DNA of 53,702 nt. It comes from an uncultured Clostridia bacterium. Lineage in GTDB: Bacteria; Bacillota; Clostridia; Christensenellales; CAG-138. The stretch covers positions 1 through 53,702 of the forward strand of contig CAJOKM010000003.1 in the NCBI GenBank assembly GCA_905235205.1. Direction: 5' to 3'. Under the pieces are notes generated by a model. The model was not told the DNA's origin. It saw only the letters and a list, made by a program, of their open reading frames with translations, and ran no database searches. Below, piece after piece: positions 1-53,702 of the stretch (position 1 is its first letter; each line of letters opens with the position of its first letter). Made by a program: the position numbers and the translations under genes.

Positions 1-237
1 ATGAACGTCGGCGGCATCTTCGAGTGCTACAATAAGCCGGTTGTCACCATGACGTACGAGACCTTAAAGGATCATCCGCTGATCGACAAGAGCACGATCG
101 GACTTTCCGGTTCTCCCACGAACATTCTGACCTCCTTCACGCCGCCGCAAAAGGGCGCGGGCACCATGCTCGAAGGCGACGGAAAGGAAACCACCGACAA
201 GCTCGCGGGCATCCTTGCCCAAAAGCACATGATCTGA
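1..237 (+). CDS. etfB: Electron transfer flavoprotein beta subunit, C-terminal part
   Basis: The visible 78 residues are the C-terminal end of EtfB, the small subunit of the FAD/AMP-containing electron transfer flavoprotein that carries electrons between acyl-CoA or other dehydrogenases and the quinone pool or ferredoxin. The segment contains the family's conserved tail: a GSPTN motif, SFTPPQK, then a helix ending LAGILAQKHMI. The gene begins upstream of the window, so its start is not seen; the methionine at position 1 is internal. The stop is followed after 18 nt by etfA, the usual etfBA order, with an AGGAAGGGGG ribosome site in the gap. No dehydrogenase partner lies in the window, so the electron donor is unknown. 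Confidence 0.93.
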   Translation: MNVGGIFECYNKPVVTMTYETLKDHPLIDKSTIGLSGSPTNILTSFTPPQKGAGTMLEGDGKETTDKLAGILAQKHMI

Positions 238-255
238 GGAAGGGGGAACGGAATT

Positions 256-1377
256 ATGGCATTCAACAGCACCGAAATCGAAGCCTTCAAAAACGTCTGG
301 GTCTTCTGCGAACAGCGGAACGGCGAAATGATGCCCACCACGTTTGAACTGATCTCCGAGGGCAGAAAGCTTGCCGACGAGCTCGGCGTACAGCTTTGCG
401 GCATCCTTTTGGGCGACGGTGTGGACGGCATCGCGCCAGAGCTCGGCACATACGGCGCGGACAAAGTCTACGTGTATAACAGCCCGCTTCTGAAACACTT
501 TACCACCGACGCGTATACCAAGGTCATCGCCGACGCGGTCGAGACGTTCAAGCCGGAGATCCTGCTGTTCGGCGCGTCCACGATCGGACGCGACCTCGCG
601 CCGCGCTGCGCGGCACGGCTGCACACCGGTCTTTGCGCGGACTGCACGCATCTGGACATCGACCTTGACAATTACCAGAAATTCCTGCGTGAAGCGTCGA
701 CGCTGCCCGAGGAGCGCATCGAGCGCACCAAGAGCGTGCGCGTCGCCGGCGCGGACCATTCCGTGGCGCGCGATCTGAAGATGACGCGTCCGGCGTTCGG
801 CGGACACCTCATGGCGTCCATCATCTGCCCGCGCTTCCGCCCCGCGATGGCGACGGTCCGCCCGGGCGTGATGAAGAAACGCGAGAACCCGCGCACCGCC
901 GAGATCCTGCATCCGGCGTTTGCGCTTGCGGCAGAGGACATCAAGACCGAGGTCGTCGAGACCGTCAAGGCGGCGAAAAAGCTCGTCGACCTGATCGGCG
1001 CGGACTTCATCGTGTCCGTCGGCCGCGGCATCAGTAAGGACGTGGAAAAGGGTCTCGCGCTTGCCGAAGAGCTCGCGAACGAGCTCGGCGGCGTGGTCGG
1101 CGCGTCGCGCGCGTGCGTGGACGCGGGCTGGATCAGCGCGGATCATCAGGTCGGGCAGACCGGCAAGACCGTGCATCCCAAGGTGTACGTCGCGCTCGGC
1201 ATCTCCGGCGCGATCCAGCACAAGGCGGGCATGCAGGAATCCGAATGCATCATCGCCGTCAATAAGAACGCGACCGCGCCGATCTTCGAGTGTGCGGATT
1301 ACGGCATCGTGGGCGACCTCTTCAAGGTCGTGCCCGAGCTGATCGAATCCATCCGCGCGCAAAAAGCGGCAAAGTAA
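256..1377 (+). CDS. etfA: Electron transfer flavoprotein alpha subunit
   Basis: 373 residues, somewhat longer than the minimal EtfA but normal for anaerobe types. It pairs with EtfB and holds the FAD through its C-terminal domain. Visible landmarks are the N-terminal [11 protein letters not shown] strand, the mid-region linker SVGRGI, and the FAD-binding stretch with [32 protein letters not shown] and [10 protein letters not shown], all diagnostic of the family. The ATG at 256 is preceded by a purine-rich AGGAAGGGGG site. It is the last gene of the etf unit, because a strong hairpin terminator follows within 12 nt of the stop. Whether the complex is bifurcating cannot be judged from what is visible. 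Confidence 0.95.
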
Positions 1378-1387
1378 AATAAGCCAA

Positions 1388-1420
1388 ACATCCCGGGGAC
1401 TTGCTCCCCGGGATGTTTTT
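1388..1420 (+). terminator. Rho-independent terminator of etfBA
   Basis: An 11-bp perfect stem, ACATCCCGGGG with CCCCGGGATGT, a 6-nt loop (ACTTGC/T region) and a run of five Ts immediately after. It lies just behind the etfA stop and separates the etf unit from the sigma factor locus. Confidence 0.93.
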
Positions 1421-1555
1421 CTCCTGTCGCGCATAGCGAACCTGCTGATGAAATGGCAAAAAAACAAGTTTTTTGAAGGAACGTGAAGAAATTTTCCGAT
1501 CCACAGCGCCTATATCGATATGATAGAGGCAATTTGAAAAAGCGAGGGACGCAAA

Positions 1556-2092
1556 TTGGCAAACAGGCTGATCAATTACTTCACGCAGCACTATGACGAT
1601 CTGATCGTTACCGCCGTGCGGATCACCCGAAACGTTGCGGACGCAGAGGACGTCATGCAGAACGTCGCGGTCGCGCTATGCAAAAGGGACAGCGAGGCGG
1701 AGAGCGTGGGAAACTGCGGCGCGTTCATTGCAGTCTGTATCCGCAGGGCGGCGATCAGCATGTTCCGTCACAGATCGCACGAACAGGTGACCGATCCGTA
1801 TTTTCTGGAGATCTATCAGGAGCGCGCGGCGGAGAGTGAGGCAAACGACCGGTCGGGCTACGCGTACGCGGAGTGGGTGTCGTCCCTTGAAAGCCATCTT
1901 GGCGAATACCCCGAAGAAATGCGAAACGCCTTTATCGCACACTACGTCGACGGCGTTCCGCTGGAAACGCTCGGCGAACAGCTCGGGCTGTCCGTCAAGG
2001 CGCTCTCCGGGCGGTTCGCAAGGATGCGGAAGGCGCTGAAAAACAGCTCGCGATCCATGTTCGATCAATTCAACGTGCTGATCCTCTTCTGA
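1556..2092 (+). CDS. ECF-type RNA polymerase sigma factor
   Basis: 178 residues with the sigma-70 family two-domain plan. Region 2 (about residues 5-75) contains HYDDLIVTAVRITRNVADAEDVMQNV, cut here as the DAEDVMQ helix typical of ECF sigmas. Region 4 (about 105-165) has a helix-turn-helix around GEQLGLSVKALSGRFARMRKAL. The proposed start is a TTG at 1556 with GAGGGA six bases upstream; no better start is seen. It ends 7 nt before a membrane protein gene that looks like its anti-sigma factor, so the two are probably co-transcribed and the sigma is held at the membrane until a surface signal arrives. Which promoters it reads is unknown. Confidence 0.85.
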   Translation: MANRLINYFTQHYDDLIVTAVRITRNVADAEDVMQNVAVALCKRDSEAESVGNCGAFIAVCIRRAAISMFRHRSHEQVTDPYFLEIYQERAAESEANDRSGYAYAEWVSSLESHLGEYPEEMRNAFIAHYVDGVPLETLGEQLGLSVKALSGRFARMRKALKNSSRSMFDQFNVLILF

Positions 2093-2099
2093 AAACGCT

Positions 2100-3371
2100 A
2101 TGAACGGATATCGAAAACTTACCGGACCGGAAAGAAAGCAGATCGAGCGGACGGCGTTGGACCATCCGTTTTTCGACGTGCCCGGAACGGTTCTTTCGCG
2201 GAAGGAAGCGAAGGCGATCGTCTGCGCCGCCGCGGATCGGAAAACCGGAACGGAGATCGTAAAGGAAGCGTGTATCAAAGCGGGCGTTCCGTATCCCGCG
2301 TCGCTCGACGCGCGTCCGCGGCTGTCCGAGACGTTCAAAGAACTTTTCACGGTGCCGGCGATCCGCCGCATAGGCATTGCCGTGCTCGCGCTGATCCTGA
2401 TCGTCGTCTTCTTTGCCGCCACGCCGATCGGAAGATCGGTGGCGGAAAGCGTGATCCGGTACATTGGAACGGTGATGGACGGAGGCGAACTGATCATCAA
2501 CCGGAGCGACGTCGATAATCCGTCGACGATCGTTTCAAATGATAAAAACGAAGTCAAAGACACAATATGGGTTGAGAGCGAAGATACTGCCGTGTATCTG
2601 GACTCGTTCGCCGCGTTTACGGAGACGACGGGAATAACGCCGTTCGTACTGCCGCTGCCGTGCATAGAACTGTACTACAACTATGACGAGATGATTGACT
2701 ACCTGGCGCTGTTTGCAACGTATGAGACGCCCAGCGGTATCGTCATTACAGTACAGATCTGGGGCGTAGAAGATATGGGCTTTCGAGCGGAAACAGATTT
2801 TACGGTGTATGACACAGATAATTCGATCTATTATTCAATCGGGGGAGCAAGCGGTGAAATCGATTGTGTAAAGATACTGGAGGATTCCGTTTTTACGCTG
2901 ACGTCCCGTGGCAGCTATACGCTGGACGAGCTGATCGGCATGCTGACGGGCCCGGATGCGGGCACTGTTGATGCAACGATCGACGACAGCGACGATACCG
3001 AGTTGTACGTCTACGTGGATTCTTTTGAAGAATTCACGGAAGCGACGGGGAAAACGCCGTTCGTGCTGCCGCTGCCGCAGAAGGAACTGTACTATTTCAA
3101 TGTGCCCGGAGAAGATGAACTGACGCTGTTCGCAAGATACGACGTGCCGGACGGAAGTCTCGTTGAGTTTCAGATCTGGAACGCGGAGGATCTGGCTTGC
3201 TTCGCATCGACGGACTATAGGGCGTACGGCACGGACGGATCTCTCTTTATTGCGATCGAAGACGACGGAACCATCTGCTGCAAAAAACTGCTCGAAGACT
3301 CCGTCCTCTCTCTGACGTCCAAAACTGTCTATACGCTGGACGAGCTGATCGATATGCTGAAAGACGGGTAG
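2100..3371 (+). CDS. Membrane protein with duplicated outer domain, probable anti-sigma factor
   Basis: 423 residues. Residues 1-90 are a charged cytoplasmic part, 91-109 one transmembrane helix (IGIAVLALILIVVFFAA), and the rest lies outside the cell. The outer part is an internal tandem duplication: residues about 165-282 and 303-420 share the order YLDSF/YVDSF, ETTG/EATG, PFVLPLP, ELYY, QIW, LEDSV, LTS and YTLDELI-ML. The position directly after an ECF sigma gene, the single helix and the cytoplasmic N-terminus fit an anti-sigma factor of the kind common in Clostridia, but no zinc-binding anti-sigma motif is visible, so this role is inferred from context. The following secreted LRR protein may belong to the same regulon. 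Confidence 0.65.
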   Translation: MNGYRKLTGPERKQIERTALDHPFFDVPGTVLSRKEAKAIVCAAADRKTGTEIVKEACIKAGVPYPASLDARPRLSETFKELFTVPAIRRIGIAVLALILIVVFFAATPIGRSVAESVIRYIGTVMDGGELIINRSDVDNPSTIVSNDKNEVKDTIWVESEDTAVYLDSFAAFTETTGITPFVLPLPCIELYYNYDEMIDYLALFATYETPSGIVITVQIWGVEDMGFRAETDFTVYDTDNSIYYSIGGASGEIDCVKILEDSVFTLTSRGSYTLDELIGMLTGPDAGTVDATIDDSDDTELYVYVDSFEEFTEATGKTPFVLPLPQKELYYFNVPGEDELTLFARYDVPDGSLVEFQIWNAEDLACFASTDYRAYGTDGSLFIAIEDDGTICCKKLLEDSVLSLTSKTVYTLDELIDMLKDG

Positions 3372-3485
3372 GCTGCGTGGAATTTTGACGCGCCCGTGCG
3401 TCAATTTATTATAGGAGCGGCGCTCCGGTCTTTTTGAACGAAACGAAAGACGGTCTATCGCGGTTTTTTGAAGGAGGATTCAAAC

Positions 3486-5651
3486 ATGAAAAAACGCTTG
3501 CTGGCATTCGTTCTCTGCGTACTGCTTGCCGCAACGGCGCTCCCGCTGACGGCGGCAGCCGAAACGGCGGTTCTGTTCGCTTCGTCGGGCGGCTCGTCGC
3601 ATTTTCTGGATATCAATGCAGCAAACTTCCCGGACGAGAGCCTGCGGTCGTACATCATCAGAGAACACCATGCAAAGTGGGACTCCAAAACAAGAAGCTA
3701 CTATATGACGGAGGAACAGGTCAAGGCGGCGACCGTTTTTGATATCAAACTGTCTTTCTTTATTCCTTTACACCTCGGTCCGATCACCGATTTCAAGGGA
3801 ATTGAGCATTTTACGGAACTGCGCGTACTGAGCTGCTATACGGATGGATTGACAAAGGTATCCCTCAAGAACCTGGATCTTCGTAACAATACAAAACTGG
3901 AGGAACTCTCCGTGCGGGAGTACCTTCTTTCGTCGCTCGATCTAACCCGGAATACGGCGCTGAAGAAAATCTGCATCTTCGGAGACTGGCTGGAGCTGGA
4001 GTCTCTGGAACTCGGAAGGAAACCGAACCTGACGTATCTGGAGCTCAGACATCATCAATTCAACGGGTGGGCGTCGATCACGCGGCTGGATGCGTCGCAG
4101 TGTCCCGCGCTGGAAACGCTTCTCTGCGAGAGATTGATGCTCAATTGGGTCGATCTGAGCAAGTGCACCGCGCTGAAAGACGTTACGCTGAATGACTGCC
4201 GCCTGTCGAAGCTGGATCTGACCAGAAGCAAAAAATTAGAAAAACTGGTTTGTTGCGATAACGTCATCACCGATCTCAGACTCGGCGAAAAACCGGCGAT
4301 GACGCATTTGAACGTAAATCGCAACCGGCTGACGGAACTGGACGTCAGCGGGTATACCAAGCTCACACAGCTCAGCTGCGCGTGGAACCGTATGACGGAA
4401 CTGGATGTGTCAAAAAACACCCGTCTGACGCTTTTGGACTGCCGCGGCAACGAGTTCGAGACGCTGGATCTGAAAAAGAATGCCGCGCTCAAGACGCTGT
4501 ACTGCGATCAGAACCGGCTGACGGAACTGGATCTTTCGAAGAACACCAAGCTGGACAATCCCATGGTGAACTGGCAGGAGATCTATTCTGCGGAACCGTT
4601 TCAGGAATCGGGTTCTCAATATACCTTCGATCTCGGCGCGCTCGTGGCCGATCCGTCGAAAATCAGCGTGGACGTCGAGCGCAACCAGGTCTTCGTGGAC
4701 GATTATGATTACACCTGCTCGTACGACAAATCCACGGGGATCCTGACCGCGTCGAAGGCGGTCGGCAAGATCGCGTATCTGTATGACACCGGAAGAGGCA
4801 AAATGGAAGTCCAGGTCATGGTGGGACCCGGGCCGGAGATCGGTCGTATCGATTTGGCGAAAACCAACCTTGATTACAAGGGCACGACCCCGTACATGGT
4901 CTACGACGGAGCCGAAAAAGCGCCGGCGTTTGCCGTATACGGAAAGGACGGCTGGTTGATTTCGCCCGTTTACTACGAGTATTCGTATACGGACAACGTT
5001 CTGCCCGGAACGGCAAAGCTCGTCGTGAAGATGAAAGGATCGAACAAAACCATGAGCGCATGGTTCAAGATCTATCTGCCTGCGACGACAACTACGACGG
5101 TGCAGAACGTGCAAAACGGCATCCAGATCAGCTGGAAGAAGGTCAACGGCGCGAAGGGATACGTCATCTACCGTCGCGCGTGGAATCTGGTCGACAAAGG
5201 ATGGACAACCTTCGAACGCTGGAACAATACGACCAAGACCACGTGGACGGATACCAAAGTCTATGCGGGCACGCGGTACCAGTACGGCATCAAGGCGTAC
5301 TTCAAGGATCCGATGGACAACTACAATCTCGGCATCGTCGGACCGCTGAAAACAACGGTGCGCATCACCACGCGAACGCTTTCAAGCGTCACGCCGGGCA
5401 GCAAGTCCCTGACGGCGAAGTGGGCGGGATCAAAGCTGTTCACGGGATATCAGGTACAGATCGCGACCGATGCGGCATTTAAGAGCGGTCTCAAGACGGT
5501 CACGGTCGGAAACGCGAAGACGTATCAGCAAACGATCAAGGGTCTGAAATCCATGACAACCTATTATGTGCGGATCCGTTCCTACCATGTTTTCGACGGC
5601 ACGACCTACTACGGGCAGTGGTCGAACGTTCTGTCCTGCAAGGTCAAATAG
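3486..5651 (+). CDS. Secreted leucine-rich repeat protein with fibronectin type III domains
   Basis: 721 residues from the ATG at 3486, chosen because AAGGAGG sits 9 nt upstream and a signal peptide follows at once (MKKRLLAFVLCVLLAATALPL, cleavage likely after TAAAE). Residues of roughly 60-360 are leucine-rich repeats of the TELDVS-x-NTxLTxLxC type, with near-perfect repeats such as LTELDVSGYTKL, MTELDVSKNTRL and LTELDLSKNTKL. Two fibronectin type III-like domains end the protein, one starting near ISWKKVNGAKGYVIYR and one near LTAKWAGSKLFTGYQVQI. There is no LPxTG motif or transmembrane tail, so it is probably released or held non-covalently. Such proteins usually bind other proteins or sugars at the cell surface; the ligand is unknown. 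Confidence 0.82.
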   Translation: MKKRLLAFVLCVLLAATALPLTAAAETAVLFASSGGSSHFLDINAANFPDESLRSYIIREHHAKWDSKTRSYYMTEEQVKAATVFDIKLSFFIPLHLGPITDFKGIEHFTELRVLSCYTDGLTKVSLKNLDLRNNTKLEELSVREYLLSSLDLTRNTALKKICIFGDWLELESLELGRKPNLTYLELRHHQFNGWASITRLDASQCPALETLLCERLMLNWVDLSKCTALKDVTLNDCRLSKLDLTRSKKLEKLVCCDNVITDLRLGEKPAMTHLNVNRNRLTELDVSGYTKLTQLSCAWNRMTELDVSKNTRLTLLDCRGNEFETLDLKKNAALKTLYCDQNRLTELDLSKNTKLDNPMVNWQEIYSAEPFQESGSQYTFDLGALVADPSKISVDVERNQVFVDDYDYTCSYDKSTGILTASKAVGKIAYLYDTGRGKMEVQVMVGPGPEIGRIDLAKTNLDYKGTTPYMVYDGAEKAPAFAVYGKDGWLISPVYYEYSYTDNVLPGTAKLVVKMKGSNKTMSAWFKIYLPATTTTTVQNVQNGIQISWKKVNGAKGYVIYRRAWNLVDKGWTTFERWNNTTKTTWTDTKVYAGTRYQYGIKAYFKDPMDNYNLGIVGPLKTTVRITTRTLSSVTPGSKSLTAKWAGSKLFTGYQVQIATDAAFKSGLKTVTVGNAKTYQQTIKGLKSMTTYYVRIRSYHVFDGTTYYGQWSNVLSCKVK

Positions 5652-5688
5652 TCGCGGCATCGGCACCGCCGCAACGAAAACAGAAATG

Positions 5689-5715
5689 AAACCCGCGGTT
5701 GACATCCGCGGGTTT
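5689..5715 (+). terminator. Hairpin behind the LRR gene, overlapping the pheST promoter
   Basis: A perfect 10-bp stem (AAACCCGCGG with CCGCGGGTTT) with the 7-nt loop TTGACAT. It is the first strong hairpin after the LRR stop and probably ends that transcript, though only three Ts belong to the stem end and no long T tract follows. The loop contains the -35 hexamer of the next promoter. Confidence 0.6.
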
Positions 5716-5727
5716 GTGCGATACAAT
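5699..5727 (+). promoter_or_regulatory. Housekeeping promoter of the pheST transcript
   Basis: TTGACA at 5699-5704 and TACAAT at 5722-5727 with exactly 17 bp between them, immediately upstream of the T-box leader. This is the best consensus promoter for the following unit. Confidence 0.88.
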
Positions 5728-5733
5728 AAACCT

Positions 5734-5967
5734 TGCGTTGAAGGTGTGAAGTACCGTCCGAACGCAGTCGAAAGAGAGCCTCCGCCGCGGCTGAAAGCGG
5801 AGGAACAGAGCACGGACAGGGAAGGTTCGGCACCGGAGCATCTCCGTTTCGGAGCGCTGCCCCGCGTTATCGGGGAAATTGAGAGAAGGGAAAGAATCCC
5901 TTAATTTGGGTGGTACCGCGGAAACAGGGTTTTTCGTCCCATGCGTTTGCATGGGGCGTTTATTTTT
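5734..5967 (+). promoter_or_regulatory. T-box leader controlling pheS-pheT
   Basis: A tRNA-sensing leader. The T-box sequence GGGTGGTACCGCGG (about 5908-5921) is unmistakable and is followed by an intrinsic terminator with a 10-bp stem at 5935-5944/5949-5958 and a T-rich tail. Upstream, GAAAGAGAGCC followed by a GC-rich hairpin matches the distal part of Stem I, and further hairpins (CTCCG-TTT-CGGAG, CCCCGCGTTATCGGGG) occupy the Stem II/III region. The likely specifier codon is UUC at 5826-5828, in the usual place before a G-rich ACCGGAG stretch, which fits phenylalanine and the downstream genes. Uncharged tRNA-Phe would stabilise the antiterminator and permit transcription. The specifier assignment is by position only. 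Confidence 0.93.
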
Positions 5968-5983
5968 TGCAAGGAGGACGGAA

Positions 5984-7009
5984 ATGGACAATAGGATCCA
6001 ACGGCTGCGCGAGCAGTTTTTAGAAAACCTGCAGCGCGCGAACGCCGCGGAGGCGTTTGAAGAGCTGCGCGTTCAGTATCTCGGCAAGAAAGGCGAGATC
6101 ACGGGACTTTTGAAGAATATGGCTTCGATCGAGCCCGAACGGCGCAAGGAGTACGGCGCGCTGGTGAACCAGCTCAAGGAGGAAGCCGAAAACGGCATCA
6201 AAAAACGCATGGAGGAGGCGCACGCGCGTGAGCTGAACGCGCGCATCGCGGCGACCGAGCGGTACGATCTGACGCTTCCGAGCATGGTGCGGCAGGGCAG
6301 TTATCATCCGATCACGCTTGTGCAGCGCGAGGTCGAGCAGATCTTTGCGTCGATGGGCTTCACGATCGAGGACTACGACGAGATCGTCGACGACTACCAC
6401 TGCTTCGAGGCGCTGAACATCCCGAAGCACCACCCCGCGCGCGATATGCAGGATACGTATTATCTTTCGAACGGACAGCTACTAAAGACGCACACCTCCG
6501 CCGCGCAGAACGCGATCATGAAAAAGTACGGCGCGCCGCTTCGCGCGATCTTTCCGGGACGGTGCTTCAGAAACGAGAGTACCGACGCCTGCCACGAAAA
6601 CACGTTCTTCCAGATGGAAGGCATCATGATCGACGAGAACATCTCGATCTCGAACCTGATCTACTTCATGAAGACGATGCTCTCCGAGGTCTTCCAGCGC
6701 GACGTCAAGGTGCGGCTGCGTCCGGGCTTCTTCCCGTTTGTCGAGCCGGGGTTTGAGCTCGATATCTCGTGCCTGATCTGCGGCGGCGAAGGCTGTCCGT
6801 CATGCAAGAACAGCGGCTGGCTCGAACTGTGTCCCTGCGGCATGATCCATCCGAACGTGCTGAAGGCCGGCGGCATCGACACCGAGAAGTACACGGGCTT
6901 CGCGTTCGGGCTGGGCTTGACGCGGCTTGCGATGATGAAGTACGGGATCAAGGACATCCGCGACCTGAACAGCGGGAATCTGAAATCCCTCGACCAATTC
7001 GTGAAGTAA
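5984..7009 (+). CDS. pheS: Phenylalanyl-tRNA synthetase alpha subunit
   Basis: 341 residues, normal for bacterial PheS. It forms the alpha2-beta2 enzyme that charges tRNA-Phe. An N-terminal coiled-coil (about 1-90) precedes the class II catalytic core, with motif 2 in FRNESTDACHENTFFQMEG and motif 3 in GFAFGLGLTRLAMMKYGI. The insert CLICGGEGCPSCKNSGW has the four-cysteine pattern often seen in Firmicutes PheS. The ATG at 5984 follows AAGGAGG; an upstream in-frame extension runs through the T-box and is not coding. The stop is 12 nt from pheT. Confidence 0.97.
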   Translation: MDNRIQRLREQFLENLQRANAAEAFEELRVQYLGKKGEITGLLKNMASIEPERRKEYGALVNQLKEEAENGIKKRMEEAHARELNARIAATERYDLTLPSMVRQGSYHPITLVQREVEQIFASMGFTIEDYDEIVDDYHCFEALNIPKHHPARDMQDTYYLSNGQLLKTHTSAAQNAIMKKYGAPLRAIFPGRCFRNESTDACHENTFFQMEGIMIDENISISNLIYFMKTMLSEVFQRDVKVRLRPGFFPFVEPGFELDISCLICGGEGCPSCKNSGWLELCPCGMIHPNVLKAGGIDTEKYTGFAFGLGLTRLAMMKYGIKDIRDLNSGNLKSLDQFVK

Positions 7010-7021
7010 GGAGGAAGAGCC

Positions 7022-9382
7022 ATGAACGTTTCCATGAACTGGATCTCCGAATACGTGGACCTTACGGGTCTCGATCGGGAGGAGCTGATCCGCCGCTTCA
7101 CGCTGTCCACCGCCGAGGTGGAGGAGGTCTATCATTACGGTACGGAGATCAACGGCGTACTCGTCGCCGAGATCACAAAGATCGACGAGCATCCGAACTC
7201 GAAAAAACTGCATCTTCTTGAACTGAACCTCGGCGATCACACCGATCGGTGCGTATGCGGCGCGCCCAACGTGCGCGTCGGCATGCGCGTTCCGTTTGCG
7301 CCGCTCGGCGCGTCGGTCAAGGGCATGACGATCGGCGAAGCCACGATCGCGGGCGTGAAGTCGTGCGGCATGTGCTGCTCGGCGGCGGAGCTCGGCATTG
7401 CGGACGCGTCTTCGGGTCTTCTGGAACTGCCCGCGGATGCGCCGCTCGGGAAAGCGGTCAAGGATCTGTACGCGTTTGACGATATCGTGTTCGAGGTGGA
7501 CAACAAGTCGCTGACCAACCGTCCCGATCTGTGGGGACACTACGGCATCGCGCGCGAGTTTTCCGCGATCGCGAAGCGTCCGTTAAAGCCGCTCGCGCTC
7601 GATGATCTTACGAAGTACGACGCGCTCGATCCGGTGCCGCTCGGCGGCATTGACGGCGAGCTGTGCTACCGCTATTCCGCGATTCGCGCGGATGGCATTA
7701 CAAAGACGGTGAGCCCGATCGACATGCAGATCCGGCTCTACTACTGCGGCATGCGCGCGATCTCGCTTTTAGCCGATCTGACCAACTACGTCATGCTCGA
7801 GCTCGGGCAGCCGACGCATGCATTCGATTCGCGCAAGGTCGGCACGATCGGCGTACAGCGCTATCCCGAGCCGTTCCTGTTCAAAACGCTCGACGGCACG
7901 GAGCGCAGGATCGATCCCGAAACGCTGATGATCACCAGCGACGGCAATCCCGTCGCGGTCGCGGGCGTGATGGGCGGCGAGAACAGCGAGATCGTCGCCG
8001 ATACGGATTCGGTCACGCTCGAATGCGCGACGTTTTCGGCGGTCTCGGTGCGCAAGACCTCAAGCCGGATCGGATTACGGACCGACGCAAGCATGCGCTA
8101 TGAAAAGACGCTCGACCCGGAGCTTTGCAAGGCTGCCGCGGCGCGGTTTTTGAACCTGCTGCTTTCGATCGATCCGGGCGCGAAGGTAATGAGCCGCTAT
8201 ACCGACTGCTACCAATACCGCTATCCGGACATCGATCTGCACTTTACAAAGGCGTTTGTCGACCGCTACACCGGCATCGACATCTGTGACGCGCAGATCG
8301 AGGACACGCTGACACGACTCGGCTTCGAAGTCCGGCGCGACGGCGCGGCGTTCGACGTGAAGGTCCCGTCGTGGCGCGCGACCAAGGACGTCACGATCCC
8401 GGCGGACGTGATCGAGGAGATCACGCGCATCTACGGCTACGACAACTTCAACATCGAAACGACGATGAGCGCGTTAAAACCCGTCCTGCCGCAGCAGGGC
8501 AAGGCGGACGAAGCGGCGGTAAAGGACGCGCTGGTCAAATCGTTCGGACTGCACGAGGTGCATACCTATCTGTGGTGCGACGCGAAAAAGCTCAACGAGC
8601 TGAAGATCCCCGTGCCCGAGAACGTATCGCTTTTAAACGGCATGAATCCGGACACGACGGTGCTTCGAACGGCGATGATGCATACGCTTCTGCCCGTGCT
8701 TCGCGAAAACCGCTTCTACGCGCCTGCGTTCGGCATCTTTGAGATCGGCAGAACGGTCAAAGGCGTCAAGCCCGACGGCACCGCGAACGAGCGCAGAACG
8801 CTCGGCGTCGCGCTGCTCTCGCATGACAAGGAGCGCACGGCGTTCCTCGGCGCGCGCGATATGATCGCGTCGATCCTTTACGATCTTCGCCGCAAACAGC
8901 CGACGTTTACGCGGATCGAGCCGATCAATGCGTGGGAGCACCCCGCAAACACCGCGGCGATCGTGCTTGACGGCAAGCAAATCGGCACCATGAGTACCGT
9001 GCATCCCGAAATCGCCGCGCAGATCGATAAGAAAGCCGCGCTTGTAACGCTCGAGCTCGATATGGACGCGCTTGCGGAGATCCCCGGCGACGAACTCACA
9101 TACCGCGAGCCGTCGCGCTTCCCGGGCATCGATATCGACCTGAGCTTTGTCGTCGATAAAGACGTGACGTTCGCGGACGTGACGCGTCCGTTCTACGCGG
9201 ACCGCGACGAAACGCTTTCGGACATCACGCTTGTGGATATCTACGAAGCGGAGGGCAAGAGCCTGACGATCCGGCTCTCGTTCGTGTCGCAGGTCAAAAC
9301 CCTGCAGAAGCAGGAGGTGCAGGCGTATATCGACCGCATCCTCGACGTACTGGCAAAAGAGAACATCCGGCTGCGCGCATAA
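7022..9382 (+). CDS. pheT: Phenylalanyl-tRNA synthetase beta subunit
   Basis: 786 residues, the usual size. Domains in order: an N-terminal half with an EMAP-type tRNA-binding fold (about 40-150, including CGAPNVRVGMRVPFAPLGA), the B3/B4 editing domain (around 205-370, with TNYVMLELGQPTHAFDS and VAGVMGGENSEI), the B5 domain (about 400-475), the synthetase-like core (from about 480) and a C-terminal anticodon-binding FDX-ACB domain (from about 690, starting near YREPSRFPGIDIDLSF). An AAGGAGG ribosome site lies just upstream. It is followed 12 nt later by nadE, so the T-box may influence NAD synthesis as well. Confidence 0.97.
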   Translation: MNVSMNWISEYVDLTGLDREELIRRFTLSTAEVEEVYHYGTEINGVLVAEITKIDEHPNSKKLHLLELNLGDHTDRCVCGAPNVRVGMRVPFAPLGASVKGMTIGEATIAGVKSCGMCCSAAELGIADASSGLLELPADAPLGKAVKDLYAFDDIVFEVDNKSLTNRPDLWGHYGIAREFSAIAKRPLKPLALDDLTKYDALDPVPLGGIDGELCYRYSAIRADGITKTVSPIDMQIRLYYCGMRAISLLADLTNYVMLELGQPTHAFDSRKVGTIGVQRYPEPFLFKTLDGTERRIDPETLMITSDGNPVAVAGVMGGENSEIVADTDSVTLECATFSAVSVRKTSSRIGLRTDASMRYEKTLDPELCKAAAARFLNLLLSIDPGAKVMSRYTDCYQYRYPDIDLHFTKAFVDRYTGIDICDAQIEDTLTRLGFEVRRDGAAFDVKVPSWRATKDVTIPADVIEEITRIYGYDNFNIETTMSALKPVLPQQGKADEAAVKDALVKSFGLHEVHTYLWCDAKKLNELKIPVPENVSLLNGMNPDTTVLRTAMMHTLLPVLRENRFYAPAFGIFEIGRTVKGVKPDGTANERRTLGVALLSHDKERTAFLGARDMIASILYDLRRKQPTFTRIEPINAWEHPANTAAIVLDGKQIGTMSTVHPEIAAQIDKKAALVTLELDMDALAEIPGDELTYREPSRFPGIDIDLSFVVDKDVTFADVTRPFYADRDETLSDITLVDIYEAEGKSLTIRLSFVSQVKTLQKQEVQAYIDRILDVLAKENIRLRA

Positions 9383-9394
9383 AAGGAGGAGCAT

Positions 9395-10138
9395 ATGGCG
9401 TTCAATGTACAAAAAGTCAAGGAAGACCTGTGCAGATGGCTGAACGAGTGGTTTTTGGAGAACGGACCCGGCTGCAACGCGGTCATCGGCATCTCGGGCG
9501 GCAAGGACAGCTCGGTCACGGCGGCACTGTGCGTACAGGCGCTCGGAAAGGACCGCGTGATCGGCGTTTTAATGCCCAACGGCGAGCAGTCCGACATCGA
9601 CGTGGCGCTGGCGCTTACGAAGCATCTCGGCATCCGCGCCTACGTGGTCAACATCAAGGACGCGTACGACGGCGTGGTCAACGCGGCGAAGGCGGGCGGC
9701 GTGGAGTTGTCCGATCAGGCGTACATCAACCTCGCGCCGCGGCTTCGCATGAGCACGCTGTACGCGGTTTCGCAGTCGCATAACGGGCGCGTCATCAATA
9801 CCTGCAACCTAAGCGAGGACTGGGTCGGCTATTCCACGCGCTACGGCGATTCGGTGGGCGACGTGTGCCCTTTGGGCAAGCTGACGGTCGCGGAGGTCAA
9901 GGAGCTCGGAACGTACCTCGGGCTGCCGGACATGTTTGTGCACAAAGTGCCCAGCGACGGACTGTGCGGCAAGACGGACGAGGATAACCTCGGCTTTACC
10001 TACGCGGTGCTCGACCGCTATATCCGCACCGGCGAGATCGAAGATCCCGAAACAAAGGCACTGATCGACCGCAAGCACAAGGCGAACCTTTTCAAGCTCG
10101 AACTGATGCAGACGTTCCCCTACGAGCCGGAAGCATGA
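9395..10138 (+). CDS. nadE: NAD+ synthase, ammonia-dependent type
   Basis: 247 residues, the short form without the N-terminal nitrilase-like glutaminase domain, so ammonia is the expected nitrogen donor. It converts nicotinic acid adenine dinucleotide to NAD+ with ATP. The PP-loop SGGKDSS is at residues 34-40; further landmarks are TCNLSEDWVGYSTRYGDSVGD and the PSDGLCGKTDEDNLGF loop, all characteristic of NadE. The start has AAAAGGAGG upstream. Its end overlaps the next gene by four bases (ATGA), indicating translational coupling with the IclR-type regulator. Confidence 0.95.
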   Translation: MAFNVQKVKEDLCRWLNEWFLENGPGCNAVIGISGGKDSSVTAALCVQALGKDRVIGVLMPNGEQSDIDVALALTKHLGIRAYVVNIKDAYDGVVNAAKAGGVELSDQAYINLAPRLRMSTLYAVSQSHNGRVINTCNLSEDWVGYSTRYGDSVGDVCPLGKLTVAEVKELGTYLGLPDMFVHKVPSDGLCGKTDEDNLGFTYAVLDRYIRTGEIEDPETKALIDRKHKANLFKLELMQTFPYEPEA

Positions 10139-10905
10139 GCGCAAAGGAAACGGAACCGGTCCGCGCGATCGGCAAAGCGTGTCGGCTGCTGGATCTTATG
10201 AAGGAAGCGCGCCGACCGATGTCGCTCGGCGAGCTTGCGGAAGCGACCGGCTGGGCCAAGAGCACGGTGCACGGACTCTTGCAGTCCATGCGCGGGGCGG
10301 GGCTTGTGGAGCAGAGCGCACAGAGCGGGCGGTATGAGCTCGGCATTCGTCTGTTCGAGTACGGAAACGCCGTGCAAAGCACGAAAAGTGTCCTCACACT
10401 CTGCACCGAACCGATGCGGCGGCTCGTGGAACGGACCGGGGAGTCCGCGACGCTTTCCATGCTCGACCGCGGCGAAGCGATGGTGCTTGCCCACGCGGAG
10501 GCGGACAGCAGTTTTCATATCGCGTCGGAGACCGGCGCGCATCTGCCCGCGTTTGCGACTGCGCAGGGCAAGGCGCTGCTGTCTTCCCTTTCGGACGCGA
10601 GCGTCAAGCGGATCTTCGAAGAACGGTATCAGCCGTTAACGCCGCACACGATCAACGATGCGAATCTGCTGCTTGCCGAGCTGAAATCGGTGCGTGCAAA
10701 CGGGTACGCGGTCGAAAACGGCGAGTTCAAGGTCGGCATTCGCGGCGTTGCCGCGCCGATTTACGACCACCTTGGCACGGTTCGCTACGCCATCGGGCTG
10801 ATCGGACTGTTCCGGCGCGTCGATTCCGACGAGTTCAGAGAAGCGACGGCGCGGGTTCTGGAAACGGCAAAGGAGCTGTCGGCCGCGCTCGGATACCGGG
10901 CATAA
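10135..10905 (+). CDS. IclR family transcriptional regulator
   Basis: 256 residues. The N-terminal winged helix-turn-helix (about 8-70) contains RAIGKACRLLDLMKEARRPMS, here split as the recognition segment LGELAEATGWAKSTVHGLLQSM. The C-terminal effector-binding domain (about 85-255) shows ATLSMLDRGEAMVLAHAE, PAFATAQGKALLSSLSD and the conserved YAVENGEFKVGIRGVAAPI. IclR proteins bind small carbon metabolites; the ligand and targets here are unknown. Its start lies inside the last codons of nadE (ATGA overlap), an unusual partner for nadE, so the operon link says more about expression than about function. Confidence 0.9.
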   Translation: MSAKETEPVRAIGKACRLLDLMKEARRPMSLGELAEATGWAKSTVHGLLQSMRGAGLVEQSAQSGRYELGIRLFEYGNAVQSTKSVLTLCTEPMRRLVERTGESATLSMLDRGEAMVLAHAEADSSFHIASETGAHLPAFATAQGKALLSSLSDASVKRIFEERYQPLTPHTINDANLLLAELKSVRANGYAVENGEFKVGIRGVAAPIYDHLGTVRYAIGLIGLFRRVDSDEFREATARVLETAKELSAALGYRA

Positions 10906-10941
10906 CGATTCCGGGGACGGGGAACAGGCGAGGGGGCGCGC

Positions 10942-11925
10942 ATGAAACACGAAAAACAAAAGTTCAAGATTTTGATGATCCGCGACCTGCTGCTGGAAAC
11001 GGACGAGCTGCATCCGCTGACGGTTGCGGACATTCTCGAGCGGCTCAAGGCGAACGGGATCGAAGCGGAGCGCAAGAGCGTTGCCGACGATCTTTTGACG
11101 CTGTCGGAATACGGCATGGACATTGAATCGGTCGCCGTCGGCAAGAAAAAGGGGTACTATCTTGCGTCGCGCGCGTTTGAGCCGGCGGAGCTTAGGATGC
11201 TGGTGGACAGCGTGCAGGCGGCCAAATTCCTGTCCGCGAAAAAGACCGCGCGGCTGATCAAAAAACTCGCGGCGCTTCAAAGCCGCGGCGAAGCGGCGCT
11301 TTTGAGACGCCAGCTCTACATGAACGAGCGCGGCAAGACGGAGAACGAGTCGATCTTTTACAACATCGACGCGGTGCACAGCGCGATCGCGGAGAACCGC
11401 GAGATCACGTTTTTGTACTGGCAGTACGACGTGAACAAAAAGCGCGTTCCGCGTAAAAACGGCGCGCGCTACCGTGTGAGTCCCTATGCGCTCGTGTGGG
11501 ACGACGAGTTCTATTACCTGATCGCGTTCGACGCGGAGGACGCTCGGCTCAAGCATTACCGCGTGGACAAGATGAACCGCATCACCATAACGGATACGCC
11601 GCGGACCGGCGCGGACGCGTTTGCGGCGATCGATATGTCCGCCTACACAAGCCGCAATTTCTCGATGTTCGCGGGCGAGGAAGCGGACGTCGTGCTCGAC
11701 TGCGACGCGTCGGTGATCGGTGTGATCGTGGACCGGTTCGGAACGGACGTTTCCCTGCATGAAACGCCGACCGGCTTTACCGCATTCGTGCGGGTGGCGG
11801 TGTCGGAGCAGTTCTTCGGCTGGATCGCCGCGCTCGGCGGCGCGGTGCGCATCCGTTCGCCCAAGGCGGTGCGGGACCGCTTTATGGAACTGCTGACGCG
11901 GGTGCAGACCGCGCAGCAGGCATAA
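10942..11925 (+). CDS. WYL domain transcriptional regulator
   Basis: 327 residues. An N-terminal HTH_11/DeoR-like winged helix (about 5-70; LTVADILERLKANGIEAERKSV) is followed by a WYL domain (about 140-220) with ITFLYWQYDV, YRVSPYALVWDDEFYYLIAF and KHYRVDKMNRITI, and by the usual C-terminal WCX extension. WYL regulators sense nucleic acids or small ligands and often control DNA repair or defence genes; nothing of that kind is nearby, so its targets are open. The ATG at 10942 has GAGGGGG upstream. It follows the IclR gene by 36 nt on the same strand and may be part of the pheS-nadE transcript. Confidence 0.9.
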   Translation: MKHEKQKFKILMIRDLLLETDELHPLTVADILERLKANGIEAERKSVADDLLTLSEYGMDIESVAVGKKKGYYLASRAFEPAELRMLVDSVQAAKFLSAKKTARLIKKLAALQSRGEAALLRRQLYMNERGKTENESIFYNIDAVHSAIAENREITFLYWQYDVNKKRVPRKNGARYRVSPYALVWDDEFYYLIAFDAEDARLKHYRVDKMNRITITDTPRTGADAFAAIDMSAYTSRNFSMFAGEEADVVLDCDASVIGVIVDRFGTDVSLHETPTGFTAFVRVAVSEQFFGWIAALGGAVRIRSPKAVRDRFMELLTRVQTAQQA

Positions 11926-11951
11926 AAAAAGAGAGCCTGTTTGAAGCTCTC
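11924..11951 (-). terminator. Terminator of the XRE regulator gene
   Basis: Read on the minus strand it is GAGAGC, a 9-nt loop, GCTCTC and then seven Ts. It overlaps the last bases of the convergent WYL gene. The plus strand lacks a T run after the stem, so it acts mainly on the minus strand. Confidence 0.75.
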
Positions 11952-11970
11952 GGTCGGTTAGGTCGAATCC

Positions 11971-12348
11971 TTATTCGTTGAGCGGCGCTTCCTCTGCGTC
12001 GCTCAGCTTTGCAGAAAACAAAGCATACGCGTCGGCGTCGGTCACGCGCAGAAACTCGACGGCGGTTACGGCGCGGACCGCTTTTTTGCCTTCGGCATCC
12101 AGCCGCGCGTAGCGATCCAGAAGCTCCCGCTTTTCTCCGTCCAGGAAAACCGTGCTTTCGCCGGGAATCGGTTTGATATCCAGCACATCGCAGACATGCA
12201 TGATCGTCTCGAATGACGTGCCGCCGATGCCTTTTTGTAATGCGGTGACGATCGTGGACTGCGGAACGCCGATATACATGGAAAACTGCCGTACGCTGCG
12301 GAACTGTCTCTTGATTTCCGTCTTGATTAGTTTGGTTAGTTCGTCCAT
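11971..12348 (-). CDS. XRE family helix-turn-helix regulator
   Basis: 125 residues. Residues about 5-65 form a phage-repressor type helix-turn-helix (SVRQFSMYIGVPQSTIVTAL, then SFETIMHVCDVLDI). The remaining 60 residues are helical and contain LDRYARLDAEGKKAV, a segment common in Firmicutes XRE proteins, and have no recognisable enzymatic motif. The ATG follows GGAGGTG. The gene is divergent from the ABC exporter pair, and a palindrome lies in the shared gap, so it may regulate itself and the exporter. That link is inferred from position. Confidence 0.85.
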   Translation of the reverse strand: MDELTKLIKTEIKRQFRSVRQFSMYIGVPQSTIVTALQKGIGGTSFETIMHVCDVLDIKPIPGESTVFLDGEKRELLDRYARLDAEGKKAVRAVTAVEFLRVTDADAYALFSAKLSDAEEAPLNE

Positions 12349-12368
12349 TTTCTACACCTCCGGTTTTT

Positions 12369-12397
12369 ATCTTATCATGCGAGAACCGATTCGTCAA
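12369..12397 (-). promoter_or_regulatory. Promoter of the XRE regulator gene
   Basis: On the minus strand TTGACG (12397-12392) and TAAGAT (12374-12369), 17 bp apart, with the ATG about 20 nt downstream of the -10 box. Confidence 0.75.
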
Positions 12398-12453
12398 TAA
12401 AAACCGGAAAAATAACAGGCAAAAACCCCCTGATTCTCTGATAAAACACGGGT

Positions 12454-12486
12454 TTTCGCTAAAAATGTATATACATATTGGCGAAA
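12454..12486. promoter_or_regulatory. Candidate operator: nested palindrome in the XRE/ABC gap
   Basis: A perfect 12-bp palindrome ATGTATATACAT (12465-12476) is framed by TTTCGC (12454-12459) and GCGAAA (12481-12486), giving a nested dyad of 33 bp. It lies between the divergent promoters of the XRE gene and the ABC exporter in an AT-rich island of an otherwise GC-rich region. No hairpin terminator function is apparent. The rest of this 281-nt gap shows only the two promoters and three CGGTTGA-like copies near 12565-12593. Confidence 0.55.
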
Positions 12487-12506
12487 TTCGGGCAGGTCGG
12501 CGCGCC

Positions 12507-12535
12507 TTGACGGATCGTCATAGGGGCGTTATACT
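12507..12535 (+). promoter_or_regulatory. Promoter upstream of the ABC exporter pair
   Basis: TTGACG (12507-12512) and TATACT (12530-12535) with 17 bp between. The transcript would start about 90 nt before the first ABC gene. A second weaker -10-like TAAACT lies at 12616-12621, only 8 nt before the ATG. Confidence 0.8.
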
Positions 12536-12629
12536 GAAAAGATCATAACCGTGAACGCGCCGGACGGTTGACCCGGTTCAACCGCCGGTTGATGGACGAA
12601 ACCGACGCAGGGTGGTAAACTGAAACCGT

Positions 12630-14357
12630 ATGAAAACGATTTTACCCTATCTGAAAGCCTATCGCGGAAAACTCGCGCTGACCGCCGTGCTGTGCGTCAT
12701 CTCGACGCTGGAGGGCGTGTTTCTGCCGCACCTGATGAGCCGCATCGTCGACGAGGGGATCGCCGCGGGCGATATGGGCGTGATCTGGACCTTCGGCGCG
12801 ATCATGTTCGGGCTTGCGCTGTGCTCCATGCTCTGCGCGCTTTTGACAAGCGCGGTCAACGCGCGCATCTCCGCCGGGTTTTCGCACGATCTCACCAGGG
12901 GAATGTTTCAAAAGGCGTCGGGACTGAACTTCGAGACGTTCTCAAAGATCGGCACGTCCGGTCTTCTGACGCGCTCGACGCACGACGTCATGACGATCTC
13001 CCAGGCGTCGTCGATGTTTGTGAACTTCGTGACCATCGTGCCGATCCTGGTGATCGGCGGCGCCGTGTTCGCCATGCTGTCCGACCGCGTGCTCGGCCTG
13101 ATTCTGCTATGCAGCACGCCGCTGGCGCTTTTGATCCTGTTTCCGATCGTGAAAAACCTCGATAAGCTGTGGAAGCTGTCCGACGAGTACATCGACGAGC
13201 AGAACCGGCTGATGCGCGAGCGGCTGTCCGGCATCCGCGTGATCCGCGCGTTCGACAAGGAAGCGCATGAGCACGGCCGCATCGCGCACGCGACCGAGGA
13301 GATGGCGAAGTACATCATCCGCGCCAATACGCGCGCAGGCTATGTGAACCCGATCTGCATGCTGGTTTTGAACCTTGCGACTGTGGTGATGCTTCTGATC
13401 GGCGCGCAGCGGCTGCAGGATCCGGCGCTTTTGCGCGCGGGACTGACCGCGGGCAAGATCATTGCCACCGTACAGTACGTCGCGCTGATCTTAAACGGCG
13501 TGATGATGCTGTCGTGGTCGTTTGTGTTCCTGCCGCATCTCAAGGTCTGCGTGAGCCGTGTTTCGGAGGTGCTGACGCTTCCGGACGATCCGGTCGAACC
13601 GGGCGACGGCACGCTGTATCCCGGCGAGCTTTCGTTGCGCGGCGTCGGGTTTCAGTACCCGGGCAGCGAGCTGATGATGCTCTCCGACATCGATATGACG
13701 GTGCATGCCGGCGAAACGGCGGCGCTGATCGGCGGCACGGGCAGCGGCAAGTCGACGCTTTTGAAGCTGCTTCTCGCGTTCTATCCGCCCACGACGGGTA
13801 CGATCTCGCTCGGCGGCAAGCCGTATGAAACGCTCGGCCGCGCCGCGGTGCGTGACAACGTATCCGCCGCGCTGCAAAAGGGCATGGTGTTCGAGGGGAC
13901 GCTATTGGACAACGTGCGCATGGGCAATCCGGACGCGACGGAAGAGATGGTGAAGGAAGCGCTTGACGTCGCGCAGATGACCGAGTTTTCAGAGTCGCAT
14001 CCGGAGGGGCTTTCGTACCGGCTCGCGCAGTCCGGCGCAAACATCTCCGGCGGGCAGAAGCAGCGCATCAGCATTGCGCGCACGATCATCAAGCCCGCGT
14101 CGGTCTATATCTTTGACGACAGCTTTTCCGCGCTCGATTTTTTGACCGAGAGCAAGCTTCGAAAGGCGCTGAACCGGTATCTTGCCGGCAAAACGCAGAT
14201 CATCATCACGCAGCGCGCGGCGACGGCGATGCGCTGCGACCGGATCTTTGTGCTCGAACAGGGACGGATCGTGGGCTCCGGCACGCACGACGCGCTGATG
14301 CAGAGCTGCGACGTCTATCGCGAGATCGTTCGCTCGCAGTTGGGAGGCGACGCATGA
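12630..14357 (+). CDS. ABC exporter half-transporter, degenerate-site subunit
   Basis: 575 residues: an N-terminal type IV (ABC_membrane) domain of six helices (about 10-305) and a C-terminal ATPase (about 335-565). Walker A is GGTGSGKST, the signature ISGGQKQR, and Walker B reads VYIFDDSFSALD. The residue after the Walker B aspartate is Asp rather than the catalytic Glu, which is the mark of the degenerate subunit in heterodimeric exporters such as TM287/288 or BmrCD. The partner gene overlaps it by four bases. There is no clear Shine-Dalgarno site close to the ATG. Substrate unknown; multidrug or peptide export is typical. Confidence 0.92.
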   Translation: MKTILPYLKAYRGKLALTAVLCVISTLEGVFLPHLMSRIVDEGIAAGDMGVIWTFGAIMFGLALCSMLCALLTSAVNARISAGFSHDLTRGMFQKASGLNFETFSKIGTSGLLTRSTHDVMTISQASSMFVNFVTIVPILVIGGAVFAMLSDRVLGLILLCSTPLALLILFPIVKNLDKLWKLSDEYIDEQNRLMRERLSGIRVIRAFDKEAHEHGRIAHATEEMAKYIIRANTRAGYVNPICMLVLNLATVVMLLIGAQRLQDPALLRAGLTAGKIIATVQYVALILNGVMMLSWSFVFLPHLKVCVSRVSEVLTLPDDPVEPGDGTLYPGELSLRGVGFQYPGSELMMLSDIDMTVHAGETAALIGGTGSGKSTLLKLLLAFYPPTTGTISLGGKPYETLGRAAVRDNVSAALQKGMVFEGTLLDNVRMGNPDATEEMVKEALDVAQMTEFSESHPEGLSYRLAQSGANISGGQKQRISIARTIIKPASVYIFDDSFSALDFLTESKLRKALNRYLAGKTQIIITQRAATAMRCDRIFVLEQGRIVGSGTHDALMQSCDVYREIVRSQLGGDA

Positions 14358-16138
14358 AAACCCCGTCTTCTCCGAAAAAAACCGTTCTGCGCATTCTCAA
14401 AGATACGCGCCCGATCGCGGGCTGGCTTATCGTAGCGTCGGTTGTCAGCATCGTGTCCGTCGCGCTGTCGCTTTTGACGCCGGAGATCCTGCGTCTGCTG
14501 TCCGACCGGCTCTATATCTACTGGGACGCGGCGCATGCCGGAGCGTCCGTGCCATTCGACAACGGCGGGTTTGCGCGCGAGTGCATCATCCTTGCTGCCG
14601 CGTACGCCGGCAGTTCGCTTGCCGGAATCGGCGAAATGCTGATCATGAACAACGTGGTGTCGAGGCACTTCACCTGCGCGATCCGGATCGGCATGAGCGA
14701 TAAGATCCGGCGGCTGCCGGTGCGCTACATCGACCGCACGCCCAACGGCGAGATCATTTCGCACATGACCGACGACGTTTCCGTGCTCGGCACGACGGTG
14801 CACAGCTTTCTCGAAACGCTGATCTCGGGCGTGCTGAAGCTTCTGGGCATTATGGTGCTGATCTTCCGGCTGAACCCGATCCTCGCCGGCGCGGTCATCG
14901 TGCTGGTCCCTCTTTCGCTGTTTTTCTCGGCAAAGATCGCGGGCAAGAGCGAAAAATACTTTGCGGCCGTCCGCAAAAAGAACGGCGAACTGTACGCGCT
15001 GACGGAGGAAACGTTCTCGGGCTTCGACACCGTCAAGGCGTTCCACCTCGAAGACCGGCAGTGCGAACGGCAGGCGGCGCTCTGCGGCGAAATGCGCGAC
15101 GCGGCGCGCAAGGGCAACTTCCTGGCGTCGATCGTGCAGCCGATCGTTGCGCTGACCAACAACGTCGCGTATATCGCGATCTGCATCCTGGGCGGCGTGT
15201 TCGTCGCGAAGGGACTGTTCGGCATGAGCGTCGGCATGATCGTGGCGTTCGTGCTCTATGCGCGGATGCTGGCGGGCCCGCTTGAAAGCATTGCGCAGGG
15301 GTTTTCCATGCTGCAGAACACGATCGCGTCCGCCGAACGCGTGTACAAAATGCTCGACGAGGAGGAGATGACCGAGGCGACGGAGGAGACCGCGCCCGAA
15401 GGGATCGGCAACGTGCGCTTTGAAAACGTCGATTTCTCGTATGATCAAAAACAGCCGCTGATTAAGGGACTGTCGATCCGTGTGCGCGCAGGCGAAAAGG
15501 TCGCCATCGTCGGACCGACCGGCGGCGGCAAGACCACGATCGTCAATCTTCTGATGCGCTTTTACGACGTTGACGGCGGGAAGATCTACGTCGACGGCAA
15601 GGACGTGTATCGGATGCCGCGCAGCGAGCTTCGCAAGGCGTTCTCGATGGTGCTGCAGGACACCTGGCTGTTCTCCGGCACGATCTATGACAACATCGCC
15701 TACGGCCGTCCCGACGCGACCGAGGAAGAGGTGCACGAGGCGGCGCGGCGCGCGCATATCGACCGGTTCATCCGTTCGCTTCCCAATGGGTATCAGACCG
15801 TCATCAACGAGGAGACGACGAACATCTCCGGCGGACAGAAACAGCTTCTGACCATCGCGCGCGCATACCTTGCGAACCGCCCGATCCTGATCCTCGACGA
15901 GGCGACGAGCAACGTCGACACGCGCACCGAGATTCTGATCCAGAAAACGATGGACGACCTGATGCGCGACCGCACCAGCTTCGTCATCGCGCACCGGCTC
16001 TCGACGATCGTCGACGCCGATACGATCCTGGTCATCAACCACGGTTCGATCGTGGAGCAGGGTACGCATGCAAAGCTGCTTGAAAAGAACGGCTTCTATG
16101 CCGAAATTTACCACTCGCAGTACGAGCTTTTGAACTGA
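14354..16138 (+). CDS. ABC exporter half-transporter, catalytic subunit
   Basis: 594 residues with a transmembrane domain (about 20-330) and an ATPase domain (about 350-590). Walker A GPTGGGKTT, Q-loop LQDTWLFSGTI, signature NISGGQKQ, Walker B ILILDEATSNVD with the catalytic Glu present, and the switch His in IAHRLSTI. This is the consensus-site partner of the preceding gene; the two together would form an inward/outward alternating exporter in the cell membrane. An extracellular-loop insertion is visible around LYIYWDAAHAGASVPFDNGG. The four-base ATGA overlap secures equal translation of the pair. No terminator is obvious behind it. Confidence 0.94.
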   Translation: MKTPSSPKKTVLRILKDTRPIAGWLIVASVVSIVSVALSLLTPEILRLLSDRLYIYWDAAHAGASVPFDNGGFARECIILAAAYAGSSLAGIGEMLIMNNVVSRHFTCAIRIGMSDKIRRLPVRYIDRTPNGEIISHMTDDVSVLGTTVHSFLETLISGVLKLLGIMVLIFRLNPILAGAVIVLVPLSLFFSAKIAGKSEKYFAAVRKKNGELYALTEETFSGFDTVKAFHLEDRQCERQAALCGEMRDAARKGNFLASIVQPIVALTNNVAYIAICILGGVFVAKGLFGMSVGMIVAFVLYARMLAGPLESIAQGFSMLQNTIASAERVYKMLDEEEMTEATEETAPEGIGNVRFENVDFSYDQKQPLIKGLSIRVRAGEKVAIVGPTGGGKTTIVNLLMRFYDVDGGKIYVDGKDVYRMPRSELRKAFSMVLQDTWLFSGTIYDNIAYGRPDATEEEVHEAARRAHIDRFIRSLPNGYQTVINEETTNISGGQKQLLTIARAYLANRPILILDEATSNVDTRTEILIQKTMDDLMRDRTSFVIAHRLSTIVDADTILVINHGSIVEQGTHAKLLEKNGFYAEIYHSQYELLN

Positions 16139-16150
16139 GCAATTTTGCGG

Positions 16151-16179
16151 TTGCCCGATTCAAAAGCGTATGGTATAAT
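16151..16179 (+). promoter_or_regulatory. Promoter of the sortase gene
   Basis: TTGCCC (16151-16156), 17 bp, TATAAT (16174-16179), with TGG directly before the -10 box as an extended -10 element. Confidence 0.75.
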
Positions 16180-16229
16180 GCGCATATCAAAAACATTTCG
16201 GAAAGGAGATTGCCTTCGGGCACCATCAA

Positions 16230-17114
16230 ATGGAAGAACAGAAACAACAACAGCAGCCGTCCAAGGGCATGCGCGTATACCGCAAACTGCGCTGGGTCCT
16301 GATCCCGCTGGTCGTGGTCGCCATCGGGTTTTCGGCGTATCGCGTGATCTCGATCTTTACGGAATACCGCGCAAGCGAGCAGGCGTATGAGGCGATCAAC
16401 AACGAGTTTCTCATCGCGCCGCGCACACCGAATCCCGGCGCGTCCGATTCGGTGCCGTATGCGCCGGGCGAACCGGGCCAGCTCAACCCCTACGATCCTT
16501 CGGCGGGCGGCGATCCGCTGGATCCTTCTCAAGACGCGGTATCGCAGGGCATGGCGCCGATCGGCGTCGACTTTGAGCGGCTGCGCGCGGTCAACGACGA
16601 GTGCGTGGGCTGGATCTATATTCCGGATACCAACGTCAGCTTTCCGGTCATGCGGGCGCAGAACAACAGCAAGTACTTAAACCGCCTTCTGGACGGCACC
16701 AGGAACAGCGCGGGCTCGATCTTCATGGATTTTCGCTGCAATCCGGACCTAAGCGATCGCAACATCATTCTGTACGGGCACAACATGAGCAGCGGCGTGA
16801 TGTTTTCACAGCTGAAGAAATACCGCGACAAGGAGTTCTTCCTCGCGCATCAGACCGGCTATTACCTGACGCCGGACGCGGATTACGAGCTTACGATCGT
16901 GGTTTGCAAAACCGTTTCCGCAACCGGAGATGCATACTATCTGTATGAGGACGAAGCAGACTTTGTGAAGTATCTGAAAAGCGCCCGGAGCCACGCGGAT
17001 ATGAAGGTGGAGTTCGAACCGGAGAAAACGGAACAGATCTTTACGCTCTCGACCTGCACCAGCGGCGGGCAAAAGCGGCTTGTGCTGCTTGCGATTCCGA
17101 GGAAGCTCGGCTAA
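16230..17114 (+). CDS. Class B sortase
   Basis: 294 residues. A short basic N-terminus and one transmembrane helix (about 22-42, VLIPLVVVAIGFSAYRVI) anchor it; a Pro/Gly/Asp-rich linker follows (about 65-110), then the sortase fold. Catalytic residues are His184 in LYGHNM, Cys276 in LSTCTS and Arg283 in QKRLVL. The WIYIPDTNVSFPVMR opening of the fold is typical of SrtB. It would join a sorting-motif protein to peptidoglycan or build pili; no substrate with a sorting signal lies in the window. The nearest AAGGAG is about 20 nt upstream of the ATG, an unusually long spacing, so the start is slightly uncertain. Confidence 0.9.
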   Translation: MEEQKQQQQPSKGMRVYRKLRWVLIPLVVVAIGFSAYRVISIFTEYRASEQAYEAINNEFLIAPRTPNPGASDSVPYAPGEPGQLNPYDPSAGGDPLDPSQDAVSQGMAPIGVDFERLRAVNDECVGWIYIPDTNVSFPVMRAQNNSKYLNRLLDGTRNSAGSIFMDFRCNPDLSDRNIILYGHNMSSGVMFSQLKKYRDKEFFLAHQTGYYLTPDADYELTIVVCKTVSATGDAYYLYEDEADFVKYLKSARSHADMKVEFEPEKTEQIFTLSTCTSGGQKRLVLLAIPRKLG

Positions 17115-17117
17115 GCT

Positions 17118-17246
17118 CGTCGAAAAACAGGTTTTTCGACGTGGACCGCTGCGGCGGGACTTTGCGTTTTCGCCTATCATCCTGCGGATTTCCGGGCGGC
17201 GAAAACGAAAGGTGTCAAATGCACCGCACATGTCGCTGCATTTGAC
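17118..17246 (+). repeat. Three consecutive hairpins after the sortase gene
   Basis: Three strong inverted repeats lie in a row: an 11-bp stem at 17118-17128/17131-17141 (CGTCGAAAAAC), a 10-bp stem at 17165-17174/17198-17207 (CGTTTTCGCC), and a 10-bp stem at 17214-17223/17237-17246 (GTCAAATGCA). None has a T tract. The middle one is closed by GTTTTC/GAAAAC, like the first hairpin of the structured repeats at 20179 and 43190, and is likewise followed by a second hairpin. It may be a diverged relative, but the conserved linker of those copies is absent. Confidence 0.6.
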
Positions 17247-17263
17247 GAATGGATTTGAACCGT

Positions 17264-17297
17264 AAACGAACGACAGTTTTGCCGTTCGTTTTTCTTG
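17264..17297 (+). terminator. Terminator between sortase and pullulanase
   Basis: Stem AAACGAACG/CGTTCGTTT (9 bp, 17264-17272 and 17283-17291) with a 10-nt loop, followed by TTTCTTG. It directly abuts the -35 box of the pullulanase promoter. Confidence 0.8.
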
Positions 17298-17360
17298 TTG
17301 CCCCAGGAGCAGAACTATGATATACTATTTATAAATCTGCGCTCCCGATCCGGAGCGCAG
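17298..17360 (+). promoter_or_regulatory. Pullulanase promoter and 5' leader hairpin
   Basis: TTGCCC (17298-17303), 17 bp, TATACT (17321-17326) with an extended TGA before the -10 box. The transcript would begin near 17333 and opens with a 9-bp hairpin (CTGCGCTCC/GGAGCGCAG, 17337-17360), which may protect the mRNA 5' end. No known riboswitch is recognised here. Confidence 0.72.
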
Positions 17361-17392
17361 CTGGATACCGATCAAAACAGGAGGGTGAAACG

Positions 17393-20074
17393 ATGCAGAA
17401 ACGTGCTTTGGCATTCCTTTTGACGCTTTTGCTGCTGCTCGGCGCGGTCGCATGTGACAAGTCCGTTCCGGCAGGTACGGACACGCCGGCGGATACGGAT
17501 GCGCCGGTGAGCACAGGTCCCGACGCGACAGAACCGCCGTCGACCGCGGCGCCGGTCGATGCGGGCGAGGAGTATTTCCTGCCCAAAGAGGACGGGACGC
17601 GGCAGCTGACGCTGTACTGGACGGCGGGATCGATCGACTTTGAGACGAGCGATATGTGGATCTGGTTCGCCGGCAAGGATGGGCGCGGATATCAGATGTA
17701 TCCGTGCGAGTACGGTGCAAAGTGCATGGTGAACGTGCCAAACGACGTAAGCGAGGTCGGATTCATCGTGCGCAAAAACTGCTCCGATCCGTGCGGCACG
17801 TCATGGGGCGAAGCGACCAAGGACTTCGACGGCGATCGCTTTGTCAAGATGGAGGGCGGCGACGTCGCCGTGTATCTCGTCTCCGGCGACGAAACCGTTT
17901 ATTACAGTGAGGACGGCGGAAAAACGCTTATGCAGAAAAAATCGGTCAATTCCATCGGGATCATTTCGGAAAACGAGATCCGCTACAATGTTTCGCCCGC
18001 GACGAAGCTCACGAGCCTTGATCAGGTCGCGGTATACGAGGGCGGCCGCCGGCTCGACGTGGAAAGCGTCTCGAGCATCGACAACACGGTGGTCTCCGGC
18101 GTGATCAGACTGAAGGAGAACCTGGATATCTCCAAGCAGTACGAGGTCGAGATCGAAGGCTTCGAACGCAGGACCGCGATCCCGACGGAGATCTTCGATT
18201 CCAAGGCGTTCATCCGCGACTGGACGTACAGCGGCGACGATCTCGGCGCGGTGATCCATGACGACAAGACCACGTTCAAGGTCTGGGCGCCGACGGCGAG
18301 CGCGGTCGCGCTGAACCTGTACGAATCCGGCGACGGCGGCGACGATCATCTGTCGATCCAGATGGAGCGCGGCAAGTACGGCACCTGGTTCACCACGCAG
18401 CGGGTCGGAAGCGGCACGTATTATACCTACTCGGTCACAACGGCGCTCGGAACGCAGGAGGCGGTCGATCCGTACGCAAAGGCGCTCGGCGTCAACGGCG
18501 ACCGCGGCATGGTCATCGATCTCAGATCGACCGATCCGGAGGGCTTCCGCAAGGAGGATACGTTCGTAAAGAACATCGACACCTACCGCGACGCGATCAT
18601 CTGGGAGGTCCACGTGCGCGATTTCTCCAACCGCATTGCGGATTCGAAGTACCCGGGCAAGTATCTCGCGTTTACCGAGACCGGACTCAAAAACGCGGCG
18701 GGTCAGCCGGTCGGCGTGGATTACCTTGCCGATCTCGGTATCACGCACGTGCATCTGCAGCCGGTTTACGACTATGCGACGGTCGACGAGAGCAGTGAAA
18801 AGCCGCAGTTCAACTGGGGATATGATCCGAAGAACTACAACGCGCCCGAGGGCAGCTATTCGACCGACCCGTATCACGGCGAGGTGCGTATCAACGAGTT
18901 CAAGCAGATGGTGCAGGCGCTGCATCGGCAGGGGCTCGGCGTGGTCATGGACGTTGTGTACAACCATACCTATGACGCGAACGCGAATCTGAACCGCATT
19001 GTTCCGTACTACTACTATCGCTATCTGCCGGACGGCACGAACGCGAACGGCAGCGGCTGCGGCAACGAGACCGCGTCCGAGCGCGTGATGTTCCGCAAGT
19101 TCATGGTCGACAGCGTGACCTACTGGGCGAAGGAGTATCATATCGACGGATTCCGCTTCGACCTCATGGGTCTGCACGATCTTGAAACCATGCAGGAGAT
19201 CGAACAGGCGGTGCATGCGGTCAATCCGCAGGCGATCCTCTACGGCGAGGGCTGGACCGGCGGCGCGACGCCGATGAATCCGAACCTGCAGGCGACGCAG
19301 GCGAATATCAGATCGATCGAAGCGTCGGGCAAAACGGGCGGCGTCGCGGTGTTCAACGACGCGATCCGCGACGGGCTGAAGGGCAGCGTGTTCAACGCGA
19401 CCGAAAAAGGCTACATCAGCGGCGATCCGAGCAAGGCGCGCGCGCTGAAGGTCGCGTTCGGCATCGAAGGCGCAGGCGGCAGCGGCCAGGGATGGAGGGT
19501 CGAAAACGCCATGACCGTCAATTACATGTCGTCGCACGACAACCGCACGCTGTGGGACAAACTGACGCTCTCGAACCCCGATGCGACGGACGAACAGAAA
19601 CAGCAGATGAACCGGCTCGGCGCGTCGATCGTCTTCATCAGCAAGGGCACGCCGTTTATGCTCGCCGGTGAGGAACTGCTGCGCACCAAAGGCGGCGACG
19701 GCAACAGCTACAAGTCCTCCGACGCGGTCAACAACCTCGATTGGGACGCGCTCGCGCCCGACAGCAGCGTGATGCAGATGCGCAATTTCTACCGCGAGCT
19801 CATCGCCATGCGCAAGGCGAACGACTTCCTGCGAAATGCCGACGTGACCTGCGAGGTGCGCGACGACGGAACGATCATAGCGGATTATGCGGAGAACGGC
19901 AGGACCGTCGCGCTCGCGATCATCAATCCGAACGGGGTCGATATGCCCTATACGCTTCCCGAGGGCGACTGGGGCGTGCTGATGTCCGGCTCGAACGTGA
20001 GCGCCGCGCCGTCCTCGACGGTCTCCGGTGAGATCATCGTGCCGCAGATGACGGTGTATCTGGTCAAACGATAA
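17393..20074 (+). CDS. pulA: Type I pullulanase, lipoprotein
   Basis: 893 residues. A lipoprotein signal (LLLLLGAVAC, lipid-modified Cys at residue 22) and a Thr/Pro/Asp-rich linker precede a CBM41-like starch-binding region (about 60-180), a further beta domain, a CBM48 domain (about 295-370) and the GH13 subfamily 14 catalytic barrel. The pullulanase signature appears as FNWGYDPKNYN; nucleophile Asp590 in GFRFDLMG, acid/base Glu620 in YGEGWTG and Asp716 in SSHDN are all present. It would hydrolyse alpha-1,6 bonds of pullulan, glycogen or starch on the cell surface. AGGAGGG lies before the ATG. It complements the signal-less GH13 enzyme at 31279. Confidence 0.95.
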   Translation: MQKRALAFLLTLLLLLGAVACDKSVPAGTDTPADTDAPVSTGPDATEPPSTAAPVDAGEEYFLPKEDGTRQLTLYWTAGSIDFETSDMWIWFAGKDGRGYQMYPCEYGAKCMVNVPNDVSEVGFIVRKNCSDPCGTSWGEATKDFDGDRFVKMEGGDVAVYLVSGDETVYYSEDGGKTLMQKKSVNSIGIISENEIRYNVSPATKLTSLDQVAVYEGGRRLDVESVSSIDNTVVSGVIRLKENLDISKQYEVEIEGFERRTAIPTEIFDSKAFIRDWTYSGDDLGAVIHDDKTTFKVWAPTASAVALNLYESGDGGDDHLSIQMERGKYGTWFTTQRVGSGTYYTYSVTTALGTQEAVDPYAKALGVNGDRGMVIDLRSTDPEGFRKEDTFVKNIDTYRDAIIWEVHVRDFSNRIADSKYPGKYLAFTETGLKNAAGQPVGVDYLADLGITHVHLQPVYDYATVDESSEKPQFNWGYDPKNYNAPEGSYSTDPYHGEVRINEFKQMVQALHRQGLGVVMDVVYNHTYDANANLNRIVPYYYYRYLPDGTNANGSGCGNETASERVMFRKFMVDSVTYWAKEYHIDGFRFDLMGLHDLETMQEIEQAVHAVNPQAILYGEGWTGGATPMNPNLQATQANIRSIEASGKTGGVAVFNDAIRDGLKGSVFNATEKGYISGDPSKARALKVAFGIEGAGGSGQGWRVENAMTVNYMSSHDNRTLWDKLTLSNPDATDEQKQQMNRLGASIVFISKGTPFMLAGEELLRTKGGDGNSYKSSDAVNNLDWDALAPDSSVMQMRNFYRELIAMRKANDFLRNADVTCEVRDDGTIIADYAENGRTVALAIINPNGVDMPYTLPEGDWGVLMSGSNVSAAPSSTVSGEIIVPQMTVYLVKR

Positions 20075-20087
20075 CCGAAGAAATGCA

Positions 20088-20115
20088 AAAGAACTGCCGC
20101 TACCGCGGCAGTTCT
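20088..20115. repeat. 28-nt direct repeat, copy 1 (hairpin)
   Basis: A 28-nt sequence starting AAAGAACTGCCGC that recurs without a mismatch at 20340-20367. It is itself a hairpin (GAACTGCCGC/GCGGCAGTTC, loop TACC). This copy follows the pullulanase stop but lacks a T tail. Confidence 0.9.
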
Positions 20116-20339
20116 CAGGCTGTCGTAAAAGGGGTCAGACCGTTTGCGGCGAGGATATGAAATCAGAATATCTATCGGAAGAAAAGGTGAAAGACACCTT
20201 TTCTTTTCATAATTTCGCCGCAAACTATTCGCGTTTTCACTCGGTCGCATACCTTAGTATAGCTCCGTCGTGAAAACCCGAATTCTGCCTCCCTTCTCAA
20301 CAGCCTTCTCAGCTTGTCAAAAGGTTTTTTGACAAGCTG
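20116..20339. mobile_element. MITE-like block between identical direct repeats
   Basis: A 224-nt noncoding block lies between the two identical 28-nt repeats. Its ends are imperfect inverted repeats: the left end begins CAGGCTGTCGTAAAA, and the right end read on the other strand begins CAGCTTGTCAAAAAA. The right end is also a strong hairpin of its own (about 20309-20340). Inside lies one copy of the structured repeat. No reading frame of note is present. The layout suggests insertion of a small non-autonomous element into a terminator, or duplication of the terminator; no transposase is seen. Together with the flanking repeats it accounts for the whole 307-nt gap. Confidence 0.5.
20179..20301 (-). 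repeat. Structured two-hairpin repeat, copy 1
   Basis: On the minus strand this copy starts GTTGAGAAGGG, then hairpin A (8-bp GTTTTCAC/GTGAAAAC plus inner CGG/CCG and GCTATAC/GTATGC), a conserved linker with TTTGCGGCGAAA (plus 20213-20224) and ATGAAAAG, and hairpin B (11-bp stem AAGAAAAGGTG/CACCTTTTCTT, 20179-20205). It aligns end to end with plus-strand 43190-43314, with paired changes inside both stems. Confidence 0.8.
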
Positions 20340-20371
20340 AAAGAACTGCCGCTACCGCGGCAGTTCTTTTT
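20340..20371 (+). terminator. 28-nt direct repeat, copy 2, acting as terminator
   Basis: Second copy of the 28-nt repeat (20340-20367). Here the hairpin is followed on the plus strand by TTTTTCGG, so it can end a plus-strand transcript; on the minus strand TTTC follows the stem, so it may also serve the zinc-ribbon gene. Confidence 0.75.
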
Positions 20372-20381
20372 CGGTTTGCGG

Positions 20382-20816
20382 TTATGCTTTGAAGATCAGC
20401 TTCAAAAGATCCAGCTTGTCGCCGAAGAACGGCAGCGGGATCATCTTGCCGCGGAGCGCGTTGATGATGCCGATGATCGAGAACACGCAGATGGCGATGG
20501 AGATCGGCAGGATAGCGTATTTGACATACGGGATCAGCCCGACCGTAAAGCGCAGCAGGATCGTCGCGATCCAGAACACCAGCAGGTTGAAGCCCTGCCG
20601 CACGTGGAACTGCGCGAACGTCGAGTTCTTTCTTACGAACATCGGTACGAACAGCACCGGTCCGAGATACGCGAGCACGCCGAACCACTTGTTGCAGTCG
20701 GGCGCATCCGCGGTTTGCTGCGCGGTCGGCTGCGCGCCGGCGACCTTCGCGCCGCATGCCGAACAGAAGCCGGCGCCGTCCTTCAATTCCGCGCCGCATT
20801 TGGTACAATAAGACAT
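20382..20816 (-). CDS. Zinc-ribbon membrane protein, DUF4870-like
   Basis: 144 residues. An N-terminal zinc ribbon (YCTKCGAELKDGAGFCSACG, four Cys in two CxxC knuckles) is followed by a short linker and a three-helix membrane domain of DUF4870 type (about 42-130), with the conserved AQFHVRQGFNLLVFW segment. The function of this common Firmicutes family is not known. The ATG at 20816 has AAGGAGGAG upstream and the gene lies 13 nt behind the HAD phosphatase gene on the same strand, suggesting one transcript. Confidence 0.85.
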   Translation of the reverse strand: MSYCTKCGAELKDGAGFCSACGAKVAGAQPTAQQTADAPDCNKWFGVLAYLGPVLFVPMFVRKNSTFAQFHVRQGFNLLVFWIATILLRFTVGLIPYVKYAILPISIAICVFSIIGIINALRGKMIPLPFFGDKLDLLKLIFKA

Positions 20817-20829
20817 TCTAAACTCCTCC

Positions 20830-21489
20830 TTAGTCAGTGATATGTAAAACCTTCAGAAGCTCCGACGGATGCGAAAGCACGGTCTTAGCGCCGGCTTCGC
20901 GCAAAAACGCTTCGCCGCGGAATCCCCAGCCGCAGCCGACGAACGGAAGTCCCGCGTTTTTCGCAAACTGCACGTCGACGTCCATATCGCCGACGTAGAG
21001 CGATTCCTCCCGTGAAAACCCGAGGTCCTCGCGCACGACGTCCAGCATGACGGCGTCCGGCTTGGTCGGATACTGCTCGCACTGACCCTGCACGCGCGCA
21101 AACAGTCCGTTCGGAAAGAGCAGGCGGATCATCTTGTTCGCGTGCGGATCCGGCTTGTTGGTGACGACCGCAAGCGTGCAGCCGTGTTCTTTCAGAACGC
21201 GCAGCGTTTCCGGCATGCCGTCGTACGGCGCGGTGTGATCGCACAAATGCGCGGCATAGTCCGCCCAGAACCCGTCGCGCACCTTTGTCCAGTCGGCTTC
21301 ATGCCCTTTCGGCACGGCATGCTGACACATATACACGATGCTCTTTCCGACAATGCCGGACACGCCGTCGTCCGAAAACGTCGGAAATCCGCACCGTTTC
21401 AGCGCGCGGTTTAACGAAGCTGCGATGTCGCCGAGTGTATTGCAAAGCGTTCCGTCCAGATCGAACGCGATAAACCTGATTTGTTCCAT
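20830..21489 (-). CDS. HAD family phosphatase, phosphoglycolate phosphatase-like
   Basis: 219 residues from the ATG at 21489. HAD motif I is FDLDGTLCNT with the nucleophile and acid Asp, motif II VVTNKP, a lysine region at QYPTKPD, and motif IV YVGDMDVDVQFAKNAG. An all-helical cap domain (about 20-85) follows motif I, as in the Gph/PGMB group. Substrate cannot be assigned with confidence: phosphoglycolate, pyrophosphate and sugar phosphates are all used in this group. The upstream in-frame ATG at 21519 is an alternative start with no clear ribosome site; neither start has a strong one. Confidence 0.88.
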   Translation of the reverse strand: MEQIRFIAFDLDGTLCNTLGDIAASLNRALKRCGFPTFSDDGVSGIVGKSIVYMCQHAVPKGHEADWTKVRDGFWADYAAHLCDHTAPYDGMPETLRVLKEHGCTLAVVTNKPDPHANKMIRLLFPNGLFARVQGQCEQYPTKPDAVMLDVVREDLGFSREESLYVGDMDVDVQFAKNAGLPFVGCGWGFRGEAFLREAGAKTVLSHPSELLKVLHITD

Positions 21490-21569
21490 TGTGTTACCTG
21501 CCCATTTCCTTACACGCATATTTTACATGGTTTATGCACGCTCGTCAATCCGTCGCAGGCTTTTCCGGC

Positions 21570-21597
21570 TTCACAAATCGGAAAAATGTGGTATACT
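21570..21597 (+). promoter_or_regulatory. Promoter placing the start site at the DUF2156 ATG
   Basis: TTCACA (21570-21575), 16 bp, TATACT (21592-21597); the ATG is at 21604, leaving six bases after the -10 box. Transcription should begin at or next to the A of the start codon. No Shine-Dalgarno site is present. Confidence 0.72.
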
Positions 21598-21603
21598 GAA
21601 ACC

Positions 21604-22503
21604 ATGATCGAATATCAGAGGATTACGGAAGAAACCATCTTAGCGCTGAAGCCGTTCTTTTATACCTATGCGTGCGGCATCTGCGACAACACCGTTGGTG
21701 CCGTTTACCAGTGGCGCGACATCTATGTATCGTACTATGCGGTGATCGGCGGTATGCTCTGCATCCGCGCAGGCTACGGCGCGTACGGCGACTGCTATAC
21801 CGTTCCGCTCGGCAGCGGCGATTTCAACGCGGCGTGCGCGGCGAACGAGGCGGACGCAAAGGCGCGCGGCATTCCGCTGCGCTACTGCGTGGCGCCCGCC
21901 TGCGCGCTCCCGTGCCTTCAGGCACGGTACGGAGACCGGATGCGGACGGAGAGCATCCGCGATTGGGCGGACTATATCTACGACGCGGACGCGTTCCGGC
22001 ACTACGCGGGCAAGCAGTTCCATACGCAGAAAAACCACGTGAACCGCTTCTACCGCGATCATCCGAACGCGCAGACCGTGATCGTGACGGACGAAGCGAC
22101 CGGGCGCGCGTGCCTTGCGTTTTTAGACCGGTTCCGCGCGATGCATCCCGAGTTCTCGCCGCTGGAGAAGAACGAGTGGAACGGCGCAAAGGATCTTCTT
22201 CTGCACCGCGACGCGCTGGAACAGACGGCGGTCTGTCTCAAGGACGGAGAGGAGGTCCTCGCGCTTGCGATCGGCGAACGGAAGGACGACATGCTGTTTG
22301 TGCACGTGGAAAAGGCAATGCCGGGCGTGTCCGGCGCGTATCCGGCGATGGCGCAGGCGTTTGTGAACTGCTTTGACGGCGTGCGCTTCATAAACCGCGA
22401 GGATGACGGCGGCGATCCGGGACTCCGGTATTCCAAGCTGAACTACCGTCCCATCGAGCTCAAAGAGAAATACCTCGTCACGATCCGTGACGAAAACGCA
22501 TAA
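21604..22503 (+). CDS. DUF2156 domain protein
   Basis: 299 residues covering the whole length of a DUF2156 protein, a GNAT-like fold related to the catalytic domain of lysyl-phosphatidylglycerol synthase (MprF) and FemX-type transferases. Landmarks are YIYDADAFRHYAGKQFHTQ, KKNHVNRF-like NHVNRFYRDHP and INREDDGGDPGLRYSKLNY near the end. Soluble members such as this lack the MprF membrane part; aminoacyl transfer is possible but unproven. The start is fixed at the ATG 21604 by the promoter, which leaves almost no untranslated leader. The nucleotidyltransferase gene follows 26 nt later. Confidence 0.85.
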   Translation: MIEYQRITEETILALKPFFYTYACGICDNTVGAVYQWRDIYVSYYAVIGGMLCIRAGYGAYGDCYTVPLGSGDFNAACAANEADAKARGIPLRYCVAPACALPCLQARYGDRMRTESIRDWADYIYDADAFRHYAGKQFHTQKNHVNRFYRDHPNAQTVIVTDEATGRACLAFLDRFRAMHPEFSPLEKNEWNGAKDLLLHRDALEQTAVCLKDGEEVLALAIGERKDDMLFVHVEKAMPGVSGAYPAMAQAFVNCFDGVRFINREDDGGDPGLRYSKLNYRPIELKEKYLVTIRDENA

Positions 22504-22529
22504 AACCTATGGATGAAGGGAGCAAACCA

Positions 22530-23450
22530 ATGAAAAAACCGATTCTTCTGATCATGGCGGCAGGCATGGGCAGCCGCTTCGGCGGGCCCAAGCAGATCGA
22601 ACCGATCGACGAACACGATCACGTCATTTTAGACTTCTCCGTGTTCGACGCGATCCGCGCCGGCTTTGAAAAGGTCGTCGTCATCATTAAAAAAGAGATG
22701 GAAGCAGACTTTGAGGAGCGTGTCGGCAGACGGATTCGTCCGCATGTGAAGCTCGAGTACGCGTTCCAGTCGCTCGACAAGCTTCCGAAAGGCTACGAGA
22801 TCCCAGAGGGACGCGTGAAGCCGTGGGGAACCGCGCACGCGATCCTCTGCGCCAAAGAGCACCTTGACGCGCCGTTTGCCGTGCTGAACGCGGATGATTT
22901 CTACGGCGCGGACGCGTTCCAAAAAATCTATGACTTCTTAAGCGCGCCGCACAGCGAAAGCGAGTACGCGATGGTCGGATACCGGCTGGGCAATACGCTG
23001 TCGGACTACGGTTCCGTCGCGCGCGGCGTGTGCGAGATCGGACCGGACGGCAGGCTCGTTACGCTGACCGAGCGGCTGAAGATCGAAAAGCGCGACGGCG
23101 CGGCCGCGTTCACCGAGGACGACGGCGAGACTTTTACGCCGCTTGCGCTGGATACGCTTGTTTCGATGAACCTGTTCGGGCTGCAGCAGACCGTGCTCGA
23201 CGCGTTTGAAAAGCGCTTCCCGCCGTTTTTGGACGAGAATCTGCCCAAGAACCCCTTAAAGTGCGAATACCTGCTGCCGCGCGTGCTCGACGCCATGATG
23301 CAGGAGGGCAAAATCAGCATCGAAGTGCTCGCAACCACCGCGCGCTGGCACGGCGTCACGAACCGTCCCGACCTGCCGCTTCTCAAGGAAGCGATCCGCA
23401 GCATGAAGGATCAGGGACTGTATCCGGACGAACTCTGGAAGGAAAACTGA
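22530..23450 (+). CDS. Nucleotidyltransferase, sugar-1-phosphate type
   Basis: 306 residues from the ATG at 22530, preceded by GAAGGGAG. The N-terminal nucleotide-binding motif is LIMAAGMGSRFGGPKQ, with the metal-binding Asp in VLNADDFYG and a substrate region around WGTAHAI. These are features of the NTP_transferase superfamily that makes NDP-sugars. The long C-terminal half (ARWHGVTNRPDL and so on) is that of an uncharacterised clade common in Clostridia, distinct from GalU and RmlA, so the sugar is not assigned. Probably co-transcribed with the DUF2156 gene. Confidence 0.85.
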   Translation: MKKPILLIMAAGMGSRFGGPKQIEPIDEHDHVILDFSVFDAIRAGFEKVVVIIKKEMEADFEERVGRRIRPHVKLEYAFQSLDKLPKGYEIPEGRVKPWGTAHAILCAKEHLDAPFAVLNADDFYGADAFQKIYDFLSAPHSESEYAMVGYRLGNTLSDYGSVARGVCEIGPDGRLVTLTERLKIEKRDGAAAFTEDDGETFTPLALDTLVSMNLFGLQQTVLDAFEKRFPPFLDENLPKNPLKCEYLLPRVLDAMMQEGKISIEVLATTARWHGVTNRPDLPLLKEAIRSMKDQGLYPDELWKEN

Positions 23451-23468
23451 CCGTTTGAAAAACGGGGC

Positions 23469-23497
23469 TTGACAAAGAGAACGGAATCATATACTAT
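23469..23497 (+). promoter_or_regulatory. Promoter of the cysteine operon
   Basis: TTGACA (23469-23474) followed by TACTAT at 17 bp (23492-23497), or by the overlapping TATACT at 15 bp (23490-23495). The leader peptide ATG is about 28 nt further on. Confidence 0.8.
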
Positions 23498-23524
23498 ATA
23501 TGAAAACACGGGAAGGAGAAACAG

Positions 23525-23599
23525 ATGGGTAAGGCGATCCAAAACCGCAAAGCATGTTGTTGCGCTTGTTTTGTCATGCCCGTTTGTGTTTCCGGATAG
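23525..23599 (+). CDS. Cysteine-rich leader peptide of the cysK operon
   Basis: A 24-codon reading frame starting MGKAIQNRKACCC, with Cys at codons 11, 12, 13, 15 and 21 (TGT TGT TGC, then TGT, then TGT) and the stop TAG at 23597-23599. AAGGAGA lies six bases before the ATG, so it should be well translated. It sits between a consensus promoter and an intrinsic terminator in front of cysteine synthase. Five cysteines in 24 codons is far above chance and matches the product of the operon, as in trp, his or leu leader peptides. Ribosome stalling at the Cys cluster would report shortage of charged tRNA-Cys. It is not expected to have a function as a free peptide, although metal or thiol binding cannot be excluded. 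Confidence 0.85.
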   Translation: MGKAIQNRKACCCACFVMPVCVSG

Positions 23600-23648
23600 G
23601 GGTTTTACGCTGCAACCGGAAGGCCGACGGGCTTTCCGGTTTTTTCTT
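23588..23648 (+). promoter_or_regulatory. Attenuator: antiterminator and terminator before cysK
   Basis: The terminator is a 12-bp stem with one G-U pair (23614-23625 with 23630-23641, loop GACG) followed by TTTT-C-TTT. A competing hairpin can form between GTTTCCGG (23588-23595), which includes the last codons of the leader peptide, and CCGGAAGG (23616-23623), the 5' arm of the terminator. A ribosome at the leader stop codon would cover the first strand and let the terminator form; a ribosome stalled on the Cys codons about 25 nt upstream would leave it free and allow read-through. This is the geometry of classical attenuation. Confidence 0.82.
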
Positions 23649-23696
23649 TGTCGCGGAAAACGGGCGCATCACATAATCTGAAAGAGAGGAACGAAC

Positions 23697-24626
23697 ATGA
23701 ACGTATACACATCTGCCGATCAGCTGATCGGAAAAACGCCGCTGCTGGAGCTGCAGCGGCTTGCGCGCGAGGAAGGAGCGGACGCACGGATCCTTGCAAA
23801 GCTGGAGTATTTCAATCCGGCGGGATCGGTCAAGGATCGCATCGCAAAGACGATGATCGACGACGCGGAGCAAAAGGGACTTTTGAAAGCGGGCTCGGTG
23901 CTGATCGAGCCGACGTCCGGCAACACCGGGATCGGGCTTGCGTCCGTCGCGGCGGCGCGCGGATACCGCGTGATCATCGTGATGCCGGAGACGATGAGCA
24001 TCGAGCGCAGGCGGCTGATGCAGGCGTACGGCGCGGAACTGGTGCTGACCGACGGCGCGTCGGGCATGAAGGGTGCGATCGCGCGCGCGGAGGAGCTGGC
24101 GCGGGAGATTCCGGACGCATTGATCCCGGAGCAGTTTAAAAACCCCGCCAATCCCGAAGCGCACCGTACCGGCACGGGACCGGAGATCTGGGCGGACACG
24201 GACGGGCAGGTGGATCTGTTCGTGGCGGGCGTCGGCACGGGCGGAACGATCACCGGCGTCGGCGCATACCTGAAAGCGCAGAACCCGAACGTGCGCGTCG
24301 TCGCGGTCGAGCCCGCCGGCTCGCCGGTTCTGAGCCAAGGCGTTGCCGGCGCGCATAAGATCCAGGGGATCGGCGCGGGTTTCGTGCCGGAGATCCTCGA
24401 TACGGCGGTGTACGACGAGGTGATCGCCGTGGAGAACGACGACGCGTTCAAAACGGCGCGAACGATCGGGCGCACGGAGGGGATCCTGGTCGGCATCTCG
24501 TCCGGCGCGGCGGCATGGGCGGCGATCAGGCTCGCGAAGCGACCGGAGAACCGCGGAAAAACCATCGTGGTTCTGCTCCCGGACAGCGGCGACCGCTATC
24601 TGTCCACGGCGTTGTTCGAGGCGTGA
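23697..24626 (+). CDS. cysK: Cysteine synthase (O-acetylserine sulfhydrylase)
   Basis: 309 residues. It makes cysteine from O-acetylserine and sulfide with PLP. The Schiff-base lysine is Lys46 in NPAGSVKDR; the substrate loop [10 protein letters not shown] and the phosphate-binding [12 protein letters not shown] are intact, as is the C-terminal [20 protein letters not shown] precedes the ATG. The next gene is serine acetyltransferase, one base past the stop, so both steps from serine to cysteine are made together under control of the attenuator upstream. Confidence 0.97.
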
Positions 24627-24627
24627 G

Positions 24628-25503
24628 ATGAAACGGAAGGCAAAACAGGCGGCGCTGGATGCAGCGCAGGCATTACAAGCGGAAAGCGCTCAAAACACGC
24701 AGACGGACTTTCGCGGGTTCAGGCGCCGCGCGGAGCGCATGACGGACTGCGTGATCGACGCAATGTTTCCGCGGCACGCAAAAACTCCGGCTGCGCCGAA
24801 GCGGATGCTTCGGGAGGCGTCGAAGCATCTTGTGCGGTGTCTTTCCACCGTACTGAGCGACGCGGACAGGGCGGAAGCGATCGCAGGAACGTTTTTCGGC
24901 GCGCTGCCCGAGGTGTTCGGAATGCTCCGCGCCGATCTTGAAGCGGCGTACCGCGGCGATCCCGCGGCGCACAGCGTGGACGAGATCATTCTCTGCTATC
25001 CGGCGTTTTTTGCGATCTGCACCTACCGGCTGGCGCACGTGCTGTACCGGGCGGGCGTTCCGCTGCTGCCGCGCGTGATGACGGAATACGCGCACCAAAA
25101 AACCGGGATCGACATCCATCCCGGCGCGCAGATCGGCGAGGAGTTCTTTATCGATCACGGAACCGGCGTCGTCATCGGGGAAACGTGCACCATCGGAAGG
25201 AACGTCAAGATCTACCAGCATGTGACGCTCGGCGCAAAGAGCTTCAACGTCGACGGGAGCGGCGCGCTCGTCAAGGGGATCAAGCGGCATCCCGACATCG
25301 GCGATCGTGTGGTCATCTATTCCGGCGCGACGATCCTCGGCGGCGAGACACAGATCGGGAACGACTGCATCATCGGCGGCAGCGTGTGGCTGACGCATTC
25401 GGTGGAGGCGGGGAAGATGGTGCTTGCGCGCTCGACGGTCACCGACGCGCCGCTCACGCGTGACGTTATGCACGCGTCGGTTCTGGACAGCGCTCTGCTG
25501 TAA
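24628..25503 (+). CDS. cysE: Serine O-acetyltransferase, long form
   Basis: 291 residues. Residues about 1-135 form the helical N-terminal domain; from about 165 a left-handed beta-helix of hexapeptide repeats begins: DIHPGAQIGEEFFIDHGTGV, VVIGETCTIGRNVKIYQHVT, LGAKSF, then HPDIGDRVVIYSGATILGG. The active-site His pair lies in FIDHGTG and KRHPDIG. It acetylates serine for CysK. The length and the KSFNVDG insertion match the SATase/EpsC-like group found in Clostridia and Bacteroidetes. Translation is coupled to cysK by a one-base gap. A terminator follows at once. Confidence 0.94.
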   Translation: MKRKAKQAALDAAQALQAESAQNTQTDFRGFRRRAERMTDCVIDAMFPRHAKTPAAPKRMLREASKHLVRCLSTVLSDADRAEAIAGTFFGALPEVFGMLRADLEAAYRGDPAAHSVDEIILCYPAFFAICTYRLAHVLYRAGVPLLPRVMTEYAHQKTGIDIHPGAQIGEEFFIDHGTGVVIGETCTIGRNVKIYQHVTLGAKSFNVDGSGALVKGIKRHPDIGDRVVIYSGATILGGETQIGNDCIIGGSVWLTHSVEAGKMVLARSTVTDAPLTRDVMHASVLDSALL

Positions 25504-25505
25504 AA

Positions 25506-25543
25506 AAAGCGTATCGCCGCGGTTGCGATACGCTTTCATTTTG
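25506..25543. terminator. Bidirectional terminator between cysE and the MATE gene
   Basis: Stem AAAGCGTATCGC/GCGATACGCTTT (12 bp, 25506-25517 and 25525-25536) with a T-rich stretch on the plus side and, on the minus strand, TTTTTTT. It serves the two convergent genes. Confidence 0.9.
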
Positions 25544-25544
25544 T

Positions 25545-27044
25545 TTATTCGTTGCTCGGCGCAGGCTCGTCCAGCGGCTTGATCTTTTTCCGATAGAGCC
25601 TTCGGAACAGCAGGGAAGCGACGATCAGCGTAAGGAACTCGGCGATCGGGAACGCCCACCAGATGCCGTCGACGTCCTTGGTGAGCCACGCAAGCAGCGC
25701 GGCGATGGGCAGCAGCACAATGAGCTGGCGCTGAAGCGAAATGATCGCGCCGTACAGACTCGTGTCGGTCGCGCCGAACGCGGTGGAGAACGAGACGCCC
25801 GCCGCGGCGAACACGAAGCCGAGCGAAATGATCCTGAGCGCGCGGTCGGCGACGTCGCGCAGCGCCTGCGTCACGTCAAAGAGGTGCATCAGCGGATCGG
25901 CGAAGAACTGGAACAGCAGCGTGCCGAAGATCATAAACACGCAGCAGAAGATCAGAAGCATTTTGAACGCGCGCAAGAAGCGCTTGCGGTTTCTGGAACC
26001 GAAGTTGTAGCCGAGCACGCTCATCGCCGCGTTGGTCAGTCCGAACACCGGCATAAAGATGATCGACTGCAGCTTGAAATAGGTGCCGAACGCGCCGACG
26101 TACAGGTTCGGGAAATCGCCGGCCGCGTCGATCGTTTTGAGATGATACTCGCCGAGCGTTTTCAGAATGGTGTTCATGCCGAACATCATGATCGTACCGA
26201 CCGCCTGCATCAGAATCGACGGAAGCCCCACGCGGTAGATCTCATAGACGGTTTTCCGGTTCAGTCTGCAGTCCGAAAGGCCGATATGGATCTCGTGCTT
26301 TGCCGTAAAGAGCAGAATGAACGCGAGGATCATCGAGGCGAACTGTCCCGCGACCGTAGCGATCGCGGCGCCCTTGACGCCCATCGCGGGGACGGGGCCG
26401 AGACCCAGCACGAACACGCGGTCTAAGAAGATATTGACGATCGCGCCGCAAAGCTGCATCAGCATGGCGAACACGGTCCTGCCCTGCGCGGTCATGATGC
26501 GTTCGATGCCGCATGCGAGAAACACGCCGACACACAGGCTTAAGCAGATGGTCATATAGTTCGTGCCCATCAGCTGCACGACGGGATCCGCGCTCTGCCA
26601 CTGCATGAACGCCTTTGACAGCGTCAGTCCGGCAACGGTGAACACCGCCGCGGAGAGTACGAGCACGATCAAACCGTTGCCCGCCGCGCGGTTCGCGTCC
26701 TCAAAGCGTTTCGCGCCGAGCCGCCGTGAAATCAGCGAGTTGATGCCGACCGACGTGCCGACCGCAACCGAGATCATCAGCATCTGCAGCGGATACACGA
26801 GCGACAGCGCGGAAAGCGCTTTGTCGCCGATATGTCCGACGATCTCCGCCTGATAGAGATCGCCGAGGATGCGGCTGAGCACTTCGGGCGCAAGGGAATC
26901 CATGCGCGACACGAATACGCTGTCGACAATGTTGTACAGCGCCTGCACGAGCATAGAGACGATGATGGGCCAGCCCATCGAAAGGAGCAGCCGCCCTTCC
27001 GGCGCCGTTCCCATTTTGTTTTGTCGAATTGTTGGTTGTTCCAT
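25545..27044 (-). CDS. MATE family efflux transporter
   Basis: 499 residues with twelve predicted membrane helices in two homologous halves. Recognisable segments are LSMGWPIIVSMLVQALYNIVDSVFV at the start (given here as GWPIIVSMLVQALYNIVDS), ALSALSLVYPLQMLM, VGTSVGINSLISRRLGA and AMSVLGYNFGSRNRKR in the second half. MATE exporters expel cationic drugs or metabolites using Na+ or H+. The -10 box lies nine bases upstream of the ATG and no ribosome site is present, so its mRNA is probably nearly leaderless. It is monocistronic between a shared terminator and the two-component locus. Confidence 0.93.
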   Translation of the reverse strand: MEQPTIRQNKMGTAPEGRLLLSMGWPIIVSMLVQALYNIVDSVFVSRMDSLAPEVLSRILGDLYQAEIVGHIGDKALSALSLVYPLQMLMISVAVGTSVGINSLISRRLGAKRFEDANRAAGNGLIVLVLSAAVFTVAGLTLSKAFMQWQSADPVVQLMGTNYMTICLSLCVGVFLACGIERIMTAQGRTVFAMLMQLCGAIVNIFLDRVFVLGLGPVPAMGVKGAAIATVAGQFASMILAFILLFTAKHEIHIGLSDCRLNRKTVYEIYRVGLPSILMQAVGTIMMFGMNTILKTLGEYHLKTIDAAGDFPNLYVGAFGTYFKLQSIIFMPVFGLTNAAMSVLGYNFGSRNRKRFLRAFKMLLIFCCVFMIFGTLLFQFFADPLMHLFDVTQALRDVADRALRIISLGFVFAAAGVSFSTAFGATDTSLYGAIISLQRQLIVLLPIAALLAWLTKDVDGIWWAFPIAEFLTLIVASLLFRRLYRKKIKPLDEPAPSNE

Positions 27045-27053
27045 AATGAAACT

Positions 27054-27082
27054 ATTATAATGAGCCGTCCCTTAAAAAGCAA
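27054..27082 (-). promoter_or_regulatory. Promoter of the MATE gene, near-leaderless
   Basis: On the minus strand TTGCTT (27082-27077), 17 bp, TATAAT (27059-27054). The ATG at 27044 begins ten bases after the -10 box, so the untranslated leader would be about 2-3 nt. Confidence 0.65.
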
Positions 27083-27115
27083 GCACTTTTTCGCGCAAAG
27101 ACAGCGGTTAGGGAC

Positions 27116-27886
27116 TCAGCGGAACAAAAGATCGTACTGTTCGCCGCTGCGGTAATTCAAGTAAAGCGTAAGACCGTCCGGAAGCTTGAGCGTGCCGGTG
27201 CAGCCGTTTGCGCCGAAGGTGATGCTTGCCTTCTCCGCAAGCGATTCCGCGTACCCGTGCGCGCGCAAAAACGGCAGGAACGCTGCGTTAGCGCCGTCCG
27301 GAGACAGGCAGTCGTAAAGCGCGCAGTTTTCCGAATAGACTTCGCCGGTGCGGCTGTCGAACTGCACGGACAGGCAGTACAGGTTTCCGCCGCCCTCGGA
27401 ATAATACGCCTGCGCGCACCACAGCGCGAGCTTCGCGCCGCTCTGCTCGTTGTAGAAATCGCGCAGGACGGCGGTGTAGCGGCTCTTGCGGAAAACGGTC
27501 CCGACCGATTCGCCGGTCGGCAGCACGCCGTTTTTCGCGTGGACTTCCAGCGTATCGTTCCACAGCGCGGACAGCGTTTCGGTGATCGCCGCGCTGTCCA
27601 GTTCGCCCGGCATGACGGCGCGTTCGTCGCCCTGGCGTTCGCATTGCAGGAACAGTCCCACGCGCGTTTCCAGCGACAGCGGCGCGCCGATGCTGTCGGC
27701 GCTGATGATGCTGACCGCTTCGTACTCGGTCTTATCGTACAGACCGGCTTCGCTGAGCCGGAAGATCCAGCGGTTCAGAAGAACAAGCAAAAACGCGATC
27801 AGCACGGTTCCCGCGATCAGCGTAATGTAAACGATGCGCGTGCGGGTGACGCGGTCGCGGTTTGCGAACAGACGAATCTTCTTCAT
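27116..27886 (-). CDS. Membrane-anchored accessory protein of the two-component locus
   Basis: 256 residues from the ATG at 27886. A basic N-terminus and one transmembrane helix (about 18-40, IVYITLIAGTVLIAFLLVLL) are followed by an outer domain of about 210 residues with no motif I recognise; it contains several cysteines and ends in a beta-rich LKLPDGLTLYLNY segment. It overlaps the 3' end of the histidine kinase gene by four bases, so the two are translationally coupled. Position and topology resemble the YycH/YycI regulators of WalK in Firmicutes, but sequence similarity to those is not evident by eye. A role in tuning the kinase is an inference. Confidence 0.6.
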   Translation of the reverse strand: MKKIRLFANRDRVTRTRIVYITLIAGTVLIAFLLVLLNRWIFRLSEAGLYDKTEYEAVSIISADSIGAPLSLETRVGLFLQCERQGDERAVMPGELDSAAITETLSALWNDTLEVHAKNGVLPTGESVGTVFRKSRYTAVLRDFYNEQSGAKLALWCAQAYYSEGGGNLYCLSVQFDSRTGEVYSENCALYDCLSPDGANAAFLPFLRAHGYAESLAEKASITFGANGCTGTLKLPDGLTLYLNYRSGEQYDLLFR

Positions 27887-29313
27887 TCCGCGTCCCCCTT
27901 TCCGAGACGTGACAGCGGCACGTCGAACCACACGAGCGTGCCCTTGTCAAGTTCGCTCTCAAAATGCAGGCTGCTGCCGTGAAGCGCCGCGATGCGGTTG
28001 CCGATCGCAAGCCCGAGTCCCGCGCCGTGCTGCGCGCGCGCACGGGATTTATCGACCATGAAGAACGCTTCCGTAATGCGCGAAAGCTCTTCTTTGGGGA
28101 TTCCGATGCCTTCGTCCCTGACCGAAATGCGATAGCGGTCGCCTTCGCTCCTGCCGGTCAGCGTCACGACCTTGCCGGGCGAGCTTGCCTTGCGCGCGTT
28201 GTCGATGAGGTTTGTCACAAGCGTTAAAAGCAAGTCCTTTTCGTACAGAATGATCTGCTGCTCAATGTCGTATTCGAGCGTGAGCTGCGCTTTTTCGAGC
28301 ATCGGGGTGACGACCGCAACCACGTGCCCGAGCGCGCGCCGCGCATAGCCGCGCGAGAGCTTGAACTCGTTCTTGTCGAGCACGATCAGGTCCATGAGCT
28401 TTAAGGACATCGCTTCAAGACGCTTGCCTTCGGTGAAGATGAAGTTCGCCGCCATGAAGGCGTCCTCCTCGTCGAGCTCGGTGCTGCGGAGCATGTCCGC
28501 GTAGCCGATGATCGAGGTCATCGGCGTTTTCAACTCGTGTGAGAAGCTCGCAACGAAATCCTTCTGCTGCTTGGCGTTTTGTTCGAGCGCTTCGACCTTC
28601 TGCTCGATCGCGCCGGTCATTTCATTGAACGCGACGGTCAGATCGCCGATCTCGTCGAGCGTGGTGACGCGCGCGCGGCGCGAATAATTGCCGTTGCCGA
28701 TGATCGTCGAAAACCGCTGCAGCCGTCTTAGCGGCTTGGTGGTCAGATAGGAAAGCAGCAGCATTGCCGCGGTCGAGATCGCCACGGTGATGATGTGCAG
28801 AAGCGTGACCGATTCGATCTGCTCGCCGCGCAGCCGCATGAGATCGTCCGCGTCGTAACGGACGGAGAGGAAGTAGTTCTGTCCGCCGATCGATACGCAG
28901 CCCGCGGTGTCCAAAAGCGTGCGTCCGCCGTCGTCTTTGATCAGCCGATACGCAAACCGCCGCACGCGCAATTCCGGAAACGTCAGGGTTTCGGCAAACT
29001 CGTCGGTGCTGGCGGTGAGAAGCTTCGAGTCGGTGCTGTACAGCGCGCAGGGCGATTCGACCCCCTGATTGGAGCCTGCGCGGCGCAGAATCTCCGCGTA
29101 CATTTCGGGCGAAGCGGTGTTGTAATAGAGATAGATGCCGTACAGTTCCGCTTCCATCGCGGAGGCAAGCGCCGAATAGTCCGCGACCGCCGCCTGTACG
29201 CGAAAACGCAACGCCGTGTCAAAGCTCTGCGCGATCAGGATCTGACCTGCCACGCCGAACAACAGCGTTACGATAAGAACGGTGCATATGCAGATTTTGA
29301 GGGCAAATCTCAT
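27883..29313 (-). CDS. Sensor histidine kinase
   Basis: 476 residues. Transmembrane helices at about 5-28 and 170-190 enclose an outer sensor domain of about 140 residues; a HAMP linker (about 190-245), a HisKA dimerisation domain with the phospho-accepting His259 in FSHELKTPMTSI, and a HATPase_c domain follow (N box LVTNLIDNARKAS, G1 box DEGIGIP, G2 box HGAGLGLAIG). It would phosphorylate the response regulator encoded just upstream, whose gene overlaps its start by four bases. The signal is unknown. Confidence 0.94.
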   Translation of the reverse strand: MRFALKICICTVLIVTLLFGVAGQILIAQSFDTALRFRVQAAVADYSALASAMEAELYGIYLYYNTASPEMYAEILRRAGSNQGVESPCALYSTDSKLLTASTDEFAETLTFPELRVRRFAYRLIKDDGGRTLLDTAGCVSIGGQNYFLSVRYDADDLMRLRGEQIESVTLLHIITVAISTAAMLLLSYLTTKPLRRLQRFSTIIGNGNYSRRARVTTLDEIGDLTVAFNEMTGAIEQKVEALEQNAKQQKDFVASFSHELKTPMTSIIGYADMLRSTELDEEDAFMAANFIFTEGKRLEAMSLKLMDLIVLDKNEFKLSRGYARRALGHVVAVVTPMLEKAQLTLEYDIEQQIILYEKDLLLTLVTNLIDNARKASSPGKVVTLTGRSEGDRYRISVRDEGIGIPKEELSRITEAFFMVDKSRARAQHGAGLGLAIGNRIAALHGSSLHFESELDKGTLVWFDVPLSRLGKGDAE

Positions 29314-29972
29314 GTGGTTGGGATGTCGAGGCGATACCCGATCTTATGGACGGTCTTGATGCGGTCCTGCCAGCCGAGCTTGCGGCGGAGCCGCTGTACA
29401 TGACTGTCCAGCGTGCGCGTTTCGCCGATGTAATCGGTTTCCCATACGCGCTCAAACAGCGCTTCGCGGAACAGCGCGGTGTTGGGGTTCTGCGCAAACA
29501 GCACCAGAAGGTCGAACTCTTTGCGGGTCAGTTCCACGCGCTCGCCGTTTTGAATGACTTCGCGCGCGTCGAGATCGATGAGAACGTCGTACACCTGCAA
29601 GAGCCCCTGGCTCTTGTTGTAGCGGCGCAGCACCACTTCGATGCGAGCAATCAGCTCCACGATCTCAAACGGTTTTACGATGTAGTCCTCCGCGCCGAGC
29701 TTCAGACCTTTGACGCGGTCGTTTACGTCGCTCTTCGCGGTGAGGAAGATCACGGGGATGCCCATCGGGCGGATATAGGCGAGCAGATCGTAGCCGTCGA
29801 ACTTCGGCAGCATGATGTCCAAAAGCACCAGATCGAACGTGTTCTTTTCGAGAAGATCCGCCGCCTGCTGACCGTCGTACGCGCAGGTGCATACATACCC
29901 CTGCCGCGTCAGATTCATACGGATCAGATTTGCGATCGGCTGCTCGTCGTCAACGATCAGTATTTTAATCAT
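29310..29972 (-). CDS. OmpR/PhoB family response regulator
   Basis: 220 residues. Receiver domain (1-118) with acidic pair DDE at residues 8-10, phospho-acceptor Asp52 in LLDIMLP, Thr/Lys in LTAK and VKPFE; C-terminal winged helix (about 125-216) with LTRKEFDLLVLFAQNP and TLDSHVQRLRRKLG. Ribosome site GGAGGAAGG precedes the ATG. First gene of a three-gene minus-strand operon (regulator, kinase, membrane protein). Target promoters are not evident. Confidence 0.95.
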   Translation of the reverse strand: MIKILIVDDEQPIANLIRMNLTRQGYVCTCAYDGQQAADLLEKNTFDLVLLDIMLPKFDGYDLLAYIRPMGIPVIFLTAKSDVNDRVKGLKLGAEDYIVKPFEIVELIARIEVVLRRYNKSQGLLQVYDVLIDLDAREVIQNGERVELTRKEFDLLVLFAQNPNTALFREALFERVWETDYIGETRTLDSHVQRLRRKLGWQDRIKTVHKIGYRLDIPTT

Positions 29973-30047
29973 AATACCCTTCCTCCGGTTCCTTTATTTG
30001 GAAGAAATGATAGCATACGGATGCGGACGAAATGTAACAGGATTGTT

Positions 30048-31181
30048 TCAATCCGCGGTTTTTTTCGGCTTTTTCCGGAACATGCGCTTCGGGCGTTGAT
30101 ACGGCGGCGGATCGGTCGGTTCGCGCCGCACCGGGAACAGATGCGTCACGCCGGAGACCTCCAGCTGCACCAGGACCGCGCAGGTGATCGGCAGCGTAAA
30201 GAGCCCCAGCCCGCCGAACAGCTTGAGTCCCACATACATCGCCAGCAGCGTGATCAGCGGATGCAGTCCCACGCGCTCGCCGACGATCTTCGGCTCGATA
30301 AACTGCCGCGCGATCACGACCACGAGGTAGACGATGAACAGAATGACGCCCTGCTGATAATTGCCGCGCAGCAGCGTGATGATCGACCACGGCAGCATGA
30401 TCATGCTGGAACCGAGGATCGGCAGAATATCGAAGACCGCGATGCCGAGCGCGATCAGGGCAAAGTGCTTGACGCCGGCGCAGAGCAGACCTACGGTGAG
30501 CTCCGCAAACGTAATGAGAAAGATCAGCGAGTAGGCGCGCAGATACTGTCCGATGGTCTGCCTGAGCGACCGGAACGCCGCGGACGATTTTTCATAGAGC
30601 GATTCGGACATGCGCGAGGTCACCGCGCGGCGGATGTTGTCATAATCGAGCGCGAAGAAGTAGGTCGCGCCGACCGAGAGAATAACCTTGACCACAAAGC
30701 CCGGCACGTTTTTCACAAGATCGGTCACGACAGCCGTGGACAGCGCGACGACCTTCGGCTGCAGCGTGGCGATCAGCGAGTCCTTGATGGAGTACAGCCA
30801 CGTCATCAGCGTCGAGTCGTTGCCGTGCATCAGGTTGTCGATCTTATCGAGCAGCGCGTTGACGTCGGGCACGAAGCGCGTATTGAACCAGTCGACCGCG
30901 TTGGATGCGGATTGATAAAGCCAGCGTCCCGCAAGCAGCAGCAGACCCGCGACGATCAGATAGACCACCGTCACCAGGACCGCCGCCGTGAGTTTCTTAT
31001 GGAAGCGCAGTTTGCGATGCAGGAACCCGACTGCCGGCAGCACGATCGCGGAGATCAGCAGCGAGAACAGAAACGGCAGCAGCAGCGGGATCAGATATTT
31101 GTACAGCACAAAGAGGACCGCGGCAAGCAGCACGGCGATCAGCAGAATGCGCAGATAGTATTGTACCTTTTCGTTTTTCAT
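30048..31181 (-). CDS. AI-2E family transporter
   Basis: 377 residues from the ATG at 31181, chosen because the promoter at 31189-31217 would start transcription there. Eight membrane helices in the PF01594 pattern, with IPLLLPFLFSLLISAIVLP near the start and the conserved LPILGSSMIMLPWSI and RQFIEPKIVGERVGLHP segments near the end. Family members include the TqsA/YdiK/YtvI types and Na+/H+ antiporters; whether this one moves autoinducer-2 is not known. The C-terminal tail is basic (KKPKKT). No Shine-Dalgarno site is present, in line with a leaderless mRNA. Confidence 0.9.
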   Translation of the reverse strand: MKNEKVQYYLRILLIAVLLAAVLFVLYKYLIPLLLPFLFSLLISAIVLPAVGFLHRKLRFHKKLTAAVLVTVVYLIVAGLLLLAGRWLYQSASNAVDWFNTRFVPDVNALLDKIDNLMHGNDSTLMTWLYSIKDSLIATLQPKVVALSTAVVTDLVKNVPGFVVKVILSVGATYFFALDYDNIRRAVTSRMSESLYEKSSAAFRSLRQTIGQYLRAYSLIFLITFAELTVGLLCAGVKHFALIALGIAVFDILPILGSSMIMLPWSIITLLRGNYQQGVILFIVYLVVVIARQFIEPKIVGERVGLHPLITLLAMYVGLKLFGGLGLFTLPITCAVLVQLEVSGVTHLFPVRREPTDPPPYQRPKRMFRKKPKKTAD

Positions 31182-31188
31182 TGAACCC

Positions 31189-31217
31189 AGTATATCACAG
31201 CCGTGCGATCCCGTCAA
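31189..31217 (-). promoter_or_regulatory. Leaderless promoter of the AI-2E family gene
   Basis: On the minus strand TTGACG (31217-31212), 17 bp, TATACT (31194-31189); the ATG at 31181 follows after seven bases, which puts the transcription start at the start codon. Confidence 0.85.
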
Positions 31218-31242
31218 AACATTCTTCTCGACAAAGTTTGGG

Positions 31243-31270
31243 TTGCAGGATCGCAAAAACCGCGTATAAT
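31243..31270 (+). promoter_or_regulatory. Leaderless promoter of the GH13 gene
   Basis: TATAAT (31265-31270) ends eight bases before the ATG at 31279; a partial -35, TTGCAG (31243-31248), lies 16 bp upstream. No ribosome site is seen. The divergent AI-2E promoter is in the same 97-nt gap. Confidence 0.65.
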
Positions 31271-31278
31271 ATGAAACT

Positions 31279-33174
31279 ATGAACTGGTATTATCATTCCC
31301 GGGATCCGCGATACAAATCCCCGTTCGGCGCAGTGAAATGCGGCGAAGCGGTACAGATCCGGCTCGACGGCGAAGCGGATGCACTGCCGCTGCTTGTGCT
31401 GTTTGAGCCCGACGGCGAACGCCGCGTTCCCATGACGTGGGACGGCGAAAGCTGGCGCGCGTCGTTTTTTGCGCCGGATACGCCGTGCCGCATGGGCTAC
31501 TGTTTTGCGATCGGCGGACGGTACTTCGGCGCGGACAGCGGCGAAGCGCGCTTTTCCGACGCGCCCGCGCCGTTCGGACTGACCGTTTACGACGGCGCGT
31601 TTGAAACGCCGGACTGGTTCCGCCGCGGCGTGTGCTACCAGATTTTTCCGGACCGCTTTTTCTGCTCGGACCGCGAACGGTTTTTGCGCGCGGCGGACGC
31701 ATACCGCACGGCGGGCCGGGAGCTCTATGTGCATGAGAACTGGGACGAGGAGCCGCTGTATCTGCCGCACGGCGGCGCGGCGCACTACGCGCCGGACGAT
31801 TATTTCGGCGGCGATCTGAACGGTATTACGGAAAAGCTTTCGTACCTTCAGTCGCTCGGGATCACCTGCCTGTACGTAAACCCAATCTTTGCGGCGCACT
31901 CGAATCACCGCTACAACACGGCGGACTATCATTCGATCGACCCGCTGCTCGGCACAAACGAGGACTTCGCGGCGCTCTGCGCGGCGGCGAAAGCGCACGG
32001 CATCCGCGTCATTTTAGACGGCGTGTTTTCGCATACCGGCGACGACAGCATCTACTTCGACCGCTACGGGCGCTACGGCAGCGGCGCCTGCCAAAGCAAG
32101 GCGTCCCCGTACTATCCGTGGTACCGGTTTTACGACTATCCGAACCGGTATGAGTGCTGGTGGAATTTCGAAACGCTTCCGAACGTGGAGGAGACCGAGC
32201 CGAGCTACAGCGCGTTCATACAGGGCGAGGGCGGCGTGCTGAAATCGTGGCTTTCCATGGGCGCGTCCGGCTGGCGGCTCGACGTTGCGGACGAGCTGCC
32301 AGATTCGTTCATCCGCGGCGTGCGCAGTTCGATCAAAAAGACCGATCCCGACGCGCTTCTGATCGGCGAGGTCTGGGACGACTGCGCGACCAAGTCCGGC
32401 CCCGAGGGCCGGCGCGGCTATGTGAACGGCGACGAGCTGGACGGCGCGATGAACTATCCGCTGCGCGAGGCGCTGATCGACTTTTTGAACGGACGGACCG
32501 ACGCGTACGCCTGCGCGGACGCGTTGAACCGCCTGCTTGAGAACTACCCGAAGCCGTTTTACGACGCGTGCTTAAACCTTCTGGGTTCGCACGACACGGA
32601 GCGCATCCGTACCGCGCTGACCGGCATTCCCGATGCGCGCACGCTTACGCGGGACGAGCAGCTGAAACACCGCCCCGATGCGGCGACGCTCGAACGCGCG
32701 AAACGGAGGGTTCTGTGCGGCACGGCGCTTCTGACGGCGCTGCCCGGCGTTCCGTGCATCTATTACGGCGACGAGGTCGGCATGACGGGCATGTGCGATC
32801 CGTTAAACCGCGGCACGTTCCCGTGGGGAAGGGTAGATGCGGCGTTTTTAGAACAGATGCGCGCATGCATTGCAATGCGCAGGGAAAGCGAAGCGCTCCA
32901 AACGGGCGGCGTGCGTATCGCTGCAGTCGGCTGCCGAACGCTTGCCGTGATCCGCGATTCGCAAACCGAAACGCGGATCCTGCTGGTCAATTCGGATGAC
33001 AAACCCGTACGCGCCGTGCTCTATCCCGCGCTGTTTTGCGAGGGACCGGACGCCACAAAACCGCTTGCGTTTGCGGGCGCGTACCGCGCAGAGGACGGGA
33101 TGCGGATCGAAGCGCATGCGTCGCTGTCGGTCACGGTACCCGGTACGGGATTCAAACTGCTCAAAAAAGCGTAA
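31279..33174 (+). CDS. GH13 alpha-glucan hydrolase, cytoplasmic (cyclomaltodextrinase/neopullulanase-like)
   Basis: 631 residues without a signal peptide. An N-terminal beta domain of about 115 residues, then the GH13 barrel: GVCYQIFPDRF, conserved region I in RVILDGVFSHTG, nucleophile Asp335 in GWRLDVADE, acid/base Glu364 in LIGEVWDD and Asp439 in LGSHDTER. The motif order and the N-terminal domain match the subfamily 20-type cyclomaltodextrinase, maltogenic amylase or neopullulanase. It would degrade short alpha-glucans in the cytoplasm, downstream of the surface pullulanase. The mRNA appears leaderless. Confidence 0.92.
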   Translation: MNWYYHSRDPRYKSPFGAVKCGEAVQIRLDGEADALPLLVLFEPDGERRVPMTWDGESWRASFFAPDTPCRMGYCFAIGGRYFGADSGEARFSDAPAPFGLTVYDGAFETPDWFRRGVCYQIFPDRFFCSDRERFLRAADAYRTAGRELYVHENWDEEPLYLPHGGAAHYAPDDYFGGDLNGITEKLSYLQSLGITCLYVNPIFAAHSNHRYNTADYHSIDPLLGTNEDFAALCAAAKAHGIRVILDGVFSHTGDDSIYFDRYGRYGSGACQSKASPYYPWYRFYDYPNRYECWWNFETLPNVEETEPSYSAFIQGEGGVLKSWLSMGASGWRLDVADELPDSFIRGVRSSIKKTDPDALLIGEVWDDCATKSGPEGRRGYVNGDELDGAMNYPLREALIDFLNGRTDAYACADALNRLLENYPKPFYDACLNLLGSHDTERIRTALTGIPDARTLTRDEQLKHRPDAATLERAKRRVLCGTALLTALPGVPCIYYGDEVGMTGMCDPLNRGTFPWGRVDAAFLEQMRACIAMRRESEALQTGGVRIAAVGCRTLAVIRDSQTETRILLVNSDDKPVRAVLYPALFCEGPDATKPLAFAGAYRAEDGMRIEAHASLSVTVPGTGFKLLKKA

Positions 33175-33202
33175 GCGTCACCAAAATATCACAAATCGCT
33201 TG

Positions 33203-33231
33203 TTGAAATGCGCGGGCTTGTGCGGTATACT
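33203..33231 (+). promoter_or_regulatory. Promoter of the DUF1858 gene
   Basis: TTGAAA (33203-33208), 17 bp, TATACT (33226-33231); a normal leader with AAAGGAG precedes the ATG at 33265. Confidence 0.8.
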
Positions 33232-33264
33232 AAGTTCACGAATTGAAACAAAGGAGCAAAGACC

Positions 33265-33471
33265 ATGATCACAAAGGATATGAACATTCGCAAAATCATC
33301 GAAGTGGACGAGGACCTCGCGGGCGTGCTGATCGCCAGCGGCATGCATTGCCTCGGCTGCGCGATGTCGCACTTTGAGAACCTCGAAGAGGCGTGCGCCG
33401 TCCACGGTATCGACGCGGACGAGCTGTGCAACCGCTTAAACGAGTTCCTTGAGAACAAGAACAACAAGTAA
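33265..33471 (+). CDS. DUF1858 domain protein, CxxC type
   Basis: 68 residues, the full length of the DUF1858 family (often called hybrid-cluster-associated or disulfide oxidoreductase-like). The fold is short helices around the conserved motif GMHCLGCAMS, with the two cysteines in a CLGC pair; DMNIRKIIEVDEDLAGVLIASG is the typical opening. The molecular role is unproven; a redox or Fe-S related task is commonly assumed from the cysteines. It has its own promoter and terminator. Confidence 0.9.
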   Translation: MITKDMNIRKIIEVDEDLAGVLIASGMHCLGCAMSHFENLEEACAVHGIDADELCNRLNEFLENKNNK

Positions 33472-33485
33472 TTGCAACAGGAACC

Positions 33486-33513
33486 GCCCTGCCGAACCCG
33501 GCGGGGCATTTTT
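33486..33513 (+). terminator. Terminator behind the DUF1858 gene
   Basis: Stem GCCCTGCCG/CGGCGGGGC (one G-U pair, loop AACC) followed by ATTTTT. The next gene starts only six bases after the T run. Confidence 0.85.
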
Positions 33514-33518
33514 GAACC

Positions 33519-34334
33519 ATGACAAACCGTATTCGACTGGAATCGATCGACGAAAGCGCGCTTGACGTCTACGCGCGGCTGACCGAGGCGCAGCTTCGGA
33601 ATCGCCTGGAACCCGAAAAGGGCGTGTTTATCGCGGAAAGTCCCAAGGTCATCCGGCTTGCGCTCGACGCGGGGTATGAGCCGGTGTCCTTTCTTATGGA
33701 GCAAAAGCACATCGAAGGCGACGCAAAGGAACTGCTTGTGCGTTGTCCCGACGTGCCGGTCTATACCGGCGAACGCGAGCTGCTTGCATCGCTGACCGGC
33801 TATGCGCTCACGCGCGGCGTGCTGTGCGCGATGCGAAGAAAACCGATGGCAGCGCCGGAAGCGATCCTAAACGGCGCGCGTCTTATTGCCGTGCTCGAAG
33901 GCATTACCGACGCAACCAACCTCGGCGCGATCGTAAGAAGCGCCGCCGCTTTAAACGTTGACGCGATCCTGCTTTCGCCCGACTGCTGCGATCCGCTGAA
34001 CCGCCGCGCCGTGCGGGTGAGCATGGGCACGGTCTTTCAGGTGCCGTGGACGGTGCTGCCCGATCCGATCGACGCAAGCGTGAAGCGCCTGCGCACGCTC
34101 GGCTTTTCGACCGCTGCGATGGCGCTGTCGGACGAGTCCGTTTCGCTTGCCGATCCCGCGCTGAAAGCATGCGAAAAGCTTGCCGTGGTGCTCGGCACCG
34201 AGGGCGACGGGCTAAGGCCCGCATCGATCGCCGCCTGCGATTACACGGTGCGCATTCCGATGGGACACGGCGTGGACTCCTTGAACGTCGCCGCTGCCGC
34301 CGCCGTCGCGTTCTGGGAACTGCGTCGATCATAA
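33519..34334 (+). CDS. TrmH/SpoU family RNA 2'-O-methyltransferase
   Basis: 271 residues. An N-terminal L30e-like substrate-binding domain (about 15-105) and a C-terminal SPOUT knot domain with motif 1 NLGAIVRSAAAL, motif 2 VLGTEGDGL and motif 3 IPMGHGVDSLNVAAAAAV. It uses S-adenosylmethionine to methylate a ribose in rRNA or tRNA; the exact nucleotide cannot be told from sequence. The gene begins six bases after a terminator and has no visible ribosome site, so either read-through feeds it or an unrecognised promoter is buried in the terminator. Confidence 0.9.
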   Translation: MTNRIRLESIDESALDVYARLTEAQLRNRLEPEKGVFIAESPKVIRLALDAGYEPVSFLMEQKHIEGDAKELLVRCPDVPVYTGERELLASLTGYALTRGVLCAMRRKPMAAPEAILNGARLIAVLEGITDATNLGAIVRSAAALNVDAILLSPDCCDPLNRRAVRVSMGTVFQVPWTVLPDPIDASVKRLRTLGFSTAAMALSDESVSLADPALKACEKLAVVLGTEGDGLRPASIAACDYTVRIPMGHGVDSLNVAAAAAVAFWELRRS

Positions 34335-34344
34335 CGACGATGTC

Positions 34345-34368
34345 AAAAGACCCACGCGGGTCTTTTTT
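34345..34368. terminator. Bidirectional terminator, methylase and MFS genes
   Basis: Stem AAAAGACCC/GGGTCTTTT (9 bp, loop ACGC) with Ts on both strands; it lies between two convergent genes. Confidence 0.88.
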
Positions 34369-34384
34369 CATTTCGGAAGAGGCC

Positions 34385-35644
34385 TTAGCTTTCCGCCTGA
34401 TCCGGCGTATCTTGTCCATCGGCGACCTGCTCGAAGATCGGACGGATCTGTTTGCGTCCGCCCCAGATCAAAATCCAGCAGGCGAGCATGGCGAACGCGC
34501 CGCAGATCGTGACGCAGAGCCGGTAATCAAGCCACTCGCCGAGCGCGCCGACTGCGAGGACCAGTATGCTTCCGGCAGCGGTGTACAGCATCCCGTCGAA
34601 CGCGTTGACGCGGGCGCGCAGGTGTTCCGGCAGATACCGCTGCACGGCGGCGTTTCGCAGGATCGCGCTGTTGTTGCCCAAAAAACCGCAAAGCGCGCGG
34701 TTTATAAGCATCAGCGGATACGGAAGCCACAGCAGGATCATATCCATCGTCTCATAGATTTGATAGATGGAAAAGATGACGCCGAACTTCTTTTTCGGGG
34801 GGATTTTGACGCGGTACTGCACCGCGCTGCCGACCGTGCGCCCTAAAAACTCCGCGACCGAGAACAACGCGTACATCGTCGCCGTCAGGCCCGGCATGGT
34901 GCGGAAGAAGGCGACCATGATCGGCGCATAGCCGTTCGCAACGCCGTTGGTGAGCGCCATGTAACCGTAGATGCGCAACAATCCGCGCTCGTTTTTGAGA
35001 TATGCCGCCGCCTCCTTAATGTCGCCGGTCCATTCGCGAAGCCCGTACCGTTCGAGCCGGATCGGTTTGCGTTCCGTTTGGATAAAGCTTTCGGTCAGCG
35101 CCGCAAGAAGCGACAGCACACCCTGTGCAATCAGCAGCAGCGAAACGCCGAGCGTGTCCAGAAGGATCGCGCCGAGCGGCATCATGATCACCTTCAGGAT
35201 CGGATAGAGCATCGCGGAAACCGCGTAGCCCTTCTGTTCGAATCCGTTCGGGATCAGATCGGGATAGATGCTCGTATAGGCAAGCTCGTCGATCGAACCG
35301 AGACATGCGAGCAGCAGCGAAAGACCGAGGTAGCCGACGTAGGAAAACGGAAAGAAGATCAGCCACACGCCCATGCCGGCGTACAGAACGCCGTTTATGA
35401 CGTCGCCGAGCACGAGGAACAGCTTGCGAGGCAGACGGTCCATCAGCGGTGCGACGAACAGCGGCAGAATCACGTACGGTATAAGCTGGATCGCCACGAT
35501 CAGCGCGGAAGCGAGCGTGCTCTGCGTTTCATCGAAGACCAGAAAGGACAGCGCAAATCCGCCCGCGATCGCACCGGCCGCGCCGAGCGTCGACGCAGTT
35601 GTGACCAGAATATAGTTGCGTGTCCACAGCGTTTTCTTTTCCAT
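34385..35644 (-). CDS. MFS transporter
   Basis: 419 residues from the ATG at 35644, preceded by GGAGGG. Twelve membrane helices in two six-helix bundles; the loop between helices 2 and 3 reads APLMDRLPRKLFLVLGDV, the typical MFS motif A region (D-R-x-R/P-R-K). The layout is that of the MFS_3 or macrolide-efflux-like exporters of Firmicutes. Substrate unknown. A hairpin terminator separates it from the HTH/TPR gene upstream on the same strand, so it is expressed separately. Confidence 0.9.
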   Translation of the reverse strand: MEKKTLWTRNYILVTTASTLGAAGAIAGGFALSFLVFDETQSTLASALIVAIQLIPYVILPLFVAPLMDRLPRKLFLVLGDVINGVLYAGMGVWLIFFPFSYVGYLGLSLLLACLGSIDELAYTSIYPDLIPNGFEQKGYAVSAMLYPILKVIMMPLGAILLDTLGVSLLLIAQGVLSLLAALTESFIQTERKPIRLERYGLREWTGDIKEAAAYLKNERGLLRIYGYMALTNGVANGYAPIMVAFFRTMPGLTATMYALFSVAEFLGRTVGSAVQYRVKIPPKKKFGVIFSIYQIYETMDMILLWLPYPLMLINRALCGFLGNNSAILRNAAVQRYLPEHLRARVNAFDGMLYTAAGSILVLAVGALGEWLDYRLCVTICGAFAMLACWILIWGGRKQIRPIFEQVADGQDTPDQAES

Positions 35645-35694
35645 GCTCTTTTCCCTCCACTTTGATTGTATCAAACGCGTTAAGAAAAGAAAAT

Positions 35695-35719
35695 ACGGCA
35701 TATTTGGGAAATATGCCGT
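35695..35719 (-). terminator. Terminator of the HTH/TPR gene
   Basis: Perfect 11-bp stem ACGGCATATTT/AAATATGCCGT with a 3-nt loop; on the minus strand a T-rich ATTTTCTTTTC follows. Confidence 0.82.
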
Positions 35720-35742
35720 ATAAAAAACGCTGTAAAAGATGT

Positions 35743-36870
35743 TTAAGAGTGAATCTCAGGAAAATCCGAAAGAAGGTCGAGCGCCTTCTTATATTGGCGC
35801 GTTGCGCGGTACCATTCGAGCACCCAGGGCAGATGAAATACGGCATAGCCGGCTGGCAGTTCCTTGCGACAGCGTTCGAAGCAATGCAGCAGCAGTTCGC
35901 CGTATGCAGCATGCGCAAGATAATCCGGATGCAGAAGACGATATCGCACCGTATCGCAAAACAGACGCACGGTCTCGGTCGGCGGATAATCGGAGGCTGC
36001 GGCGTCGGCGCGATCGAGTGCGGCGAGCGCTTCTTCCGTCCGGCCCGTTTTTTCGCAGCAGATCGCGAGCTTGTGCAGCGCCAGCATGGAAGGGGAATTG
36101 AGCGACGAAAAATAAGCGTATGCGCGTTCGCAGTCGCCGGATTCGATATAGGACGAGGCGATGTTATAATCGATCGTGGAAACCACGTCCGTTTCCGAGA
36201 CAGCAACGGCAAGCCGCCGTGCCGCGTCGTATTCCGCAAGCATTTGAGGAAGCTCGCCGAGATCGCTCATACAGTTTCCGATTCGCGCCTTGCATTCCAT
36301 CATCAGACGCGCCGCGCCGCATTCTGCGGCAAGCTCATAGCCCGTGCGCAGATGTGCCAGCGCGTTTTGATACCGTCCGCTTTCATATGCATTCTTTCCG
36401 GCGCAGAAATGAAAATACGCGTTCGGGTGCAGGCGGATCGCTTCTTCATAGTTGTCTTCCAATGCGCGGTACAGGGCAAGCGCACGAGTATCCATGCAGG
36501 GGACGAGTGCGGCGTCGGGAAGAGGCGAGAGTCCCGCCACACAGGCGAGCAACAGAACGTGCAGTCCGGATGCTGTTGTCTCGAAGCGACGATAATCGGT
36601 TTTGAACAGCTCGAAAAAGGCGGCAAAGTCGCCGGAAAACAGCGACTCGTACGCGTCGCGAACGAATTGCGCGGCGTCGGCGTCGACAGATGCGTTTCGC
36701 GCGATGCCGAGACGCAATAACAGCGCGTCAAGAACCTCGGCGGACGGCTCGGCCTTGCCCTGCTCGATCTTTGAAAGATAGGAGACCGTGCAGATCCCCT
36801 TTGAGAGTCCTGCCTGGCTCCAGTTTTTTTCCAGCCGCTTTCGGCGGATCAACGCTCCGAGATACTGCAT
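35743..36870 (-). CDS. XRE helix-turn-helix regulator with TPR repeats
   Basis: 375 residues. The first 65 residues are an XRE helix-turn-helix (GALIRRKRLEKNWSQAGLSK, SYLSKIEQGKAEPS). The rest is helical with tetratricopeptide-like repeats (for example LYRALEDNYEEAIRLHPNAY and LHKLAICCEKTGRTEEALAAL), ending at EIHS. This is the architecture of RRNPP-type regulators (Rap, Rgg, PlcR, NprR), which bind short secreted peptides. No adjacent small secreted peptide gene was found, so peptide signalling is only a possibility. GGAGG precedes the ATG; the MscS gene lies 27 nt upstream on the same strand. Confidence 0.82.
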   Translation of the reverse strand: MQYLGALIRRKRLEKNWSQAGLSKGICTVSYLSKIEQGKAEPSAEVLDALLLRLGIARNASVDADAAQFVRDAYESLFSGDFAAFFELFKTDYRRFETTASGLHVLLLACVAGLSPLPDAALVPCMDTRALALYRALEDNYEEAIRLHPNAYFHFCAGKNAYESGRYQNALAHLRTGYELAAECGAARLMMECKARIGNCMSDLGELPQMLAEYDAARRLAVAVSETDVVSTIDYNIASSYIESGDCERAYAYFSSLNSPSMLALHKLAICCEKTGRTEEALAALDRADAAASDYPPTETVRLFCDTVRYRLLHPDYLAHAAYGELLLHCFERCRKELPAGYAVFHLPWVLEWYRATRQYKKALDLLSDFPEIHS

Positions 36871-36897
36871 GGGTCCTCCGATACCAACCCGTTTCGG

Positions 36898-37773
36898 TTA
36901 TTGCTTCGGTTGTGCGCTCACGACGCTGACGTGCGGATACGGGATATCGATGCCGTTTGCGAGCAGCGCCTCGCGCACGCGCGTCTGGATATCGTCGATC
37001 AGCCGCTCCGTCGGGGTTGTCCGCTCGTAGTACACTGTCGTCGTCATGACGAGCGCGCTGTCGTCCAGCGCGATGAAAAACACGTCGCCGTAGGCGGGCA
37101 TTCCGTCCGCATCGGTCTTGCCGGGGACCGCATACGCGCTGTCTTTGATCGCCTGACGGATGACATCCTTTGCTCTCGCCACGTCGCTGTCGTAGCCGAT
37201 CGGAAAACTGAACTTGACGGAGCGGGCGATCTGATGAAAGCTGTAATTGGTCAGCGACTGGCTGTTTACCTTGCTGTTGGGCACGATGTAACGCAGCGTG
37301 TCGATCCCGCGCAGCACGACGTGGCGGTTGGTGATGTCCTCCACGATGCCGATCGTGCCGTCCGAGAGCTCGATGCGGTCGCCGATCTCGAACGGCTTCT
37401 GTACGCTGATCATCAGACCTGCGAGGATGTCCTTGATGACGTCCTGCGCCGCGAACGCGATGACCGCCGAAACGACCGCCGTGCCGCCGAGCATGGTCTT
37501 CCAGACCGACGCGTTGCTGTCGAGCGCGGAGATCGCAAGAATCAGAACGCCGACAACGATGATCACTTTGTTCATCCGCTCGAAGAATACCAGATGAATG
37601 CCGCGCTGTTTTCGGTTCAACGCCTGAAAGACCTTGCGGTTTGCAAACACCAGCAGCCAGATGATGAGCCCCGCGGCGACGATCGTGACGCCGACCCAGA
37701 AAAGTTTCTGCCAAAACTCGTCGTTAATCCAGGAGAACCTGTCCAAGAACCCCTCTTTACAATAGATTTGCAT
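36898..37773 (-). CDS. Small-conductance mechanosensitive channel, MscS family
   Basis: 291 residues. Three helices: about 23-45, 68-88 and the pore helix about 92-120 with the glycine/alanine-rich GGTAVVSAVIAFAAQDVIKD, followed by the conserved beta domain (FEIGDRIELSDGTIGIVEDI, then YIVPNSKV) and the C-terminal alpha/beta domain. The channel opens under membrane tension to relieve osmotic downshock. The purine-rich GGGGAG lies very close to the ATG, so the start may be a few codons different. Probably co-transcribed with the HTH/TPR gene. Confidence 0.93.
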   Translation of the reverse strand: MQIYCKEGFLDRFSWINDEFWQKLFWVGVTIVAAGLIIWLLVFANRKVFQALNRKQRGIHLVFFERMNKVIIVVGVLILAISALDSNASVWKTMLGGTAVVSAVIAFAAQDVIKDILAGLMISVQKPFEIGDRIELSDGTIGIVEDITNRHVVLRGIDTLRYIVPNSKVNSQSLTNYSFHQIARSVKFSFPIGYDSDVARAKDVIRQAIKDSAYAVPGKTDADGMPAYGDVFFIALDDSALVMTTTVYYERTTPTERLIDDIQTRVREALLANGIDIPYPHVSVVSAQPKQ

Positions 37774-37823
37774 ACTCCCCTGCGGGACCTGCCCGCATCC
37801 CTTTCACAAAATGGTGTTTCGGA

Positions 37824-38651
37824 TCAACCTTCAGGGCGTCGGGAACCTTTCAGTTCCAGCGCTCTTCGATAAGTTTCTTTCTTGGAAAGACCCGATCGTT
37901 CTGCGGCGATCGCCGCGGCGTCCTTCAGCGATTCGGTTTTCAGAAGCTCGAAAAGAAGCTCGTCAAGATCGGGCGCGGGATTTTCCGCCTTCCGTCCGGG
38001 AACGAACGCGATCACGCATTCGCCCTTCGGCTCCTCCGAAAACCGCTCGATCAGTTCCGACAGCGTGCCGCGCACGACGGTCTCGAACTTTTTGGTAAGC
38101 TCGCGGAGCACCGCCGCCGGCCCGTCGCCGAAGCGGTCCAAGAGGTCTTTCAGCGTCGCCTGCACGCGGTGCGGACTTTCGTAGAGGATCACCTGATGGC
38201 GGATCGGCGCGATCGCGTCGAGCGCTTCCCGGCGCGGCTTTGCTTCGCGCGGAAGAAACCCGACGAACGTAAACGGCTGCGCGGGCAGTCCCGACAGCAC
38301 GGCGGACATCAGAACGGCGCTTGCGCCGGGGATCACGGTGCAGGGCAGACCTTGCTTTGCGCATGCGTCCACGAGCATTGCGCCGGGATCGGACACGCCG
38401 GGCATGCCCGCGTCGGACACGTAAGCGACGGTCTTTCCCTCTTTGAGCGCGGCGATCACCTCTTCGGTACGCTCGCGCTCGTTGTGCGTGTGCAGCGAGC
38501 GCGTCGGTTTTTTGATCCCGAAATGCTGAAGCAGGATACCCGTGTGCCGGGTATCCTCACAGTAGATCACGTCGGCGGCTTCAAGCGTTTCGACCGCGCG
38601 CGGCGACAGATCGCCGAGATTGCCGATGGGCGTTGCGACAAGGTACAGCAT
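37824..38651 (-). CDS. rsmI: 16S rRNA (cytidine 1402-2'-O)-methyltransferase
   Basis: 275 residues. Tetrapyrrole methylase-type fold with LYLVATPIGNLGDLSPRA at the start, CEDTRHT, YVSDAGMPGVSDPG and PGASAVLMSAVLSGLP, all hallmarks of RsmI (YraL). It methylates the ribose of C1402 in the ribosomal decoding centre. The start ATG overlaps the stop of the dnaC-like gene (ATGA), so the open frame that runs further upstream is not coding. Last gene of the primosome operon on the minus strand. Confidence 0.95.
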   Translation of the reverse strand: MLYLVATPIGNLGDLSPRAVETLEAADVIYCEDTRHTGILLQHFGIKKPTRSLHTHNERERTEEVIAALKEGKTVAYVSDAGMPGVSDPGAMLVDACAKQGLPCTVIPGASAVLMSAVLSGLPAQPFTFVGFLPREAKPRREALDAIAPIRHQVILYESPHRVQATLKDLLDRFGDGPAAVLRELTKKFETVVRGTLSELIERFSEEPKGECVIAFVPGRKAENPAPDLDELLFELLKTESLKDAAAIAAERSGLSKKETYRRALELKGSRRPEG

Positions 38652-39568
38652 CAGCGGAGCCTCGTGCGCAGGTTTTCCCCGCGCAGCAGTACGATCGCGG
38701 TCAGCGCGCCGTCGATCATGCGGCTTGCCACGCGCTCGCCGTAGCGTTCGAACAGGCCTTCGCGGTCGAGATTGCTGATGAGCACGGTCGGACGCTGCGC
38801 CGCGCCGCGCTCGTTGAGAATGCGGAAAAGCGATTCGATCGTGACGTTGGGGATCATCGGCTCGGTGCCGAGATCGTCCAGCACCAGAAGCGGCGCCGAA
38901 AGGTACGGCAGGATTGTTTCGCTGTGTGAGTCGAGCCCGTCCAGGATCGACTGGATGCACTGGTATGCGGTTGCCTTGACGGCGTACACGCCGTTTTCGA
39001 TCGCGGCGTAGGCGATCGCGTTGCCGAAGAACGACTTGCCGAGTCCCGACTGTCCGAGGATCAGAAGATTCGGCTTCTCGGGCGCGGGCAGCGCCGCCGC
39101 GTAGCGTTCGGAGAAGCGGCGCATGGCAAGCGCCTGTTTTTTCTGTTCGTCGGTCGGATACAGCGATTCGTCGAAGGTTTTGAACGTTTCGCGCTCGTTG
39201 ATGCGCGAACCGAAAAGCTGCAGCTCCTGCTGCTTTTTCAGCGCGCACGAACAAAGCCGTCCGCCGTCCTCGCCGAGCATGCCGGTGTCGTGACACTTCG
39301 GGCAGGTATAGATCGGTTCGAGGTAGTCGGCGGGAAAATCAAGGGAGATCAAAAGCGTCTGCCGCTCCGCGCTGATCGCGGCGATGCGGGATTTGGCGGC
39401 GGCGACGCTCAATTTCCCCGCGCCGTACTGCTGCATGACAAGCCCGCGCTCGTCGGAAAGGGAGCGGAATCGCGGACTCTTTTGATCGCACAGCGCGATG
39501 CGTTTCTCCAAAAGCGCGCGGTTTTTATCGCGCAGGTCGCTGTAATAGCGTTTCAGTTCGTTCGTCAT
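38651..39568 (-). CDS. DnaC/DnaI-type helicase loader
   Basis: 305 residues. An N-terminal helical region, a zinc motif (CPKCHDTG, then CSC, about 90-110) and an AAA+ ATPase with Walker A GQSGLGKSF and Walker B LLVLDDLGTE, plus a sensor region ISNLDREGL. It loads the replicative helicase DnaB/DnaC at origins and stalled forks together with DnaD-like proteins. It overlaps the DnaD-like gene upstream and rsmI downstream by four bases each, so all three are coupled. Confidence 0.92.
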   Translation of the reverse strand: MTNELKRYYSDLRDKNRALLEKRIALCDQKSPRFRSLSDERGLVMQQYGAGKLSVAAAKSRIAAISAERQTLLISLDFPADYLEPIYTCPKCHDTGMLGEDGGRLCSCALKKQQELQLFGSRINERETFKTFDESLYPTDEQKKQALAMRRFSERYAAALPAPEKPNLLILGQSGLGKSFFGNAIAYAAIENGVYAVKATAYQCIQSILDGLDSHSETILPYLSAPLLVLDDLGTEPMIPNVTIESLFRILNERGAAQRPTVLISNLDREGLFERYGERVASRMIDGALTAIVLLRGENLRTRLR

Positions 39569-40740
39569 AGGTCCTCGTTCAGGTCAACGACCAGTCGGTT
39601 GAAATCGTCCTCGGAGATCGGCGTCTGTTCATAGACAAGCGCTTTGTTCCGTTTCTGCCTGCGTGCCGGCGAAGACTCCTTTTTGCGCAGATGCTTTTCG
39701 GCGTCCTCTGCGGTACCGACGCCGTTTTGCGCCCAGTCGGACAGGATCTTTTTGAGCAGTCCCAGCGGCCGCTCGGCGCCGGCGCATTCGTCCGCGGCAA
39801 GCAGGATCGCTTCGCGCGAAATGCCCTTTTCGTCGCGGAACATGGCAAGCTGGCGCACGTTTGACAGCGAGGGGATCTCGACCTTGCCGAGCCGCGCAAA
39901 GACCATGCGCGCAAACTCGCGATCCAATGCGTCCTTCTGCTCGGTGCGCTCGATCTCCGTGACGCTTGTGAGGTTCTGCTCCTTCATCGTTTGCAGCCGG
40001 TCGTTCAGAATCGCAAACGACGGCGTAGAAACGTCGGTCATGCGCGCGCACACCGCAAGAATCGTTTCCGCGTCGAAGCCCCATTCGTTGATCCATGTGT
40101 CGTACAGCGCCATTTCGTCGACGGTCGGCGGCCGGCGTTTGTTCCAGCGGCGCAGCACTTCGGTCGCGCCGTGCTTTTGCATGCGGTAGTCCGCGACGTA
40201 CGCTTCCGCCTGCGCCTGCGTTTTGATGCCGTCCTCGCTCCACGATTCCGCGACGGAACGGATGTAGTTGCACGAAACGCGCCTGCCCTTCTGCTCCATG
40301 CAGTAACCGACCAGCGCAAGCACCGCGCCCTCTTCGAGCCCGTACAGCTCGATGCAGTCGTACATCGCTTTCATCTCGCGAAGGTTCAGCGTACGCGGCG
40401 ACAGCAGCGCGTTTAAGGAATCGACGAACGCGCGGTACTTCACCGGCGTCGCCGTGGTCACGGCGGGCTGCTCGGTCAGAAGATACTCGACCGAAAACGG
40501 CTCGTCGGACAGGATGCGCACAAGACCCTACACGAACGCGCAGCGCACCTGCGATTCGGGGATGCCGAGCGCGTCCCCGATGGCGACGTCCGAAAGCGAT
40601 CCGTGGTAGCACTGCATGAGTCCGAACAGATATACCTTTACAAACGTGCCGTCCGCATCGGGCATGAAGTTCAGAAAAAACAGATTGTCGACCGGCGTCA
40701 GTTCACGCCGCGCCGCATCGGGCGAAAAACGGATATTCAT
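39565..40740 (-). pseudogene. DnaD-like primosome gene interrupted by an amber codon
   Basis: Read on the minus strand from the ATG at 40740, the frame encodes about 70 residues (MNIRFSPDAARREL..., ending SQVRCAFV), then TAG at 40530-40528, then continues in the same frame for some 320 codons to 39565 (GLVRILSDEPFSVEY..., DnaD-like helical domains, C-terminal basic region). The upstream part looks like the N-terminal winged domain and the downstream part the DnaD/DnaB-like domain of one protein. A single C-to-T change (CAG to TAG) would explain it. Re-initiation at the GTG three codons later (40521) is possible but no ribosome site is seen. The reading frame is otherwise intact, so the lesion is recent, an assembly error, or suppressed. 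Confidence 0.78.
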
Positions 40741-40746
40741 ACGCGT

Positions 40747-40776
40747 ATTATAGCACGGAAAACCCCCGGATTGCAA
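40747..40776 (-). promoter_or_regulatory. Leaderless promoter of the primosome operon
   Basis: On the minus strand TTGCAA (40776-40771), 18 bp, TATAAT (40752-40747), then six bases and the ATG at 40740. No ribosome site lies between. Confidence 0.75.
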
Positions 40777-40834
40777 CGGGACGCGCGAATTTCGGTACGG
40801 GTAAAAATATCTGGTATTTTTGGGAACAAGCCAC

Positions 40835-40840
40835 TATAAT
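40835..40840 (+). promoter_or_regulatory. -10 box of the SpoIID-like gene, leaderless
   Basis: TATAAT (40835-40840) ends seven bases before the ATG at 40848. No good -35 box and no Shine-Dalgarno site were found. It faces the divergent leaderless promoter at 40747. Confidence 0.6.
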
Positions 40841-40847
40841 ATAAACC

Positions 40848-41972
40848 ATGAAAACGCTGAGAATCAACCGAACAAGACTGATTATCGCATCGGGCGTCCT
40901 GCTGCTTCTGCTGGTCCTGCTGTTTGTCGTCGTACGCGCCGCGGTCCGCACGGGCTGCCGGGGCGGCGAGGAGGCGGGACCGACGCAGGAACCGATCATA
41001 ACGCCCGCGCCGACGCTCTTGGATCTGTACGCGCACTTCGACTGGACGGAGACGACGGAGATCTCGGTCTACGATCATCGGGCGGACAAGCTGATCACGA
41101 TGAACCTCGAGGAGTATATCACGGGCGTCGTGTCGGCGGAGATGCCGGCGCGGTACGAGCTTGAGGCGCTCAAAGCGCAGGCGGTCGCGTCGCGCTCCTA
41201 CACGCTGCACAGCATGGCGCACGGCGGATGCCGCTCGCACGAGGGCGCGGACGTGTGTACCAACAGCGCGTGCTGTCAGGCGTTCTCCACGCATGCGCGG
41301 ATGCAGGAGCGCTGGGGAAACGATTATGTAAAGAACTACAACCGCGTGGCGACGGCGGTCATGGATACGGCGGGCGAGATTCTGACGTATAAAGGGAAGC
41401 TGTGCGACACGATGTATCACGCGGCGTCCGGCGGGCATACCGAGGATTCCGAAAACGTCTACGCGAACGCGATCCCGTACCTGCGCGGCGTCGAGAGTCC
41501 GTATGAGGATCCGGACACGCAGGCGGACGTTGCGATCGGCACGTCGGAGCTGGTCGCGCTGATCGCGGCGAAATACCCGGACAGCGGCGTCACCGAGGAG
41601 ACCGTGAAGGACGGGATCGAGATTCGTTCGACCTATGAGAGCGGCCGCGTGGAAAAACTGCGGCTCGGCAAATCGGAGATCACCGGCAAGCAGGCGCGCT
41701 CGCTGTTCGGTCTAAAGAGCGCGATGTTTACGATCACCTGGTCGGAGGACGGGATCGTGTTCCATACCAAGGGCTACGGGCACGGCGTCGGGCTTTCGCA
41801 GAACGGCGCAAACGGTATGGCGAAGCACGGCTCGACCTATGACGAGATTTTGCATCACTACTATACGGACGTGGTCCTCACCGTGTACGGCGCGGACGGC
41901 GTGCCGACGATTTCCGACGACGCGGACCTCGATCAATCGGACGACGGATCGCCGTTCGTTCCCGAGGACTGA
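40848..41972 (+). CDS. SpoIID/LytB domain protein
   Basis: 374 residues. A basic start and one transmembrane helix (about 12-32, LIIASGVLLLLLVLLFVVV) anchor it outside the membrane. The SpoIID domain has LEEYITGVVSAEMPARYELE, ALKAQAVASRSYTL, YHAASGGHTE and GYGHGVGLSQNGANGMAK. SpoIID is the lytic transglycosylase that trims peptidoglycan during engulfment of the forespore; other members act on spore cortex or in vegetative wall turnover. A cysteine-bearing insertion (CRSHEGADVCTNSACCQAFS) precedes the Ser/Gly-rich core, as in many Clostridia. A methylase gene follows two bases after its stop. Confidence 0.93.
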   Translation: MKTLRINRTRLIIASGVLLLLLVLLFVVVRAAVRTGCRGGEEAGPTQEPIITPAPTLLDLYAHFDWTETTEISVYDHRADKLITMNLEEYITGVVSAEMPARYELEALKAQAVASRSYTLHSMAHGGCRSHEGADVCTNSACCQAFSTHARMQERWGNDYVKNYNRVATAVMDTAGEILTYKGKLCDTMYHAASGGHTEDSENVYANAIPYLRGVESPYEDPDTQADVAIGTSELVALIAAKYPDSGVTEETVKDGIEIRSTYESGRVEKLRLGKSEITGKQARSLFGLKSAMFTITWSEDGIVFHTKGYGHGVGLSQNGANGMAKHGSTYDEILHHYYTDVVLTVYGADGVPTISDDADLDQSDDGSPFVPED

Positions 41973-41973
41973 C

Positions 41974-42645
41974 ATGGAACGCTTCGAATGGCTGATCGAA
42001 CCGCATACCGGTATTTTCCAGGATCCGGCGCTCGGGTGTTTTTCGGAGGACGCGATCGCGCTTGCGCACTTTTTCTCGGCGCATAAGGGGGATACGGTGC
42101 TCGATCTCGGCACGGGAAACGGCATTCTGTGCCTGTACGCCGAGGCGCTGTACGGCGGCTCGTACACGGGGATCGACATAAACGAAGCGCAGATCGCGCT
42201 GGCGAAACGGAGCGCCGAACGGAACGGACAGCCGATCCGCTTTCTTTCGATGCGCGTCGAGGACGCGCCGAATGCGCTCGGACACGGGACGTTTTCACGC
42301 GTTGTGATGAATCCGCCGTATTTTACGTCCGGTGACGCGGGCAGGTTTTCCGAAGCGCGCCACGCGGACGAAGCACAGCTTCTGCGCTGGTGCCGCGCGG
42401 CGTTTCTGCTGCTGAAAAACGGCGGACGGCTGACGCTGTGCTATCCCGCCGAGCAGCTTTCCGCCCTGTTTCGCGCGCTCGATCAAAGCCGGTTCGCGCC
42501 CAAACGAATGCAGCTGCTTACGCAGGGAGCGCGGGCGCGGCTTGCGCTGGTCGAAGCGAAAAAGGACGGCGCCGACGGCGTGACGATCACCGTTTCGCAG
42601 GGCAAGGCAAAAATGCCGGATCCGCCGTCGATACAGACGGTTTGA
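41974..42645 (+). CDS. N6-adenine methyltransferase, TrmN6-like
   Basis: 223 residues from the ATG at 41974, two bases after the SpoIID-like stop. Class I methyltransferase with SAM motif DLGTGNGILCLY and catalytic NPPYF (VVMNPPYFTSG), the motif of adenine-N6 methylases. The overall plan matches the tRNA1(Val) A37 methylase family (TrmN6/YfiC, YabB-type in Firmicutes). It would modify tRNA or, less likely, rRNA. Ends at a strong terminator. Confidence 0.88.
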   Translation: MERFEWLIEPHTGIFQDPALGCFSEDAIALAHFFSAHKGDTVLDLGTGNGILCLYAEALYGGSYTGIDINEAQIALAKRSAERNGQPIRFLSMRVEDAPNALGHGTFSRVVMNPPYFTSGDAGRFSEARHADEAQLLRWCRAAFLLLKNGGRLTLCYPAEQLSALFRALDQSRFAPKRMQLLTQGARARLALVEAKKDGADGVTITVSQGKAKMPDPPSIQTV

Positions 42646-42651
42646 ACCATG

Positions 42652-42674
42652 CCGCTCGAAAAGAGCGGTTTTTT
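42652..42674 (+). terminator. Terminator of the SpoIID/TrmN6 unit
   Basis: Stem CCGCTC/GAGCGG (6 bp, loop GAAAA) with six Ts at once after it. Confidence 0.88.
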
Positions 42675-42751
42675 GATTCATAATTCGTTCACGGAATTCC
42701 CGCAAACGCTCACAATTTATGAATTGCAATTCGGCGCGTCCCGGCGCAAAC

Positions 42752-42758
42752 TGTCGAA
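42752..42758 (+). promoter_or_regulatory. 0A-box core before the Spo0A-C-like gene
   Basis: TGTCGAA, the core of the Spo0A binding site, lies 24 nt before the ATG and just ahead of the ribosome site. A 7-mer like this is expected several times in 54 kb on both strands by chance, so its meaning rests on its place. Confidence 0.45.
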
Positions 42759-42782
42759 CGGGGGCAGGGGAGGAGAAAAAAC

Positions 42783-43181
42783 ATGAACGAACGGAAAACG
42801 GACGCGCCGCGCGCATGGCGCAGTACGGGGATCGGACGCACGCGCGATACGGGCCGCTGTGTAAGCGAACTGCTGATCGAGCACGGGATCGCGCCGCACC
42901 AGAAAGGGTATGCGGCGCTGCGCGACGGCGTACGGGTGCTGGCGGAACTGAACCGCTGCTGCCGGGTGCGGACCAACGAGGACCTGTATCCGCTGCTCGG
43001 CGCAACGGGAACGCAGGTCGAACACGCTGTGCGCGACGCGATCAAAACCGCGTGGGAACGCAGGGCTGCCGCCGCGCAGACGGATCTGTTCTTCGGCACA
43101 TGTCAGCCGACCGGCGCGGCGTTCCTGTATACGCTTGCGGAACGCGTGCGCGACCGCATGGCGGCGGAAAAAGAAGCATGA
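42783..43181 (+). CDS. Free-standing Spo0A C-terminal-like DNA-binding protein
   Basis: 132 residues. From about residue 25 it follows the effector domain of Spo0A: VSELLIEHGIAPHQKGYAAL corresponds to the ...IHEIGVPAHIKGY start, LYPLLGATGTQVEHAVRDAI to the recognition helix region, and KTAWERR to the next helix; the tail IDs GTCQPTGAAFLYTLAERV. The receiver domain of Spo0A is missing; only about 25 basic, unrelated residues precede the domain. It would bind DNA without phosphorylation control. GGGAGGAG precedes the ATG. It lies behind a SpoIID-like gene, which suggests a link to sporulation genes, but no second spo gene is in the window. Confidence 0.82.
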   Translation: MNERKTDAPRAWRSTGIGRTRDTGRCVSELLIEHGIAPHQKGYAALRDGVRVLAELNRCCRVRTNEDLYPLLGATGTQVEHAVRDAIKTAWERRAAAAQTDLFFGTCQPTGAAFLYTLAERVRDRMAAEKEA

Positions 43182-43189
43182 TACAGATT

Positions 43190-43314
43190 GTTGAGAATGG
43201 TATCAGAAGCCGCGTTTTCGCCCCGAGGCTATACGAAGGTATGCGAAGGGGTGAAAACGTCGGCTAATTTGCGGCGAAACCAAATGAAAAGTAAGGGCGT
43301 TCGAGCCCTTACTT
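43190..43314 (+). repeat. Structured two-hairpin repeat, copy 2
   Basis: Plus-strand copy of the element at 20179-20301. It starts GTTGAGAATGG eight bases after the Spo0A-C-like stop. Hairpin A: GTTTTCGCCCC (43214-43224) with GGGGTGAAAAC (43248-43258), inner stem GCTATAC/GTATGC. Linker TTTGCGGCGAAA (43268-43279) and ATGAAAAG. Hairpin B: AAGTAAGGGC/GCCCTTACTT (43289-43298 and 43305-43314). A run of seven Ts comes only eight bases later, so it could also act as a weak terminator. Confidence 0.8.
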
Positions 43315-43333
43315 CATACGGTTTTTTTGCACT

Positions 43334-43412
43334 CGCAAAAGGTTGGTAGCGACGGAGAGCCGTCGTGAGCGCGTTTACAAGCGAGCAGGCGAGCCGAGCG
43401 TGACCTTTTGCG
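43334..43412. repeat. Long-range inverted repeat in the gap before the lipid kinase
   Basis: CGCAAAAGGT (43334-43343) and ACCTTTTGCG (43403-43412) are perfect 10-bp arms around a GC-rich 59-nt interior that holds a further small hairpin (GACGG-AGAG-CCGTC). No reading frame is convincing. With the structured repeat and the terminator at 43483 this explains most of the 355-nt gap; 43413-43480 shows nothing I recognise. Confidence 0.55.
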
Positions 43413-43471
43413 GAAAGGAGCCGAAGCGGAGAGGGTGAGCGGAGATGCTTTGTGAAAGATTGTTGACTTTT

Positions 43472-43518
43472 ATAACACAAAAGCGTCGCCGCGAACGATT
43501 CGACGCTCGCGGCGACGC
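43472..43518 (-). terminator. Terminator of the lipid kinase gene
   Basis: Perfect 12-bp stem GCGTCGCCGCGA/TCGCGGCGACGC (43483-43494 and 43507-43518) with TTTTGTGTT following on the minus strand. Confidence 0.88.
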
Positions 43519-43536
43519 GCAAATGGTCTGGTGCCG

Positions 43537-44397
43537 TTATCGGCAATCTGCGGTTTTGACGGTGTAGGTCGTGACGTTTTTCACCGTTTCGCCGTCGATC
43601 TGCAGCGCCTGCGGCTTCGAGAATGTGACGGTGACTTCCTTGCCGGTAAAGATCTTCATGATCTTGTCGTGCTTTGCGTGCTTGCCGGCGGAGAAATCCG
43701 GGAACGCCATAAGCGCTTTCAGCTTTCCGCAGCTGTGATAGACGATCAGCGAGACGGAATCCGTTTTGCTGCGATCCTGATCGGGCGTCGGGCGCATGTT
43801 GCCGCCGTAGCACTTGCCGAACATCGTCGAAGCGAGCCAGACGCGGCGAAACGTTTCCGTCCTGCCGTCGACGGTGACGGTCGCGTCGCAGGGCTTGTAG
43901 TGGAACAGAAGTCCCTTGATCGCAATGCTCGTATAGTTGATCGGCTTGTCGCTTGTTTCACGCAGCGCGTCGCCGACTTCGCAGCAGTAGCCGTCGATGC
44001 CGTAGCCGATTCCGTTTAAGAAACGCTTCGTCATGCCGTTGACGGTGACGGTCGGCAGGTCTATAAGGTATTCGTTGATCACAAACGGCGCGGCGTCGTG
44101 CGGAAGGTCGCGGTCGTTCATGAAATCGTTGCCGGTTCCCGCGCCGTAGAGCAGGATCGGATTCTGCGGCGCATAGCCGTCCAGCTCGTTGACGAAGTGG
44201 TTCAGCGTCCCGTCGCCGCCGCACAGGATCACGGCGTCGTCCTTTGCCAGCGCGTCCAAAAACGCGGGCAGATTGCCCATCTCGGTAACGTCGCGGAAGA
44301 ACAGTTCGTCGTCCGGATAGAACATGCGGACTTTCTCAGCGGCTTCTTTGCCGTGTCCATTGCCTGCCATGGGATTAAAAAGTACGTAATAACGCAT
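43537..44397 (-). CDS. Diacylglycerol kinase family lipid kinase
   Basis: 286 residues of the DAGK catalytic (YegS/DagK/BmrU) family. The ATP-binding start is YYVLFNPMAGNG, the glycine-rich GGDGTLNHF is the phosphate-binding motif, and GAGTGNDF follows. It phosphorylates diacylglycerol or a related lipid. The upstream plsC gene lies 12 nt away on the same strand; both act on phosphatidic acid, DAGK making it from diacylglycerol and PlsC from lysophosphatidate, so the pair forms a small phospholipid module. An open frame that continues beyond the stop in another frame (toward 43229) is not coding. Confidence 0.92.
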   Translation of the reverse strand: MRYYVLFNPMAGNGHGKEAAEKVRMFYPDDELFFRDVTEMGNLPAFLDALAKDDAVILCGGDGTLNHFVNELDGYAPQNPILLYGAGTGNDFMNDRDLPHDAAPFVINEYLIDLPTVTVNGMTKRFLNGIGYGIDGYCCEVGDALRETSDKPINYTSIAIKGLLFHYKPCDATVTVDGRTETFRRVWLASTMFGKCYGGNMRPTPDQDRSKTDSVSLIVYHSCGKLKALMAFPDFSAGKHAKHDKIMKIFTGKEVTVTFSKPQALQIDGETVKNVTTYTVKTADCR

Positions 44398-44409
44398 GGG
44401 AGTCTCCTT

Positions 44410-45225
44410 TCATTTCATACAGGATTCCATTCGCTCGCGAACGGCATCCGAAATTTCGTGTGTCTGCATCTGTTCGACCTGTTCGGCGGGCAGAACGTCC
44501 GCGACGGTGAAGTCCACGACCGTGCGATGCAGGAAGAACCGGTGCGCAATGTCCTCGGTGTGCTTCGTAAACGCAACGACGACGGGCACGTGCGCGCGCC
44601 TTGCCATCGCAAACGCGCCGGCGCGGAACGGCAGAAGCCCCGGTTCAGCCTTATTGCGCGTGCCCTCGGGGTATACGGCGACGGCGGTCTGTTCGTCTTT
44701 CAGGATATCGACCGCGCGAAGGATCGTCTTGAGTCCCTCGCGGTTGTCCTCACGGTTGATCGAGAGAAATCCGCTCATATGCGCGAACGCGCCGGCGATC
44801 GGGATCCGGAAGATCGAGGGCTTGCAGATATAAACGATCTCCGTGCCCTTGAACAGCTTGAGCGCGACGAACGGATCGAAATTCGACCGGTGATTTGCGA
44901 CGAGCAGGAACGGCTTTGTGCGATCGACCTTCTCAAGTCCCGTTTCGCGGATGCGAACGCGCCCGAGAAGCAGGATCAGATCGACGGTCTCGACCAGAAC
45001 GCGGCGGAATCCGTGATGCGCGCGCTTGACCGGCTTTTTGACGTTCACGCACAGCGAGATGAGGAAAAGGATTAAAAAGTACAGGATCAGAAGCGCCAAA
45101 AACGCGCCCGCAAAGAACAGCGGAATCCGGAGCACGAACCACCAGGTCGTGCAGGGGGCTAAGACCACGGAAAAAAACACGGCGCAGACAGCGCTCAGAA
45201 ACAGAAGGATGATCAGAATTGTCAT
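44410..45225 (-). CDS. plsC: 1-acyl-sn-glycerol-3-phosphate acyltransferase
   Basis: 271 residues. Two N-terminal membrane helices (about 1-25 and 30-60) anchor it; the acyltransferase domain has block I NHRSNFDPF (the HxxxxD motif), a second block near FRIPIAGAFAHMSGF and block III AVYPEGTRNK. It adds the second acyl chain to lysophosphatidate. First gene of the two-gene lipid unit, with AGAGGT before the ATG. Both catalytic blocks are intact. Confidence 0.93.
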   Translation of the reverse strand: MTILIILLFLSAVCAVFFSVVLAPCTTWWFVLRIPLFFAGAFLALLILYFLILFLISLCVNVKKPVKRAHHGFRRVLVETVDLILLLGRVRIRETGLEKVDRTKPFLLVANHRSNFDPFVALKLFKGTEIVYICKPSIFRIPIAGAFAHMSGFLSINREDNREGLKTILRAVDILKDEQTAVAVYPEGTRNKAEPGLLPFRAGAFAMARRAHVPVVVAFTKHTEDIAHRFFLHRTVVDFTVADVLPAEQVEQMQTHEISDAVRERMESCMK

Positions 45226-45245
45226 GATTGATACCTCTGTTTCGG

Positions 45246-45274
45246 ATTATATCGTATTTTGTCAAAAATTACAA
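45246..45274 (-). promoter_or_regulatory. Promoter of the plsC-lipid kinase unit
   Basis: On the minus strand TTGTAA (45274-45269), 17 bp, TATAAT (45251-45246). The ATG lies 20 nt downstream, with AGAGGT between. Confidence 0.75.
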
Positions 45275-45302
45275 TTCTTTTTCGGGGTATTATAAAGGAA
45301 AC

Positions 45303-45338
45303 AAAAAAAGGACCGTGAACGGGGATCACGAATCCTTT
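45303..45338 (-). terminator. Terminator of the SANT-like gene
   Basis: Bipartite stem AAAGGA plus CGTGA with TCACG plus TCCTTT, loop of seven, followed on the minus strand by a run of Ts. It lies 40 nt behind the stop. Confidence 0.75.
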
Positions 45339-45379
45339 TCTCTTGCCGTGCAGGCATCCAAGCCGGAGCAGGGCGTCGT

Positions 45380-45940
45380 TCAGCCTGCGCTTTCGCCCTG
45401 CGTGAGCGCAAGGAGATTGCGGTACAGCGTGTCTAACAGCGCGCGGATATGCCGTTCGAGATCGCCCGTTTTTTTCGGCGGGCGACCGACGCGGGGCACG
45501 TTCGGATCGCGCACGAACGGATCCGGCACGACGTAGCCCTCCGATGCCAGCGCCGCGCGCATGCCGCGTACCTTTTCGGGCTGCGAACGCAAAAGCGAAC
45601 GGTATTTGTTCTGATAGCGCAGCATGCGTCGCGTATCGCCCTCTGCAAGCGCAAGCGTGCAGGCGCGCACCGACTGCCCGTTGGAAAGCGCGAGCAGGAC
45701 CGTGCGCAAAAGCTGTTCGGTCTCCGCGTCGGTAAACGGCAGAAACGCCGGTTCCGCTTTCTCCGCGGTCTTTAACTGCGTGTAGTAGTGATTGCGCACG
45801 CTGTTCGGGCGGCGGTTCGTCTCCCTGGCGATCGCGTCGAACGCCGTTTTCAGCGGCAGACGTTTTTTGCGCGCTTCATTCGCCGCGTTCTTCAGCGCTT
45901 CGTTCTCCGCTTCCGTCCAACCGGTATGCATTCCTTTCAA
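45380..45940 (-). CDS. SANT/Myb-like domain protein
   Basis: 186 residues if read from the TTG at 45940; the exceptionally good ribosome site AAAGGAGGTGA lies eight bases before it. A GTG at 45949 overlaps that site and the ATG at 45931 is too far, so TTG is preferred. Residues about 5-60 form a Myb/SANT-like three-helix domain (GWTEAENEALKNAANEARKK, then TNRRPNSVRNHYY), the kind found in RsfA-type regulators of spore-formers; the middle has a second helix-rich part and a PPKK basic stretch. DNA binding is likely; targets are unknown. Its promoter region faces the strong rpoB promoters. Confidence 0.7.
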   Translation of the reverse strand: MKGMHTGWTEAENEALKNAANEARKKRLPLKTAFDAIARETNRRPNSVRNHYYTQLKTAEKAEPAFLPFTDAETEQLLRTVLLALSNGQSVRACTLALAEGDTRRMLRYQNKYRSLLRSQPEKVRGMRAALASEGYVVPDPFVRDPNVPRVGRPPKKTGDLERHIRALLDTLYRNLLALTQGESAG

Positions 45941-46059
45941 GCATGTCACCTCCTTTGGTATTCGTCCGGAGTATGGACCTAAATCGGTTCGGCTATACCA
46001 ATTTATGCACCGGTTTTTTTCATCATTAAAAAAGTTTTATGTTTTTGTGAAAAAACGGC

Positions 46060-46096
46060 TTGACAGGTTGACTTTGAAATGATATTATCCGATATT
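46060..46096 (+). promoter_or_regulatory. Overlapping tandem promoters of rpoBC
   Basis: P1: TTGACA (46060-46065), 17 bp, TATTAT (46083-46088). P2: TTGACT (46068-46073), 17 bp, GATATT (46091-46096), shifted by eight bases. The rpoB leader that follows (about 46100-46267) contains GC-rich hairpins near 46167-46225 but no recognised ribosomal protein-binding site or riboswitch. The remaining part of the 327-nt gap (45941-46059) is AT-rich upstream DNA with nothing else seen. Confidence 0.85.
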
Positions 46097-46267
46097 GCAT
46101 TATGATACCTATACTGTGGTAATATGCCCCCAAATGTGCTTCCGGATCACAAAAGCGCATGAAAACGGGGCGGAATCCGCAGGAAAAGGAATCCGTGCCG
46201 CCTCCGCGGGCGGGGGGATACGCCCGAAATATTCAGATGAGAATTTCATCAGCAAGGAGTGAACGCA

Positions 46268-50008
<3,741 letters not shown>

Positions 50009-50028
50009 CGTGCGAAAGGAGACAGCAA

Positions 50029-53589
<3,561 letters not shown>

Positions 53590-53592
53590 GCC

Positions 53593-53702
53593 ATGGACGG
53601 ACGCAATCTCACCGATACCGAGTGCACGCTGTACGGAACGAAATCGTGCGCGCTGCTCAATATGAAAAGCTGCGAGGCGTGCCCGCTGAAAGGGCGGGTC
53701 GC
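53593..53702 (+). CDS. Cysteine-rich protein, start only
   Basis: The first 36 codons of a gene beginning three bases after the rpoC stop: MDGRNLTDTECTLYG, then CALLNMKSCEACPLKG. Four cysteines fall within 25 residues, with a CEAC pair suggesting a metal site. The tight spacing to rpoC argues that it is real and co-transcribed. I do not recognise the family from this fragment. Confidence 0.55.
   Translation, partial: MDGRNLTDTECTLYGTKSCALLNMKSCEACPLKGRV

Follow-up and report, generated by a model that had tools for sequence, protein, structure and literature searches.

The locus lies in a stretch of 53,702 nucleotides (the window, by which we mean the whole stretch) belonging to the draft genome of an uncultured Clostridia bacterium (1.77 Mb, 78% complete). 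A predicted promoter is followed by a short cysteine-rich frame, a hairpin with a T run and the genes cysK and cysE, which are separated by a single base. The gene found 5′ of the leader region is nucleotidyltransferase-like, with weak NCBIfam matches only. The features are the following.

23469..23497, + strand: predicted promoter, from the sequence, TTGACA at 23469-23474 and TACTAT at 23492-23497, with a 17-base spacer counted by eye
about 23513..23518, + strand: leader Shine-Dalgarno (SD) AAGGAG, from the sequence
23515..23531, + strand: segment 1, leader SD and start codon, partner of segment 2 in the 1:2 helix of the minimum-energy fold
23525..23599, + strand: leader frame of 24 codons, MGKAIQNRKACCCACFVMPVCVSG, ATG at 23525, stop at 23597-23599
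23555..23569, + strand: putative control codons TGT TGT TGC GCT TGT (Cys 11, 12, 13 and 15), from the sequence and its conservation
23577..23595, + strand: segment 2, the last codons of the frame, predicted to pair either with segment 1 (23577-23593) or with segment 3 (23589-23595)
23614..23625, + strand: segment 3, 5′ arm of the terminator, in which 23616-23622 is the antiterminator partner
23630..23645, + strand: segment 4, 3′ arm of the terminator and T run, from the fold, the alignment and the sequence
23697..24626, + strand: cysK, cysteine synthase A (NCBIfam TIGR01139, 462.6 bits, cut-off 350.95)
24628..25503, + strand: cysE, serine O-acetyltransferase (best NCBIfam match TIGR01172, E 3.3e-47, 160.5 bits, below the cut-off of 210.65)

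The promoter spacer is likewise 17 bases long in the L003 and L013 loci, again by a count made by eye. A sequence-only reading of this DNA had described a 24-codon frame preceded by AAGGAG and holding Cys at codons 11, 12, 13, 15 and 21, and every one of these elements is present in the sequence. The strong terminator with its T run, which it placed just before cysK, is confirmed as a stem of 12 pairs (23614-23625/23630-23641, -21.1 kcal/mol) with six T at 23640-23645. The antiterminator that it drew between 23588-23595 and 23616-23623 holds for seven pairs (23589-23595/23616-23622), the eighth being a G:G opposition. The proposed RNA layout was right as to the antiterminator/terminator pair but had overlooked a third helix, formed by the leader SD and start with the end of the frame. 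Indeed, in the minimum-energy fold 23515-23531 pairs with 23577-23593 while the terminator is retained. In the trp- and his-type attenuators of Proteobacteria, a short frame bearing tandem codons of the end-product amino acid is combined with helices 1:2, 2:3 and 3:4 and a T run. As the 1:2 helix joins the 2:3 and 3:4 helices, all three alternative helices of the trp type are predicted here.

Three Cys codons are by themselves little informative, since the TGY triplet pattern is common in this genome: the bare TGYTGYTGY pattern occurs at 291 places (both strands), against 253 for the reversed pattern. Our screen required an SD-led frame 12-45 codons long in which a stretch of 12 residues held three or more Cys; a hairpin at least as stable as -12 kcal/mol, with a T run, had to lie no more than 75 nt beyond it. 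After removal of L241 (no cysK match) and of L002 and L164-L173 (not cysK or repeats), we collected 243 cysK upstreams, oriented to the cysK strand by tblastn, and kept the 236 that were distinct and at least 350 nt long; L079, L083 and L111 were shorter, and L064, L075, L120 and L176 were identical to another. For loci on short stretches the cysK start was set from about 100 bases of overlap, and that of L132 is possibly one base off. The screened loci do not include the order-level cysK places in G340, G247, G141 and G197.

The sequence-only reading had called for a search of related genomes for short Cys frames and terminators at cysK, and these are found: 30 of the 236 regions carry both, as compared to 0 of 2360 dinucleotide shuffles, among which the frame alone appeared 40 times. 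The reverse strand of the same upstreams gave 0/236. Replacing Cys in the same screen by Trp, His, Pro, Gln, Asn or Asp gave 0/236 each, and by other residues few positives (Phe 1, Thr 1, Tyr 2, Ile 2, Lys 3, Glu 5, Met 6); this control covered these 13 residues. The positives consist of 14 leaders of the type found in the window's genus, nine from g13, a genus of the same family, two of the L021/L024 type (from the window's genus) and five others (L038, L040, L041, L066 and L071). The fifteenth genus-type leader, L022, has a hairpin that did not pass the automatic test; it enters the table of 31 leaders without being counted in the 30/236. In this screen, the 80 distinct loci taken from other families of the order yielded no Cys frame with a terminator. 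Finally, of the 29 leader loci with enough flanking DNA, 26 have cysE after cysK.

Frame, SD and Cys codons are present in all 31 tabulated leaders. In the genus-type leaders, the first two Cys of the tandem and the distal Cys are invariant (15/15 each) and the third tandem Cys is found in 13, while third bases and neighbouring codons vary. Both TGT and TGC are used at the conserved positions, apart from the first tandem codon, which is TGT in 15/15. A loss of the Cys codons or of the frame in homologous leaders that keep the terminator had been named beforehand as evidence against attenuation; instead, all 15 keep the frame, the Cys codons and the terminator (imperfect in L022).

Such conservation of the tandem and distal Cys would also be expected from a working Cys-rich micropeptide, binding for example a metal or a thiol, located ahead of an ordinary terminator. 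The codon usage can be read on the same side: the leaders are TGT-heavy (TGT:TGC 95:43 over all Cys codons of the 31 leaders, against 6:42 in ten genes of the window) and selection therefore acts on the codons. The bias is stronger still in the tandem runs (73:9 in the 31 leaders; the ten window genes favour TGC), and may come from stalling or from the shape of the RNA. However, the peptide outside its Cys residues differs between leader groups, and the residues at its end follow the RNA pairing, codon offset 12 being Ser or Leu according to whether the antiterminator has a U-A or a C-G pair there. Moreover, the hairpin begins 12-28 nt after the stop codon in 30 of the 31 leaders (the 31st is imperfect). 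We consider a functional micropeptide highly improbable, and attenuation the better account of these leaders.

The window leader folds at -57.9 kcal/mol, compared to -42.9 for its shuffles (z -3.72). An RNA structure of this strength, conserved as it is, would suit a terminator switch that binds a metabolite or a protein and that happens to contain a short frame; that the nucleotides of codons 18-21 are conserved largely through the 1:2 helix points the same way. Against this, the SD-led Cys frame recurs in 31 leaders with synonymous changes and with flanks that differ between groups, the fold contains no aptamer-like junction and no Rfam family is recognized: a search of the cysK leader, at the gathering cut-off and at E 10, returned nothing relevant. 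A binding switch thus appears improbable to us, if somewhat less so than the micropeptide, and ribosome-mediated attenuation agrees better with the recurrence of the frame.

The pairing between start and end of the frame has a z below -2.3 relative to shuffles in 21 of the 31 leaders, and is weak or absent (z above -1.1) in six (L015, L066, L117, L021, L024 and L071). Comparison of own with swapped 1:2 pairs gave P 0.009 for 13 divergent leaders, which were chosen, and P 0.012 for nine, about one per group; within the genus, the own-versus-other P was 0.08, and two control segments gave 0.997 and 0.85. In alignment A3, which holds 12 of the 15 genus-type leaders, 94.7% of the cells of this helix are paired, with no double change within the genus. 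The helix accounts for much of the constancy of Met-Pro-Val-Cys, the codons of which pair with the start region. L013, L015 and L022 were left out of A3 because their hairpins do not line up with the others in the full alignment A1. All A3 cell counts, including those below, are inflated by the relatedness of the sequences.

Since the 1:2 helix hides the leader SD and start, the leader could chiefly limit its own translation and respond to translation in general rather than to cysteine. This would leave the Cys specificity unexplained, notably the absence of any positive in the Trp and His controls, and we give it very little weight next to a cysteine-sensing attenuator.

The terminator is paired in 120/120 cells of A3, two of its pairs showing double changes. 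The antiterminator helix (columns 104-114/126-135) is paired in 112/120 cells, against at most 68 when the register is slid. At column pair 104:135, seven leaders have C-G and five have U-A, without mismatch, and the terminator pair 135:150 changes along with it (AU 5, GC 4, GU 3), which makes a three-way base change. The antiterminator is thus kept through paired changes in aligned leaders, as the sequence-only reading had proposed to verify. The energy of the duplex between segments 2 and 3 is no better than that of shuffles (mean z -0.05), and the own-versus-other permutation gave P 0.03-0.11, with P 0.098 for one control segment. As these energy tests are not clearly significant on their own, the case for the antiterminator is made by the register and the paired changes. 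When the stalled state is folded, at least four pairs form between the stop region and the terminator 5′ arm in 25 of the 31 leaders, a count made without a control set; L009, L011, L038, L115, L119 and L143 make fewer than four. These sequence comparisons make it likely that an antiterminator, mutually exclusive with the terminator, is located 3′ of the control codons.

The frame, the Cys codons and the predicted helices, together with their conservation, are read from sequence; translation, stalling and the response to cysteine are what we infer from them. On this basis, we propose that cysK-cysE are controlled by ribosome-mediated transcription attenuation of the trp type, with the leader sensing charged tRNA-Cys, a reading to which we assign a probability of roughly 85%. 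The conserved frame, Cys codons and helices support the analogy with trp and his attenuation drawn by the sequence-only reading. Without translation, or once the ribosome has finished the frame, the 1:2 and 3:4 helices would form and transcription would end before cysK. When Cys-tRNA is scarce, the ribosome would pause at codons 11-15 and occupy the 1:2 loop, judging from generally quoted footprint sizes. This would leave segment 2 free from position 23588, so that the 2:3 helix could form and the polymerase proceed into cysK-cysE. A ribosome that has reached the stop codon would mask segment 2 instead, allowing 3:4 to form. The geometry suggests that only codons 11-15 can stall the ribosome while sparing the antiterminator, as codon 21 (23585-23587) adjoins segment 2.

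The covariance model of the leader gave one match per genome in 15 of the 23 genomes of the window's genus, each at cysK (E 0.01). The model was built from 12 leaders, which make up 12 of these 15 matches, and L013, L015 and L022 are independent of it. Outside the genus, the remaining 80 genomes of the family (103 in all) gave no match at E 0.01 with strict filters; since this search also missed the related g13 leaders, it is uninformative on more distant types. The remaining eight genomes of the genus comprise two with the L021/L024 type, three with a leaderless cysK (L005, L020 and L023) and three with no cysK match at E 1e-110. In g13, the leader is present in nine of the ten genomes that have cysK. 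In the CysK tree, which is poorly resolved, the genes with a leader are spread over several branches.

A cysteine T-box was considered as the control of cysK and rejected, there being no T-box match at 23440-23710. T-boxes are found in all 23 genomes of the genus. The window's genome has five, none at cysK; they precede pheST, valS, hisS, ileS (just under its cut-off) and thrS. One of them lies in the window itself, before pheS-pheT (5729-5944, + strand); it scores 89.5 bits, just under the gathering score of 93, and is ordinary. The pheT gene was identified by a family match, and pheS was read from the sequence, with no match at the strict E 1e-100.

An Rrf2 match is also present in 23/23 genomes of the genus. 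By eye, a GATAGG-like palindrome lies near the promoter in L005, the L009 type, L020, L023 and L090, the g13 type included, and is not seen in the leader type of the window. In L005, an Rrf2-family gene (G019:C20:35363-35752, minus strand) is divergent from the leaderless cysK, whose promoter carries a palindrome-like repeat, and this cysK may be under CymR-type control. The promoters of L009 and L114-L121 share a constant TACTAAACCGATAGGA near the -10 box, Rrf2-operator-like by eye, beside the Cys leader; double control by Rrf2 and the Cys leader is possible in these loci. We had considered that leader and Rrf2 control might be mutually exclusive within the genus. This idea was dropped: the cysK genes of L005, L020 and L023 lie on other CysK branches, and the L009 type seems to have both.

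Another element, absent from the window, precedes other cysK genes (L053, L038, L034, L050, L047, L215 and others): a second, SD-led mini-frame with an in-frame CGA-TGT (Arg-Cys). CGATGT occurs in 36 of the 236 regions. Hexamers with the same base composition average 5.5 regions, and none of them matches CGATGT, although another reaches 33. An open SD-ATG frame reaches CGATGT in frame 28 times, against 0 and 1 in the other two frames. Counting CGATGT or CGATGC in an SD-led frame yields 30 loci, a few of which are probably due to chance. In 28 of these 30, the distance from the start of the mini-frame to cysK is 81-118 nt, and in eight the frame ends at that Cys; in L032 it continues towards cysK without a stop. 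The strand running from Arg-Cys onward can pair with the cysK SD and start region, and the pairing of the Arg-Cys neighbourhood with the cysK ribosome site is better for own than for swapped partners (P 0.002, 26 loci chosen from the 30), albeit weak in several. Taken together, these sequence patterns make the mini-frame a probable translational attenuator: a ribosome paused at its Cys codon would free the cysK ribosome site and turn translation on. Both elements occur in series in L021, L024, L038, L040, L041 and L066. It is conceivable, with a chance that we rate a little below even, that in Clostridia of this order the ribosome senses cysteine twice at cysK, through the terminator-type leader with its SD-hiding 1:2 helix and through the Arg-Cys mini-frame.

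The leader shares with the trp/his type a tandem-codon frame, three alternative helices, a T run and biosynthetic genes downstream. It differs in its signal (cysteine), its target (cysK-cysE), its host (Clostridia) and its segment 1, made of the leader SD and start. The poly-Cys leaders of mycobacteria were reportedly titled leaderless by Canestrari in 2020, and are cited as translation attenuation. In mycobacteria and other Actinobacteria, short poly-Cys frames precede cys operons with the run near the stop, and no conserved terminator is reported (PMC1262725). Our leaders resemble these in having short Cys-run frames before cys genes but, unlike them, are SD-led, include a terminator and have 30-45 nt between their first Cys cluster and the stop (27/31). 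The SD, the terminator and the position of the Cys cluster rule out the mycobacterial leaderless polycysteine attenuator as a class for them.

Closer in layout is the uORFC-8-2 motif found before cysS in Rhodobacterales, for which ribosome-mediated attenuation was proposed and which likewise combines a frame with two tandem Cys and an intrinsic terminator (PMC8632094). That motif differs in preceding a cysteinyl-tRNA synthetase gene, in belonging to Alphaproteobacteria and in its tandem Cys, usually codons 14-15, being inside the first stem (PMC8632094). According to PMC2940859, the cysK-cysE operon of Clostridium perfringens is governed by a cysteine T-box; the operon, the tRNA-Cys charging signal and premature termination are common to both cases, whereas in C. 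perfringens the RNA reads the tRNA directly and here the ribosome would do so. The same study notes that some clostridia have no T-box at cysK and that other mechanisms may exist (PMC2940859). In Firmicutes, two further sources describe His leader peptides before hisS/hisZ (PMC2965389) and a Leu-rich leader before ilv in Staphylococcus aureus (PMC5794164); ordinary leader-peptide attenuation is thereby on record in this phylum, with different genes and amino acids. Among the literature matches listed, none reports a leader-peptide attenuator for cysteine in Clostridia, which is weak evidence of absence, most subscription papers being outside the coverage. The kind of mechanism is known, and its cysteine-specific, cysKE case in Clostridia is unexpected there.

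The cysteine operon of clostridia has hitherto been credited to T-boxes and CymR-type repressors, and the leader offers a testable candidate for the control of cysK genes without a T-box, in hosts that are uncultured gut and rumen bacteria. If our reading is true, cysteine would become one of the few amino acids for which Firmicutes use a leader peptide as sensor, and cysK would illustrate how control by T-box, by Rrf2 and by the ribosome may replace one another, or stack, at a single gene. Should the double sensing through leader and mini-frame also be true, these bacteria would have, in ribosome-based sensing of cysteine, a main alternative to control by T-box and Rrf2.
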